A DNA stretch of 39,656 nucleotides from Bdellovibrionota bacterium (GTDB lineage Bacteria; Bdellovibrionota; UBA1018; CAUJDS01): contig CAUJDS010000033.1 of assembly GCA_963169695.1 (NCBI GenBank), positions 1 to 39,656 of the forward strand. The letters are read 5' to 3'. Position numbers and translations under genes: made by a program. Below, in pieces: positions 1 through 39,656 of the stretch. Below the pieces are notes generated by a model. That model was not told the origin of the DNA. It was given only the letters and a program-made list of their open reading frames with translations, and searched no databases. How positions within the stretch are numbered: the first letter of the stretch is position 1; the number at the start of each line of letters is the position of its first letter.

Positions 1-218
1 TTGCGTCGATTGCTTCCCACTTCTGTGAGAAATTCAGGACGCTTCTGGGTGACGTATTCTCGTTCTAAAAAAGCGTCGAAACCCAGTTTCATTCCTACGA
101 CAAATCCTTGGTCATATTGAATCAATGGCTTTTGATCCTGAGCAAAGGCAGGACTCCAGTTCACAAAAAAAAGAGACAGCAGCAACGACCGTCGCAAAAA
201 TAGCTTTATTGGTTTCAT
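1..218 (-). CDS. Exported protein of unknown function, 3' end outside the window
   Basis: I do not recognise this protein; only the first 72 codons are present and the frame stays open to the window edge. It starts with a clear Sec signal peptide: a basic stretch (MKPIKLFLRR), a hydrophobic core of Leu, Ser and Phe, and a likely signal peptidase I site PAFA|QD near residue 26. The mature part begins QDQKPLIQYDQG, so the product is periplasmic or outer membrane rather than a lipoprotein. The ATG lies just after a GGGAG ribosome-binding site on the minus strand. It is divergent from the lipoprotein gene at 430, with about 210 bp between them. Confidence 0.7.
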   Translation of the reverse strand, partial: MKPIKLFLRRSLLLSLFFVNWSPAFAQDQKPLIQYDQGFVVGMKLGFDAFLEREYVTQKRPEFLTEVGSNRR

Positions 219-382
219 TTCTCCCAACCCCTTCGAGTCATCGAGCTAACATCTTTGATTCAGAAAGACAATTGCCATGAAGGCACAGCCACCCGTCCAC
301 TAACTTTACAACACCTGACTAATGTTTAGACAGGGGTCGATTGGAACAACCTCACGAAAGCACTGAATAAGTGGAATAAACC

Positions 383-401
383 AGCCCGGCACGGGCTTTG
401 C
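383..401 (+). promoter_or_regulatory. Small GC-rich hairpin in the leader of the lipoprotein gene
   Basis: A six-base-pair stem AGCCCG-gca-CGGGCT is followed by TTTGCTTT, about 30 nt before the start codon at 430. The form resembles a weak intrinsic terminator or attenuator. The rest of the 219-429 intergenic region shows no clear promoter to me. No function can be assigned from sequence alone. Confidence 0.25.
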
Positions 402-429
402 TTTAGTTAAGGGCAAGGGAGTTAGGAAA

Positions 430-1050
430 ATGAAATCGAAAATTACTAATTTTGGAGTACTCGCACTTACCATCGTGAGCCTGAATCTCACTGGATGCGG
501 TAATACTTTAGGTGGTGGAAAATCCAAACGCCTTCCAGCCTCAAATCAACAAGCCCTTCAGAATAGTTCGGGTGGTTCCGCTTATCAATGCCCTGCAGGA
601 TTCAATGCAGCCCCTATCGAAGACCCTCTTACCGGAGCTGGCTATTATCAGGTATGTCGCAAAAACGGAACGGCCTCTGAGTTTTCCGTTTGGGGAAACA
701 CCATGACCTCTTCTACCGTCTGCCTATACCCCGCAGAGCGAACGGCCAGCACTGGAGCTTTTAACCTCAAGACCAACCTACAAAACAATACCCCAGTCGT
801 AGAATGTACGGCGCTGCTAGGGTACGAGAATCCCGTCCCTACCCCTGATCACGTCTCTAGCAGCCTTTTTCCTTACGCCAATTTCACTCATTTCTTTGTG
901 ATCGAATCCGCCTATGTTGCCGGCTTTGAGCGTTGCATGGGCTATCGCGATCGCTGGGGTCAGCCTGCAGATCCGTCACTATGCCCAAGCCCTTATCGAA
1001 ACAGCGGAATCATGTCGTTGGTTGATTTGACTCAGCTCTTAAATCAATAG
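430..1050 (+). CDS. Cysteine-containing outer-membrane/periplasmic lipoprotein, unknown function
   Basis: This 206-residue protein is a lipoprotein. It has a short basic N-terminus, a hydrophobic core and a lipobox LTGC with the lipidated Cys near residue 23, followed by Gly-Asn, so outer-membrane sorting is likely. The mature part starts with a Gly/Ser/Asn-rich linker and holds several further cysteines (YQCPAGF, YQVCRKNG, VCLYP, VECTALLG, ERCMGYR, SLCPSP), an even number compatible with disulfides in the periplasm. No family is recognised. The start is supported by AGGGAG/TTAGG just upstream. It ends 4 bp from the end of the convergent gene at 1055. Confidence 0.8.
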   Translation: MKSKITNFGVLALTIVSLNLTGCGNTLGGGKSKRLPASNQQALQNSSGGSAYQCPAGFNAAPIEDPLTGAGYYQVCRKNGTASEFSVWGNTMTSSTVCLYPAERTASTGAFNLKTNLQNNTPVVECTALLGYENPVPTPDHVSSSLFPYANFTHFFVIESAYVAGFERCMGYRDRWGQPADPSLCPSPYRNSGIMSLVDLTQLLNQ

Positions 1051-1054
1051 TGCC

Positions 1055-2050
1055 TTAGTGAACCGTTGGCTTCTCGGGTTCAGAATCTAATTCCGCAGTG
1101 AAGGTCTCTTCATCCACGTCAGTCAAGGCTTCCTTCTTGCCACGACGGTATTCTTGGACCAGCCCAGGATCATTGGTCGGCATCTGATCTATGATTTCGA
1201 GTTGATCATCTTCTTCGAGTTCTTTGGCTCCAACAATGTACCAAAACGGGGTTTCGTCATCTTCGTAGTGTTTAATAAAATGAAATAGACCCGACTGCTG
1301 CCAAACCTCATCGGGATTTTTCAAAGTATCTTCCATATAATCCGTGTACTGGTCAAAATCCGCCTCGGGAATATCCTTGAGTCCCCGCTTGCATCGAAGT
1401 TCAGCCGTGAGCGTTTCATCCTGGGTCCATGGCTCGGCCAGACCATCAAAGGGTACGTGATCCTTAACTCCAGTTGGAGTAATGATCTTGATCTGATCTT
1501 CCTTTTCTCGATCGGACTGAAAACGCTGCACCGAGAGTGCCTCGCCCTTGCGAAACAATTCCACCATTGCTGGATCTTTTGTTGTGAAAGACAAATAGAG
1601 AAAACTAGGCTCTCCATTGAGAAACAAAGTAACCGCAATGCACCAGAGTGTTACTCCTTCAAGCTCATATTCCGAAATAAGTGTGTAGCGATAGTCTCCC
1701 TCAATAGTCTTTTCGCACCAGACCTGATCGGGATTTTCCAAAGTGGTCCATCTGAGGTGAGACAAATCATCACGCTCTTCATCCGTATAGTCCTCTGGAT
1801 TTCGATGTGATTCATACAGTCCTTCAAGTCGTTCAATCTCAGGACTGAAATATTGAAGGATGCAATCTTCCGAACAAAACACCCTTCCTACATCTTCTTC
1901 TACATAGAGGACTCGCTCGTGAGATTGCATTTCGCGATCGCAGTGAAAGCACTCATACTTTCTTTGATCCGGTTTCAGTGCGCTTGTTTTTTCTCCGAGG
2001 GCCGAACGAGGCGAAACCTGTCCCTTTTTTCGAATTGAATCCTTGCCCAT
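1055..2050 (-). CDS. Zinc-ribbon protein with two copies of an uncharacterised domain
   Basis: The N-terminal part has a likely zinc site, C34-x2-C37 and C59-x3-C63 (FHC ... FCSEDC), in a TRASH/MYND-like spacing. Two related domains follow. The first begins near residue 104 with LENPDQVW and ends in DPAMVELFRKGEAL; the second begins near residue 243 with LKNPDEVW and ends in DPGLVQEYRRGKKEAL. The repeated LxNPDxVW signature recalls the PBECR group of phage-linked nuclease-like domains, but I cannot confirm that by eye. The protein has no signal peptide, is very acidic and ends in a disordered tail. I chose the ATG at 2050 because GGGGAG/GGGGGG precede it; the upstream ATG at 2077 has no ribosome-binding site. 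It is divergent from the 2205 gene. Confidence 0.75.
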   Translation of the reverse strand: MGKDSIRKKGQVSPRSALGEKTSALKPDQRKYECFHCDREMQSHERVLYVEEDVGRVFCSEDCILQYFSPEIERLEGLYESHRNPEDYTDEERDDLSHLRWTTLENPDQVWCEKTIEGDYRYTLISEYELEGVTLWCIAVTLFLNGEPSFLYLSFTTKDPAMVELFRKGEALSVQRFQSDREKEDQIKIITPTGVKDHVPFDGLAEPWTQDETLTAELRCKRGLKDIPEADFDQYTDYMEDTLKNPDEVWQQSGLFHFIKHYEDDETPFWYIVGAKELEEDDQLEIIDQMPTNDPGLVQEYRRGKKEALTDVDEETFTAELDSEPEKPTVH

Positions 2051-2148
2051 AAATCCCCCCGTCTCCCCATTAAGCATTGTAAGCGCCAGGAGGATCGCGA
2101 GTCAAACCCTTGACCCTTTTTCTTCAGCTTCAACGCTTTGCGTTCTAC

Positions 2149-2177
2149 TTGCTCCGCGAGGAGGGGAACGTTAGAAT
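2149..2177 (+). promoter_or_regulatory. Candidate sigma-70-type promoter for the 2205-3694 operon
   Basis: TTGCTC and TAGAAT are separated by exactly 17 bp, and transcription would begin near 2184. That start would leave out an in-frame GTG at 2181 and favours the ATG at 2205. The -35 box matches consensus at only three positions, so this is a candidate. Confidence 0.4.
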
Positions 2178-2204
2178 AAAGTGAGTGGATCCAAGGAGGG
2201 AACC

Positions 2205-2516
2205 ATGATCACCTTATCAGAAGACCAGCTCGACCAGGTCGAGTACCTCATTCATCAGTCCATGCAGGGACACCATGTACTCTTCGACCTCGATCGAATA
2301 CGGCGCGTCCTTAGTGAGACGACTCTTCATTCATTTTCGGAAGAGGACGCCTATTCGGTTGAGCACCATATTGAAAGAACCTTGGGCCAACCTACCCTCC
2401 TAGAGAAAAAAGCTTATCTTGCACAACTCGACGAAACGACTCTCGAGCGCGTGATACGGACCTACTTCAATATTCTGGAGAATAACCTTCTCGAGAATCA
2501 CGGAGTCCTTCACTAA
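2205..2516 (+). CDS. Small acidic helical protein, unknown function
   Basis: The 103-residue product begins MITLSEDQLDQVEYLI and is soluble, acidic and probably all alpha-helical, with no signal peptide or metal motif. I do not recognise the family. The start is well defined: AAGGAGGG lies 4 nt before this ATG, better than the in-frame GTG at 2181. Its stop codon overlaps the start of the next gene as TAATG, so the two are translationally coupled and probably work together. The pair therefore couples a small helical protein with a large coiled-coil/Hsp20-like partner. Confidence 0.75.
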   Translation: MITLSEDQLDQVEYLIHQSMQGHHVLFDLDRIRRVLSETTLHSFSEEDAYSVEHHIERTLGQPTLLEKKAYLAQLDETTLERVIRTYFNILENNLLENHGVLH

Positions 2517-3694
2517 TGGGAGTCTCTGGCGTTGGTGACGGTCGCATTCAAGATGCCCACAAACGGGTCATGCAGGCCGAGAAGGATGCTAACCAACAAA
2601 TCGTTCAAACACAGAAGCGCGTGGAAGATGCCACGAAGGAAGCAGCGAGTCGTCTCGATATGATTCGAGATCAGTATGTGCGACAAGCTGACACCCTTCG
2701 AGACAACCACGAACTCTCGGCAGCACGAACAAAAGAGCAGGGGTACCAAAACCTTCAAGAACTGAGACAAACCATCAAGACTGAGATCAATACCGCCACT
2801 CGACAGGGAGACAAAGACCTTCGGACCATCACCGACTACTATGGATCCGAATCTCAACGCCAACTTCATGAAGGCGAAAAAAATCTAAAAGCTGCACGCG
2901 AAAACCAAATCAAAGCCCAAGAGTACCAATTTCATCAAGCCGACGAACAATCCCAAATGACCAAAAAATCGCAAGAACATCAAATCGAAGATACTCGCCA
3001 ACTGCATGAATCTCGAATGAATGAACTCTATTCCACGTCTCAAAAAGATTACGAAAAAACAAAGTCCGCCCATATTACGGCAAAGGAGAAGGCCAAAGGG
3101 GTTTTCGACAAAAACCTCGTTGAAAGCCTTAATGCACACCAATTGACCCTAGACCGAGTAAATCGAGATGCGACTGGAAAATTGAAGCAGCTTACCGATT
3201 CTTATTCACGCTCTCTTGCCGCCTATGAGGATCGCCAAACAGACCCCTTCTACCAGATGGTACGACTCAATGGAGAAGTAAGAGAAGCTACGGATGGTTT
3301 TATTTTTGTGGCGCGAGTACCTAAGCATGAGCAATCTCAAATCACTGTCAACGTCGTTGGAGAACGTCTCCTCGTAGGCGGAGCGAGACAAGCCAAAGAA
3401 AAATTAGAAGAATCTCCAGGTCATCAAATTGAAACCCTCTCTTTTCAGTCGTTCCACGAGACTTACCCACTTAGTGGGCCTATCGATGAAAAAAATATCT
3501 CCAAGGAATTTGATGGGGACCATTTGATCGTCACACTGCCAAAGGCGAAGTTTCCAAAAGAACCCACCTACAAAAAGCCATCAGCCGATCATACACGGGC
3601 GCCACGTCCTGACTTTCCAAAAGGCGTCGAAGCAGTACTTGCTCCGCGAGGTAAGACCGAGCCCAATGATGCAGGCGACGGCACCCTAGCTTAG
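2516..3694 (+). CDS. Long coiled-coil protein with C-terminal Hsp20/alpha-crystallin-like domain
   Basis: Residues about 10-240 are charged, rich in Gln, Lys, Glu and Ala, with hardly any proline, as expected for a long coiled coil or helical rod. Residues about 243-343 look like an alpha-crystallin (small heat-shock protein) fold: a beta-rich start (GFIFVARVPKHE), an ERLLVGGAR strand, then a block ending in FDGDHLIVTLPK, which matches the Hsp20 pattern of a hydrophobic strand followed by LPK. The tail is basic and Pro-rich. Typical small heat-shock proteins are about 150 residues with a short N-terminus, so a rod of more than 200 residues is unusual. The ATG overlaps the preceding stop. No signal peptide is seen. 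A scaffold or chaperone role is inference. Confidence 0.7.
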   Translation: MGVSGVGDGRIQDAHKRVMQAEKDANQQIVQTQKRVEDATKEAASRLDMIRDQYVRQADTLRDNHELSAARTKEQGYQNLQELRQTIKTEINTATRQGDKDLRTITDYYGSESQRQLHEGEKNLKAARENQIKAQEYQFHQADEQSQMTKKSQEHQIEDTRQLHESRMNELYSTSQKDYEKTKSAHITAKEKAKGVFDKNLVESLNAHQLTLDRVNRDATGKLKQLTDSYSRSLAAYEDRQTDPFYQMVRLNGEVREATDGFIFVARVPKHEQSQITVNVVGERLLVGGARQAKEKLEESPGHQIETLSFQSFHETYPLSGPIDEKNISKEFDGDHLIVTLPKAKFPKEPTYKKPSADHTRAPRPDFPKGVEAVLAPRGKTEPNDAGDGTLA

Positions 3695-3698
3695 TGGG

Positions 3699-4034
3699 TT
3701 AGTGATCAGAAGGTTCATCGTCGATGACTTCTTCAAGCTCTCGAAGCATAAATCTCAATCGCGATTGAAGGTCATTGAGCTGCTTAAGGTTATCCTTGAG
3801 CCCCGCCAATGCTGCATTCTGAGTGGTTTCTACGCGAGCATCCGACGGAAGCTCTCTAAGGATTTCTGGCGCAGCCCCTTTGGATAGCGCTGATTTTTGA
3901 ACATTCAATACCGTGCTCAACCCAGGCCGGTTATTGTCTACTTCGAGGGTTTTGGCATCTCCCTCTTTATAAATTCGATACAAGTTGGAATACACAAAGG
4001 CAATTCGCTGCGTTTTATCTCGATTGGCTGACAT
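3699..4034 (-). CDS. Small hypothetical protein with C-terminal helical segment
   Basis: The 111-residue protein begins MSANRDKTQRIAFVYSNLYRIYKEG and ends with a heptad-like helix (LKDNLKQLNDLQSRLRFMLRELEEVI) and an acidic tail. I do not recognise it. AGGAG lies about 6 nt before the ATG, which supports the start. Its end is 4 bp from the end of the coiled-coil/Hsp20 gene on the other strand, so the two are convergent. The similar helical character and tight packing hint at a shared function, but that is inference. Confidence 0.7.
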   Translation of the reverse strand: MSANRDKTQRIAFVYSNLYRIYKEGDAKTLEVDNNRPGLSTVLNVQKSALSKGAAPEILRELPSDARVETTQNAALAGLKDNLKQLNDLQSRLRFMLRELEEVIDDEPSDH

Positions 4035-4276
4035 CTTCTGCTCCTATCCACATCCACATTCACGGGGCCTACCCGCCACTTCGAAAGGCAGGCCCATCTC
4101 AACAGGCCTTAGTGGTGCAACCTAGGTGCCAGGAGCTCAATGGATCTGACTGAACCCCACCCAATAAAATCCCTATTATTCCATACGCTTCCTACCGACA
4201 AGCCTACTGGTAGCGTTTTGCGTCTGGCTATGACTTAGCCAGGTGTTGAAACCCAAGCTGTCCTCGGGGACACAGT
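4035..4276. other. Intergenic region with dyads, between divergent genes
   Basis: About 300 bp separate the 4034 and 4330 starts, and I find no credible small gene there. It holds several dyads. GGGCCT...AGGCCC enclose a GCC/GGC stem near 4056-4095. TGGCTA-tgact-TAGCCA lies at 4225-4241. TGTCC-tcgg-GGACA lies at 4259-4272, just before the candidate HD-GYP promoter. The last two could be operators, but no regulator family can be named. Confidence 0.35.
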
Positions 4277-4305
4277 TTTTCAGTGCAACCCGAAGGGCTT
4301 ATAAT
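4277..4305 (+). promoter_or_regulatory. Promoter of the HD-GYP gene
   Basis: TTTTCA and a perfect TATAAT are separated by 17 bp, so the transcript would start near 4312, about 18 nt before the ATG at 4330. This makes the upstream in-frame GTG at 4243 unlikely as the start. It is one of the best -10 boxes in the window. Confidence 0.55.
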
Positions 4306-4329
4306 GGAACGAGAATAGGGACGGACGGA

Positions 4330-5403
4330 ATGCAAACCCAGTTTGAGCTTACCAACTTAGAAAAGGCCTTTGCGGGGCGATTAGAACCCTTTACTCAAGA
4401 GTACTACCGCGTACCGACGGATCTCTTTATTAGCAAGGTTGACCTCAAAATGCCCGCCCTACCAGGCATGGCGTTTTTTATCCCCGATGCCTCTAAGGGG
4501 TCAGTCAAAATGCTTCGAGACTATGACCAACCTTATTCCGCCCTCGCTCTTACAGCTTTTCCAGAAGTCCTGATTCGGGCCGAAGACATCAGCCTCTTGC
4601 GACAGTATGCTGAACAACGCATCCTCAACTCGGGAGCACAGCCCTCTTTGAGTATCGAAAAAAGAATGGAGTCTCTACGAAGGGCTGCACTCCTCACGGT
4701 CGAAGAACTTTTTAAAGATCCAAGTGCCGAAAACATCCATCGAAGTCGCAAAGTCGTTGGATCTTTTGTCTACTTGCTCATGAAAGAACCGCAAGCCTAC
4801 ATGGTCTTGGCACGACTTTCTTCTCACGACCCCTACACGCTTCAACACTCCGTCGGTGCAGGTGTCAATTCCATCATTCTTGGAAAAAAGGTTGGCTTCA
4901 AAAATGAATCGGATCTCGTCGATATAGGAATGGCGGGCCTCCTTCACGACATTGGAAAAGTGGGAGTCAAACCTGAGATCATCAATAAGCCAGGTCCTCT
5001 GGATGAATTTGAATGGGAGGAAATGCGGCAGCACCCCGAAATCGGATACAAGATCATCAAAGATGTACCGACCCTCTCGGGGGTTACCAAAATGGCGATC
5101 CTTGAACATCACGAAGAAAAACACATGGGCGGCTATCCACACAGAATTCCGTGGGACCAGGTAGGGCTCTACTCCAAGATTGTCGCAATCGCGGATATTT
5201 TCAATGCATTGACGACCGATCGCAGTTACTCACAGGCAAGAAATCCCTTTGATGCACTCAAGCTCATCAAAGAAAAACTTTTTCACAAAATTGATGATTT
5301 TCTTTTTCAAGAATTGGTTCGAATTTATGCAGGAGACCTTCAGGGTCTCATGCCGATGGAAGATCCGATTGTTCCGAACAAGGATCAGAAGAAGGCTGCT
5401 TAG
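4330..5403 (+). CDS. HD-GYP domain cyclic-di-GMP phosphodiesterase
   Basis: The 357-residue protein has an N-terminal region of about 150 residues with no recognised sensor domain, then a complete HD-GYP domain. I see the HD pair in LLHDIGK (H206-D207, K210), HHE at 260-262 and GGYP (G268-Y269-P270), the signature that separates this class from plain HD hydrolases. Family members hydrolyse c-di-GMP to pGpG or GMP with a two- or three-iron centre. The protein is cytoplasmic and has no receiver domain, so its input must act through the N-terminal part. A promoter with TATAAT lies just upstream. Its 3' end overlaps the convergent phasin-like gene by 56 bp. Activity is inferred from intact motifs. 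Confidence 0.93.
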   Translation: MQTQFELTNLEKAFAGRLEPFTQEYYRVPTDLFISKVDLKMPALPGMAFFIPDASKGSVKMLRDYDQPYSALALTAFPEVLIRAEDISLLRQYAEQRILNSGAQPSLSIEKRMESLRRAALLTVEELFKDPSAENIHRSRKVVGSFVYLLMKEPQAYMVLARLSSHDPYTLQHSVGAGVNSIILGKKVGFKNESDLVDIGMAGLLHDIGKVGVKPEIINKPGPLDEFEWEEMRQHPEIGYKIIKDVPTLSGVTKMAILEHHEEKHMGGYPHRIPWDQVGLYSKIVAIADIFNALTTDRSYSQARNPFDALKLIKEKLFHKIDDFLFQELVRIYAGDLQGLMPMEDPIVPNKDQKKAA

Positions 5404-5716
5404 ACGCTTTGGGCACCAGAGTGATTCTTACTTCTATCTCGTTTTCTTCAAACAACTCTTTCGCTAATCCCTTGAGATCGACGCGTTCCATCACCTGCTC
5501 AATGAGATCCGCTGAGAATCTTTGATAGAAGTCTTTTCTCGTGCGGCTCGCGGACTCTAAGATTTTTCCAACTAACTCTTTAGGCAAGGTGATTTCTTTT
5601 CCAAGCTGCCGCACGACATCTTCCGTAAAAAACACTGCGCCCAAGCCCACCGTCAAAAGCTTTTTCCCCCACTCGGCAACCTTGGTGGAATCTTGATTGG
5701 TATCCGTTGTTTCCAT
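5348..5716 (-). CDS. Phasin-like small helical protein
   Basis: The 122-residue protein contains the sequence KKLLTVGLGAVFFTEDVVRQL followed by LPKELVGKILESASRTRKDFY, a pattern like the small phasin-type/PHA granule-associated proteins found in many proteobacteria (short Gly/Ala helix, then LPKE). The match is by eye and the family is loosely defined. A GGAGGGGGAGA ribosome-binding site sits directly before the ATG. It is the last gene of a minus-strand operon of four genes, 18 bp after the SRPBCC gene. Its last 18 codons overlap the end of the HD-GYP gene on the other strand. Confidence 0.65.
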   Translation of the reverse strand: METTDTNQDSTKVAEWGKKLLTVGLGAVFFTEDVVRQLGKEITLPKELVGKILESASRTRKDFYQRFSADLIEQVMERVDLKGLAKELFEENEIEVRITLVPKASKQPSSDPCSEQSDLPSA

Positions 5717-5734
5717 TCTCCCCCTCCAGATATG

Positions 5735-6172
5735 CTAATTGAACGTTCGCAGCGCTCGGTTTTTAAAATTTTCCAGAACTTTTGGCAAATTACCTTTTAC
5801 CAATTTATTAAGGATAAACCCTGGTACCGGAATATTGAATTCCACTTCGATGCCATACTTGACCCGCGACTCATTGGGACCTACTTCTTCAATTTCCCAA
5901 AATCCAGAATTTTTCTGAAAAAGATCGCTCGTACCGTGGAGCTTCCAAGAAACCTTCCCTTGCTCGGGGTTTTCTTCAATTTCCAAAATGTACTTTGCTT
6001 CCCGCACAATGTGAATATGGTAAGTCACGTGTGCTTTTTGTTCCGAAAGACGTTCCACTTGGATTTTCTTCACTCCGTCTACAAACTCAGGATATTCGTC
6101 GTAGGCCCGAATAACGTCCAAAAGGCGCTTACGACTGACGGGTAAAGTTTCTTCAATTTGAGCAGAAGCCAT
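5735..6172 (-). CDS. SRPBCC/START-family (polyketide cyclase or COQ10-like) protein
   Basis: The 145-residue protein has the hallmarks of the COQ10/ribosome-association-toxin branch of the START superfamily. These are an N-terminal strand leading to YPEFVDGVKKIQV, a middle beta-sheet (AHVTYHIHIV, GKVSWKLHGTSDLF) and a C-terminal long helix (ILNKLVKGNLPKVLENFKNRAL). Such proteins bind lipids or other hydrophobic ligands; the ligand here is unknown. GAGGAG precedes the ATG. The gene is the third of an operon behind PilZ and glpX, 18 bp after glpX. Confidence 0.8.
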   Translation of the reverse strand: MASAQIEETLPVSRKRLLDVIRAYDEYPEFVDGVKKIQVERLSEQKAHVTYHIHIVREAKYILEIEENPEQGKVSWKLHGTSDLFQKNSGFWEIEEVGPNESRVKYGIEVEFNIPVPGFILNKLVKGNLPKVLENFKNRALRTFN

Positions 6173-6190
6173 GGGTCTCCTCGGCGGGGT

Positions 6191-7141
6191 TTATTGGGGT
6201 TTGTGTTCGAAAGAATGCTGGGCCTCGATGAAGCGCACCGTCCCAGTTTCAGAGCGCATCACCATGGAATGGGTACGACAGCCACCTGCAAAGAACCGCA
6301 CGCCATTGAGAAGCGTACCCTGAGTCACTCCCGTAGCGCAAAACATCACATGTCCATCTGCCAAATCGTTGATTTGGTAGAGCCTGTTGAGGTCTTGAAT
6401 ACCCATCTTCACGGCGCGTTCTTTTTCCAAAGGATTTCTCCATTTCAAGCGGCCCTGAAAATCACCACCAATGCACTTCAATGCGGCCGCTGCGATAACA
6501 CCCTCGGGTGCTCCACCCGTACCAAATAAGATATCCACGCCGCTATCTGGCAGTGCCGTTGCGATAGCTGCTGAGACATCTCCATCCCCAATGAGCCAAA
6601 TCCTCGCTCCCGATCTTCGAACTTCTGCAATCAAAGCCTCATGGCGAGGACGATCCAAAATAATCACCGTGAGGTCACTGACCTTACAAGACCTTGCTTT
6701 GGCAAGCGCGACCAGGTTTTCGGTTGGAGTCAGATCCAGACTCACTACACCTTTTCCTTGAGGTCCCACCGCAATTTTTTCCATGTAAGTATCTGGGGCA
6801 TGCAAAAATCTGCCAGATTCGGCGATGGCGATCACTGCCAAAGCGTTATTACTACCCCTTGCACAGATCGTAGTTCCCTCGAGTGGATCTAGCGCGATAT
6901 CCAGCTTGGTACCTTGCCCCGTCCCTACGCGTTCTCCGATGTAGAGCATGGGAGCCTCATCGCGCTCCCCTTCGCCGATGACCACCTTTCCATCAAATTC
7001 GATCTTATTGAGCGCTTTGCGCATGGCTTCCACAGCCGCATCATCCGCAGCATGTTCGTCGCCCCGACCCATCCAGCGAGCACTTTGTATGGCCGCGGCT
7101 TCGGTTGCTCTCACAAATTCGAGTGCAAAATTTCGGTTCAT
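6191..7141 (-). CDS. glpX: Class II fructose-1,6-bisphosphatase (GlpX type)
   Basis: The 316-residue protein converts fructose 1,6-bisphosphate to fructose 6-phosphate in gluconeogenesis, in the cytoplasm, with a divalent metal. It carries family blocks: ATEAAAIQSARWMGRGDEHAAD at the N-terminus, KVVIGEGERDEAPMLYIGE, the metal/phosphate motif LDPLEGTT, and a late ILFGTGGAPEGVI. Length is normal for the family (about 320-340). AAGGAG precedes the ATG. It lies 28 bp after the PilZ gene and 18 bp before the SRPBCC gene, so it is probably co-transcribed with them. Grouping with PilZ is not a usual arrangement for this enzyme. Confidence 0.95.
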   Translation of the reverse strand: MNRNFALEFVRATEAAAIQSARWMGRGDEHAADDAAVEAMRKALNKIEFDGKVVIGEGERDEAPMLYIGERVGTGQGTKLDIALDPLEGTTICARGSNNALAVIAIAESGRFLHAPDTYMEKIAVGPQGKGVVSLDLTPTENLVALAKARSCKVSDLTVIILDRPRHEALIAEVRRSGARIWLIGDGDVSAAIATALPDSGVDILFGTGGAPEGVIAAAALKCIGGDFQGRLKWRNPLEKERAVKMGIQDLNRLYQINDLADGHVMFCATGVTQGTLLNGVRFFAGGCRTHSMVMRSETGTVRFIEAQHSFEHKPQ

Positions 7142-7169
7142 CTCGCTTCTCCTTAGTTTCTGGAGAAAC

Positions 7170-7886
7170 TTAGCGTCGAATGTGACCTAAAACAAGGGAC
7201 TTCAAGGCATCGGTCAAAGTCGACGAGGCAATCATCCGCTTAGCTTGCTCTAACTTGCCTAGATCGATGGCATTGTCTGGTCGATGAAGCGCTGATTCCC
7301 CATCTTCAGACCCAGGTACAAAATGAGCAAGCCCCGTCGAGATGCCAGTGAGCTTGCCCCAGCTCACGTAGGAGCCAAGAAAGTATAGCGCCCACGAAAC
7401 CACATCACTTCCACGCTCCATGCGTAGCACCAGCTGCGAACTGCTCGAGCCATGGAACCAAATCATTCCTTCGATCGCCACTGGCATTTTCTTCAAAGAA
7501 CGGCCGAGGTTTTCTGGGCTCAGGAGGCTTTCGACTGCTTCCTTCGTGTCTTCACTCAAGGGCTCAAACTCTAGGCCAACGAGATCGTCCTGGGTGTTTC
7601 TCACCTTTGCGCGAACAGAAAATTTCTCGCGATGAAGATTGACCTCTCCCTCGATCAAGTCTCCCTGCTGAAAATACGCATGATCTTCTGGCATCAAGAG
7701 CCGAAGCCCCATCCCCCTTTCAGAAATATCCACGACAGAAAAGACCTTACCGGTTTTTTTCAGCTTAAACTGCTCGTAGGTCAGACCCAATCGGGGTACC
7801 TGTCGTCGTTCAATATGACCACTAGGGCCACTGGGAATCACCTGAAATTGAGGGGGCCGAGCTCCTGACTTTGCCATACCTATCAT
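7170..7886 (-). CDS. PilZ-domain c-di-GMP receptor protein
   Basis: The 238-residue protein has an N-terminal PilZ domain with both c-di-GMP-binding elements: RxxxR (R28-QVP-R32) and DxSxxG (D53-ISERG58). The barrel continues to about residue 120 (LIEGEVNLHREKFSVRAKV, DLVGLEFEPL). The C-terminal half (about 130-238) has no family I recognise. It has no signal peptide, so it is a cytoplasmic effector. It is first in an operon with glpX, the START-family gene and the phasin-like gene. The start is not sharply defined: ATG at 7886 and ATG at 7877 both have weak ribosome-binding sites. Confidence 0.9.
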   Translation of the reverse strand: MIGMAKSGARPPQFQVIPSGPSGHIERRQVPRLGLTYEQFKLKKTGKVFSVVDISERGMGLRLLMPEDHAYFQQGDLIEGEVNLHREKFSVRAKVRNTQDDLVGLEFEPLSEDTKEAVESLLSPENLGRSLKKMPVAIEGMIWFHGSSSSQLVLRMERGSDVVSWALYFLGSYVSWGKLTGISTGLAHFVPGSEDGESALHRPDNAIDLGKLEQAKRMIASSTLTDALKSLVLGHIRR

Positions 7887-7986
7887 TGTACTCGACTTCT
7901 AAAGAAGAGCATCACCGCTTAGCGTCAATTTTTGAATAAGGCTTTCTTCTGGCCTTCCCGGTTGACCCTGTTAAGTTGGAAGAGCC

Positions 7987-8586
7987 ATGCAAATTGAAGA
8001 TCGTACGGACCTCCTTTGGACTTCTCCTCCCAACCTCCTCACCCTGCTTCGCATTCTCCTGGTGCCCGTCCTCGTGGCGCTCCTCGCCATGCGTACGCCT
8101 TGGGGAGATGGAATGGCCATGGCAGTTTTCATCGTCGCGAGTATCACGGACTACTTTGACGGCTACCTAGCTCGAAAGAAGCAAATGGTCAGCGTCTACG
8201 GCAAGCTCATGGATCCCCTCGCTGATAAGTTCTTAGTGGTATCCGCACTCATCATGCTCCAAGAACTTCATCGAGTCAGTGCGTACATCGTCATCTTGTT
8301 GATTTGCCGAGAGCTGGCCATCACGGGACTTCGAGCGGTAGCAAGTGCCGAAGGTATGGTCCTGTCGGCTTCAAAATCTGCCAAATGGAAAACTGCTATG
8401 CAGATGACGGCTATACCCATGCTGATCTATAAGGAGCGCCTACTGGGACTTCCGATATTTGATATCGGACAAGCCTTGCTTTTGATCTCGTTGATTATCA
8501 GCTTGGGATCGGCTCAACTTTATGTTCGAGAATTCTTTGCAGCGCTAAAAAACCGGAAGAAAAATAAATCAAAAAAACAGGTTTAA
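7987..8586 (+). CDS. pgsA: CDP-diacylglycerol--glycerol-3-phosphate 3-phosphatidyltransferase
   Basis: The 199-residue membrane enzyme makes phosphatidylglycerol phosphate from CDP-diacylglycerol and glycerol 3-phosphate. It carries the CDP-alcohol phosphotransferase signature in DYFDGYLAR followed by G...D...D (GKLMDPLADKF), including the residues that hold the metal and CDP. At least four hydrophobic segments are visible (around residues 15-35, 45-55, 90-110 and 155-180). The ending is very basic (KNRKKNKSKKQV). GGAAGAG precedes the ATG. The gene is divergent from the PilZ operon and overlaps the end of the adenosyltransferase gene by 4 bp. Confidence 0.95.
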   Translation: MQIEDRTDLLWTSPPNLLTLLRILLVPVLVALLAMRTPWGDGMAMAVFIVASITDYFDGYLARKKQMVSVYGKLMDPLADKFLVVSALIMLQELHRVSAYIVILLICRELAITGLRAVASAEGMVLSASKSAKWKTAMQMTAIPMLIYKERLLGLPIFDIGQALLLISLIISLGSAQLYVREFFAALKNRKKNKSKKQV

Positions 8587-9137
8587 TTTTGTTTCGAAAT
8601 CCAAGGTGTTTCTTCACCTTTTTGAAATAAATTTGCCAAACGAGCGGCCACAAATAAAAAATCCCCAAGGCGATTGAGGTAACGAATTACATCGCTACGA
8701 ATTTTTTCCTTCTTAGCAATTGCTACTACCCGGCGCTCTGCGCGACGACAAACGGTTCGTGACAAATGCAAAAAAGCCGAGGTCTCACTTCCACCAGGCA
8801 GAATAAAATGCCGGAGGGATTCGAGCGATAGCTCCATTTCATCTATGGCGGATTCCAAGAACTCAACGGTGCCAGCCGCCAGATGCGCCGTAGGCTTCTT
8901 CGTCTTCTTAGGTGTAGCAAGCTCAGCACCCAAATAGAAAAGCTGAGACTGAATTTCGAGAAGGTCCGCCCGCAGTGTCGGAGGTAAGGAGTCCTTTCGG
9001 CTCACAACAACACCAAGAAGTGCATTGAGCTCGTCCAAACTTCCATAGGCCTCGACTCTCCCATGGCTCTTGGAGACCGTCTTAAGACCAATGAGAGCCG
9101 TTTTTCCTTTGTCGCCAAATTTTGTATAGATTTTCAT
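8583..9137 (-). CDS. Cob(I)alamin adenosyltransferase, PduO/MMAB type
   Basis: This enzyme transfers the adenosyl group of ATP to cob(I)alamin to make coenzyme B12. It begins with the typical ATP loop MKIYTKFGDKGKTALIG and continues with YGSLDELNALLG, LPGGSETSAFLHLSRTVCRRAERR and IRYLNRLGDFLFVAARLAN, all diagnostic of the PduO family. The 184-residue length is normal. I chose the ATG at 9137 because the family starts there; an upstream in-frame TTG at 9170 is possible, and neither has a strong ribosome-binding site. Together with B12-dependent MetH later in the window it shows that the organism handles cobalamins. Confidence 0.93.
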   Translation of the reverse strand: MKIYTKFGDKGKTALIGLKTVSKSHGRVEAYGSLDELNALLGVVVSRKDSLPPTLRADLLEIQSQLFYLGAELATPKKTKKPTAHLAAGTVEFLESAIDEMELSLESLRHFILPGGSETSAFLHLSRTVCRRAERRVVAIAKKEKIRSDVIRYLNRLGDFLFVAARLANLFQKGEETPWISKQN

Positions 9138-9192
9138 AATCAGCAGAAAGTACTCATCTGGAGCCGGCAAGAGGCCCTTTCCTGGGCACTAT

Positions 9193-9207
9193 CCGTTCAG
9201 TGAACGG
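9193..9207. promoter_or_regulatory. Perfect 15-bp palindrome upstream of the adenosyltransferase gene
   Basis: CCGTTCA-g-TGAACGG is a perfect dyad with a single central base, located about 55 bp before the adenosyltransferase start and 44 bp from tRNA-Gly. It could be an operator for a dimeric regulator. No riboswitch of the cobalamin class is visible here. Confidence 0.35.
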
Positions 9208-9250
9208 TCACCGACCTCGAAGTTCATTTCACCTTGTCATCTTGAAAAAA

Positions 9251-9327
9251 TGGAGCGGGAAACGGGACTCGAACCCGCGACCCCCAGCATGGCAAGCTGG
9301 TGCTCTAGCCAACTGAGCTACTCCCGC
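9251..9327 (-). tRNA. tRNA-Gly (anticodon GCC)
   Basis: The minus strand gives a full cloverleaf: acceptor GCGGGAG paired with TTCCCGC (one G-U), a D arm with AGCTCAGTTGGCTAGAGC, an anticodon arm CCAGC-TTGCCAT-GCTGG with anticodon GCC, a T arm with GGTTCGAGTC, and an encoded CCA end. The discriminator base is T. No clear intrinsic terminator follows it. Confidence 0.97.
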
Positions 9328-9422
9328 ACCTGAATTTTCAAGAAAAGGCTTTGCGCCTTCGGGTCCCACCCTTGATAGCCAAAAGTCTCAACGAAAGCAA
9401 GTACTGCCATTGAGTACCTTCA

Positions 9423-9578
9423 CTATTGACCGGAGTCCTTGGCCCTCTTGGAGTGCTTGGGCTTCCGCCGATATTGAGTAGCAGAACCATGATCTTGGTT
9501 GGCTTTGCGCGGCGCCCTAGGCGCGGATCTCAGTGCCTCTTTCGGGATTCGGATGACGGTTTTTGATTTCTTTGGCAA
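9423..9578 (-). CDS. Very small basic protein (51 residues), TTG start
   Basis: An open frame on the minus strand encodes a compact, strongly basic protein. It begins (M/L)PKKSKTVIRIPKEALRSAP and ends with YRRKPKHSKRAKDSG, with many Lys/Arg, some Pro and no cysteine. The start is a TTG preceded at about 5 nt by AGGGGAAG, and an in-frame stop lies 8 codons upstream, so no ATG alternative exists. The charge pattern looks like a small nucleic-acid- or ribosome-associated protein, but no family is recognised. It lies divergently from the nitroreductase gene. Without it the 9328-9651 region would be empty. Confidence 0.5.
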   Translation of the reverse strand: MPKKSKTVIRIPKEALRSAPRAPRKANQDHGSATQYRRKPKHSKRAKDSGQ

Positions 9579-9651
9579 GACTTCCCCTATCGCCCTAAAC
9601 TAGTATTTTTACACTCCTGAATCTTTTCGAATAGGAGAAACGAGGATACCT

Positions 9652-10347
9652 ATGGATTTTTTTGAAGCGGTCCGCTCGCGCCGAAGCATCCGTCAATATA
9701 CCAATGATCCTGTACCTGACGCTATCATTCAAAAAGCACTCGAGGCTGCGGTTCTTGCGCCGAATTCCTCCAACACTCAAACGTGGGATTTTTATTGGGT
9801 TCAATCTCCAGAAAAAAAAGCCAAACTTGTCCATGCTTGCCTCAATCAAGCCGCTGCTCGAACCTGTGCTCAAATGGTGGTCGTCACAGCCGACCCCAGA
9901 AACTGGCGTCGGTCTCAGAAGCCCATGCTCGCTTTCCTTGAACAAGTCAAAGCGCCTCGTATTGTTAAGAAATATTACAAGCAACTGGTCCCCGTCGCAT
10001 ACACCTCGGGTCCGCTTAATATTTTTGGACTTATGAAATGGATCGTAGCATTTGCGATTGGGATATTTCAGCCCATGACTCGAGGTCCCCATTTCAAAGG
10101 CGAAATACAAGCCATGGCGATGAAATCGGCTGCGCTTGCCGCAGAAAACTTTGTGCTGGCTATTGCGGCACAAGGCTATTCGACCTGCATGATGGAAGGA
10201 TTTGACGAATGGCGCGTGCGCCGTCTCTTGAAGCTTCGCTGCTCTGGGCGAATCGCGATGGTAATCGCCATCGGTAAAGAAGCCGAGCGTGGAACCTGGG
10301 GCCCGCAGTTTCGAATTCCACTGAGCGAGGTTGTTCACATTATCTGA
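9652..10347 (+). CDS. Nitroreductase-family FMN oxidoreductase
   Basis: The 231-residue protein belongs to the nitroreductase fold, which uses FMN and NAD(P)H to reduce nitro, quinone or related compounds. The N-terminal FMN-phosphate motif is intact (VRSRRSIRQYTNDPV), followed by AAVLAPNSSNTQTWDFYWV, and the C-terminal half has ALAAENFVLAIAAQGYSTCMMEGFD and IAIGKEAERG. A central hydrophobic stretch (IFGLMKWIVAFAIGIF) is longer than usual and may form a membrane-facing lid. The substrate cannot be told. GAGGA lies about 6 nt upstream of the ATG. Confidence 0.9.
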   Translation: MDFFEAVRSRRSIRQYTNDPVPDAIIQKALEAAVLAPNSSNTQTWDFYWVQSPEKKAKLVHACLNQAAARTCAQMVVVTADPRNWRRSQKPMLAFLEQVKAPRIVKKYYKQLVPVAYTSGPLNIFGLMKWIVAFAIGIFQPMTRGPHFKGEIQAMAMKSAALAAENFVLAIAAQGYSTCMMEGFDEWRVRRLLKLRCSGRIAMVIAIGKEAERGTWGPQFRIPLSEVVHII

Positions 10348-10395
10348 AAATCAACGCAGCGCCTCTGCAAATCCCGCTAGCCAAACGCCAATATA

Positions 10396-10419
10396 TCGAT
10401 AGACTTACTGAGCTATCGA
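10396..10419. promoter_or_regulatory. Inverted repeat upstream of the outer-membrane protein gene
   Basis: TCGATAG-N10-CTATCGA forms a perfect 7+7 dyad about 22 bp before the GTG start at 10441. It may be an operator or a leader hairpin. No regulator can be named. Confidence 0.3.
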
Positions 10420-10440
10420 ATCTTACCTTGGGGAGCATCA

Positions 10441-12299
10441 GTGATTTTGAGAAGCGGATTTTTTTCGGCATTTATTCTTAGTTTTGGCTTGGCACTGGGA
10501 CATTTCGCTCTCGCCGAAGAAGCCGCTCCCTGGGAATCTCTTGCTCAGGACAAGGCTCCCGAATCCGAAGCAAAACCCGCCAAGAAAATGAAAAAAAAAC
10601 CTTCCAAGAAGAGACACGAAAAAGAACCTCAATCCGAAGAAGCAAGTGAAAGCACGTCCGGCCCAGAAAGCGAAAATTCAACCGCCCCAAAAGCCAAGCT
10701 CATCCTCCATACGAGTTCAGGGTGCTATGTCGTAACCTTTGAATCGCGACCGGGAGAAATCATCTCTTGTAAGGATGAATTACCTTTGACCTACACCAAA
10801 CGCGATTGCGCGACGAGCGAAGCCACAGAAATAGGCGATGTCGAGGCAATGGTGTCTTGTCAGGATGATCGCCGTATTGGGCTTCAATTCAAGACTTCAT
10901 CGGAAGCCTTGGCAGTTTCATTGCGCGTTCAGCGCCAGTCAAAAGGAAGGAAAGGAGTCGTTACCAAATACGTAGTAGAAGGCGTCAGTAAAGAAGAAGG
11001 CTCTATTACCAAGCTTCTTTCAGAACCTACCCTCAAAGATTTGGCAGCTCCCGCTGCAGAAGAGACTCCTCTTGCCTTTAAATTTTCTGGTTTTGCAGCG
11101 GTCGAATTTGAACGTACCTCTGGCTTTGGTTACAGCAACGCAACAGACTTCACCAAAGGAAGCAGCCAAAACAACCTGAGTCTCCTTTCGGACCTCGGAT
11201 TTGAAGTAGGCAAAGACCAAACAGCTCTCGTAAGCTTATTGGAGGTTGGAGAAGTTTATTTTGGAGATTCCACTACCGGCGGCGGCCAAAATACCCGCGG
11301 AAACGTAGTCAAGCTCAAGAACTTCTACCTCACCCATCAGCTTTCTCAACGCATTGGCGTATTGGGCGGTATTGCACCGGTGGTCTCTGATCCTAGAAGT
11401 TTTATCTTTAACGACAACGTCGCAGCACTTCAGATGACCTACAAAACTGACTTGTCCGAAGGTCAGCTTTGGTTTGCCGAAGCCGCCAAAACATCGCCAA
11501 CACTTCCCCTCGCGGCGGGCATGACTACTTCTTAGGCTTTACGGGAACGCTGGGATTTCTTTCTATGATCAAAGCGACGGCCTATGGGGCTTACCGCCGC
11601 AATACTGCCGAGACCTACTACCTCAATTCTACGGCGGCAGCCACAACAGGAACCAGCGAAACCCTTTGGTTGGGTGGAACCTTCGACTACGAAAAGCTTC
11701 AGCCCCTGGGCATTCAGGCTACCTTTATTGGCAACTGGGGCAAGACTCGCCTCGATGGCGACCTCACGGACTCGTACCTCGCCTACCTAGCTGATTTCAA
11801 GATCACCTATGCGTGGGAAGCTCCCCAAATCAACTTCACTCTAGAAGGACTATTGACTCCAGGTGCTTCGGACGCGGTGGATGCGGCTTCGGGTGCCAAT
11901 ATTGAGGGCAAGCGCGCGGCATTTTCCTCGCCGATCAATACTTCCTACCTTCTTACTTTAGCAACCTCGGACGGCGTGGATGAATCACCTGGAACCTCCA
12001 AGCAATCCGTCATCGGTGGACTTGGACAATCCGACGGCCTAAGGCTATTGATCTTCACGACTTCCTTCAATATGACCAAGCGTATGACAACCTTTGTCCG
12101 GTACGGAAATCTCTCGTCCTCCGCCGCTTCATCTACGGGATCGAAGGCCATGGGGAATGAATTCGACCTCGGAACTGTCTACCAACTCACCCCAAGCACC
12201 AGCCTCCAAATGGACTATGGTTACTTGATTCCAGGCGCTTATTACGCAAATAAGGAGAGCGCCTCGATCTTTGCAACCCGAATGAAAGTGAGCTTCTGA
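10441..12299 (+). pseudogene. Outer-membrane beta-barrel protein gene split by a -1 frameshift
   Basis: One gene appears to be read in two frames. Frame A (10441-11535) starts at a GTG after GGGGAG. It has a signal peptide ending ALA|EE, a charged Lys/Glu/Pro linker, a small Cys-containing domain and the first part of a barrel (FSGFAAVEFERTSGF onward), then stops after 364 codons. Frame B is open from 11469 to 12299 and carries the rest of the barrel (GHDYFLGFTGTLGFLS ... SIFATRMKVSF), ending in the Phe expected for BAM assembly. The frames overlap at 11469-11535, where loss of one base would explain the shift. Neither half makes a complete barrel alone. A sequencing or assembly error is as likely as a real mutation. 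The function of the joined protein (about 600 residues) is porin-like at best. Confidence 0.75.
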
Positions 12300-12355
12300 A
12301 CCCAAACAGGGGGCTCAGGGTTTACAATTGCAATGGCCTTGGATAGTCAAGAGAG

Positions 12356-13372
12356 ATGCGTCTTAAGTTCCTTGCTCTGCTCTGGATTCTTCTTTCCTCA
12401 CTTTCCCTTGCTCATGCCGAGCCAGAAAGAGATAGCTCAAGCGATCGTGAAGTCGCTTGCTCTGCAGCCTTTCAAGCGCCTGGATTTTTTTCGAGGTGGT
12501 TTTCGCGTAAAAATCCAGCGTATGCTTACGCCCATGCTCCTCTTTTCGGGAGTCCCGAGGGAGCAAAGGCCCTTACTAAAAACTTCTTCCATTCTGCAGC
12601 AACCTTTCAGGGGATCTACGACCGCAAGACGCGAAAGCAACTCCTAGCCTCCGTGGACTCCGTCGAAAAAGCCTATTTTGATCCAGAAGCAGCCATGCGG
12701 GTCTACGGTAAGGCTGTTAGTGACGTGAAGGTCATTGATGCGGTCGAAATGTTGGTGAGGGACCAACTCAAGACCTGGGTAAAATACCCTAAGAAACCTC
12801 ACAGCACGGTTTTCTACTTGGGAAAGAAAACCCTCCTTGTTGTCGCTGTCCCAAGCCTCATTGCCGCGGGTTGGATCGGACTTACCCAGATACCCGTTGC
12901 CTTGGGATTTGGCGCCTTTCAGCCGGTTCAAGCAGATACTCAGAAGATGTCCTATCGTGGTCGCGCGCTCCTACAAGGACTTGCCCTTCGAATCCAGACA
13001 TTGAATGAACTTGGATTTGATCACTCCATCACAGACGCAATGAACAGGCTCCAAAGCCAAGCGATTCTTACCGACGGAAACCTTAATTTCCTTGAACTCA
13101 ATGCTAGGTGGAATCTCTCTTCCCTATCGATCTACCTCACTAGTCTTCAAAATACCCTGGCTCAAAATGAAGCCGCCGGCGACGCCACCCTGCGCGAAGC
13201 CAACTTAAGAAGTCTTATTTTGATGGTGGCGATCAGTTCTGATCTTTTTGTTGGTCCCTATGAAGAAGTCGCTGGCCACGTGGCCATCGTCAAAGAACTG
13301 TTTCGCCGCTATGATCCAGGAGGAATGCTACGGTCACAAGTTTCTTTAGAGCTCAAAAACTTACATAAATAG
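12356..13372 (+). CDS. Exported protein of unknown function
   Basis: The 338-residue product has a good signal peptide (MRLKFLALLWILLSSLSLAHA, cleaved before EPERD), so it acts in the envelope. A second hydrophobic stretch around residues 155-185 (TLLVVAVPSLIAAGWIGLTQIPVALGFGAF) may be a membrane segment. The C-terminal half is helical and regular (LNELGFDHSITDAMNRLQ, LSSLSIYLTSLQNTLAQ). No family is recognised. It starts 57 bp after the frameshifted barrel gene on the same strand, so they may be co-transcribed. Its stop lies 7 bp from the end of the convergent LolC/E gene. Confidence 0.75.
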   Translation: MRLKFLALLWILLSSLSLAHAEPERDSSSDREVACSAAFQAPGFFSRWFSRKNPAYAYAHAPLFGSPEGAKALTKNFFHSAATFQGIYDRKTRKQLLASVDSVEKAYFDPEAAMRVYGKAVSDVKVIDAVEMLVRDQLKTWVKYPKKPHSTVFYLGKKTLLVVAVPSLIAAGWIGLTQIPVALGFGAFQPVQADTQKMSYRGRALLQGLALRIQTLNELGFDHSITDAMNRLQSQAILTDGNLNFLELNARWNLSSLSIYLTSLQNTLAQNEAAGDATLREANLRSLILMVAISSDLFVGPYEEVAGHVAIVKELFRRYDPGGMLRSQVSLELKNLHK

Positions 13373-13379
13373 CCAGAAA

Positions 13380-14645
13380 TCAACTTACCCTAATCCCCTC
13401 AATAGGATTTAGCTGTGCAGCACGCCGACTGGGATAGACACAGGCCAAAAGCACAATCACTAGCGCGCAACTCGCTACTAAGAAATAATAAGAAGGAACA
13501 AAACTCATTGGCAAGGTCCGGTCTACATAGAAATCAGGAAGCGCAATCCAGTTATGAGTACTAAGCGTCCAACTCACTGCGATCGAGACGACTACTCCCA
13601 AACCCACTCCCAAACCCCCGATCAAAAGACCTTCCCATAAAAAAATTGCTGCAATATCCCGCGAAGGCGCGCCCATGGCCTTAAGAATAGAAATCTCTCG
13701 CTTCTTTTCTAAAACCATCAGCGTCAGTGTCGTCACAATATTGAAGCTCGCCACAATCACCGTAAATGCCAAAACAATAAACATCGCCAGTCGCTCCAAC
13801 TTGAGTGAAGCAAAAAGCGATGCATTCATCTCCGCCCAATCGCGCACCCGAAAATGAGGAAGCCGCTTTCTGAGATCCGATGCCAATGAAGACGCTGCAC
13901 TAAAGTCAGAGAGCTCTATCTCCCACTGAGTCAACACCTCTCTTTTGCGTACAAAGGACTCCACATTGCTTTGCTCAGTAAAAACAGATTGCAGTTCTTG
14001 GTCATGACTTCCGGTTTCATAAATCGCCAAGACCCTGAATGGCTTCATTCGAGGAACGGCTTCAAGGGGTCCTTCGGTCTCCGTTGGAGATATCAGCGTG
14101 ACCCGATCACCCGGTAGAAGGTCAAGAAGGTAGGCAAGCTCCTTCCCCACCACGACTCCTGGCAAATCCGCAGTATCAGCACTATTTTGGCTTTGGGATT
14201 CAACCCAATGCTGTTTTAGGAGCTCCATCCTGCTTGCTGGCACACCACGCACGACTACCCCGCTTACACGAGTCCCTGTGCGAAGAATGGCCTCAGTTGC
14301 CAGCACAGGCACCAAGTGTTTGACCTCGACGCGAGAGCGGATCTCATCTGCCACTCCATTTTCTTCGAGTGACTTGGACGGTACCCAGCCTTGATCATAG
14401 CCTGGCACTTCTTCCGTAGGCTCCACCAAGACATGTAGCTCGGTAGCCATCAACCGCTTGATCAGCTGTCCTTCAAAGCCATCCATGACCGACAAGACCA
14501 CGATCATTGCACTTACCCCTACTGCTATCCCTAGGACCGACAGCAAAGTAATGAAGCTCAAAAATCGGGATCCCTTTTTTGATCGAAGGTAGCGCAAACC
14601 TACCCAACGCACCCATGGCTTAAAGGACCAAGAAAGAAAACTCAT
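13380..14645 (-). CDS. LolC/LolE-family lipoprotein-releasing ABC transporter permease
   Basis: The 421-residue protein is a MacB/FtsX-fold permease of the LolCDE type, which extracts lipoproteins from the inner membrane for outer-membrane delivery. It has one N-terminal membrane helix (about 27-55, FLSFITLLSVLGIAVGVSAM), a large periplasmic domain and three C-terminal helices (about 285-310, 330-360, 380-405). The motif LTLMVLEKKREISILKAMGA is the conserved coupling loop facing the ATPase. Only one permease is present and no LolD ATPase gene lies nearby, so it may form a homodimer with an ATPase encoded elsewhere. It is 12 bp after the fadJ-like gene on the same strand, so they are likely one transcript. 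Confidence 0.9.
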   Translation of the reverse strand: MSFLSWSFKPWVRWVGLRYLRSKKGSRFLSFITLLSVLGIAVGVSAMIVVLSVMDGFEGQLIKRLMATELHVLVEPTEEVPGYDQGWVPSKSLEENGVADEIRSRVEVKHLVPVLATEAILRTGTRVSGVVVRGVPASRMELLKQHWVESQSQNSADTADLPGVVVGKELAYLLDLLPGDRVTLISPTETEGPLEAVPRMKPFRVLAIYETGSHDQELQSVFTEQSNVESFVRKREVLTQWEIELSDFSAASSLASDLRKRLPHFRVRDWAEMNASLFASLKLERLAMFIVLAFTVIVASFNIVTTLTLMVLEKKREISILKAMGAPSRDIAAIFLWEGLLIGGLGVGLGVVVSIAVSWTLSTHNWIALPDFYVDRTLPMSFVPSYYFLVASCALVIVLLACVYPSRRAAQLNPIEGIRVS

Positions 14646-14657
14646 GCACTCGACACT

Positions 14658-16910
14658 CTAATAGAAGGTTGCCTTCTGTCGAGCGCGATTTTCTAATCCC
14701 TCGCAAGGCTTAAATCGCCTGCCATACTTAGTTTCCAATTCCTTGAGACGAGCAACGACTGCATCCAAGCCCAAGGAATCCGCGTAGCGCAAAGGGCCCC
14801 CTCGAAAGGGGGCAAATCCCGTACCCATAATCATCCCGAGATCGACGTCTGCGGCTCTTGCTACAATCTTCTCATCAAGACAAAGCGCTGCTTCATTGAT
14901 GATAGGAAGGATGCACCGATCCACCATTTCTTGCGGGCTGATTTTTCCTGCCTTGGCGCTGACACCTAGAAGCGAGTAAATTCCAGGGAATGACTTCTTC
15001 TTTAGCCGCTCGCCGGTGCCCTCGTAGTCGTAGAATCCTTGCTTGGTCTTCTTTCCCAGGCGTTTGCTCTCTACTACCTTATGAATGAGAGGTGCAGGAG
15101 GCATACGATCTCCAAAGGCGGCATTCAATACTTTGACCACCTTGGCTCCTACATCCACTCCCACTTCATCAATCAACTCAATAGGTCCCATTGGCATTCC
15201 AAATTTGACCATGGCACGATCAATCTCTTCAATCGGCGCTCCATCTCCTAGGAGAAAGGCGCTCTCGTTCATATAGGGCGTCAGCAAGCGATTCACCAAA
15301 AAGCCTGGCGCATCCTTCACGACGATTGGCATTTTGCCAAGGCGCTTGGACATTTCGAAAACAGCCGAAACCGCCTCGTCTGAACTTTTCGCTCCCCGAA
15401 TCACTTCGATCAGAGGCATGCGATGAACGGGATTAAAAAAGTGCATCCCGCAAAAACGTTCAGGCGTCGAAAGGGCAGTTTGCATCTCACTCACCGATAG
15501 CGAAGAAGTATTGGTCGCAATAACGCAATCCTTGCGAATCGAACCTTCCAATTCTTGAAGCACTTTTTTCTTAATCGCCATGTCTTCAACTACTGCTTCT
15601 ACGACAAGGTCTAACGACTTAAATCCTGAATAGTCCAAAACCGGAGCGATATGATTCATTTTTTGAAAAAATTCTCGCTTCGTCAGTTTTTTTTTCTTCA
15701 CGGCCTTTGCAAAAAGCTTCGAGGCGGTTTCGGCACCCATTTGAAGTCCCTTCAAACCGATGTCCTTCATCCGAATCGTAATATCTTTGTTGGCAAAGAG
15801 TTGGGCAATCCCACCGCCCATCACTCCAGCACCTAGCACTCCCGCCGCATGCAAGTCTTTTTGAGGAACTTCATGGCCCGACTCCAAACCATTGGCCTTC
15901 TTCAACTCCTCGGTAATAAAGAACAACCCAATCAAATTCTTAGAGACCGCGGTGGAAGCAACTTTTCCAAAGCCCGCTGCCTCGCGATCTAGGGCACGCT
16001 GGCGCGTGATTTTATTCCAATGGACTCCTACGCGCGTCCCGATGGATTGAATCACCTCGATCGCTTCCAATGGGGCGGGATAGTGGCCAAAGGTTTTTTT
16101 CATCACGCCTTCTTTGGCTTTTTTGAAAATCAGATTTCTGCCCATCGGCATCCCCTCGAGCAGCTTGCCACCCAAGCCTCCCATGCCGCCCAGCTTGGGT
16201 GGTTTGCCCAATTGAACCGTCTTGTCTTTTGCCTTTGCTCGGAGCTTGGGGAGTTGCGCCTTAATCCAAAAATGCACGTTCTCCATAAAATTATCTTTTT
16301 GAACACAAGCGTCAGCCAGACTCACTTTGAAAGCTCGATCTCCTTTGAGACTTTTGCCGGTAAGGATCAAATCCAAAGCCGTCGCAATCCCCACGCGCTG
16401 TGGCATTCTAACGCATCCACCAAGTCCGGGGATGATTCCTAATAGAACTTCAGGCAATCCGATTTGTGCAGAGGAGCTGTTTGACATGACGATAGCTGTA
16501 CTCGCCAAAGACCACTCACAACCGCCACCCAAGGCGCTTCCGTCAATCGCCACTATCGTGGGATAAGGCAAGTCTTCCCATCGATTAAAAAATTGATGAC
16601 CGCGCGAGGAAAGTTCCTGCGCATCTTTGGGAGTTTTTGCGCCCTGGATTAACTTGATATCCGCGCCAGCAATGAAATTTTTATTTTTGCCAGAATGAAG
16701 GACAAGTGCGTCAATCTGGCCCGCTTTACCTAACTCCTCCAACTTAGGAAGGAGCTGACCGAATTCTTCGAGTACCCCCGCGTCCAATTTATTAACCTTC
16801 TCGCCTTGAAGGTCGAAGAGGAGGCTCCATACTTGGTAGCCCCATTTTTCGGATTCATTGGTGAGTCGAAACGCGCGGCCTTGATGAAGGATGGAAGAAG
16901 AAGTGTGCAT
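14658..16910 (-). CDS. fadJ: Fatty-acid oxidation multifunctional enzyme (enoyl-CoA hydratase / 3-hydroxyacyl-CoA dehydrogenase)
   Basis: The 750-residue protein joins two beta-oxidation activities. The N-terminal crotonase domain (about 1-280) keeps both glutamates in GGGCEWSLA and PEVLLGIIPGLGG and the oxyanion residues in IAGADIKLI. From about residue 350 a Rossmann NAD site follows (GVLGAGVMGGGIAQLF), then the dehydrogenase motif HFFNPVHRMPLIEVI and the C-terminal HADH domain (GKKTKQGFYDYEG). Length and order fit FadB/FadJ. No thiolase (fadA/fadI) is next to it, which is unusual because the partner is normally adjacent. A 27-bp inverted repeat lies just upstream and may be the operator. 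The symbol fadJ rather than fadB is a best guess. Confidence 0.92.
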   Translation of the reverse strand: MHTSSSILHQGRAFRLTNESEKWGYQVWSLLFDLQGEKVNKLDAGVLEEFGQLLPKLEELGKAGQIDALVLHSGKNKNFIAGADIKLIQGAKTPKDAQELSSRGHQFFNRWEDLPYPTIVAIDGSALGGGCEWSLASTAIVMSNSSSAQIGLPEVLLGIIPGLGGCVRMPQRVGIATALDLILTGKSLKGDRAFKVSLADACVQKDNFMENVHFWIKAQLPKLRAKAKDKTVQLGKPPKLGGMGGLGGKLLEGMPMGRNLIFKKAKEGVMKKTFGHYPAPLEAIEVIQSIGTRVGVHWNKITRQRALDREAAGFGKVASTAVSKNLIGLFFITEELKKANGLESGHEVPQKDLHAAGVLGAGVMGGGIAQLFANKDITIRMKDIGLKGLQMGAETASKLFAKAVKKKKLTKREFFQKMNHIAPVLDYSGFKSLDLVVEAVVEDMAIKKKVLQELEGSIRKDCVIATNTSSLSVSEMQTALSTPERFCGMHFFNPVHRMPLIEVIRGAKSSDEAVSAVFEMSKRLGKMPIVVKDAPGFLVNRLLTPYMNESAFLLGDGAPIEEIDRAMVKFGMPMGPIELIDEVGVDVGAKVVKVLNAAFGDRMPPAPLIHKVVESKRLGKKTKQGFYDYEGTGERLKKKSFPGIYSLLGVSAKAGKISPQEMVDRCILPIINEAALCLDEKIVARAADVDLGMIMGTGFAPFRGGPLRYADSLGLDAVVARLKELETKYGRRFKPCEGLENRARQKATFY

Positions 16911-16927
16911 GCTGAACCTCGCAGTTA

Positions 16928-16954
16928 GATTTGATCTAGATTCTAAATCAAATC
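16928..16954. promoter_or_regulatory. Inverted repeat upstream of the fadJ-like gene
   Basis: GATTTGAT-N11-ATCAAATC is a perfect 8+8 dyad ending 18 bp before the fadJ start codon. Its position over the probable promoter suggests an operator, possibly for a fatty-acid-responsive TetR or GntR regulator. The arms do not match any operator consensus I can recall exactly, so the regulator is unknown. Confidence 0.45.
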
Positions 16955-16996
16955 CCAGGAGTGGTCAGCAAAATCTCAGTATTGCTGTGATGTGTA

Positions 16997-17034
16997 AAAC
17001 CTGAAAGGCACTGCGATAAGCACCTTTCAGGTTT
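16997..17034 (-). terminator. Intrinsic terminator of the envelope-protein operon
   Basis: A 12-bp perfect stem (AAACCTGAAAGG with CCTTTCAGGTTT) surrounds a 14-nt loop. On the minus strand the 3' arm ends in GGTTTTACAC, giving a short U run. It lies 22 bp past the stop codon of the 17056-18309 gene, in the right direction. Confidence 0.7.
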
Positions 17035-17055
17035 CACCAAGAGAACAAGAAGAAC

Positions 17056-18309
17056 TTAGAAGTTCACGCTCATCAAAGCCTGAACCGTATAGAAGCTCGA
17101 ATATCCCAACTGACTAGCAACGCGTTGCTTGTCAGCATTCGCTAAGTTGTTCGCGAAATAAGAGTTGCGATACCCATTGAATCGACCGTAGCCATAACTC
17201 GATCCATAATTGGAATAATAGGCTTCTGGATAGATCGCTCCATCTTCATTCGTAGAAATCGGTAAGTAGTACTTGCCTTGCACACCAAAAGAGATGGTCT
17301 TGCTCAATGTAAGGTCTACTCCGGCTCCAATGACGCCAGAAACTGCCGTGAGCTTGTAATCGTCTCCGCCGTTTGGATTGTATTGCCTCAAGTAATCCTT
17401 CAACTGTTCATCGTAATTGATGAAGCTTCGAGAGTAGGCCATACCACCTGTAATATAGGGTCGGACCTTTGATCCCTTCGAAGTAATTGCCACCCGCATG
17501 CTCAACTCAAACACGTTTTGATTCATGTTCAAAGTGCTGCGGTTATTGCCGTTTTGACCATTGTTTCCATAGATGTTCTGGTTCAAATAATTATAGTAAT
17601 TATTGAAACCATAGGCACTTCCAGCACCATAACCATAGGCACCCGAAACCGGCGCATTCACTCCATACATATTGTAGGAGTAGCCAAGGTCAAGCGACAC
17701 ATGAGAGGTAAAATCCAGTCCAAGCTCGACGCCAACGGATCCCTTCGAATTTACTTTAAAGGGACCATCGTCCATCATAAAAGCCATTCCGCCCTTGGGT
17801 CGCAAGGAAACCGACATTCCAGATTCTTGCTCATCCGATGCCGATTCTGATTTCACTGTATTGGATGAAGCTTCAACGACCGGAACCGCCTGATGGCCTT
17901 GAGGCGCGGGGACGGAGGCTTCTGAAACTCCCATTGGGTTGGTAGAATTCACGATATGCTTGGTGCGTTCCATCTCTTGCTCGAGTCGCAATTGCTCAAT
18001 ACGAGTTTGAAGAAGGTCTTCATTCTTCAACTCCTGCATCAGCCGCTCGCGGCGAATGATTTCGGATGAAGAAACGGGCTTCTCCTGAGCGATTGGAGCG
18101 GGTGCAACTAGCGCATTAGTGGGTGACGACTGGCTCGTATTGGTTGCGTTGACCGTAATAGACTTATTGACCGTTACGGTTGGATTGTTTCCAAGAACCG
18201 CACCTTCCTCAGCATGAACATTTCTGCTGTCGATCATAAATACCAACGAACCCACCATGAGTCCGAAAGCGATTCCTTTGGCTAATCGATTGGTTTTCTG
18301 ATTTTTCAT
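17056..18309 (-). CDS. Outer-membrane beta-barrel protein with N-terminal coiled coil
   Basis: The 417-residue protein has a signal peptide (basic start, hydrophobic core, VHA|EEG), a Ser/Thr/Pro-rich linker and a short coiled coil (about 80-115, RERLMQELKNEDLLQTRIEQL). From about residue 170 it forms a barrel of OmpA/OmpW size: alternating strands such as GVELGLDFTSHVSLDLGYSY, ISFGVQGKYYLPI and a final VQALMSVNF ending in Phe for BAM recognition. Two extended Gly/Tyr/Asn-rich loops (for example GYGAGSAYGFNNYYNYLNQ) look surface-exposed. No exact family is assigned. The start overlaps the end of the preceding gene as ATGA, so both are translationally coupled. Confidence 0.8.
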   Translation of the reverse strand: MKNQKTNRLAKGIAFGLMVGSLVFMIDSRNVHAEEGAVLGNNPTVTVNKSITVNATNTSQSSPTNALVAPAPIAQEKPVSSSEIIRRERLMQELKNEDLLQTRIEQLRLEQEMERTKHIVNSTNPMGVSEASVPAPQGHQAVPVVEASSNTVKSESASDEQESGMSVSLRPKGGMAFMMDDGPFKVNSKGSVGVELGLDFTSHVSLDLGYSYNMYGVNAPVSGAYGYGAGSAYGFNNYYNYLNQNIYGNNGQNGNNRSTLNMNQNVFELSMRVAITSKGSKVRPYITGGMAYSRSFINYDEQLKDYLRQYNPNGGDDYKLTAVSGVIGAGVDLTLSKTISFGVQGKYYLPISTNEDGAIYPEAYYSNYGSSYGYGRFNGYRNSYFANNLANADKQRVASQLGYSSFYTVQALMSVNF

Positions 18310-19037
18310 CTTCTGTACTCCTTGAATGAATGAACAGGGGTCTTAATTTCTTGATTTTGAATCGACTGACTCGGGTCGAGAGGATTCCAGCCAAATGCTT
18401 GGACCAGATTCGCTACCTCTTCTTGGTTTTGAACTTGCCGAGCATGCGCCAAAGATCCAGTCCGCTGACTCTCCGTAAGGCTCTGTAGGTCTCGTCGCAT
18501 TTGTTCGCGCTTTTGAAGCGGCGACAAATTGGGAGTCGCCGGAGTGGAGGGCGTTGGGATAGGGGTCGAAAGCGTGGAAGGAGAGGTTGGCGTCGAGGGC
18601 ATATCGGGTTCAGCAGGGCTTGGAACAAGTTCCTCCCCTAGTTCGTCAGCGCCTTCCGAATCGACTGCGCTAGGCGCTTGCTCCAACTTGGTCTCGAGCT
18701 TCTTCACTCGCTCCTCTAGCTGCGACTGACGATCCAACAACTGAAGCAATACGCGCTTTTCAAGTTCGCTGTCCGTCGTAGCAGGCAGCGCCTTTTCTGG
18801 CAGTGGAGCTGCAATGGCCTTGGCGGGTAGCTCCTGGGGCTCCTCAGCCGCTGGGACGGACCTTTCACGGGTAATGGTTGTGGATTCCACCGGCTTCAGG
18901 CCGGAGGTCTGAAGATCAATCACCTGAACTGAGGGAATGACAGCTGGGACAGTCTCTGGAGCGCTAGAAGCCTCTGCTGATGCCAGAGACAGCGTTAGTG
19001 CCAGAAGAACGAATAATGCTTGACTGTTTTTTTTCAT
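18306..19037 (-). CDS. Exported proline-rich coiled-coil protein
   Basis: The 243-residue product starts with a signal peptide (MKKNSQALFVLLALTLSLASAEASS). It then has a Pro/Thr/Glu-rich region, a coiled coil near residues 90-130 (SELEKRVLLQLLDRQSQLEERVKKLETKLEQ), and a run of Pro-Ser-Thr repeats (about 145-165). It resembles a periplasmic linker or trimeric coiled-coil protein, but no family is recognised. The ATG at 19037 gives the best signal peptide; a GTG at 19046 is a possible alternative. It is first in a two-gene operon with the barrel protein, to which it is coupled by a 4-bp overlap, so the two probably form one envelope complex. Confidence 0.75.
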   Translation of the reverse strand: MKKNSQALFVLLALTLSLASAEASSAPETVPAVIPSVQVIDLQTSGLKPVESTTITRERSVPAAEEPQELPAKAIAAPLPEKALPATTDSELEKRVLLQLLDRQSQLEERVKKLETKLEQAPSAVDSEGADELGEELVPSPAEPDMPSTPTSPSTLSTPIPTPSTPATPNLSPLQKREQMRRDLQSLTESQRTGSLAHARQVQNQEEVANLVQAFGWNPLDPSQSIQNQEIKTPVHSFKEYRR

Positions 19038-19119
19038 CTCATACACCTTCGAGCCCTCTCCGAGCTCTTTGGCGTATTAACACAGCACGTTATTCTTTAT
19101 CAAATCATTTTTGTCGGTA

Positions 19120-19147
19120 ATTATCCTTTGGTATCAAGAGGAAGCAA
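19120..19147 (-). promoter_or_regulatory. Weak candidate promoter for the envelope-protein operon
   Basis: On the minus strand TTGCTT and GATAAT are 16 bp apart, about 85 bp before the start at 19037. The -10 box is good and the -35 box is poor. It is the only reasonable match I found in this leader. Confidence 0.25.
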
Positions 19148-19241
19148 TATTCAATGGAATTGGTTTCGAAAGACTTTAGTCCTAGAAACCTGCACTTCGT
19201 TGCGAGGGCCAACCTCCGCTTTTCGATAAGGTGTTTTCCAC

Positions 19242-19278
19242 GTGACTAAACTTTGGTCACTAGGCGTTAGAAACCTAG
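19242..19278. promoter_or_regulatory. Two adjacent dyads, possible upstream activator sites for the sigma-54 promoter
   Basis: GTGAC-N9-GTCAC (19242-19260) and CTAGG-N9-CCTAG (19260-19278) have the same 5-9-5 geometry and share one base. They are centred about 90-110 bp upstream of the predicted start at 19360, a usual distance for enhancer-binding proteins of sigma-54 promoters. Binding is inference. Confidence 0.35.
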
Positions 19279-19333
19279 ACAGAGAAAATATCTTAAACGA
19301 TTGGAATGACTGACTTTATTTTTTTATTGGCAT

Positions 19334-19349
19334 TGGCACTCGGCTTGCT
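19334..19349 (+). promoter_or_regulatory. Sigma-54 (RpoN) -24/-12 promoter
   Basis: TGGCAC-N5-TTGCT matches the sigma-54 consensus TGGCAC-N5-TTGCA at all positions but the last. The invariant GG (19335-19336) and GC (19347-19348) are exactly 10 bp apart. Transcription would start near 19360, only about 6 nt before a perfect 19-bp hairpin. Confidence 0.7.
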
Positions 19350-19359
19350 TTATAAGAGT

Positions 19360-19445
19360 GCACATACAGACGGTTTAGCTAACTACCCCTAAACCCTAAC
19401 CCCCCTTTCAGTCCCCCTAAGTTAGCTAAACCGTCTGTTTTATCT
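19360..19445 (+). ncRNA. Candidate small RNA: 19-bp hairpin with C-rich loop and U tail
   Basis: The predicted transcript of about 85 nt from the sigma-54 promoter is nearly all one structure. Arms 19366-19384 and 19420-19438 are perfectly complementary over 19 bp, and CTGTTTTATCTT follows, as in an intrinsic terminator. The 35-nt loop is pyrimidine-rich, with C runs ACCCC, CCC, ACCCCCC and CCCCC. Such loops in known sRNAs (for example RsaE-type UCCC loops) pair with G-rich ribosome-binding sites, so an anti-Shine-Dalgarno role is possible. No protein start follows within 200 nt, so this is not simply a gene leader. A plain terminator is unlikely because no gene reads into it from the left on this strand. 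Confidence 0.55.
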
Positions 19446-19653
19446 TAGAAAAATTCAATCAAGCATCCTTCTGAAAAAATTCAAAAAAGTTCAAATCCAA
19501 TGGCTTCTCAGTTCCCCTAATGACCTTATTGCGAAGCTAAGCTTCAAAGGCAGTCAGAAAACCGCAGTCAATCTGGACACATTACTAGTCGCGTCAAATT
19601 TCATTACAATTTAGCTAAACAGTTGGCGGATGGTTGTCGGGGATATCTTCACT
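19446..19653 (+). other. Non-coding leader of the DUF1592-type gene with a repeated TTTAGCTAAA palindrome
   Basis: I find no gene in this stretch. TTTAGCTAAA at 19610-19619 is a 10-bp palindrome. Nine of its bases recur in each arm of the hairpin upstream (TTTAGCTAA at 19374-19382, TTAGCTAAA at 19422-19430). It could be a protein-binding site shared by the two transcription units. Confidence 0.3.
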
Positions 19654-21414
19654 ATGATTCACTTAAGATTGTCACTTCAGGTCACGACATTTCTCGGAAT
19701 GACGTCCTTACTTGCAGGGTGCTTTTCAACATCCCTAGAGTGGATTTCTCCTGAGGAAATGTTGAGACGTCAGGAGGACGCACTTCGTTTTAAATTTTCT
19801 TGCGATCCTTCGGCTCGCCCCAGTGGTAATTTTTTGAAACGACTGACCCGAGAGGAACTACTAGCCACCCTTCACCGAACCATCAACGATTACCTTGGCT
19901 CAGAAGCCAGCGCTGTACTGACTTCCATTCAAAGCGAGGAAAGCCTTCTTCCAGGCGACAGTGCCGCTGCGATCCAATTGTTTCGTTCCAGCAATAAGAA
20001 CATGACTGACCTCGCAGATCCACTCACGCGCTTAGCAATAAAACTAGCTGATCAGGTCACTGCCAGTAGTTCGCGAATCAGCTTATTTTTTGGTTCTTGT
20101 GCTAACTCCAGTCCCCTCTCTTCAACCTGCTTTCAGCAATCAGTAGTGAATCGCGTTGCCCGTAGATTTTTTCGAAGACCCCCAAGTACTGAGGAAGTTC
20201 AAAGGATTCAGGCGCTTTATAATTCGGACGCTTCCAATGGGTTACGAAACTTAATGATCTATTTTGCGCTATCTCCGGCATTTGTTTTTCACGACTACCT
20301 TGGGGGCACGGAAATAGAACACAAAATTCTCCAGATGACACCATATGAGCGAGTTTCGCGCGCGTCATTCTTCTTTCTCGGAGAAGGTCCAGATGATGGG
20401 CTCCTGGAGAGAGTGCGCCTTGGGCAGGTGACGAACGACAGTCAATATGCAACTCTCGTCTCAAGCCTCTTCAATTCCAGTCCCTATCAGACTCGCTTGC
20501 GCTCCCACTTCTTGTCCTTTTTCAGGCAATGGTTGCGATATGAGGATAAAGCCGTTGCATCAGGCAGACTACAGGATCCTAAATACCAGGCGACTTTTAA
20601 TGGGCTTCAAGTTGACCAGAATTTTGTCAACGCAGCCAAAACAGAGCTCGATCAGCTTTTTACTTACCACGTGTTTTATCGTCCAGGCAGCTCTTTTGAG
20701 GATCTCTTCTCCAGCCGAACGGTACTTACTCAGAATGCAACGCTTGCTAATGCCTACGGCGTTTCGCCATGGAACGGGAACTATACGGGAACACTCCCCA
20801 CAGTTGCTGAAACTCGGGGGTTTCTTGCACGTACCGCAGTCCTTTATCATGGCAATGAAAACCGACATTTCTTTCCTGATGGTCATCACTTGCGGCGAGA
20901 TATCCTCTGCACCCCTTTGAGTCCTCCCCCCGCCGCCGCAGCTGGCATAGACCCACCGGAAGCGACGGGACTTGAAAGTACAAGAGAAGCAAGCGAGAAT
21001 CTCACCTCCTCCAATTCTTGCATTGGCTGTCACAGTCAGATGGCGATGTCCTTTGCATCTAATAACTTTGACGCAATTGGAAGATTTCGAACAACGGAAG
21101 ACATCTATGACCACACAGGAAGGTTTATTGCGAGCGTTGGGTTGGATAGCCAAGTGACTCCTCGCATTCATCCAAAGGACCGTGCAACCTATGAGGGAAT
21201 GGACGGTCTCTTTGCTGCGGTTCGAAAAACCGATCAACATGAGGCATGCTTCGTGCGGCAACTCTATCGCGATGCCTTCTGGAAGCTCGAAGACTTAAGG
21301 TTGGAGGGCTGTTCACTGAGAACATGGATGGATACCCTTAAAACTCAAGGCATCCTCGAAACCTATAAGGGAATTGCACTTGACCCACGATTCTCGCGGT
21401 ATATTGCAGATTAG
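19654..21414 (+). CDS. Lipoprotein of the DUF1592/DUF1588 family with one heme-c motif
   Basis: The 586-residue protein is a lipoprotein (MIHLRLSLQVTTFLGMTSLLAGC, lipobox LLAGC). It shows in order the blocks of the DUF1587-1592-1588-1585 group common in Planctomycetes and Myxococcota: LTREELLATLHRTINDYLG, RRFFRRPPSTEEVQRIQALY, MTPYERVSRASFFFLGEGPDD, then RRDILCTPLSPPPAAA and CIGCHSQM, and a C-terminal ACFVRQLYRDAFWK. CIGCH is a CxxCH heme-c attachment site. The biochemical role of this family is not established; many members are predicted surface or periplasmic oxidoreductases. I chose the ATG at 19654 because it gives a proper lipoprotein signal; an ATG at 19630 is in frame. No DUF1552 partner lies next to it. 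Confidence 0.85.
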   Translation: MIHLRLSLQVTTFLGMTSLLAGCFSTSLEWISPEEMLRRQEDALRFKFSCDPSARPSGNFLKRLTREELLATLHRTINDYLGSEASAVLTSIQSEESLLPGDSAAAIQLFRSSNKNMTDLADPLTRLAIKLADQVTASSSRISLFFGSCANSSPLSSTCFQQSVVNRVARRFFRRPPSTEEVQRIQALYNSDASNGLRNLMIYFALSPAFVFHDYLGGTEIEHKILQMTPYERVSRASFFFLGEGPDDGLLERVRLGQVTNDSQYATLVSSLFNSSPYQTRLRSHFLSFFRQWLRYEDKAVASGRLQDPKYQATFNGLQVDQNFVNAAKTELDQLFTYHVFYRPGSSFEDLFSSRTVLTQNATLANAYGVSPWNGNYTGTLPTVAETRGFLARTAVLYHGNENRHFFPDGHHLRRDILCTPLSPPPAAAAGIDPPEATGLESTREASENLTSSNSCIGCHSQMAMSFASNNFDAIGRFRTTEDIYDHTGRFIASVGLDSQVTPRIHPKDRATYEGMDGLFAAVRKTDQHEACFVRQLYRDAFWKLEDLRLEGCSLRTWMDTLKTQGILETYKGIALDPRFSRYIAD

Positions 21415-21509
21415 TGTTAATAATACTCCAGGAATTTATTGCTCAAGCCAATTGCAAATCCTCACCTTTGAGAGACCATCGAAGCTAAGGCGCCTCAATG
21501 GAAATGTGT

Positions 21510-22841
21510 TCAGGAATTCTTGCCAAGGACTCTTTCGAAAATGGCGTCCACATTTCGAAGCTGATGAGGGAGACTGCCGAGTTTTTGAATCTCTGGCTCC
21601 TTGAGGTGTTCGGAAATTTGAGGATGGTGAGCCAATGCGTGGATGTACTGTTGCATGTCCCATTGTTGATCCAGGGCCTTGTGACTACATTCTTGAACCC
21701 AATAATAGGCGGACTCTCGCTCGGCACCAGCCTGAACCAATGCCAATAGCACGTGACCAGAATAAATAACCGGTCCGGCGAACGTAAGGTTCTTTCGCAC
21801 TTGCTCTTCTTTGACCACCAAGTTGTCTAGGACCTTGATGAGTCGATGAAGGGAATAGTCCATTAGAATAAACGCGTCAGGAAACGTAATGCGCTCTACA
21901 GAAGAATGACTAATATCTCGTTCATGCCAGAGCGCAATGTTCTCAAGTTGGGCCTGAGCATAGGAACGAATCAAACGCGCGCAGCCAGTAAGGTTTTCGG
22001 CGGAAATGGGATTCTTCTTGTGGGGCATTGCCGAGGAGCCCTTTTGTCCTTTGGCAAATCCTTCTTCCACTTCTCCTACTTCGCTTCGCTGGAGGTGGCG
22101 CAGTTCGATGCAGATGCGTTCCATGCTTCCGGCGCAAATGGACATGACATTCAGCACTTCGGCATGCCGATCTCGTGGAATCACTTGAGTTGCTACCGGC
22201 TCACGTTGAAGGCCCATTCGATTGAGAACACGTTCTTCAAAAGCGGGTTCCCAATGAGAATTCACACCAACCGCACCCGAGAGCTTTCCGAACTGGATTC
22301 GCTCGAGTGACTTTTCAAGTCGCAAGCGATTTCTTTCCCACTCAGCGTACCAGCTTAAGAACTTCAGTCCAAATGACGTCGGCTCTGCTGCAATACCGTG
22401 AGATCGTCCAATGCAAGCAAGGTCCTTGTAGCGCGTTGCTTGCTTCTTCAAGACACCACAAAGCAATTCAACATCCTTCATAAGAATCTGACCGGACTCC
22501 AAAATCAAAATACTCAACGAAGTGTCGACCACGTCCGATGAGGTGAGACCAAAGTGGACGTATCGAGCAGTCGGCCCAATGACCTCAGCAACTGCGGTAG
22601 TAAAAGCGATGACGTCATGTTTGGTTACTAATTCCAGTTCATCGACTCTAACAGGGGATACGCCACCTTTTTTGATAAGGTCCTGAAGCCGAGGCTGTAG
22701 CTCGCTCCATATTGCCGGTGGGATGCGTCCCATTTGAGCGAGTTCCTCACAGACCGCAGTTTCAACTCGTAACCAAGTAAAGTAGCGATTTTGATCAGAC
22801 CAGATGCGGGACATAGCAGGACGGGAATACCGTGCAATCAT
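21510..22841 (-). CDS. purB: Adenylosuccinate lyase
   Basis: The 443-residue enzyme splits SAICAR to AICAR and adenylosuccinate to AMP in purine synthesis. The fumarase/lyase signature GSSAMPHKKNP is intact near residue 265. Other family blocks are MIARYSRPAMSRIWSD at the start, THDVIAFTT-like KHDVIAFTTAVAE, FGLTSSDVVDTS and GRSHGIAAEPTSFG. Length and start fit the shorter PurB class. The ATG has no clear Shine-Dalgarno, and the gene lies 12 bp after the FAD oxidoreductase gene, so it is likely read from the same transcript. Confidence 0.96.
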   Translation of the reverse strand: MIARYSRPAMSRIWSDQNRYFTWLRVETAVCEELAQMGRIPPAIWSELQPRLQDLIKKGGVSPVRVDELELVTKHDVIAFTTAVAEVIGPTARYVHFGLTSSDVVDTSLSILILESGQILMKDVELLCGVLKKQATRYKDLACIGRSHGIAAEPTSFGLKFLSWYAEWERNRLRLEKSLERIQFGKLSGAVGVNSHWEPAFEERVLNRMGLQREPVATQVIPRDRHAEVLNVMSICAGSMERICIELRHLQRSEVGEVEEGFAKGQKGSSAMPHKKNPISAENLTGCARLIRSYAQAQLENIALWHERDISHSSVERITFPDAFILMDYSLHRLIKVLDNLVVKEEQVRKNLTFAGPVIYSGHVLLALVQAGAERESAYYWVQECSHKALDQQWDMQQYIHALAHHPQISEHLKEPEIQKLGSLPHQLRNVDAIFERVLGKNS

Positions 22842-22853
22842 GAGAATTTAGAT

Positions 22854-24395
22854 CTATTCGATCCTTGCTTGCGCGTCAACCCCACGCGTTGGCAATTCAT
22901 TGCCTTGATTCTTTGTGGTCAATGCATGGCGCAACATGGACTCCAATGAAGCAATGACCGAACCGAAAGTCCCCATTTCAGGATACGATTCATTGGAAGC
23001 AAGGTAGAGGTCCTCGACGCCAGAAAGATACCCCATTCCCGAACCGTCATACACACGAAGAAAATCTGGAATAAAATCCAAATCCACAAAGTGATAGGCT
23101 TCATCCAAACCATCACCCTCTTTGGATTTTTCATCTCGAAAATCAGGAAAAATCTTCACCACATGAAAATCAAGAAACGGCAAAAGCTCTTTGGCTTGTC
23201 GAAACATCCGCAGCCCTATCTCTCTCTGGTAGGGCGCCTGCAGGGTTTCGGACTGGTGAGGTAATACCGTTCGCAAATAGACAATCCTTTGATCCGCATG
23301 GCCTGTGCCATAGTCCTTCGGACTCGCAATCGTCACCTCGAGTGGTGGTGCTCCTTCTTGGGACCAAACAAAAGACCCGCCAACTCCCGGAGGAATCGCT
23401 TCTTTATGTACCGTGACTGCTACGGTATAGCGCCATCCACACGGCCTGGATGGTCGTACAAGCTGATCTTTGCGGCCCTTACCAGAAAAATAGAGGTAGT
23501 CCTTTGCATGAGTAAGAGAGCAACCCAAAACGGCGGCATCCATCGTAATCATTTTGCCTTGCTGGGTAACTTGCACCCCAGTGAAACGACCTGAATCCAC
23601 GAATATCCTACGACAGTCGACTCCTTGAGGGACGCTAGCTCCAAGGCTTTTTGCTAAAGATAAAAGGGCGTCTCGAAATCCCTGTGCTCCGCCTCGATAG
23701 CCCGCTACGGTTTGCCCCAATGCCAAGAGATGTTGAAATCGCTGTGAACTTGGAACAGGACATTGATGTCCAGTCAAGGCATAGACTGCACCAGCAAGCC
23801 ATTCCTGATAGGAGGACTCGTCTCGAAAGGGTGGCTTTGCCCCCCGCAAAGTACCTTCTACTTCGCGAATGGACTGGTATCCCTTGCGCTGATTTCGCAT
23901 GGCCTGTTTCGATTCGACAGAAACACCCCTCGCCAGAAATTCTCGCCAATAACTCAATACTAATTGGACACTAACTTCAGGGTCGGGACTCCATTTCCAG
24001 TGATCCGCACCACGAGCCCCTACCTCGCGCACCCATTCGCGCCGAAAATCGAGAGGATGGGATGCTAGTCGAATGCGGCTAGTCCCAGTAACGACCTGAG
24101 GTTCGATCAGGGAAGTCGGAATGACTTTCTCAAGAAGCAGACTTGCACCAGGTATCGTTTCAAGAAGTTGTCGAATACTACCCCAGGACGCCGAACTTCC
24201 GCCCAAGCCCAAAATCGCATTGGGTTCAAGGTCCAAGATCTGTCCCGCTTTCGAAATCAGGGTTCCGCGACTTGGAGACAGTGGCAGGATCAATACAGAA
24301 GCGCCCGACTGCGCCATTGCGCAAGCACTGAGCAAGCTCCCAATGCTGTCACCCAAGGTAGCCCACTGGTAATGATCTCTTAAACCTGGCTCCAT
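22854..24395 (-). CDS. FAD-dependent oxidoreductase of the phytoene-desaturase-like family
   Basis: The 513-residue protein has a Rossmann-type N-terminus with a degenerate dinucleotide loop (ATLGDSIGSLLSACAMAQSGASVLIL; GxxxxG rather than GxGxxG). Past the middle it has the block AGYRGGAQGFRDALLSLAKSLGASV, typical of the NAD(P)/FAD phytoene-desaturase-like group. The degraded loop makes cofactor binding less certain. No carotenoid or isoprenoid genes are near, so the substrate is unknown. I chose the ATG at 24395 because GAGGATTT precedes it; it overlaps the end of the glycosyltransferase gene by 16 bp, which indicates coupling. Confidence 0.75.
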   Translation of the reverse strand: MEPGLRDHYQWATLGDSIGSLLSACAMAQSGASVLILPLSPSRGTLISKAGQILDLEPNAILGLGGSSASWGSIRQLLETIPGASLLLEKVIPTSLIEPQVVTGTSRIRLASHPLDFRREWVREVGARGADHWKWSPDPEVSVQLVLSYWREFLARGVSVESKQAMRNQRKGYQSIREVEGTLRGAKPPFRDESSYQEWLAGAVYALTGHQCPVPSSQRFQHLLALGQTVAGYRGGAQGFRDALLSLAKSLGASVPQGVDCRRIFVDSGRFTGVQVTQQGKMITMDAAVLGCSLTHAKDYLYFSGKGRKDQLVRPSRPCGWRYTVAVTVHKEAIPPGVGGSFVWSQEGAPPLEVTIASPKDYGTGHADQRIVYLRTVLPHQSETLQAPYQREIGLRMFRQAKELLPFLDFHVVKIFPDFRDEKSKEGDGLDEAYHFVDLDFIPDFLRVYDGSGMGYLSGVEDLYLASNESYPEMGTFGSVIASLESMLRHALTTKNQGNELPTRGVDAQARIE

Positions 24396-26656
24396 AAATC
24401 CTCGATGAGATGGTCGGTGACTCCCCGATGGCTTGCAAGGAGTTTTTTCCATGCTAAGCGCTGCAAAGAGTCGATGACCGGAACTTGCCTATTGATCCAA
24501 TCGCTGCAATCAGTGGCATCTCTGGCCATATGCAACTGGCCACGCTCCTGTAGCAATTCAATTTCTGGAAACCGTTTAGCCTTTGCTGGCCCAATCAAGA
24601 TTGGAAGTCCAAAGACCGCCGGTTCAAGCGTGTTATGCACGCCATTTTTGGTAAAGCCCCCTCCGACAAATGCCCAGTCTCCTAAAGAATACAGCTCTAA
24701 TAACTTTCCCATTTCATCGACGAGTACCGCACGCGTAGCATCCACAACGCGTCGGGTTTCTTTGCTACTTCGGGTGTAAGTGGGATTCCAGTTTTTGAGT
24801 TTTTCTCCAAAAAAGTCCAAATTCTCTCTGTGTAGCTGATGGGGAACAACCCAAAGAGTACCGCCAGTCTGATCAAGCCATCTTTGCAAACCGTCTTGAA
24901 GGACTTCAAAGTCCTCACGCCAGATGCTGCCGAGAATCCCCCAAGGCTTGGGTAGGCCCTCAAATCCTTGCTTCCAAGAAGCCAGGATGGATCCGCTTTG
25001 GTCCGCCCGATCAAGGACTCGATCCAATCTAGGATCGCCGGCCCGCCGAACCTTTGCCAACGGAAACCACTCAAGCAGGCGTTCTGCATCTGCTGCCTTT
25101 AGGACTTGAAAGGTCTGTTGAGGAAGTGATTCACCAAGCAGATTCAAAAGACGCTTGGCCCATCGAATGGAATTTCGCGCTGCCGCGGAAACCGTAAAAA
25201 GCTTGATTCCATTCTTGCTAAGACTTGCCCAAAGCTCTGGCCACGCTTCGTAGCGAGCGGTAACAAAAGTCTCAGGAGCAAAGTCTGCGAGCGCTTCACT
25301 CCAAAACCCCTCTCCCGGACTCATTCCAATCCAGTGCAATTGAGGGAGATCCTTCCATTTTTGTTTTAAACGCTCCAATGCGGGCTGAGCAGATGCGCTC
25401 CACGCAGTAATCACCAAAAGAACTTCAGGCTTTTGCAAAAGCCTCTCTACTAGAGGGAGCAGGCTTTCTAATTCTCCAACACTTGCAGCGTGAAACCAAA
25501 TACGACGTGCGGACTTATGCTTCACCGTCAGCAGTGGCAAGGGAGCCTTTGCACGATTGAAGCGGTAACCCGACGTGCGAAGCAACCTTCCAAAGATCCA
25601 TCGCGCTGCCGATCGATAGACCCTCATTCTCAAACTCCAACGCCTCTGAGTCCCACCCGTTTTTTGCAAATGAGCAAGTACCGTTGCGGGATTAAGGCCG
25701 GTCAAACATGCATAAGGCTCCCAGAACCTTTTGCAAAGTCGACCATCCTTTCCGCATGGCTGGCAGAGGAGATCTGTTTTTAATCCAAGTGAACCCTGAG
25801 TCCAGGGTTCAAATGCCGGTGCCCAACCCGTTGGACCGAGCAATACCGTCGAAGCTACACCGAGGGACATTGCCAGATGAGCAAGCCCCGTATCAGCTCC
25901 TAGAAAAAATGCTGACCCCGCAAGTGCCGTTGCGGTTTGTTTGAGATCTGCCGTCTCTAAGAGAGATTCATAGGGAAGCTCCAAATCTTCCAAGCTTCGC
26001 AACAAGGCCTGGCAAGCGGGATCTTGATTTCGTCCTAAGACTACTGCTTTTAGTTGCAGGTTCTTTAGGACTTCTACATAGGATTTTGTCGGCCACTCTT
26101 TGCTTCGCCATCGCGAAGCCGGCATCACCGTCACATACGAATCCTGCTTCTGAGCAGAATGTACAAGGTGCCTGAAGTTGGGCTTAAGCTGAGCGTCTTC
26201 TCCACACAATTCTGTCAAAGCATCTAAGCGATGAGGAGGCTTCCAGCTTGTAGGCCAAAGTCCTCCCAACATCCATTGTCCACGGGTCTTCCATCGGTAC
26301 CGTGCAACAGATCGCCAAATCAGTCTTTGACCTCTGGGTCGAAATTTCAAAATCCATTTTGCGATTCGAGTCCTGAGACTGCCATGAAGATCCCAAACTT
26401 CATCGTATTTTTCGCGCCGAAGATCCTGACAAAGCTGAATCCAGCTCCGAAGTGCACTCTTTCTTCGATCAAAGGTCCAAACCCGCTGGACGCGAGGGTG
26501 CTCCTGAAGCAACTCTGCAAATTCCTGCCCGACTAGGAAATCCACTTCAGCCTCTTTCAAGATTTTGGACTCCAGCACAGCAGCATTGAGAATAACGTCT
26601 CCCATGCTACTAAGGCGAATCAGCAAGATACGGGCTCGCTTTGAAGGTGGGTTCAA
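24380..26656 (-). CDS. Fusion of GT9 heptosyltransferase-type domain and KdtA/WaaA Kdo transferase
   Basis: The 758-residue protein joins two enzymes of lipopolysaccharide core assembly. Residues 1 to about 335 form a GT9 (ADP-heptose-type) transferase: ILLIRLSSMGDVILNAAVL, DLHGSLRTR, GADTGLAHLAMSLG and the Cys-rich CQPCGKDGRLCKRFWEPYACL. Residues about 385-758 form a GT30 Kdo transferase: WFHAASVGE with the catalytic Glu, the GSIWREDF nucleotide loop, WVVPHQLHRENL, and GDWAFVGGGFTKNGVHNTLEP. The usual KdtA membrane anchor is replaced by the GT9 domain. In the well-known systems these are separate proteins (WaaA, WaaC/F). The TTG start at 26656 lies directly after the preceding TAA with GGAGAG upstream. 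Being one polypeptide could channel the lipid acceptor between the two steps. Confidence 0.92.
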   Translation of the reverse strand: MNPPSKRARILLIRLSSMGDVILNAAVLESKILKEAEVDFLVGQEFAELLQEHPRVQRVWTFDRRKSALRSWIQLCQDLRREKYDEVWDLHGSLRTRIAKWILKFRPRGQRLIWRSVARYRWKTRGQWMLGGLWPTSWKPPHRLDALTELCGEDAQLKPNFRHLVHSAQKQDSYVTVMPASRWRSKEWPTKSYVEVLKNLQLKAVVLGRNQDPACQALLRSLEDLELPYESLLETADLKQTATALAGSAFFLGADTGLAHLAMSLGVASTVLLGPTGWAPAFEPWTQGSLGLKTDLLCQPCGKDGRLCKRFWEPYACLTGLNPATVLAHLQKTGGTQRRWSLRMRVYRSAARWIFGRLLRTSGYRFNRAKAPLPLLTVKHKSARRIWFHAASVGELESLLPLVERLLQKPEVLLVITAWSASAQPALERLKQKWKDLPQLHWIGMSPGEGFWSEALADFAPETFVTARYEAWPELWASLSKNGIKLFTVSAAARNSIRWAKRLLNLLGESLPQQTFQVLKAADAERLLEWFPLAKVRRAGDPRLDRVLDRADQSGSILASWKQGFEGLPKPWGILGSIWREDFEVLQDGLQRWLDQTGGTLWVVPHQLHRENLDFFGEKLKNWNPTYTRSSKETRRVVDATRAVLVDEMGKLLELYSLGDWAFVGGGFTKNGVHNTLEPAVFGLPILIGPAKAKRFPEIELLQERGQLHMARDATDCSDWINRQVPVIDSLQRLAWKKLLASHRGVTDHLIEDLWSQV

Positions 26657-27778
26657 TTAGTGGTCTCTCCGTTTCACCGTGACAGAACCTTTGCGGGAAA
26701 ATAGCCGTAGAAGCTCACCACCATCTCCAACATTGCCATGAATATGAGAAGAGGTAGGAACCTGCTTCTCAAGCCCCGTCTGGGTTAGAGGCCGCAATTT
26801 GAATTCCAAATCGGCTTGTTTGTCCGGTGCCTCTAGATCTAATTCTCCCGAAAAGCGCCTCGGCAGTTCAAACGTCAAATCACCACTCTCGGATTCGATG
26901 AATGACTTTCCGTCAAATTCATTGCTCAACCATTCCACAAAAATCGCCCCACTCAACGTCCTACCATTCAGCACGCCACTGAGTCGTTTGAGATTTACTT
27001 TCCCTTCTTGAGTTCGAAATCCAACATCACCCGAAAGGTCTTTACCTAAGAGTTCTCCTTTTTGACTTGAATAAGTTTGCTTCCCTCCAACATCCGAAAC
27101 TTCGATTTCTCCAGACTGAGTTTCAAAATAGTGCTCCGTACCTGCGATTCGAAAGGCACGCATGTTTCGATCTCCCCCTACGCTGTGAACATTGGCATTG
27201 ATAGATGACAGAGCAATTGGGCACTGAGGACAGGTGACGTTGATTTTTTTTGCTCGCACTTTAGAGACCTCAATCTCTCCACTGAAATTTCTTACTTTGA
27301 TGGACTCATCCCAATCTTGTACAGATATTGATCCACTGACCGACCACAACTCTAGCACCATCCGAGTAGGGGCCAAAATCCTCAAATGCAAACGAGCTTG
27401 ATTCTCCTTGCGAGCTGCAATTCGATCTTGAATCGTAGATTCTTTTGCAACACGCGTAAGGATTTCGATTTCGCTTCCGACTTGCCTGAAATCATACGAA
27501 ACCTGATTGAGCGCCTTTTTGGCTTCTTCTTCTGTTGCGCCAAATCCTTCTCGCGTTGCGATGACTCGAATTTTATCTTGGTTCCACCCGCGAACAATGA
27601 TGTTTCCTTTTCGATTACTGACTCTCAGTGTTCCAATACTGCGTACCGGATAATTCTGAATCGTATCCTGAGAAGCTGACGGAAGGCTTTCTTCCGTACC
27701 GGAATCCAACGGGGCCTCCGATGTCGCCAGCGCGGAAGGACCGGCCATAAGAAAAAGGCCAAGAAGTGGAAGCCACAT
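26657..27778 (-). CDS. Exported DUF4097-type beta-helix protein
   Basis: The 373-residue protein has a signal peptide (MWLPLLGLFLMAGPSALA|TSEAP) and then a DUF4097-like repeat of short strands, visible as GTLRVSNRKGNIIVRGW, WSVSGSISVQDWD, NFSGEIEVSKV, ETQSGEIEVSDVGG and ESGDLTFELP. The regular 'sG.i.v.....' spacing marks a right-handed parallel beta-structure, and a CPQC pair may form a disulfide. Members often lie next to sigma/anti-sigma genes, but no such partner is adjacent here. AAGGA precedes the ATG at 27778. It is followed with no gap by the glycosyltransferase fusion, so they are one transcript. Confidence 0.85.
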   Translation of the reverse strand: MWLPLLGLFLMAGPSALATSEAPLDSGTEESLPSASQDTIQNYPVRSIGTLRVSNRKGNIIVRGWNQDKIRVIATREGFGATEEEAKKALNQVSYDFRQVGSEIEILTRVAKESTIQDRIAARKENQARLHLRILAPTRMVLELWSVSGSISVQDWDESIKVRNFSGEIEVSKVRAKKINVTCPQCPIALSSINANVHSVGGDRNMRAFRIAGTEHYFETQSGEIEVSDVGGKQTYSSQKGELLGKDLSGDVGFRTQEGKVNLKRLSGVLNGRTLSGAIFVEWLSNEFDGKSFIESESGDLTFELPRRFSGELDLEAPDKQADLEFKLRPLTQTGLEKQVPTSSHIHGNVGDGGELLRLFSRKGSVTVKRRDH

Positions 27779-27829
27779 AATTTGATTCCTTTGTAGGGTA
27801 AAAATGACACACCCCCCACGGAAAATCAC

Positions 27830-27858
27830 TTGATTTGATTAACACACCGCATTATCAT
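27830..27858 (+). promoter_or_regulatory. Promoter of the c-di-GMP riboswitch RNA
   Basis: TTGATT and TATCAT are 17 bp apart, predicting a start near 27865. The -10 box matches 5 of 6 positions and the surroundings are AT-rich. It points away from the DUF4097 gene. Confidence 0.5.
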
Positions 27859-28009
27859 TAATAGTACAGTCGCAGTTTGGGTTCCGGCCTAGGTTTAATA
27901 AGGTACGTGAGAGGGTGGTTCATGGTCGGCAAAACAAGTTTCAGCAAAAAGACAGAGAGTTCGGCCCTGATGGAACAGGGTCAGGAAGAGGTGGGCTTCT
28001 TGCCCTCTT

Positions 28010-28102
28010 TGAAAAAGGCAAGTCAGTCGAAAGGCTGAACGCGCAAAGCTCCAGTGCTACGGACTGTGACCCCGACAGTTCACGCAGGCTGAGCTACCAA
28101 AG
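28010..28102 (+). promoter_or_regulatory. Cyclic-di-GMP-I (GEMM-I) riboswitch aptamer
   Basis: The conserved blocks are in order. AAAAAGGCAA is followed by a hairpin capped by a GAAA tetraloop (CAGTC-GAAA-GGCTG), then CGCAAAGC, GTGCTACGG, a 7-bp hairpin (GGACTGT with ACAGTTC), and the closing CAGGCTGAGCTACC. The GAAA loop and its receptor, the CGCAAAGC joint and the final TACC agree with the Vibrio cholerae Vc2 aptamer type. The helix GCTC/GAGC and CAG/CTG closes the second arm. It binds c-di-GMP by family; binding here is untested. Confidence 0.85.
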
Positions 28103-28158
28103 ACGGTCTGAAAAGACAGTTTCAAAGGGGGGTCCCCTACAGGATCCTCCTCTTCGAT

Positions 28159-29265
28159 TCAGAGCCCGGGTAGCCCTGAGGGGCTATCCGGGCTCGACCA
28201 TTTCTTGAGCGCGTGATTCTTCGCTCGGGTCAGCCTCAGCGAAATAGCAGACTCCGACAAATCAAAGAGCCACCCCACTTCCAATTGCGAATACTCAAAT
28301 TCAAAATTCAAAAATAGGATTACCCTATCCCTCAACGCAGCTCCCGTTGCAGAAACAAGGTCTGACATTCCCAGTTCAGGCCAAAGCCGAATGGTAAGCG
28401 CTTCTCCATTCACTTCAATTTCCTCGCGAGTCCGCGAAAGCCCAATCACCCCTGCCCTTCGAATCGGATCCTTAGAAAGGGGTAGTTCCAGCACAACTGG
28501 CGCATCTTCTGACGGGAAAGATGAGCCAACGCCTCGAGATCCGCTACCTCCACTCATTTCCATTCTATACTGCTCATCGGCCTTTTTAATCGGCCAATCA
28601 GCCCTTTGCATAGGCTCCAAAGGGTTTTCGAATTGCAATTCATCAAAGGACCGCATTGCCAAGAAAAGAACGTCTTCCTTTTCTGATCGCCACCATAGGC
28701 TTGAAAAATTTCTGACAATGCTGAACTCTGCCTCGTTCAAAACCGATTGCAGCTCCTCAATGGCAATCTCCTTTACCGCCGCAGCTACAAAATACATAGC
28801 CAAGGGATAGTTGCGATGTTCGACAATTTCATCCACATGCTCAAGGGTCAACCAGCTTGCGTTATGCTTCTGCCACAATCGCAAAACCTCATCGATGGCC
28901 CTCCAACGTTTAACCAAAGTCTTTAAGGGAGCCAGCGAAGTACGCCCTTCGAGGCGCATATAATCTATGATGCGGGCCTTGCCTTGAACCTTAAGTAGAA
29001 TATCCGAGCGCTCTGCCTTTTCTGCTTCAGAGAGGCGACTTCCACTTTGCAAGAGGGACAAGACAGCCTGCTGGGCCAAGTCTTCCACTGTAAAGTTCAC
29101 TCGATTGCCATTGGCCTTCCTTACGAAAGTCCTCCCAACCTTTAAAAAGTAGGGAAAGAGCCCCAAAACCCGCCTTTCGTACTCATCTCGCCCTTGCCAG
29201 GAAAAAACGGTTTTGCACGCGTAGCCTAGGTCAGTGGAGGATGAGAAGGCCAGATTCGGCTCCAT
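28159..29265 (-). CDS. Divergent FliA/sigma-28-like RNA polymerase sigma factor
   Basis: The C-terminus has a sigma region 4 helix-turn-helix (LSESAISLRLTRAKNHALKKW), preceded by LRDRVILFLNFEFEYSQLEVGWLF. The N-terminal half has a region 2-like block, DLAQQAVLSLLQ ... KARIIDYMRLEGR, followed by a region 3-like helix (LVKRWRAIDEVLRLWQKHNASWLTLEHVDEI). This order is that of FliA/WhiG sigma factors. It is longer (368 residues) because of an insert of about 150 residues between regions 3 and 4. I start at the ATG at 29265; an ATG at 29301 would add a hydrophobic stretch and sits behind a GGGCC hairpin. Its last codons lie in the terminator hairpin of the opposing c-di-GMP RNA. The regulon is unknown. 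Confidence 0.6.
   Translation of the reverse strand: MEPNLAFSSSTDLGYACKTVFSWQGRDEYERRVLGLFPYFLKVGRTFVRKANGNRVNFTVEDLAQQAVLSLLQSGSRLSEAEKAERSDILLKVQGKARIIDYMRLEGRTSLAPLKTLVKRWRAIDEVLRLWQKHNASWLTLEHVDEIVEHRNYPLAMYFVAAAVKEIAIEELQSVLNEAEFSIVRNFSSLWWRSEKEDVLFLAMRSFDELQFENPLEPMQRADWPIKKADEQYRMEMSGGSGSRGVGSSFPSEDAPVVLELPLSKDPIRRAGVIGLSRTREEIEVNGEALTIRLWPELGMSDLVSATGAALRDRVILFLNFEFEYSQLEVGWLFDLSESAISLRLTRAKNHALKKWSSPDSPSGLPGL
28162..28195 (+). terminator. Strong 15-bp hairpin at the end of the c-di-GMP RNA
   Basis: A 15-bp stem with one G-U pair and a TGAG loop starts GAGCCCGGGTAGCCC. It is followed by GACCATTTCTT, so the U run is poor. It is probably a terminator or RNA-end stabiliser. It lies inside the last codons of the convergent sigma-like gene. 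Confidence 0.55.
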
Positions 29266-29474
29266 TCCCAATTCCAAAAGAAAGAGGAAGAGAACAGCCA
29301 TAGGGCCTTTGCGGCCCTTTCGCCCCGAGTATTTTATTTTAATCTTCAAGAATACCGTCCCCCTAACCTTACAGAGTGGGATCGATACCACCTGTGCAAC
29401 TATTCTGCAAATCGCGCCCCTTTTGACTTCGCCCTGACATTCGGCTAAACAGGTTGAATCCTTTCTCAGTCTAA

Positions 29475-29550
29475 GGTGACGTGCCGGAATGGTTAACGGG
29501 ACGGTTTGCAAAACCGTATTCTGTGAGTTCGATTCTCACCGTCACCTCCA
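29475..29550 (+). tRNA. tRNA-Cys (anticodon GCA)
   Basis: The cloverleaf is complete: acceptor GGTGACG/CGTCACC, anticodon arm ACGGT-TTGCAAA-ACCGT with anticodon GCA, T arm with GTTCGATTC, discriminator T as expected for tRNA-Cys, and an encoded CCA. A bidirectional terminator follows 3 nt later. Confidence 0.97.
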
Positions 29551-29552
29551 AT

Positions 29553-29590
29553 AAAAAAAGCTGTCGGCTCAAGGAGTCGGCGGCTTTTTT
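29553..29590. terminator. Bidirectional intrinsic terminator
   Basis: A stem of 12 base pairs, three of them G-U on the plus strand, around an AAG loop carries an A tract before it and a T tract after it. It can therefore end tRNA-Cys on the plus strand and the histidine kinase gene (stop at 29653) on the minus strand. Confidence 0.8.
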
Positions 29591-29652
29591 AATTTGAGAC
29601 GCTGGGAATCGAACTTCGAATGAGCGACCTGCGATGGATCTCGATCTTCGGA

Positions 29653-31677
29653 CTAGGCGGCTTTCTTTTCAGCTCTATGTTTTGGAAATTTGAGTTCAAA
29701 GCAGGTATTTGGATTTGAATTCAGAATTGTAATGCTCGCGTGATGGTCATCCAGAATGCCTTTAGTAATCGATAGACCCAACCCCGTGCCTTCACCAACA
29801 GGCTTGGTGGTAAAGAACGGTTCGAAGAGCTTGTTTCGAACCGACTCTGGGATCCCTTTTCCAGAATCCGTCACACTTAGGTAAACAAAGTCGTCTTCCT
29901 CTCGTAGTCCAACTTTTACCCACTTCGGGCGTAAATCTTTTACGGCATCGATTCCATTATTGATGAGGTTCACGAGGACTTGCTCAATCTCAACTTCACT
30001 TCCAGCAATGAGTCCTTCAACGATCCCGTCAAAAGTTACTGGTGTATCATGTCGCTTCGATTTGGATTCGGTAAGGGTTAGCACTTCCTCTGCAATTTTC
30101 TTGAGTGAGAGTTTCTGATGAGGCGCCTTTTCTGCGGCTCGAGAGAATTTTTTTAGGCCCATAACGATTTTTGCTATCCTATCGCAGGACTTTCGAATGA
30201 CCTCTATTTTCGACTGGACCTTCTCCGGGTTGCCGAGGAGTTTTGGCAATAGCCCGACCGACGCTGCGATCACTGCCAATGGATTATTAATCTCATGAGC
30301 TATACCCGCTGACATTTCGCCCATGGAGATGAGACGCGCCTGTCGAATGGTTTTGAATCGCTCTTGCTCCAGCGCCTCCTTGGCCTGAACTTCTTCGGTG
30401 ATGTCACTGGAAATCCCTATGAGGTACTTAGGGTTTCTTTCTTCGTCAAAGGTTGGGACCTTAGAAGTCCTTAGGATGCGAGTACCTTTTGGAGTATCAA
30501 TGGGTTCATTTTCAATCGTAACAATATTGCCACTTTCAAATACTTCACGATCTTTCTTTACGAAAAAATCTGCCTGCTCTTTTGGAAAGAAGTCATGGTC
30601 AGACTTTCCGAGAACTTGAGACTCTTGGAGTCCAAACATGGCTTCTCCTGCCTTGTTAAGAAGCGAAAACCTCAAATTCGTTCTCATGTCTTTGACGAAA
30701 ATAGCGGTCGGAATATTTTGCAAGACAAGCTGAAAAAGCTCAGAAACTTTATTGCGCTCAAATTCATTTCGGCGCTGCTCCGAAATATCCATATTCACGC
30801 CATACACTGCTAGGACTTTTCCATTGTTGTCTCGCACGAGTCGGCCACGGCTGGATATATACTTTTTTACATCGGATTTGGTCGAATGTTCATAGACAAG
30901 TTCAAATTCGTTTCCAGCCTCCATGGCTTCATTCAGTGTTTTTTGAATCAGATTTCTTGCTTCTTGCGAAAGGATCGCTTGACGGGCTTCATTGTGGCTT
31001 GCGTAGTCTTCAGACTTGGCTCCAAAGATTCGATACATGCCCGCATCCCAATGAAATTCACCTGTAGCGGGATGGTATTTCCAGACGCCAAGCCGTAGGG
31101 CATCCATAATGAACTGAGTTTCCTGACGCCTCTCCACTTGTTCAGAAACATCCTGCGCGGTGCCGAGGATTTCAACGATTTCGCCATCGACACTTCGTTT
31201 CGCTCGGCCATACCCGTCCATCCAAAGCACTCTATCCGGAAACACGATGCGATGAAGCGTATGATAGGGAATGCCCTCTTTGACGCAAGCTTCAACCTTC
31301 GCTAAAAAAGCCGCTCGGTCTTCGGGGTGCACCATGGAGCAAAGGGTCGCGAAATCGGGTGGGTCACCATCCGCTGGGACTGGATGAAGGTTGTACAGTT
31401 CTTTTGACCAGTAAATTTTTCCAGTCTTAATCTCGTATGACCAATTGCCAATCTTGGCAGCATGCTGCGCTTCTTCAAACTGCTGATGGAGGCGATTGCC
31501 TTTGCGGGACTGAAGGCGCTGCTGGAGCGATTGGGCGGCTTGATTGAGTGCCTCCAGCACCGGCACCATCGCTGGGTCAGAACAGTCGACGAACTGCTGC
31601 TCAAAATGTCCTGCTGCTAGGGACCGTATCCTAGCTAGTACCAATTCCCTCGCAACAGTTGCTTTATTCCTACCCAA
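29653..31677 (-). CDS. Cytoplasmic PAS-sensor histidine kinase
   Basis: The 674-residue kinase has a helical N-terminus, three PAS/PAC domains (about 75-185, 190-310, 315-435; each ends in a DISEQ or DITEE type motif), and a HisKA dimerisation helix with the phospho-acceptor His in [10 protein letters not shown]. The HATPase domain keeps the N box ([14 protein letters not shown]), the G1 box (VTDSGKGIP), the F box (LFEPFFTTK) and the G2 box ([11 protein letters not shown]). No transmembrane helix is seen, so it senses a cytoplasmic signal, perhaps through a PAS-bound ligand. No response regulator is adjacent. The TTG start follows GTGAGG at 7 nt. Confidence 0.92.
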
Positions 31678-31847
31678 ACTCGATCCTCACCTCTAAACAG
31701 TTCGGGAAAAACTCCTCTTTGCTAAAAATAATTTGTCTAAGGTTCTGCCTGCGCCATTGCGTCACGAGCTCAGTCATTCATCTCCAAAAATTATCTATAA
31801 CTATATGTTTTAATTAGCTTTAGTTAACTTTAATTAAATTCAAACCC

Positions 31848-31876
31848 TTGTCTTTCACTCAAAACAGCTTTATAAT
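31848..31876 (+). promoter_or_regulatory. Promoter of the 31915 lipoprotein gene
   Basis: TTGTCT and a perfect TATAAT are 17 bp apart, in a very AT-rich region (31790-31890) that stands out from its surroundings. The start would be near 31883, about 32 nt before the ATG. Confidence 0.6.
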
Positions 31877-31914
31877 ATACTTATTTAGTCTACTAATCGG
31901 GGTTTCGGGGAAAT

Positions 31915-33375
31915 ATGAATCGTAATCAAAAGTTGCTCATTTGCGCGTTAAGCATCTGGACGTTCTTTATTCAAGGCTGCACGCCTTCCCTAACAAGCAC
32001 GGCATTGAGATCGTCAAAGCTTCTTCAAGTTCAGAGTGACTTGGGCATCGATTCCAATTTTGGTAGTGGCGGGTTCTTTCAACTGGAGATCCCAGTCGAA
32101 ACGGGCTTCAATCTAGCTACTGCTCAGATTGAAGCTGCCAAGCGAGATCCCTTGGATGGGTCTATTTATGTGGCTGGTGCATTGATTCAGATTGATACGA
32201 CGGGCGTTCTAGCTCAACAGGTCAGTCCCTTTGTAATGAAGCTCACGGCTAGTGGAAGCCTTGATGTTACCTTTGGACTTCGTGTTTTTTCCGATAGCAG
32301 TCGCTACGGGCGAATTGCTTCAACGGGTATTTTTAGTGCTATTGAATTGCCTGCATCAGACAGTAACAAAGTCTACCTGATGGGCCAGGCTAGTTCTGAA
32401 ACCACCTCGGGACCAATAGACTATGACGCTCTTGTCTTTCGCTTGTACCGATCCGACGGAAATGCAGATCAAACTTTTGGACTTAGCAGTGGGGGTTCAC
32501 GACTTGGCTTTGTTCGTATCCATGGAGGATTTACCGCTAGCAATCCCCCAGAACGATCAGAGGAGTTTTTCAGCAGCATGGGCCTTACGCCACAGGGAAT
32601 TTCGATTCTTAGTAGTACATCAATGGGCATCCAAGACCCCTACCACGATGGCACCCGGAACTCTCTTTTGGTAAATCTCACAACAGATGGTTCTCTTCAA
32701 AATCCAAACCAGCCCAATATACTTATCACCAACCAAAACCTTCCGTTCCTTGCTATCGATAGAAATCACTCAACTCGCGTGATCTACGGTCGAGGAACCA
32801 ACCGCTTCTATCACGTCCATAGCGAGAGGGAGGGCACCAGCCCATTTTTTCATCTCACCATGAGAGTGCTCGACACCTCCGGGGCTTTGGTAACTCCGGC
32901 ACCCATTCCTCTTTCTACATCGACCGCTCCTGGAGGGCTGTCATTTCAATTTCTGCCGAGTCCAATGGGTGTTCCGGCACTCCTTTATCTTCAGCCTTCA
33001 GAAGCACCAGCTTCAATGAAGCATCAATTTGCGCAAGTTGACCCTACTGGCATTTTTCCAGGAGCCGTCATTGGCCAACCAGACCCTTCAACAGGTCCTC
33101 TTACAATGACAACAGCAGTCCAGAACCTATATACAGACACAATACTGCTCGCCGATGACTACAATTATCTGACACCTCCTCAATACAATTTCTTTGACCA
33201 CATTAGTCGAGTCTCCAAGGGCTGGTTCGCCTTGCCGAAACTCAACACTTGGACTTACTGGGACACCTCCATTGGCGCGCCAACAGGACTCGGTGTGGCT
33301 TTTTTTGGGATAGCAAGATCGAGCTCCTCAGGCGCACATGTCATCACTGGCGTAGGCCTCACAGAACTTCGTTAA
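31915..33375 (+). CDS. Lipoprotein with delta-60-type repeats
   Basis: The 486-residue lipoprotein has a lipobox FIQGC. Mature parts contain repeated short blocks of the delta-60 kind ('LD.tFG', followed by a Gly-rich strand): DSNFGSGGFFQLEIP near the start, SLDVTFGLRVF near 116 and NADQTFGLSSGG near 180. Such repeats usually build beta-propeller-like surface proteins with unknown ligands. It has its own TATAAT promoter and lies 49 bp upstream of metH, which is probably an independent unit. Confidence 0.7.
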   Translation: MNRNQKLLICALSIWTFFIQGCTPSLTSTALRSSKLLQVQSDLGIDSNFGSGGFFQLEIPVETGFNLATAQIEAAKRDPLDGSIYVAGALIQIDTTGVLAQQVSPFVMKLTASGSLDVTFGLRVFSDSSRYGRIASTGIFSAIELPASDSNKVYLMGQASSETTSGPIDYDALVFRLYRSDGNADQTFGLSSGGSRLGFVRIHGGFTASNPPERSEEFFSSMGLTPQGISILSSTSMGIQDPYHDGTRNSLLVNLTTDGSLQNPNQPNILITNQNLPFLAIDRNHSTRVIYGRGTNRFYHVHSEREGTSPFFHLTMRVLDTSGALVTPAPIPLSTSTAPGGLSFQFLPSPMGVPALLYLQPSEAPASMKHQFAQVDPTGIFPGAVIGQPDPSTGPLTMTTAVQNLYTDTILLADDYNYLTPPQYNFFDHISRVSKGWFALPKLNTWTYWDTSIGAPTGLGVAFFGIARSSSSGAHVITGVGLTELR

Positions 33376-33424
33376 TCAAAATTCTGGGCATTTCGGACTG
33401 GCCCGGGTATGGCTTTTTGAAGTC

Positions 33425-36400
33425 ATGCACCAGCGACTTACTCTCCTAAGAAATCAATTGAAGTCCCGAATCCTAGTCCTTGATGGAGCAATGGGTACTG
33501 CTATCCAGGCCCGGAACCTAGGCCCAGAAGACTTTGGTGGAGCTGACAAGGAAGGGTGCAACGAAGCACTCACCTTGACTCGTCCAGCCATTATCCAGTC
33601 TATCCACGAAGCATACCTTGAAGCAGGCTGCGATATTGTAGAGACCAATACGTTTGGTGCAACACCCATGGTGCTTGGGGAATATGGTTTGCAGGACCAG
33701 TGCCACGCAATCAATAGGCGCGCCGCAGAACTTGCTCGCGCTGCTGCGGCAAAATTTGATTCCGCAGCGAGGCCCATTTTTATCGCTGGCTCTGTGGGTC
33801 CTACGACCAAAGCACTGAGTGTTACTGGCGGCATAACCTTTGAGCAGCTGCGATTAGAGTTTCAGACGCAAATCCGAGGGCTCGTCGCTGGCGGCATCGA
33901 CTACATTCTTCTGGAGACCTGCCAAGACACCCGAAACATCAAAGCCGCACTTCTCGCTTTGGATGATGTTGCCTCTGAGATCGGTCAATCCATATCCGCA
34001 GCAGTCTCTGGCACGATCGAACCCATGGGTACCATGCTTGCGGGACAGACTGCAGAGGCTCTCTACACCTCGCTCGAACATCGCGACCTTCTCTATATTG
34101 GATTGAATTGCGCAACCGGGCCAGAGTTTATGACGGATTCGATCCGCGCATTGGCAGCCGTGTCGCGCTTCCCTATCGCTTGCATTCCCAATGCCGGACT
34201 GCCCGACGAAGATGGCTGCTACTTAGAAACGCCCAAGATGATGTGTGACATCCTTCGGCGATTTATAGATCAGGGCTGGATCAATTTCATTGGAGGCTGC
34301 TGTGGAACTACGGCGCCTCATATTCGCGCGTTTTCAGAATTGGCGAAGACCGGCAAACCCAGACAAGCCACTTTGCTTCATCGCTCCACCCTTTCGGGCA
34401 CGGACTTTCTCGAAGTAACTTCTGAAAATCGGCCGGTATTAGTTGGCGAGCGAACCAATTCCATCGGTAGCAAAAAATTTCGGGACCTCATTGCTGCGGG
34501 AGACTGGGACTCCGCTGCCGAAGTGGCGCGCACTCAAGCCAAAAATGGCGCTCAGATTATTGATATTTGCCTCGCCAACCCCGAACGCAACGAGATTGAG
34601 GATATGCGAATCTTCTTGGAGATTGCGTCCAAGAAGATTCGTGCTCCGCTCATGATCGACTCCACGGACGCCGAAGTGATCCGCATTGCCTTGACTTACT
34701 CTCAGGGAAAAGCCGTTATCAATTCCATCAATCTCGAAGACGGCGAAGAGCGATTTGAACAAGTCGTCCCACTTGCCAAACAAATGGGTGCCGCACTCGT
34801 CGTCGGCACCATCGATGAAGACCCTGTGCAGGGCATGGGTGTTAGTCGCGAGCGCAAGCTCGAGATTGCCACTCGAGAGTACGACCTTTTGACGAAGAAG
34901 TATGGCGTCTCGGAGACCGATATCTACTGGGACCCTTTAGTCTTCCCTTGCGCGACCGGTGATGCTCAGTACGTCGGTTCTGCGCTCGAAACCATTGAAG
35001 GCCTGCGCCTCATCAAATCAAAGTACCCACACACTCGCTCTGTCCTAGGTATTTCGAATGTGAGCTTTGGACTTCCGGCTTCTGGCCGCGAGGTTCTCAA
35101 TTCTATTTTTCTCTACCATTGCGTTCAGGCCGGGCTAGACCTAGCCATTGTCAATTCCGAAAAGCTCGTACGCTATGCCCAGATACCGCAGGAAGAAAAA
35201 GACCTCTCCGAAGACTTGCTCTTCAATCGACGGCCTGACGCAATCGATCGTTTTGCGGCACATTTTCGTGAAAAAAAGGTTCAGGCTTCCTCCGCACCGC
35301 TCTCAGATTTGCCCTTGGACGAACGCCTCGCTCAAGCCGTGATTCAAGGAACCAAAGAAGGACTCCAAGACAACCTCCAGCTCAAGCTCAAAGAATGCAC
35401 ACCACTCGAAGTCATCAACGGACCTTTGATGAAGGGCATGGACGAAGTGGGCCGCCTCTTTAATCAGAACCAACTCATTGTTGCAGAAGTTCTTCAGTCT
35501 GCAGAAGTCATGAAGGCAGCCGTTAGCTTCTTAGAGCCCTTTATGGACCGGGATAAAACCTCCTCGCGAGGAAAGGTCCTCTTGGCGACCGTGAAGGGCG
35601 ACGTGCATGATATCGGCAAAAATCTCGTCGACATCATTCTCAGCAATAACGGATTCCAAGTGATCAACTTAGGGATACGAGTCCCTCCAGAAGTATTGAT
35701 TGCCGAATCTCGCAAGCATTCGCCCGATATCTTGGGCCTCTCAGGACTTCTTGTGAAGTCCGCACAGCAGATGGTTTTTACCGCAGAGGACCTGTCAAAG
35801 TCCGGCGTCACACCGCGGATGTTGGTGGGCGGTGCTGCGCTATCCGAAAATTTTGTGGACCGAAAGATCGCTCCTGCTTACCAAGGCGACGTCTCCTATG
35901 CATCGGACGCCATGCATGGATTAGAACTCGCCAAAATTTTTGTGGATGAAGGCGCCTTTCAACAATGGAAAGAAAAGACCCAGACTCGGCGTACCGAAAA
36001 AGCCAATGCCGCTGCTCGACCCAAACTCGTTCAACCTTCCTTCGCGCCGACGGATCGCCGATCAAGTGAGGTGAAGCACCTACCGGAGCCTCCCAATCCA
36101 GGAAATTTTGAGCGCCATGTTTTGCTCACCACTCCAGTCGAGATCCTTTGGCCTTTTATCAACCCTCTTATGCTCTATGGCAGACACTTAGGAATGGGTG
36201 GAAAAACCATTCGCGATATCGAAAAACTTCGCAACCAGCCTTCCTTGCGGGGAGACCTAGATGCCAAGTCACTCAAAATCTGGGAGACGGTAGAAGAAGT
36301 AAAACTCAAATACAAAGGTAGCGAATTCTTGAAACCCTCTGCGGTTTATCAGTTTTTCCGTGCGGAGAGCGAAGGCAATATCCTTCGCGTGTATCCGCGA

Positions 36401-36964
36401 ATCGATGCGCCCAAGGGCGAAGCCGAGGTTTTTGAATTTCCGCGTCAAGCACGCGAGCAAGGCGTCTGCCTAGCAGACTTTACTTGGCAAGCGAGTGAGA
36501 GCAACGCGGAACGCTTCGACAATGTCTGTTTTTTTACAACGAGTGTCGGCAAGGGGCTTCGCGACCATGCCCTTCAACTCAAGGACCAAGGGAAGTACTT
36601 GGAGTCTCATGTGCTTCAAGCACTCGCGATTGAATCGGCCGAGGCCTTTGCGGAATACCTTCATAGCAAAATCAGAAAAACCTGGGGATTTCCGGATCCT
36701 GTGGACATGACGATGATGCAGCGATTCCAAGCCAAGTACCAAGGTAAGCGATACTCCTTTGGATATCCTGCTTGTCCAAGACTAGATGATCAGACGCAGC
36801 TCTTTCGACTCCTTCGACCTGAATCGATTGGCGTCGAACTCACGGACGGTTTTATGATGGATCCAGAAGCGAGTGTCTCGGCCATTGTTTTTCATCATCC
36901 CGATGCGCATTATTTTTCGGCAGGCACCGGAGCAGACGTCGCCAACGACGCCAGAATGAGTTAA
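33425..36964 (+). CDS. metH: Cobalamin-dependent methionine synthase
   Basis: The 1179-residue enzyme moves the methyl group of 5-methyltetrahydrofolate to homocysteine through methylcobalamin. All modules are present. The homocysteine domain has zinc ligands (CATG, GGCCGTT). The pterin domain starts PVLVGERTNSIGSKKF. The B12 domain has the lower-ligand motif DVHDIGKN (DxHxxG). The C-terminal SAM-dependent reactivation domain has the typical ending RYSFGYPACPRLDDQ. Length is close to the E. coli enzyme (1227). It begins an operon with tyrS (9 bp later) and metF, so the enzyme that makes its methyl donor is co-expressed. Confidence 0.97.
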   Translation: MHQRLTLLRNQLKSRILVLDGAMGTAIQARNLGPEDFGGADKEGCNEALTLTRPAIIQSIHEAYLEAGCDIVETNTFGATPMVLGEYGLQDQCHAINRRAAELARAAAAKFDSAARPIFIAGSVGPTTKALSVTGGITFEQLRLEFQTQIRGLVAGGIDYILLETCQDTRNIKAALLALDDVASEIGQSISAAVSGTIEPMGTMLAGQTAEALYTSLEHRDLLYIGLNCATGPEFMTDSIRALAAVSRFPIACIPNAGLPDEDGCYLETPKMMCDILRRFIDQGWINFIGGCCGTTAPHIRAFSELAKTGKPRQATLLHRSTLSGTDFLEVTSENRPVLVGERTNSIGSKKFRDLIAAGDWDSAAEVARTQAKNGAQIIDICLANPERNEIEDMRIFLEIASKKIRAPLMIDSTDAEVIRIALTYSQGKAVINSINLEDGEERFEQVVPLAKQMGAALVVGTIDEDPVQGMGVSRERKLEIATREYDLLTKKYGVSETDIYWDPLVFPCATGDAQYVGSALETIEGLRLIKSKYPHTRSVLGISNVSFGLPASGREVLNSIFLYHCVQAGLDLAIVNSEKLVRYAQIPQEEKDLSEDLLFNRRPDAIDRFAAHFREKKVQASSAPLSDLPLDERLAQAVIQGTKEGLQDNLQLKLKECTPLEVINGPLMKGMDEVGRLFNQNQLIVAEVLQSAEVMKAAVSFLEPFMDRDKTSSRGKVLLATVKGDVHDIGKNLVDIILSNNGFQVINLGIRVPPEVLIAESRKHSPDILGLSGLLVKSAQQMVFTAEDLSKSGVTPRMLVGGAALSENFVDRKIAPAYQGDVSYASDAMHGLELAKIFVDEGAFQQWKEKTQTRRTEKANAAARPKLVQPSFAPTDRRSSEVKHLPEPPNPGNFERHVLLTTPVEILWPFINPLMLYGRHLGMGGKTIRDIEKLRNQPSLRGDLDAKSLKIWETVEEVKLKYKGSEFLKPSAVYQFFRAESEGNILRVYPRIDAPKGEAEVFEFPRQAREQGVCLADFTWQASESNAERFDNVCFFTTSVGKGLRDHALQLKDQGKYLESHVLQALAIESAEAFAEYLHSKIRKTWGFPDPVDMTMMQRFQAKYQGKRYSFGYPACPRLDDQTQLFRLLRPESIGVELTDGFMMDPEASVSAIVFHHPDAHYFSAGTGADVANDARMS

Positions 36965-36973
36965 GACCAATCC

Positions 36974-38266
36974 ATGGATCTCTTTCAAGACCTTGAGGCC
37001 CGGGGACTCGTCAAGCAAGTCACGGACCCCCGCTTTCAAACGCTTTTGTCCAAAAAAAGTTGCACGGTTTACGTTGGCTTCGATCCCACCAGCGACTCCC
37101 TTCACGTGGGCAACCTTCTGCCTATTTTGCTTTTGAAACGATTCCAAGATGCTGGTCATCGTCCTATTGCCCTCACTGGTGGCGCTACTGCCATGATTGG
37201 AGATCCCAGCGGAAAAAGCGAAGAACGGAACCTCCTCGATGAAGCAACCCTAGCTAGCAATGTCCTAGGTGTCACTCAAGTCCTCAAGCGATTTCTAAAA
37301 ACCGACGGCCCTTCAGGCGCCCTCTTTCTTAATAACAAGGACTGGATTGCACCTTTTCATTTTTTAGAATTTCTTCGCGACGTCGGAAAACATTTCACCG
37401 TCAACCATATGATCGCAAAGGATTCCATTCGCTCCCGATTGGAGGACCGCGAAAATGGAATTTCTTATACTGAGTTTTCGTACATGTTGATTCAGGCATA
37501 TGACTTTTATCACCTCAACAAAGCCTACCAATGTGCCGCCCAGCTTGGCGGATCCGATCAGTGGGGCAATATTACCGCGGGATGCGAGCTCATCCGCCGC
37601 ATGCATGCACACGCCAAAACCCAACCACCGATCGAACCCTTTGGTCTGACTGCTCCCTTGATCCTCAAGAGCGACGGATCCAAATATGGCAAAACAGAAA
37701 AAGGCGCTGTGTGGCTCGATTCCACTCGAACATCTCCCTATGATTTCTATCAATTCTTTATTCAGACTCCAGATACTGAAGTGATGCAGCTTTTGAAATT
37801 CTACACTTTCTTGCCGCTAGCAGAAATTCAGAAGATCGAAGCTGAATTTAAAAAGGCCCCCGAAGCACGAACCGCACAAAAAATACTGGCTCAAGAAGTA
37901 ACCCGTTTGGTACACGGAGAAACGGAGCTGCAAAAAGCCGAAAGTGCAAGCTCTGCATTTTTTCAAGCAGACCCGACCGCAATGAGCTTGGAAGCATTAA
38001 AGCAGGCACATCAAAGCAGCCCGGCTTCTCACTTACCCCTGGCCCTACTTGGAAGTACCTACTCTTTGATTGACCTTCTTGTGGCCACGCAGGTTTGCAA
38101 CTCCAAAGGATCAGCTCGACGCGAAATCGAAGGCGGCGGTATAGCAATCAACGGAAAAAAAATCAGCAGCACGGATCATGCAATAACTCGCAGCGACCTC
38201 CTCCACGGCAGCTGCATCCTCATTCGACGAGGAAAGAAGACCTACCACCTCGCGTGGTTTCAATGA
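36974..38266 (+). CDS. tyrS: Tyrosyl-tRNA synthetase
   Basis: The 430-residue class I synthetase charges tRNA-Tyr. It has the HIGH-type motif in GFDPTSDSLHVGNLLP, the KMSKS-type loop as KYGKTEKGAVWL (common in TyrS), tyrosine-site residues in QAYDFYHL and QLGGSDQWGNI, and a C-terminal S4 RNA-binding domain (SKGSARREIEGGGIAINGKK). It lies between metH and metF with gaps of 9 and 13 bp, an uncommon position. The ribosome-binding site is weak, so translation may depend on coupling to metH. Confidence 0.97.
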   Translation: MDLFQDLEARGLVKQVTDPRFQTLLSKKSCTVYVGFDPTSDSLHVGNLLPILLLKRFQDAGHRPIALTGGATAMIGDPSGKSEERNLLDEATLASNVLGVTQVLKRFLKTDGPSGALFLNNKDWIAPFHFLEFLRDVGKHFTVNHMIAKDSIRSRLEDRENGISYTEFSYMLIQAYDFYHLNKAYQCAAQLGGSDQWGNITAGCELIRRMHAHAKTQPPIEPFGLTAPLILKSDGSKYGKTEKGAVWLDSTRTSPYDFYQFFIQTPDTEVMQLLKFYTFLPLAEIQKIEAEFKKAPEARTAQKILAQEVTRLVHGETELQKAESASSAFFQADPTAMSLEALKQAHQSSPASHLPLALLGSTYSLIDLLVATQVCNSKGSARREIEGGGIAINGKKISSTDHAITRSDLLHGSCILIRRGKKTYHLAWFQ

Positions 38267-38279
38267 GGGGCCATAGCCA

Positions 38280-39221
38280 ATGAACGCATTTGGATTTCGA
38301 GCTGATATCAAGATCACTGAAGTGCTCAAGAAGAATTCCTTCACCCTTTCCGCAGAAGTCATTCCTCCACGCAACGGATCCGAGCAACAGAATGTGCTCA
38401 CCCAGGTACAAAAACTTATTGAAGCTGGCGCCGAGTACCTGTCCGTCACCAAAGGGGCCGGAGGAAGCTTGCGCGGTGGTAGCTTGCCGATTGCTCAAGC
38501 GATCAAAGAGTCTTTCTCAACGCCATCAGTGGCCCATTTCACTTGCCGGGACCTCCTCCCTGTCGAGGTAGAAAACGCACTGATCGATCATCACTATTTT
38601 GGCATTCGAAATATCTTAGCCCTTCGCGGAGATCCGCCCCAGGATCAACCCAACTGGAATCCTCGTCCCGAGAGTTATCCTCATGCCTACCAACTGGTCG
38701 AACAGATCAAGACTCTGAATGAAGGCCGTTACCTCAATCGCCCATCCGATGCCGGGTCGCTTGGACAAGAGCGCACGGACTTTTGCATCGGAGTAGCAGC
38801 CTACCCCGAACACCCCAACGAGACTGAGCGATGGAGGTTTCTCCAGCGCAAAGTCCAGGCCGGAGCTGACTACGCGATTACGCAGATGCTTTTTGATGCG
38901 GATGCCTATGGACGCTACCTAGACCTCCTAGAGCGGAATCAGATTGTCCTTCCGATCATACCCGGGACTCGAGTCCTCAAAGATCGCAAACAAGCCGACC
39001 TCATGCGGAAACTCTTTCAAGTGAGTATTGCGGAGGACCTCTACCAAGCCCTGCCCGAGGTCCACACAGATGGCCCTCCCCTTGCCGGTATTGAACAATG
39101 CCAAAGGCTTATTGAAAAAATGGAACGCCACGGCGCTCCCGGTGTTCATCTTTTTGTCCTATTTGACACACAAAGCTCTTGCGATTTGCTTCAGAGATTG
39201 AGAATTCAATTCCCGAGCTGA
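38280..39221 (+). CDS. metF: 5,10-Methylenetetrahydrofolate reductase
   Basis: The 313-residue flavoprotein reduces methylene-tetrahydrofolate to methyl-tetrahydrofolate, the substrate of MetH. Family blocks are FTLSAEVIPPRNGSEQ (active-site Glu), GIRNILALRGDPP and CIGVAAYPEHPNETE, then QAGADYAITQMLFDADAY. The last codons (FPS-stop) lie inside a repeat that starts at 39209, so the natural C-terminus may have been altered. It is the third gene of the metH-tyrS-metF operon. Confidence 0.96.
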   Translation: MNAFGFRADIKITEVLKKNSFTLSAEVIPPRNGSEQQNVLTQVQKLIEAGAEYLSVTKGAGGSLRGGSLPIAQAIKESFSTPSVAHFTCRDLLPVEVENALIDHHYFGIRNILALRGDPPQDQPNWNPRPESYPHAYQLVEQIKTLNEGRYLNRPSDAGSLGQERTDFCIGVAAYPEHPNETERWRFLQRKVQAGADYAITQMLFDADAYGRYLDLLERNQIVLPIIPGTRVLKDRKQADLMRKLFQVSIAEDLYQALPEVHTDGPPLAGIEQCQRLIEKMERHGAPGVHLFVLFDTQSSCDLLQRLRIQFPS

Positions 39222-39336
39222 CGCGAGGGAATCGGCGCGCAGCGTGGGTACAGCGTACCCAAAAATCGCACGATGCGATTTTTAGCGAGCACCTCAGGCG
39301 ACGACTTTGATACATAGAACCATACCTTGCCGGGGT
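39209..39336 (+). repeat. 128-bp palindrome-rich repeat, copy 1
   Basis: Copy 1 matches copy 2 (39434-39561) at 127 of 128 positions by eye. It contains three small dyads: ATTCCC/GGGAAT, GGGTAC-agc-GTACCC (39246-39260) and AAAAATCGCA-cga-TGCGATTTTT (39261-39283). It ends with GCCGGGGT, the first 8 bases of a tRNA-Leu. Its start lies inside metF. Confidence 0.9.
39261..39283 (+). terminator. Candidate terminator of the metH-tyrS-metF operon
   Basis: A perfect 10-bp stem with a 3-nt CGA loop ends in TTTTT, about 40 bp after the metF stop. It is part of the repeat, so the repeat may have supplied the terminator. Confidence 0.45.
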
Positions 39337-39433
39337 AAAATCCGCAGGAGCGGATTTTTCTGGGCGCAGTGGCCATGCGGTGCATGGCAAGCCGAGCAGG
39401 ATGCGAGGCTTAACGAGCACCAGCGAAATTGGT
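39337..39433 (+). repeat. Spacer of the tandem repeat, built of short palindromes and tRNA-Leu-like pieces
   Basis: This 97-bp spacer completes a 225-bp tandem unit. It holds AAAATCCGC-agga-GCGGATTTT, GCCATGC-ggt-GCATGGC and AAGCC...GGCTT enclosing AGCAGGATGCGA, a 12-mer that recurs at 39634-39645. It ends with GCGAAATTGGT, which together with the next base matches the D arm of the tRNA-Leu at 39563-39574. No gene is seen. Confidence 0.7.
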
Positions 39434-39561
39434 ATTCCCGAGCTGACGCGAGGGAATCGGCGCGCAGCGTGGGTACAGCGTACCAAAAAATCGCACGATG
39501 CGATTTTTAGCGAGCACCTCAGGCGACGACTTTGATACATAGAACCATACCTTGCCGGGGT
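39434..39561 (+). repeat. 128-bp palindrome-rich repeat, copy 2
   Basis: This copy lies 225 bp after copy 1 with one C-to-A change at the base of the GTACC hairpin. Unlike copy 1, it continues into a longer tRNA-Leu 5' half, so it may be nearer to the original arrangement. Confidence 0.9.
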
Positions 39562-39580
39562 GGCGAAATTGGTAGACGCA
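39554..39580 (+). tRNA. 5' half of a tRNA-Leu, apparently interrupted
   Basis: GCCGGGGTGGCGAAATTGGT followed by AGACGCA is the acceptor strand and D arm of a bacterial tRNA-Leu. The following sequence does not form a leucine anticodon arm. Instead it gives further palindromes (CTGCGC-taaat-GCGCAG) and the AGCAGGATGCGA motif up to the window end. The 3' half may lie beyond the window or be lost. It should not be counted as a functional tRNA on present evidence. Confidence 0.5.
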
Positions 39581-39656
39581 CACTTCGAGGGCAGGAGCCC
39601 GAGAAGCCGTCTGCGCTAAATGCGCAGCGCCGAAGCAGGATGCGAAGGCGAGGTTA

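Follow-up and report, generated by a model that had tools for sequence, protein, structure and literature searches.

The described RNA nearest to the one studied here, in control and loop taken together, is Pxr of Myxococcus xanthus and its relatives, a short structured sRNA with a predicted sigma-54 promoter, an upstream enhancer and a first loop bearing a run of C (published primer/probe ...GGTTCCCCCC and CCCCCCACCCCTTCAGC...), where one C-to-A change abolishes function (PMC5684412, PMC5568312). In loop mechanism, the closest is 6C/B11 of Actinobacteria (mycobacteria), whose two stem-held C-rich loops were shown to pair with the G tracts of ribosome-binding sites (RBSs) and which is not described as sigma-54 dependent in that report (PMC10470900). 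In control, the nearest are GlmY of Enterobacteriaceae and a group of Desulfovibrio ncRNAs. GlmY is a sigma-54-dependent sRNA with a tie to the cell envelope and TGTC...GACA sites upstream, for which the QseF/GlrR consensus is TGTC-N10-GACA (PMC8745638); according to the part of the source drawn on here, it acts via RapZ (PMC7073468). In Desulfovibrio vulgaris, the DVU0653, DVU0679, DVU1419 and DVU2359 regulons place ncRNAs under enhancer-binding proteins (PMC4641369, PMC3333781), and the DVU1419 regulon comprises envelope stress genes together with an ncRNA (PMC4641369); in the parts of these papers drawn on here no C-tract loop is described, and the likeness drawn here is one of control.

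We analysed a 39,656-nucleotide stretch of DNA from a Bdellovibrionota bacterium (the window), in which an earlier note had proposed a near-consensus -24/-12 box followed, about 6 nt after the transcript start, by a hairpin with a C-rich loop. The box turned out to be perfect, with 0 mismatches to the sigma-54 consensus TTGGCAC-N5-TTGCT and correct spacing of the -24 GG and -12 GC, while the five other matches in the window carry two mismatches each (chance expectation 3.8 at up to two mismatches). The C of the -12 GC is base 19348, and a direct count of 12 bases onward places the predicted +1 at 19360, and the inverted repeat indeed begins 6 nt further on; the proposed 19-bp perfect repeat, 35-nt loop of C runs including C6 and C5, and U-rich tail were exact to the base. 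The locus is present in a single copy in the genome, which encodes one rpoN (PF04552, E 1.7e-64). Rfam searches of the window and its relatives at gathering and permissive levels returned nothing relevant to the hairpin RNA. Promoter, hairpin and conservation are well supported by the sequence comparisons, and we conclude that the hairpin very probably represents an sRNA gene. The coordinates of all features are collected in the table.

Table. Features of the predicted sRNA locus and of related sites in the window
Feature	Coordinates	Strand	Basis or remark
UAS-like TGACTAATGTTTAGACA (316-332) and sigma-54-like box CCGGCACGGGCTTTGCT (386-402)	316..402	+	before lipoprotein gene 430-1050 (+)
Outer-membrane beta-barrel-like protein F6	17056..18309	-	orthologues diverge next to type A sRNA in relatives
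Palindrome TGACTAAACTTTGGTCA, possible UAS	19243..19259	.	6/8, 2 mismatches to TGTCNAANNNTTNGACA; position and analogy with relatives
CGTTAGAAACCTAGACA, degenerate UAS, about -95 to -79 from predicted start	19265..19281	.	relatives have a well-conserved TGTC-N9-GACA here
Sigma-54 -24/-12 promoter TTGGCACTCGGCTTGCT	19333..19349	+	0 mismatches; GGCA and TGC invariant in 21/21 type A members
Predicted sRNA: 6-nt leader, hairpin, U-rich tail	19360..19447	+	start by rule; 3' end a guess
Stem 5' arm, 19 bp	19366..19384	+	fold, inverted repeat, covariation
35-nt loop, C tracts 19386-19389, 19394-19396, 19400-19405, 19413-19417	19385..19419	+	sequence
Stem 3' arm	19420..19438	+	fold, inverted repeat, covariation
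Weak terminator-like tail TTTTATCTT, short, U-rich	19439..19447	+	sequence; several relatives have CCCCC here instead

The stem arms pair without a mismatch, and the MFE of the window RNA is -28.7 kcal/mol compared with -7.4 ± 2.4 in shuffles (z = -9.0). The loop ACCCCTAAACCCTAACCCCCCTTTCAGTCCCCCTA contains C4, C3, C6 and C5 tracts and consists of 54% C with one G. The same design, one long stem with a C-tract loop, recurs in relatives and is hereafter called type A. Covariation was counted after the 21 type A members had been aligned with MAFFT, ignoring structure. Two-sided changes were found in 17 of the 18 stem pairs and amounted to 51 cells, compared with 12.1 ± 3.5 in shuffles (0/500). 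Pairing reached 93.7% in the type A structure but only 21-42% in slid structures (41-42% when the partner was shifted by one column). GU/UG wobbles outnumber AC/CA combinations in the stem by 21 cells to 6, which favours an RNA made from the plus strand (nominal p=0.006; the sequences are related and not independent). Type A loops are 24-40 nt long, consist of 48-63% C and contain 0-3 G; the number of C tracts ranges from two to four, most commonly three of about five C. The stem is followed by UUCCCCC, without a U tract, in several type A loci, e.g. L069, L072, L079 and L081. The search for the stem-loop in relatives that the earlier note had suggested thus revealed compensatory changes and a conserved C-tract loop, which supports its view that the transcript would be almost only stem and loop.

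Relatives were sought with a loose order-wide pattern, promoter followed by two C tracts, which matched 22 of the 55 genomes of the order (reversed-pattern control 0), and most of the matches sorted into two forms, type A and type B. In type B, a C-tract loop sits on a short stem (AGTGCC...GGCACT), and a GC-rich hairpin follows that again carries a C-tract loop and ends in a U tail. At E<1e-6, covariance models trained on 6 type A and 12 type B sequences detected the former in 21 genomes and the latter in 17, with one genome containing both; 15 and 5 of these genomes, respectively, were independent finds, and the two types together occur in 37 of the 58 genomes of the class. Model R2 used an RNAalifold structure that pairs promoter bases and served for member finding only. 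At the type B locus L032 (G035), a third C-loop hairpin, GGCCTGAGCTTCCCCCGGCTCAGGCC, follows the terminator hairpin. Across the phylum, 41 of 291 Bdellovibrionota genomes matched (control 0), many of them in the family of Bdellovibrionaceae ACE_BDE1 (G566). The form there, type C, begins with a C tract at the 5' end, followed by a C-loop hairpin with a U9 tail; it occurs in Bdellovibrionaceae and other families of Bdellovibrionota. Types B and C each have two C-rich stretches and hairpins with strong U tails, and in all three types a sigma-54 promoter precedes the hairpin. Among named genomes, a scan yielded 52 loci, and similar sigma-54 and C-tract hairpins appeared in some deltaproteobacterial, Desulfobacterota, Nitrospirota and other contigs; the matches in Roseateles, Planctomycetes and Kofleriaceae (L126) lack the hairpin design and are probably unrelated.

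Many of the conserved promoters share an upstream palindrome. Of 38 type A and B promoters, 28 are preceded by TGTC-N9-GACA at a match of at least 7/8, compared with 3.4 in shuffles, and enrichment is confined to spacing 9, spacing 10 being at background. In type A it precedes the promoter by about 67 bp, frequently accompanied by another copy near -160; in the type B genus g6 the distance is about 90 bp. Many type C loci have it at the same distance; spacing 7 is also above background there, possibly reflecting close kinship. A single enhancer-binding protein presumably recognises TGTC-N9-GACA. Upstream of the window's sRNA the sites are degenerate (6/8), whereas relatives have a strong match. 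With promoter and palindrome conserved in relatives and rpoN in the genome, the sigma-54 control suggested by the earlier note is supported.

Searching whole genomes for exact TGTCNAANNNTTNGACA gave matches in 23 of the 25 genomes tested (reversed control 0). At 20 other TGTC-N9-GACA loci, a sigma-54 promoter follows 40-160 bp downstream in 12, compared with 3% of random positions, and the ORFs behind these loci have, as judged by eye, nearly all exported-looking N termini. The 'specific signal or life stage' anticipated in the earlier note can be given the narrower form of a regulon in which exported proteins abound. The window itself contains a clearer copy of the site than those at the sRNA, with a sigma-54-like box about 54 bp downstream, and from this arrangement the lipoprotein gene at 430-1050 is a probable second member of the sRNA's regulon. 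Among the order genomes, L010, L022 and L029 have a sigma-54 box directly 5' of a conserved protein gene (MSA...). No GAFTGA-type ORF was found beside the sRNA, in the window or in the UAS regions examined; one such ORF lies elsewhere in the genome (L244) and was not linked to the sRNA.

The neighbourhood of type A loci is conserved as well, with purB on one flank and, on the other, genes for an outer-membrane protein (OMP) beta-barrel (F6), a FadB-like protein and an FtsX-like permease. The F6 gene of the window lies one gene away from the sRNA, and a DUF1592/DUF1588 gene is interposed downstream; PF13505 is detected in the G022 orthologue of F6, and the window copy has no Pfam match. About two thirds of type A loci have an opposite-strand sigma-54-like box facing away from the sRNA, many of them preceding the OMP gene; this divergent OMP promoter was not found in the window. 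A short Flp/Tad pilin-like ORF (GQATTEYIL...) often converges on the type A hairpin, e.g. at L067, L069 and L072, and none was seen there in the window. Type B loci have two other conserved neighbourhoods, distinct from that of type A. Elsewhere in the window, a c-di-GMP-I riboswitch (28007-28101, plus strand, Rfam 56.7 bits) is flanked by two long ORFs that are both on the minus strand, and it may form a riboswitch RNA that stands alone, like the merRNA of Bdellovibrio.

Our working model is that an enhancer-binding protein at TGTC-N9-GACA-type sites would activate the promoter at 19333-19349, from which RNA polymerase starting at 19360 would produce a transcript of about 85-90 nt folded into a single hairpin. 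The rigid 19-bp stem would keep the loop with its C3-C6 tracts unpaired, and the RNA would act in trans, its C tracts pairing with G-rich RBSs (AGGGGG-like) and blocking translation. The same activator would switch on the RNA together with exported-protein genes, while the RNA would repress other genes with G-rich RBSs and so form the non-coding, repressive branch of a response remodelling the envelope or surface. The RNA is probably such a branch, because exported and outer-membrane protein genes have the same enhancer site. As a whole, the model of a sigma-54-activated trans-acting sRNA of an envelope regulon, with C tracts directed at G-rich RBSs, is in our judgement the likely explanation, and for the RBS-pairing mechanism taken by itself our preference is slight. 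Precedents for it are the C-rich loops of 6C/B11 that pair with RBSs (PMC10470900) and Pxr, which may work likewise and is inactivated by a C-to-A change in the loop (PMC5684412).

Potential partners are present, and the capture of G-rich RBSs that the earlier note proposed is plausible. In a 440-kb genome sample with 332 genes, GGGGG occurs 19 times at positions -20 to -1 of start codons compared with about one per 10-nt bin elsewhere, and CCCCC has no peak upstream of start codons. A G-rich peak before start codons is expected in any genome from Shine-Dalgarno sequences, and the GGGGG peak therefore shows only that partners exist. Predicted duplexes at -18 kcal/mol or below were modestly more frequent in Shine-Dalgarno regions (36) than in gene interiors (22). 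The adjacent OMP gene was considered as a direct RBS target; the neighbouring OMP leaders contain no G5 tract, which leaves this obvious local target unsupported.

The main competitor of RBS pairing is that the C loop titrates an RNA-binding protein (e.g. Rho, a cold-shock protein or another C-binder) with no mRNA pairing, so that abundance of the RNA after sigma-54 activation would alter the activity of that protein. The variable spacing and number of the C tracts (two to four), together with the retained C-richness and G-poverty, fit a binding platform better than a fixed seed. However, the C-rich loops of 6C/B11 work by base pairing (PMC10470900) and no candidate protein was found; we consider titration rather unlikely.

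Far less probable is a leader or attenuator role, in which the promoter would drive the DUF1592/DUF1588 gene (19630-21414) and the hairpin would act as a regulated terminator within the 5' leader of that gene. The gene has the same orientation, beginning about 180 nt past the tail, and a weak U tract follows the hairpin, but an attenuator has no need of the C-rich loop, which is conserved. Most of the type A relatives examined have no co-oriented protein gene behind the hairpin, purB and a pilin-like gene being on the other strand, which disfavours a leader function; a leader of the downstream gene was rejected on this synteny. We give equally little credence to an unexpressed DNA element, in which the inverted repeat would be a palindrome bound by a protein, the end of a transposon or a cruciform site. 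Constraints on DNA could also yield a perfect inverted repeat with paired changes, yet the element is single copy, all members have a sigma-54 promoter close upstream, the GU wobble asymmetry points to a plus-strand RNA, and the hairpins of types B and C bear strong U tails. A bidirectional terminator or transposon end was rejected on the single copy, the plus-strand wobble bias and the missing U tract in several relatives.

A trans-acting sRNA of this kind shares features with each of the described systems. Like Pxr, the window RNA has a predicted sigma-54 promoter, a short structured body and a C run in its loop; many type A and B loci in relatives also have an upstream site, and the window's own is degenerate (6/8). 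Pxr has three (or two long) stem-loops and the window RNA one, and pxr lies next to and downstream of the sigma-54 activator gene nla19, whereas no GAFTGA-type activator ORF was found in the window. The closest-looking form to Pxr here is type B, with its C-loop hairpin followed by a terminator hairpin. 6C/B11 comes from another phylum and has two C-rich loops where the window RNA has one. The 6C family is included in Rfam, and the window RNA did not match it at gathering or permissive level. GlmY is built differently from the window RNA, and the palindrome spacing is N10 for QseF/GlrR and N9 here. Because the window RNA lacks defining features of each of these systems, we assign it to a family of its own, even though its mode of action may be alike. 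It would be a new family of a known kind, set apart from Pxr by the latter's published description, sequence homology between the two not being established. No description of the window RNA was found in Rfam or in the open-access literature searched. The earlier note knew of no described RNA with exactly this design; this needs correcting, as related designs do exist in the C-rich, RBS-directed loops of 6C/B11 and in the sigma-54 promoter and first-loop C run of Pxr.

The published sRNA list of B. bacteriovorus comprises eight attack-phase RNAs identified by RNA-seq, and growth-phase RNAs could not be placed in it (PMC3627812). For the family described here, the promoter, the activator site and a set of co-regulated genes can be predicted, and it extends to Bdellovibrionaceae, where genetics is feasible. 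To our knowledge, the direct targets of Pxr are still not known; the family makes it possible to test whether sRNAs with C-tract loops and sigma-54 control, as seen in Pxr, are a general type of regulator. We tentatively entertain the possibility, which we hold to be rather doubtful, that the three types form a single, ancient Bdellovibrionota sRNA class under one enhancer-binding protein, with Pxr and the similar deltaproteobacterial, Desulfobacterota and Nitrospirota hairpins as distant members. If so, Pxr would not be a recent invention of Cystobacterineae. Patterns derived from the Pxr primer/probe found no pxr in 379 Myxococcota genomes, a set that probably included no Myxococcaceae, and the C count at the junction is uncertain. 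At locus L127 (minus strand) of a member of the Desulfobacterales, a sigma-54 promoter and a C-tract hairpin follow about 130 bp after the end of a GAFTGA-type activator gene, which resembles the layout of nla19 and pxr.

Follow-up and report, generated by a model that had tools for sequence, protein, structure and literature searches.

What can a c-di-GMP riboswitch do when it has no gene to control? A locus in a 39,656-nt stretch of DNA from a Bdellovibrionota bacterium (contig CAUJDS010000033.1 of assembly GCA_963169695.1; the whole stretch is called the window here) raises this question. An initial annotation, made from the sequence alone, placed a GEMM-I aptamer at 28010-28102 within a promoter-to-hairpin unit of about 335 nt, noted the lack of a downstream gene on the same strand, and proposed that the RNA itself acts, either as a c-di-GMP sink or as a ligand-gated trans-acting RNA, with merRNA of Bdellovibrio bacteriovorus as the precedent.

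The aptamer and its predicted transcription unit

A cmscan search of the window returned a match to RF01051 (c-di-GMP-I, GEMM-I) at 28007-28101 on the plus strand, with 56.7 bits against a curated cut-off of 35 bits, an E value of 1.2e-8 and model positions 1-87 complete. By score the element is a full-length member of the family, as the annotation had proposed, and the entire source genome (2.79 Mb) contains this single copy. The same search found no further Rfam family in the 5' part of the RNA. By register with published GEMM-I structures, we take the aptamer to keep the ligand-contacting residues G20, A47 and C92 (Vc2 numbering) and the P2 GAAA tetraloop. The covariance model identifies a c-di-GMP-I aptamer, which presumably binds c-di-GMP. 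The unit around it spans about 340 nt, close to the length first estimated, and is bracketed by a predicted promoter and a predicted terminator hairpin:

26657..27829, minus strand: upstream divergent gene for a DUF4097 protein (neighbour, outside the RNA), with a homologue in 20 class loci including the window
27830..27858, plus strand: promoter-like -35 TTGATT and -10 TATCAT with a 17-nt spacer (consensus match and similar boxes in relatives)
28007..28101, plus strand: c-di-GMP-I (GEMM-I) aptamer (RF01051, 56.7 bits)
28162..28206, plus strand: terminator, a 15-bp hairpin (28162-28195) and a T-rich tail, GACCATTTCTT
28159..29511, minus strand: downstream convergent gene with a weak sigma-70/ECF region 4 match (neighbour), its stop codon abutting the terminator hairpin

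Transcription would start near 27865. A generic promoter scan found 2 promoters where 1.7 were expected, which is not above chance, and the generic sigma-70 scan is noisy, most loci scoring near shuffled sequence. Support for the putative promoter comes from similar TTG-N16/17-TA boxes that lie at about the same distance upstream in many relatives. The spacer between -35 and -10 often resembles AACGCnnTGCGTTA in the window and many relatives, including other families of the phylum, and may be an operator site or part of a promoter type peculiar to the lineage. At the other end, the window hairpin at 28162-28195 is absent from the output of a strict terminator scan; the corresponding hairpins of relatives covary at 9 of 10 pairs and are followed by T runs.

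The absence of a same-strand gene downstream holds in this genome. No plus-strand gene occurs for 1.2 kb past the RNA; the first feature on that strand is a tRNA at 29475. A cis-acting c-di-GMP riboswitch would have a gene downstream on its own strand; here the neighbour is on the minus strand, and the queuosine gene queE, which follows the RNA in most relatives, is absent from the genome. A plus-strand ORF that overlaps the aptamer (27915-28208) is unsupported, because the spacing between elements changes in relatives by lengths that are not multiples of three. Further upstream on the minus strand (24380-26656), a single 758-aa frame encodes an LPS heptosyltransferase fused to a WaaA-like Kdo transferase, which is an unusual arrangement.

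Two competing folds

We aligned 31 RNAs of the class (alignment A1). RNAalifold, unprompted, recovered from the class alignment helices A and B, P2, P3 and the terminator. The RNAs share a class-specific order: a closing helix of 7 bp comes first, then the aptamer, an anti-P1 strand of 12 nt and a hairpin that can form only alongside P1, with the terminator hairpin last. In the window, the elements outside the terminator are as follows:

27985..27991, plus strand: helix A 5' strand, GAAGAGG (99% of cells paired, 31 sequences)
28003..28014, plus strand: strand X, CCCTCTTTGAAA, which forms the 5' side of either P1 of the aptamer or the competing helix B (12 bp)
28098..28103, plus strand: P1 3' strand, CAAAGA, paired with 28006-28011 in the presumed ligand-bound fold
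28106..28117, plus strand: small hairpin H3, GTCT-GAAA-AGAC (fold and alignment; variable in relatives)
28120..28131, plus strand: strand Y, TTTCAAAGGGGG, the anti-P1 strand, whose complement is strand X (together they form helix B)
28126..28151, plus strand: hairpin D, AGGGGGGTCC / GGATCCTCCT, blocked by helix B and permitted once P1 forms
28149..28155, plus strand: helix A 3' strand, CCTCTTC, partner of 27985-27991

P1 and hairpin D are mutually exclusive with helix B, and both arrangements are conserved. In A1 the fold with helix B has 94.8% of cells paired and a covariation of 0.415 versus 0.199 in shuffled alignments (0 of 500 reached it), and sliding partners pair in at most 55% of cells; the alternative fold with P1 and D has 93.0% of cells paired (0 of 500 shuffles). 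When partners were swapped among the 31 sequences, the native hairpin D was better in all 5000 trials, and P1 gave p=0.009. Helix B is paired in 96% of cells and is near-invariant, with two-sided compensatory changes in a few lineages. Its swap test is uninformative within the class (p=0.31) because strands X and Y hardly vary, and across families the signal is weak (p=0.04-0.07). Shuffling the window's downstream region gave strand X an equally good partner in 14 of 2000 cases, and a matching anti-P1 strand is retained in f3, a diverged family of the order. The initial annotation had seen no recognizable family in the 5' part of the RNA. That part is indeed mostly unconserved, except for GAAGAGG at 27985-27991 and a hairpin at 27963-27982.

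The two folds are nearly equal in computed energy: the P1 fold minus the B fold is +1.8 kcal/mol in the window, with a median of +3.9 kcal/mol over the 31 RNAs. The KD of a c-di-GMP-I aptamer is about 1 nM (as cited in PMC3627812). With a nanomolar aptamer, micromolar c-di-GMP would contribute about 4 kcal/mol and could thereby shift the equilibrium between the folds.

Several segments are candidate points of contact with other molecules, and two of them are hairpin loops:

27963..27982, plus strand: hairpin H1, GGCCCTG-ATGGAA-CAGGGTC (fold), with an ANGGA loop
28067..28075, plus strand: P3 apical loop with conserved ACCCC

The ANGGA loop of H1, present in 23 of the 31 RNAs where 4.4 would be expected, resembles a CsrA site, and the source genome encodes CsrA. 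The P3 loop reads A(C/T)CCC in 30 of 31 RNAs on a stem that covaries. The third segment is the C/U-rich strand of hairpin D, GGATCCTCC in the window and GGACCCCC in most relatives, which in the computed folds is largely free without ligand and paired in the bound form. A kissing interaction of the ACCCC loop with a downstream GGGGU was considered and rejected, since native pairs were no better than swapped ones (p=0.99). In family f6 (L020, L023, L024, L034, L035 and L036), the loop of hairpin D contains an extra hairpin whose ACCCC apical loop resembles that of P3; its stem varies between species around the constant loop.

Distribution and relation to Bdellovibrio merRNA

RF01051 occurs in 42 of 58 genomes of the class and in 109 of the 241 phylum genomes that are at least 90% complete, always as a single copy. 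Within its class, the window aptamer scores towards the low end. A covariance model of the whole RNA (R1), the comparison that the initial annotation had called for, matched strongly and over its full length once in each of 37 genomes of the order; the window scores 151 bits, and it and most of the other matched genomes are training members of the model. Among 84,980 species genomes, the pattern of strand X, aptamer and strand Y was found in 20 contigs, all from metagenome-assembled genomes titled Bdellovibrionales, Oligoflexia, Bdellovibrio, Bacteriovorax or Bacteriovoracaceae, apart from one titled just 'Proteobacteria'. No plasmid relatives were found. Some relatives score best as the variant c-di-GMP-I-GGC (RF03167). 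A divergent c-di-GMP-I match in family f9 (L062, locus coordinates 1521-1592) has a T run after it and then, on its own strand, a gene with an ATG start; it looks like an ordinary cis riboswitch.

The kinship with merRNA proposed at the outset is supported. In B. bacteriovorus HD100, the single aptamer lies at 1073868-1073951 on the minus strand, inside the published merRNA (1,073,741-1,074,185, minus strand; Karunker et al. 2013, PMC3627812), which its authors did not find conserved beyond the Bdellovibrio lineage. Like the window RNA, with its predicted promoter and terminator, HD100 merRNA carries the only c-di-GMP-I aptamer of its genome in a stand-alone terminated unit without a regulated gene, and it has an anti-P1 strand downstream of the aptamer. 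Outside the aptamer, the flanks of the two RNAs are unrelated in sequence and only the design is shared. In HD100 merRNA the 5' part is longer, the switch is UCCUUCC/GGAAGGA and there may be a micro-ORF, whereas the window RNA has helix A, a GGGGGG hairpin D and the ACCCC loop and lacks a conserved micro-ORF. In the HD100 type, UCCUUCC before the aptamer faces GGAAGGA some 30-40 nt after it. Native partners outperformed swapped ones across 24 distinct Bdellovibrio sequences (p=1e-4; reversed-sequence control, p=0.45), and compensatory changes occur, for example UACUUCC with GGAAGUA. Both lineages thus combine an orphan aptamer, a competitor strand and a terminator outside the alternative pairing, by common descent or repeated invention.

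The aptamer core is common to the window RNA and the c-di-GMP-I cis riboswitches (RF01051 and RF03167), but the window RNA regulates no gene in cis here and its terminator takes no part in the alternative pairing. Also comparable are ligand-gated riboswitch RNAs that act in trans, namely the EutX/Rli55 cobalamin RNAs (discussed in PMC7602753) and Listeria SreA (cited in PMC3627812). As proposed for the window RNA, they place an aptamer within a short RNA that acts beyond its own downstream gene; they differ in ligand, phylum and architecture. Their outputs are sequestration of EutV and pairing with prfA mRNA, neither of which has a known counterpart in the window RNA.

Since 2013 merRNA has been seen as a curiosity without relatives beyond Bdellovibrio; our results suggest that it is one member of a far broader set of RNA switches. 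Already known were the aptamer and, from the one precedent of merRNA, the stand-alone form. New are the distribution across the phylum at one copy per genome, a 3' switch domain specific to the class, a two-state design common to both lineages and the possible Bdellovibrio micro-ORF. We tentatively raise the possibility, less probable than the reading of the window RNA below, of a hitherto unrecognised, Bdellovibrionota-wide class of c-di-GMP-gated trans-acting RNAs in which HD100 merRNA is one branch and the Bdellovibrio branch also encodes a micropeptide. In such a class the RNA would be its own output, alternating between two conserved folds.

A proposed gated RNA acting in trans, and its alternatives

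With about even confidence, we read the window RNA as a stand-alone, c-di-GMP-gated RNA that acts in trans through a two-state switch. Its own promoter would yield a terminated RNA of about 340 nt in which a competitor strand further downstream is coupled to the single aptamer. In the ligand-free state, X would pair with Y in the 12-bp helix B, so that the aptamer could not close fully and the 3' strand of D, which is C/U-rich, would be free; with c-di-GMP bound, P1 would close, Y would be released and hairpin D would form, hiding that strand. Helix A and the terminator would stay unchanged, so that what differs between the states is which segments are exposed. Since the two folds have the terminator in common, the switch probably does not govern transcription of a downstream gene. 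The exposed strand of D, the ACCCC loop and possibly the GGA hairpin (through CsrA) may instead act in trans on an mRNA or protein. A supply of c-di-GMP is plausible, because the source genome encodes three GGDEF domains.

The initial annotation left the choice between sink and gated RNA open. As a sink, the RNA would be an abundant passive c-di-GMP reservoir that releases its ligand on degradation, as proposed for Bdellovibrio merRNA, and helix B would just lower the apparent affinity into the cellular concentration range. A conserved, single-copy, stand-alone unit fits that role, and in HD100 it remains plausible because merRNA in attack phase reaches some 2 million RPKM (PMC3627812). The authors of the storage model call it yet to be validated. 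In the literature searched we found no later functional study of merRNA; a 2024 paper reports its expression only (PMC11323537), and a paper on Vc1, searched for short transcripts, contained nothing on them. A sink has no need of a conserved competitor strand, hairpin D, the ACCCC loop or the GGA hairpin. The anti-P1 strand and competing hairpin 3' of the aptamer lead us to prefer the two-state switch, and we regard a passive reservoir as a minority possibility at about half the weight. That the switch is conserved in two unrelated-looking versions makes the choice directly testable; if the RNA is gated, it would represent a trans-acting class of c-di-GMP riboswitch, in bacteria whose predatory life cycle is under c-di-GMP control.

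The lack of a target gene, true of the source genome, is not self-evident for the family, because in 34 of 42 class loci the RNA is followed on the plus strand by a gene for a QueE-like radical-SAM protein, which in most of them starts about 25-50 nt beyond the terminator. The RNA could therefore descend from a cis-acting c-di-GMP riboswitch of queE and be an orphaned remnant in the window. In three genomes that lack the RNA, a good queE match was likewise missing, which fits this origin; the joint absence may also mean that a shared contig is missing. In the source genome queE was not found with a query that recovers it in HD100, G039 and G045, yet the RNA has kept all its elements, so it outlives its neighbour. 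The two are also apart in G039 and G045 (by several kb), HD100 (far from merRNA), G018 and G055. The terminator is strong and a conserved antiterminator was not seen. By eye, a TGNTATNA-like box often stands directly after the T tract and before queE, which has no visible Shine-Dalgarno sequence, and together these suggest that queE in relatives has a separate, leaderless transcript. A functional link between the RNA and queE might hold in other relatives, but a queE leader seems to us unlikely. Still more improbable is that the RNA encodes a micropeptide under switch-controlled translation, as its Bdellovibrio homologue may: an ORF running from ATGGAAG to DWFHSP-stop is found just before the merRNA terminator in about 30 of 37 Bdellovibrio-family genomes, but two members have it out of frame and no start codon is conserved among the 31 class RNAs. 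A chance or decaying aptamer without function, which the low score of the window copy within its class might suggest, is least credible of all given the conserved architecture and covariation. The gated trans-acting RNA is the reading we favour over the reservoir and the queE leader.

At six loci (L002, L005, L011, L012, L015 and L019), contigs end at a similar distance, 400-540 nt, upstream of the aptamer. These ends carry CTCTCTTTCAAAAAATTCATC...TTTTCAAAGA, which is rRNA-leader-like on the opposite strand, and because of this resemblance the class RNA may adjoin an rRNA operon. As a cause of the contig ends, rRNA genes beside the RNA were rejected, since cmscan found none inside the contigs despite the leader-like ends.

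The Bdellovibrio micro-ORF (L043-L052, L063-L065, L079-L082 and L104-L123) lies 30-80 nt after the aptamer and is mostly 14-22 codons long, in many lengths and mostly in frame (exceptions, L109 and L117). In HD100, whose merRNA was described as non-coding, it is MEGTNTYKDWFHSP. In family f14 (L053, L066 and L067), the aptamer is followed by AAGGAGG and, after 4-5 nt, an ATG, the start of a possible micropeptide that in two cases runs into the terminator.
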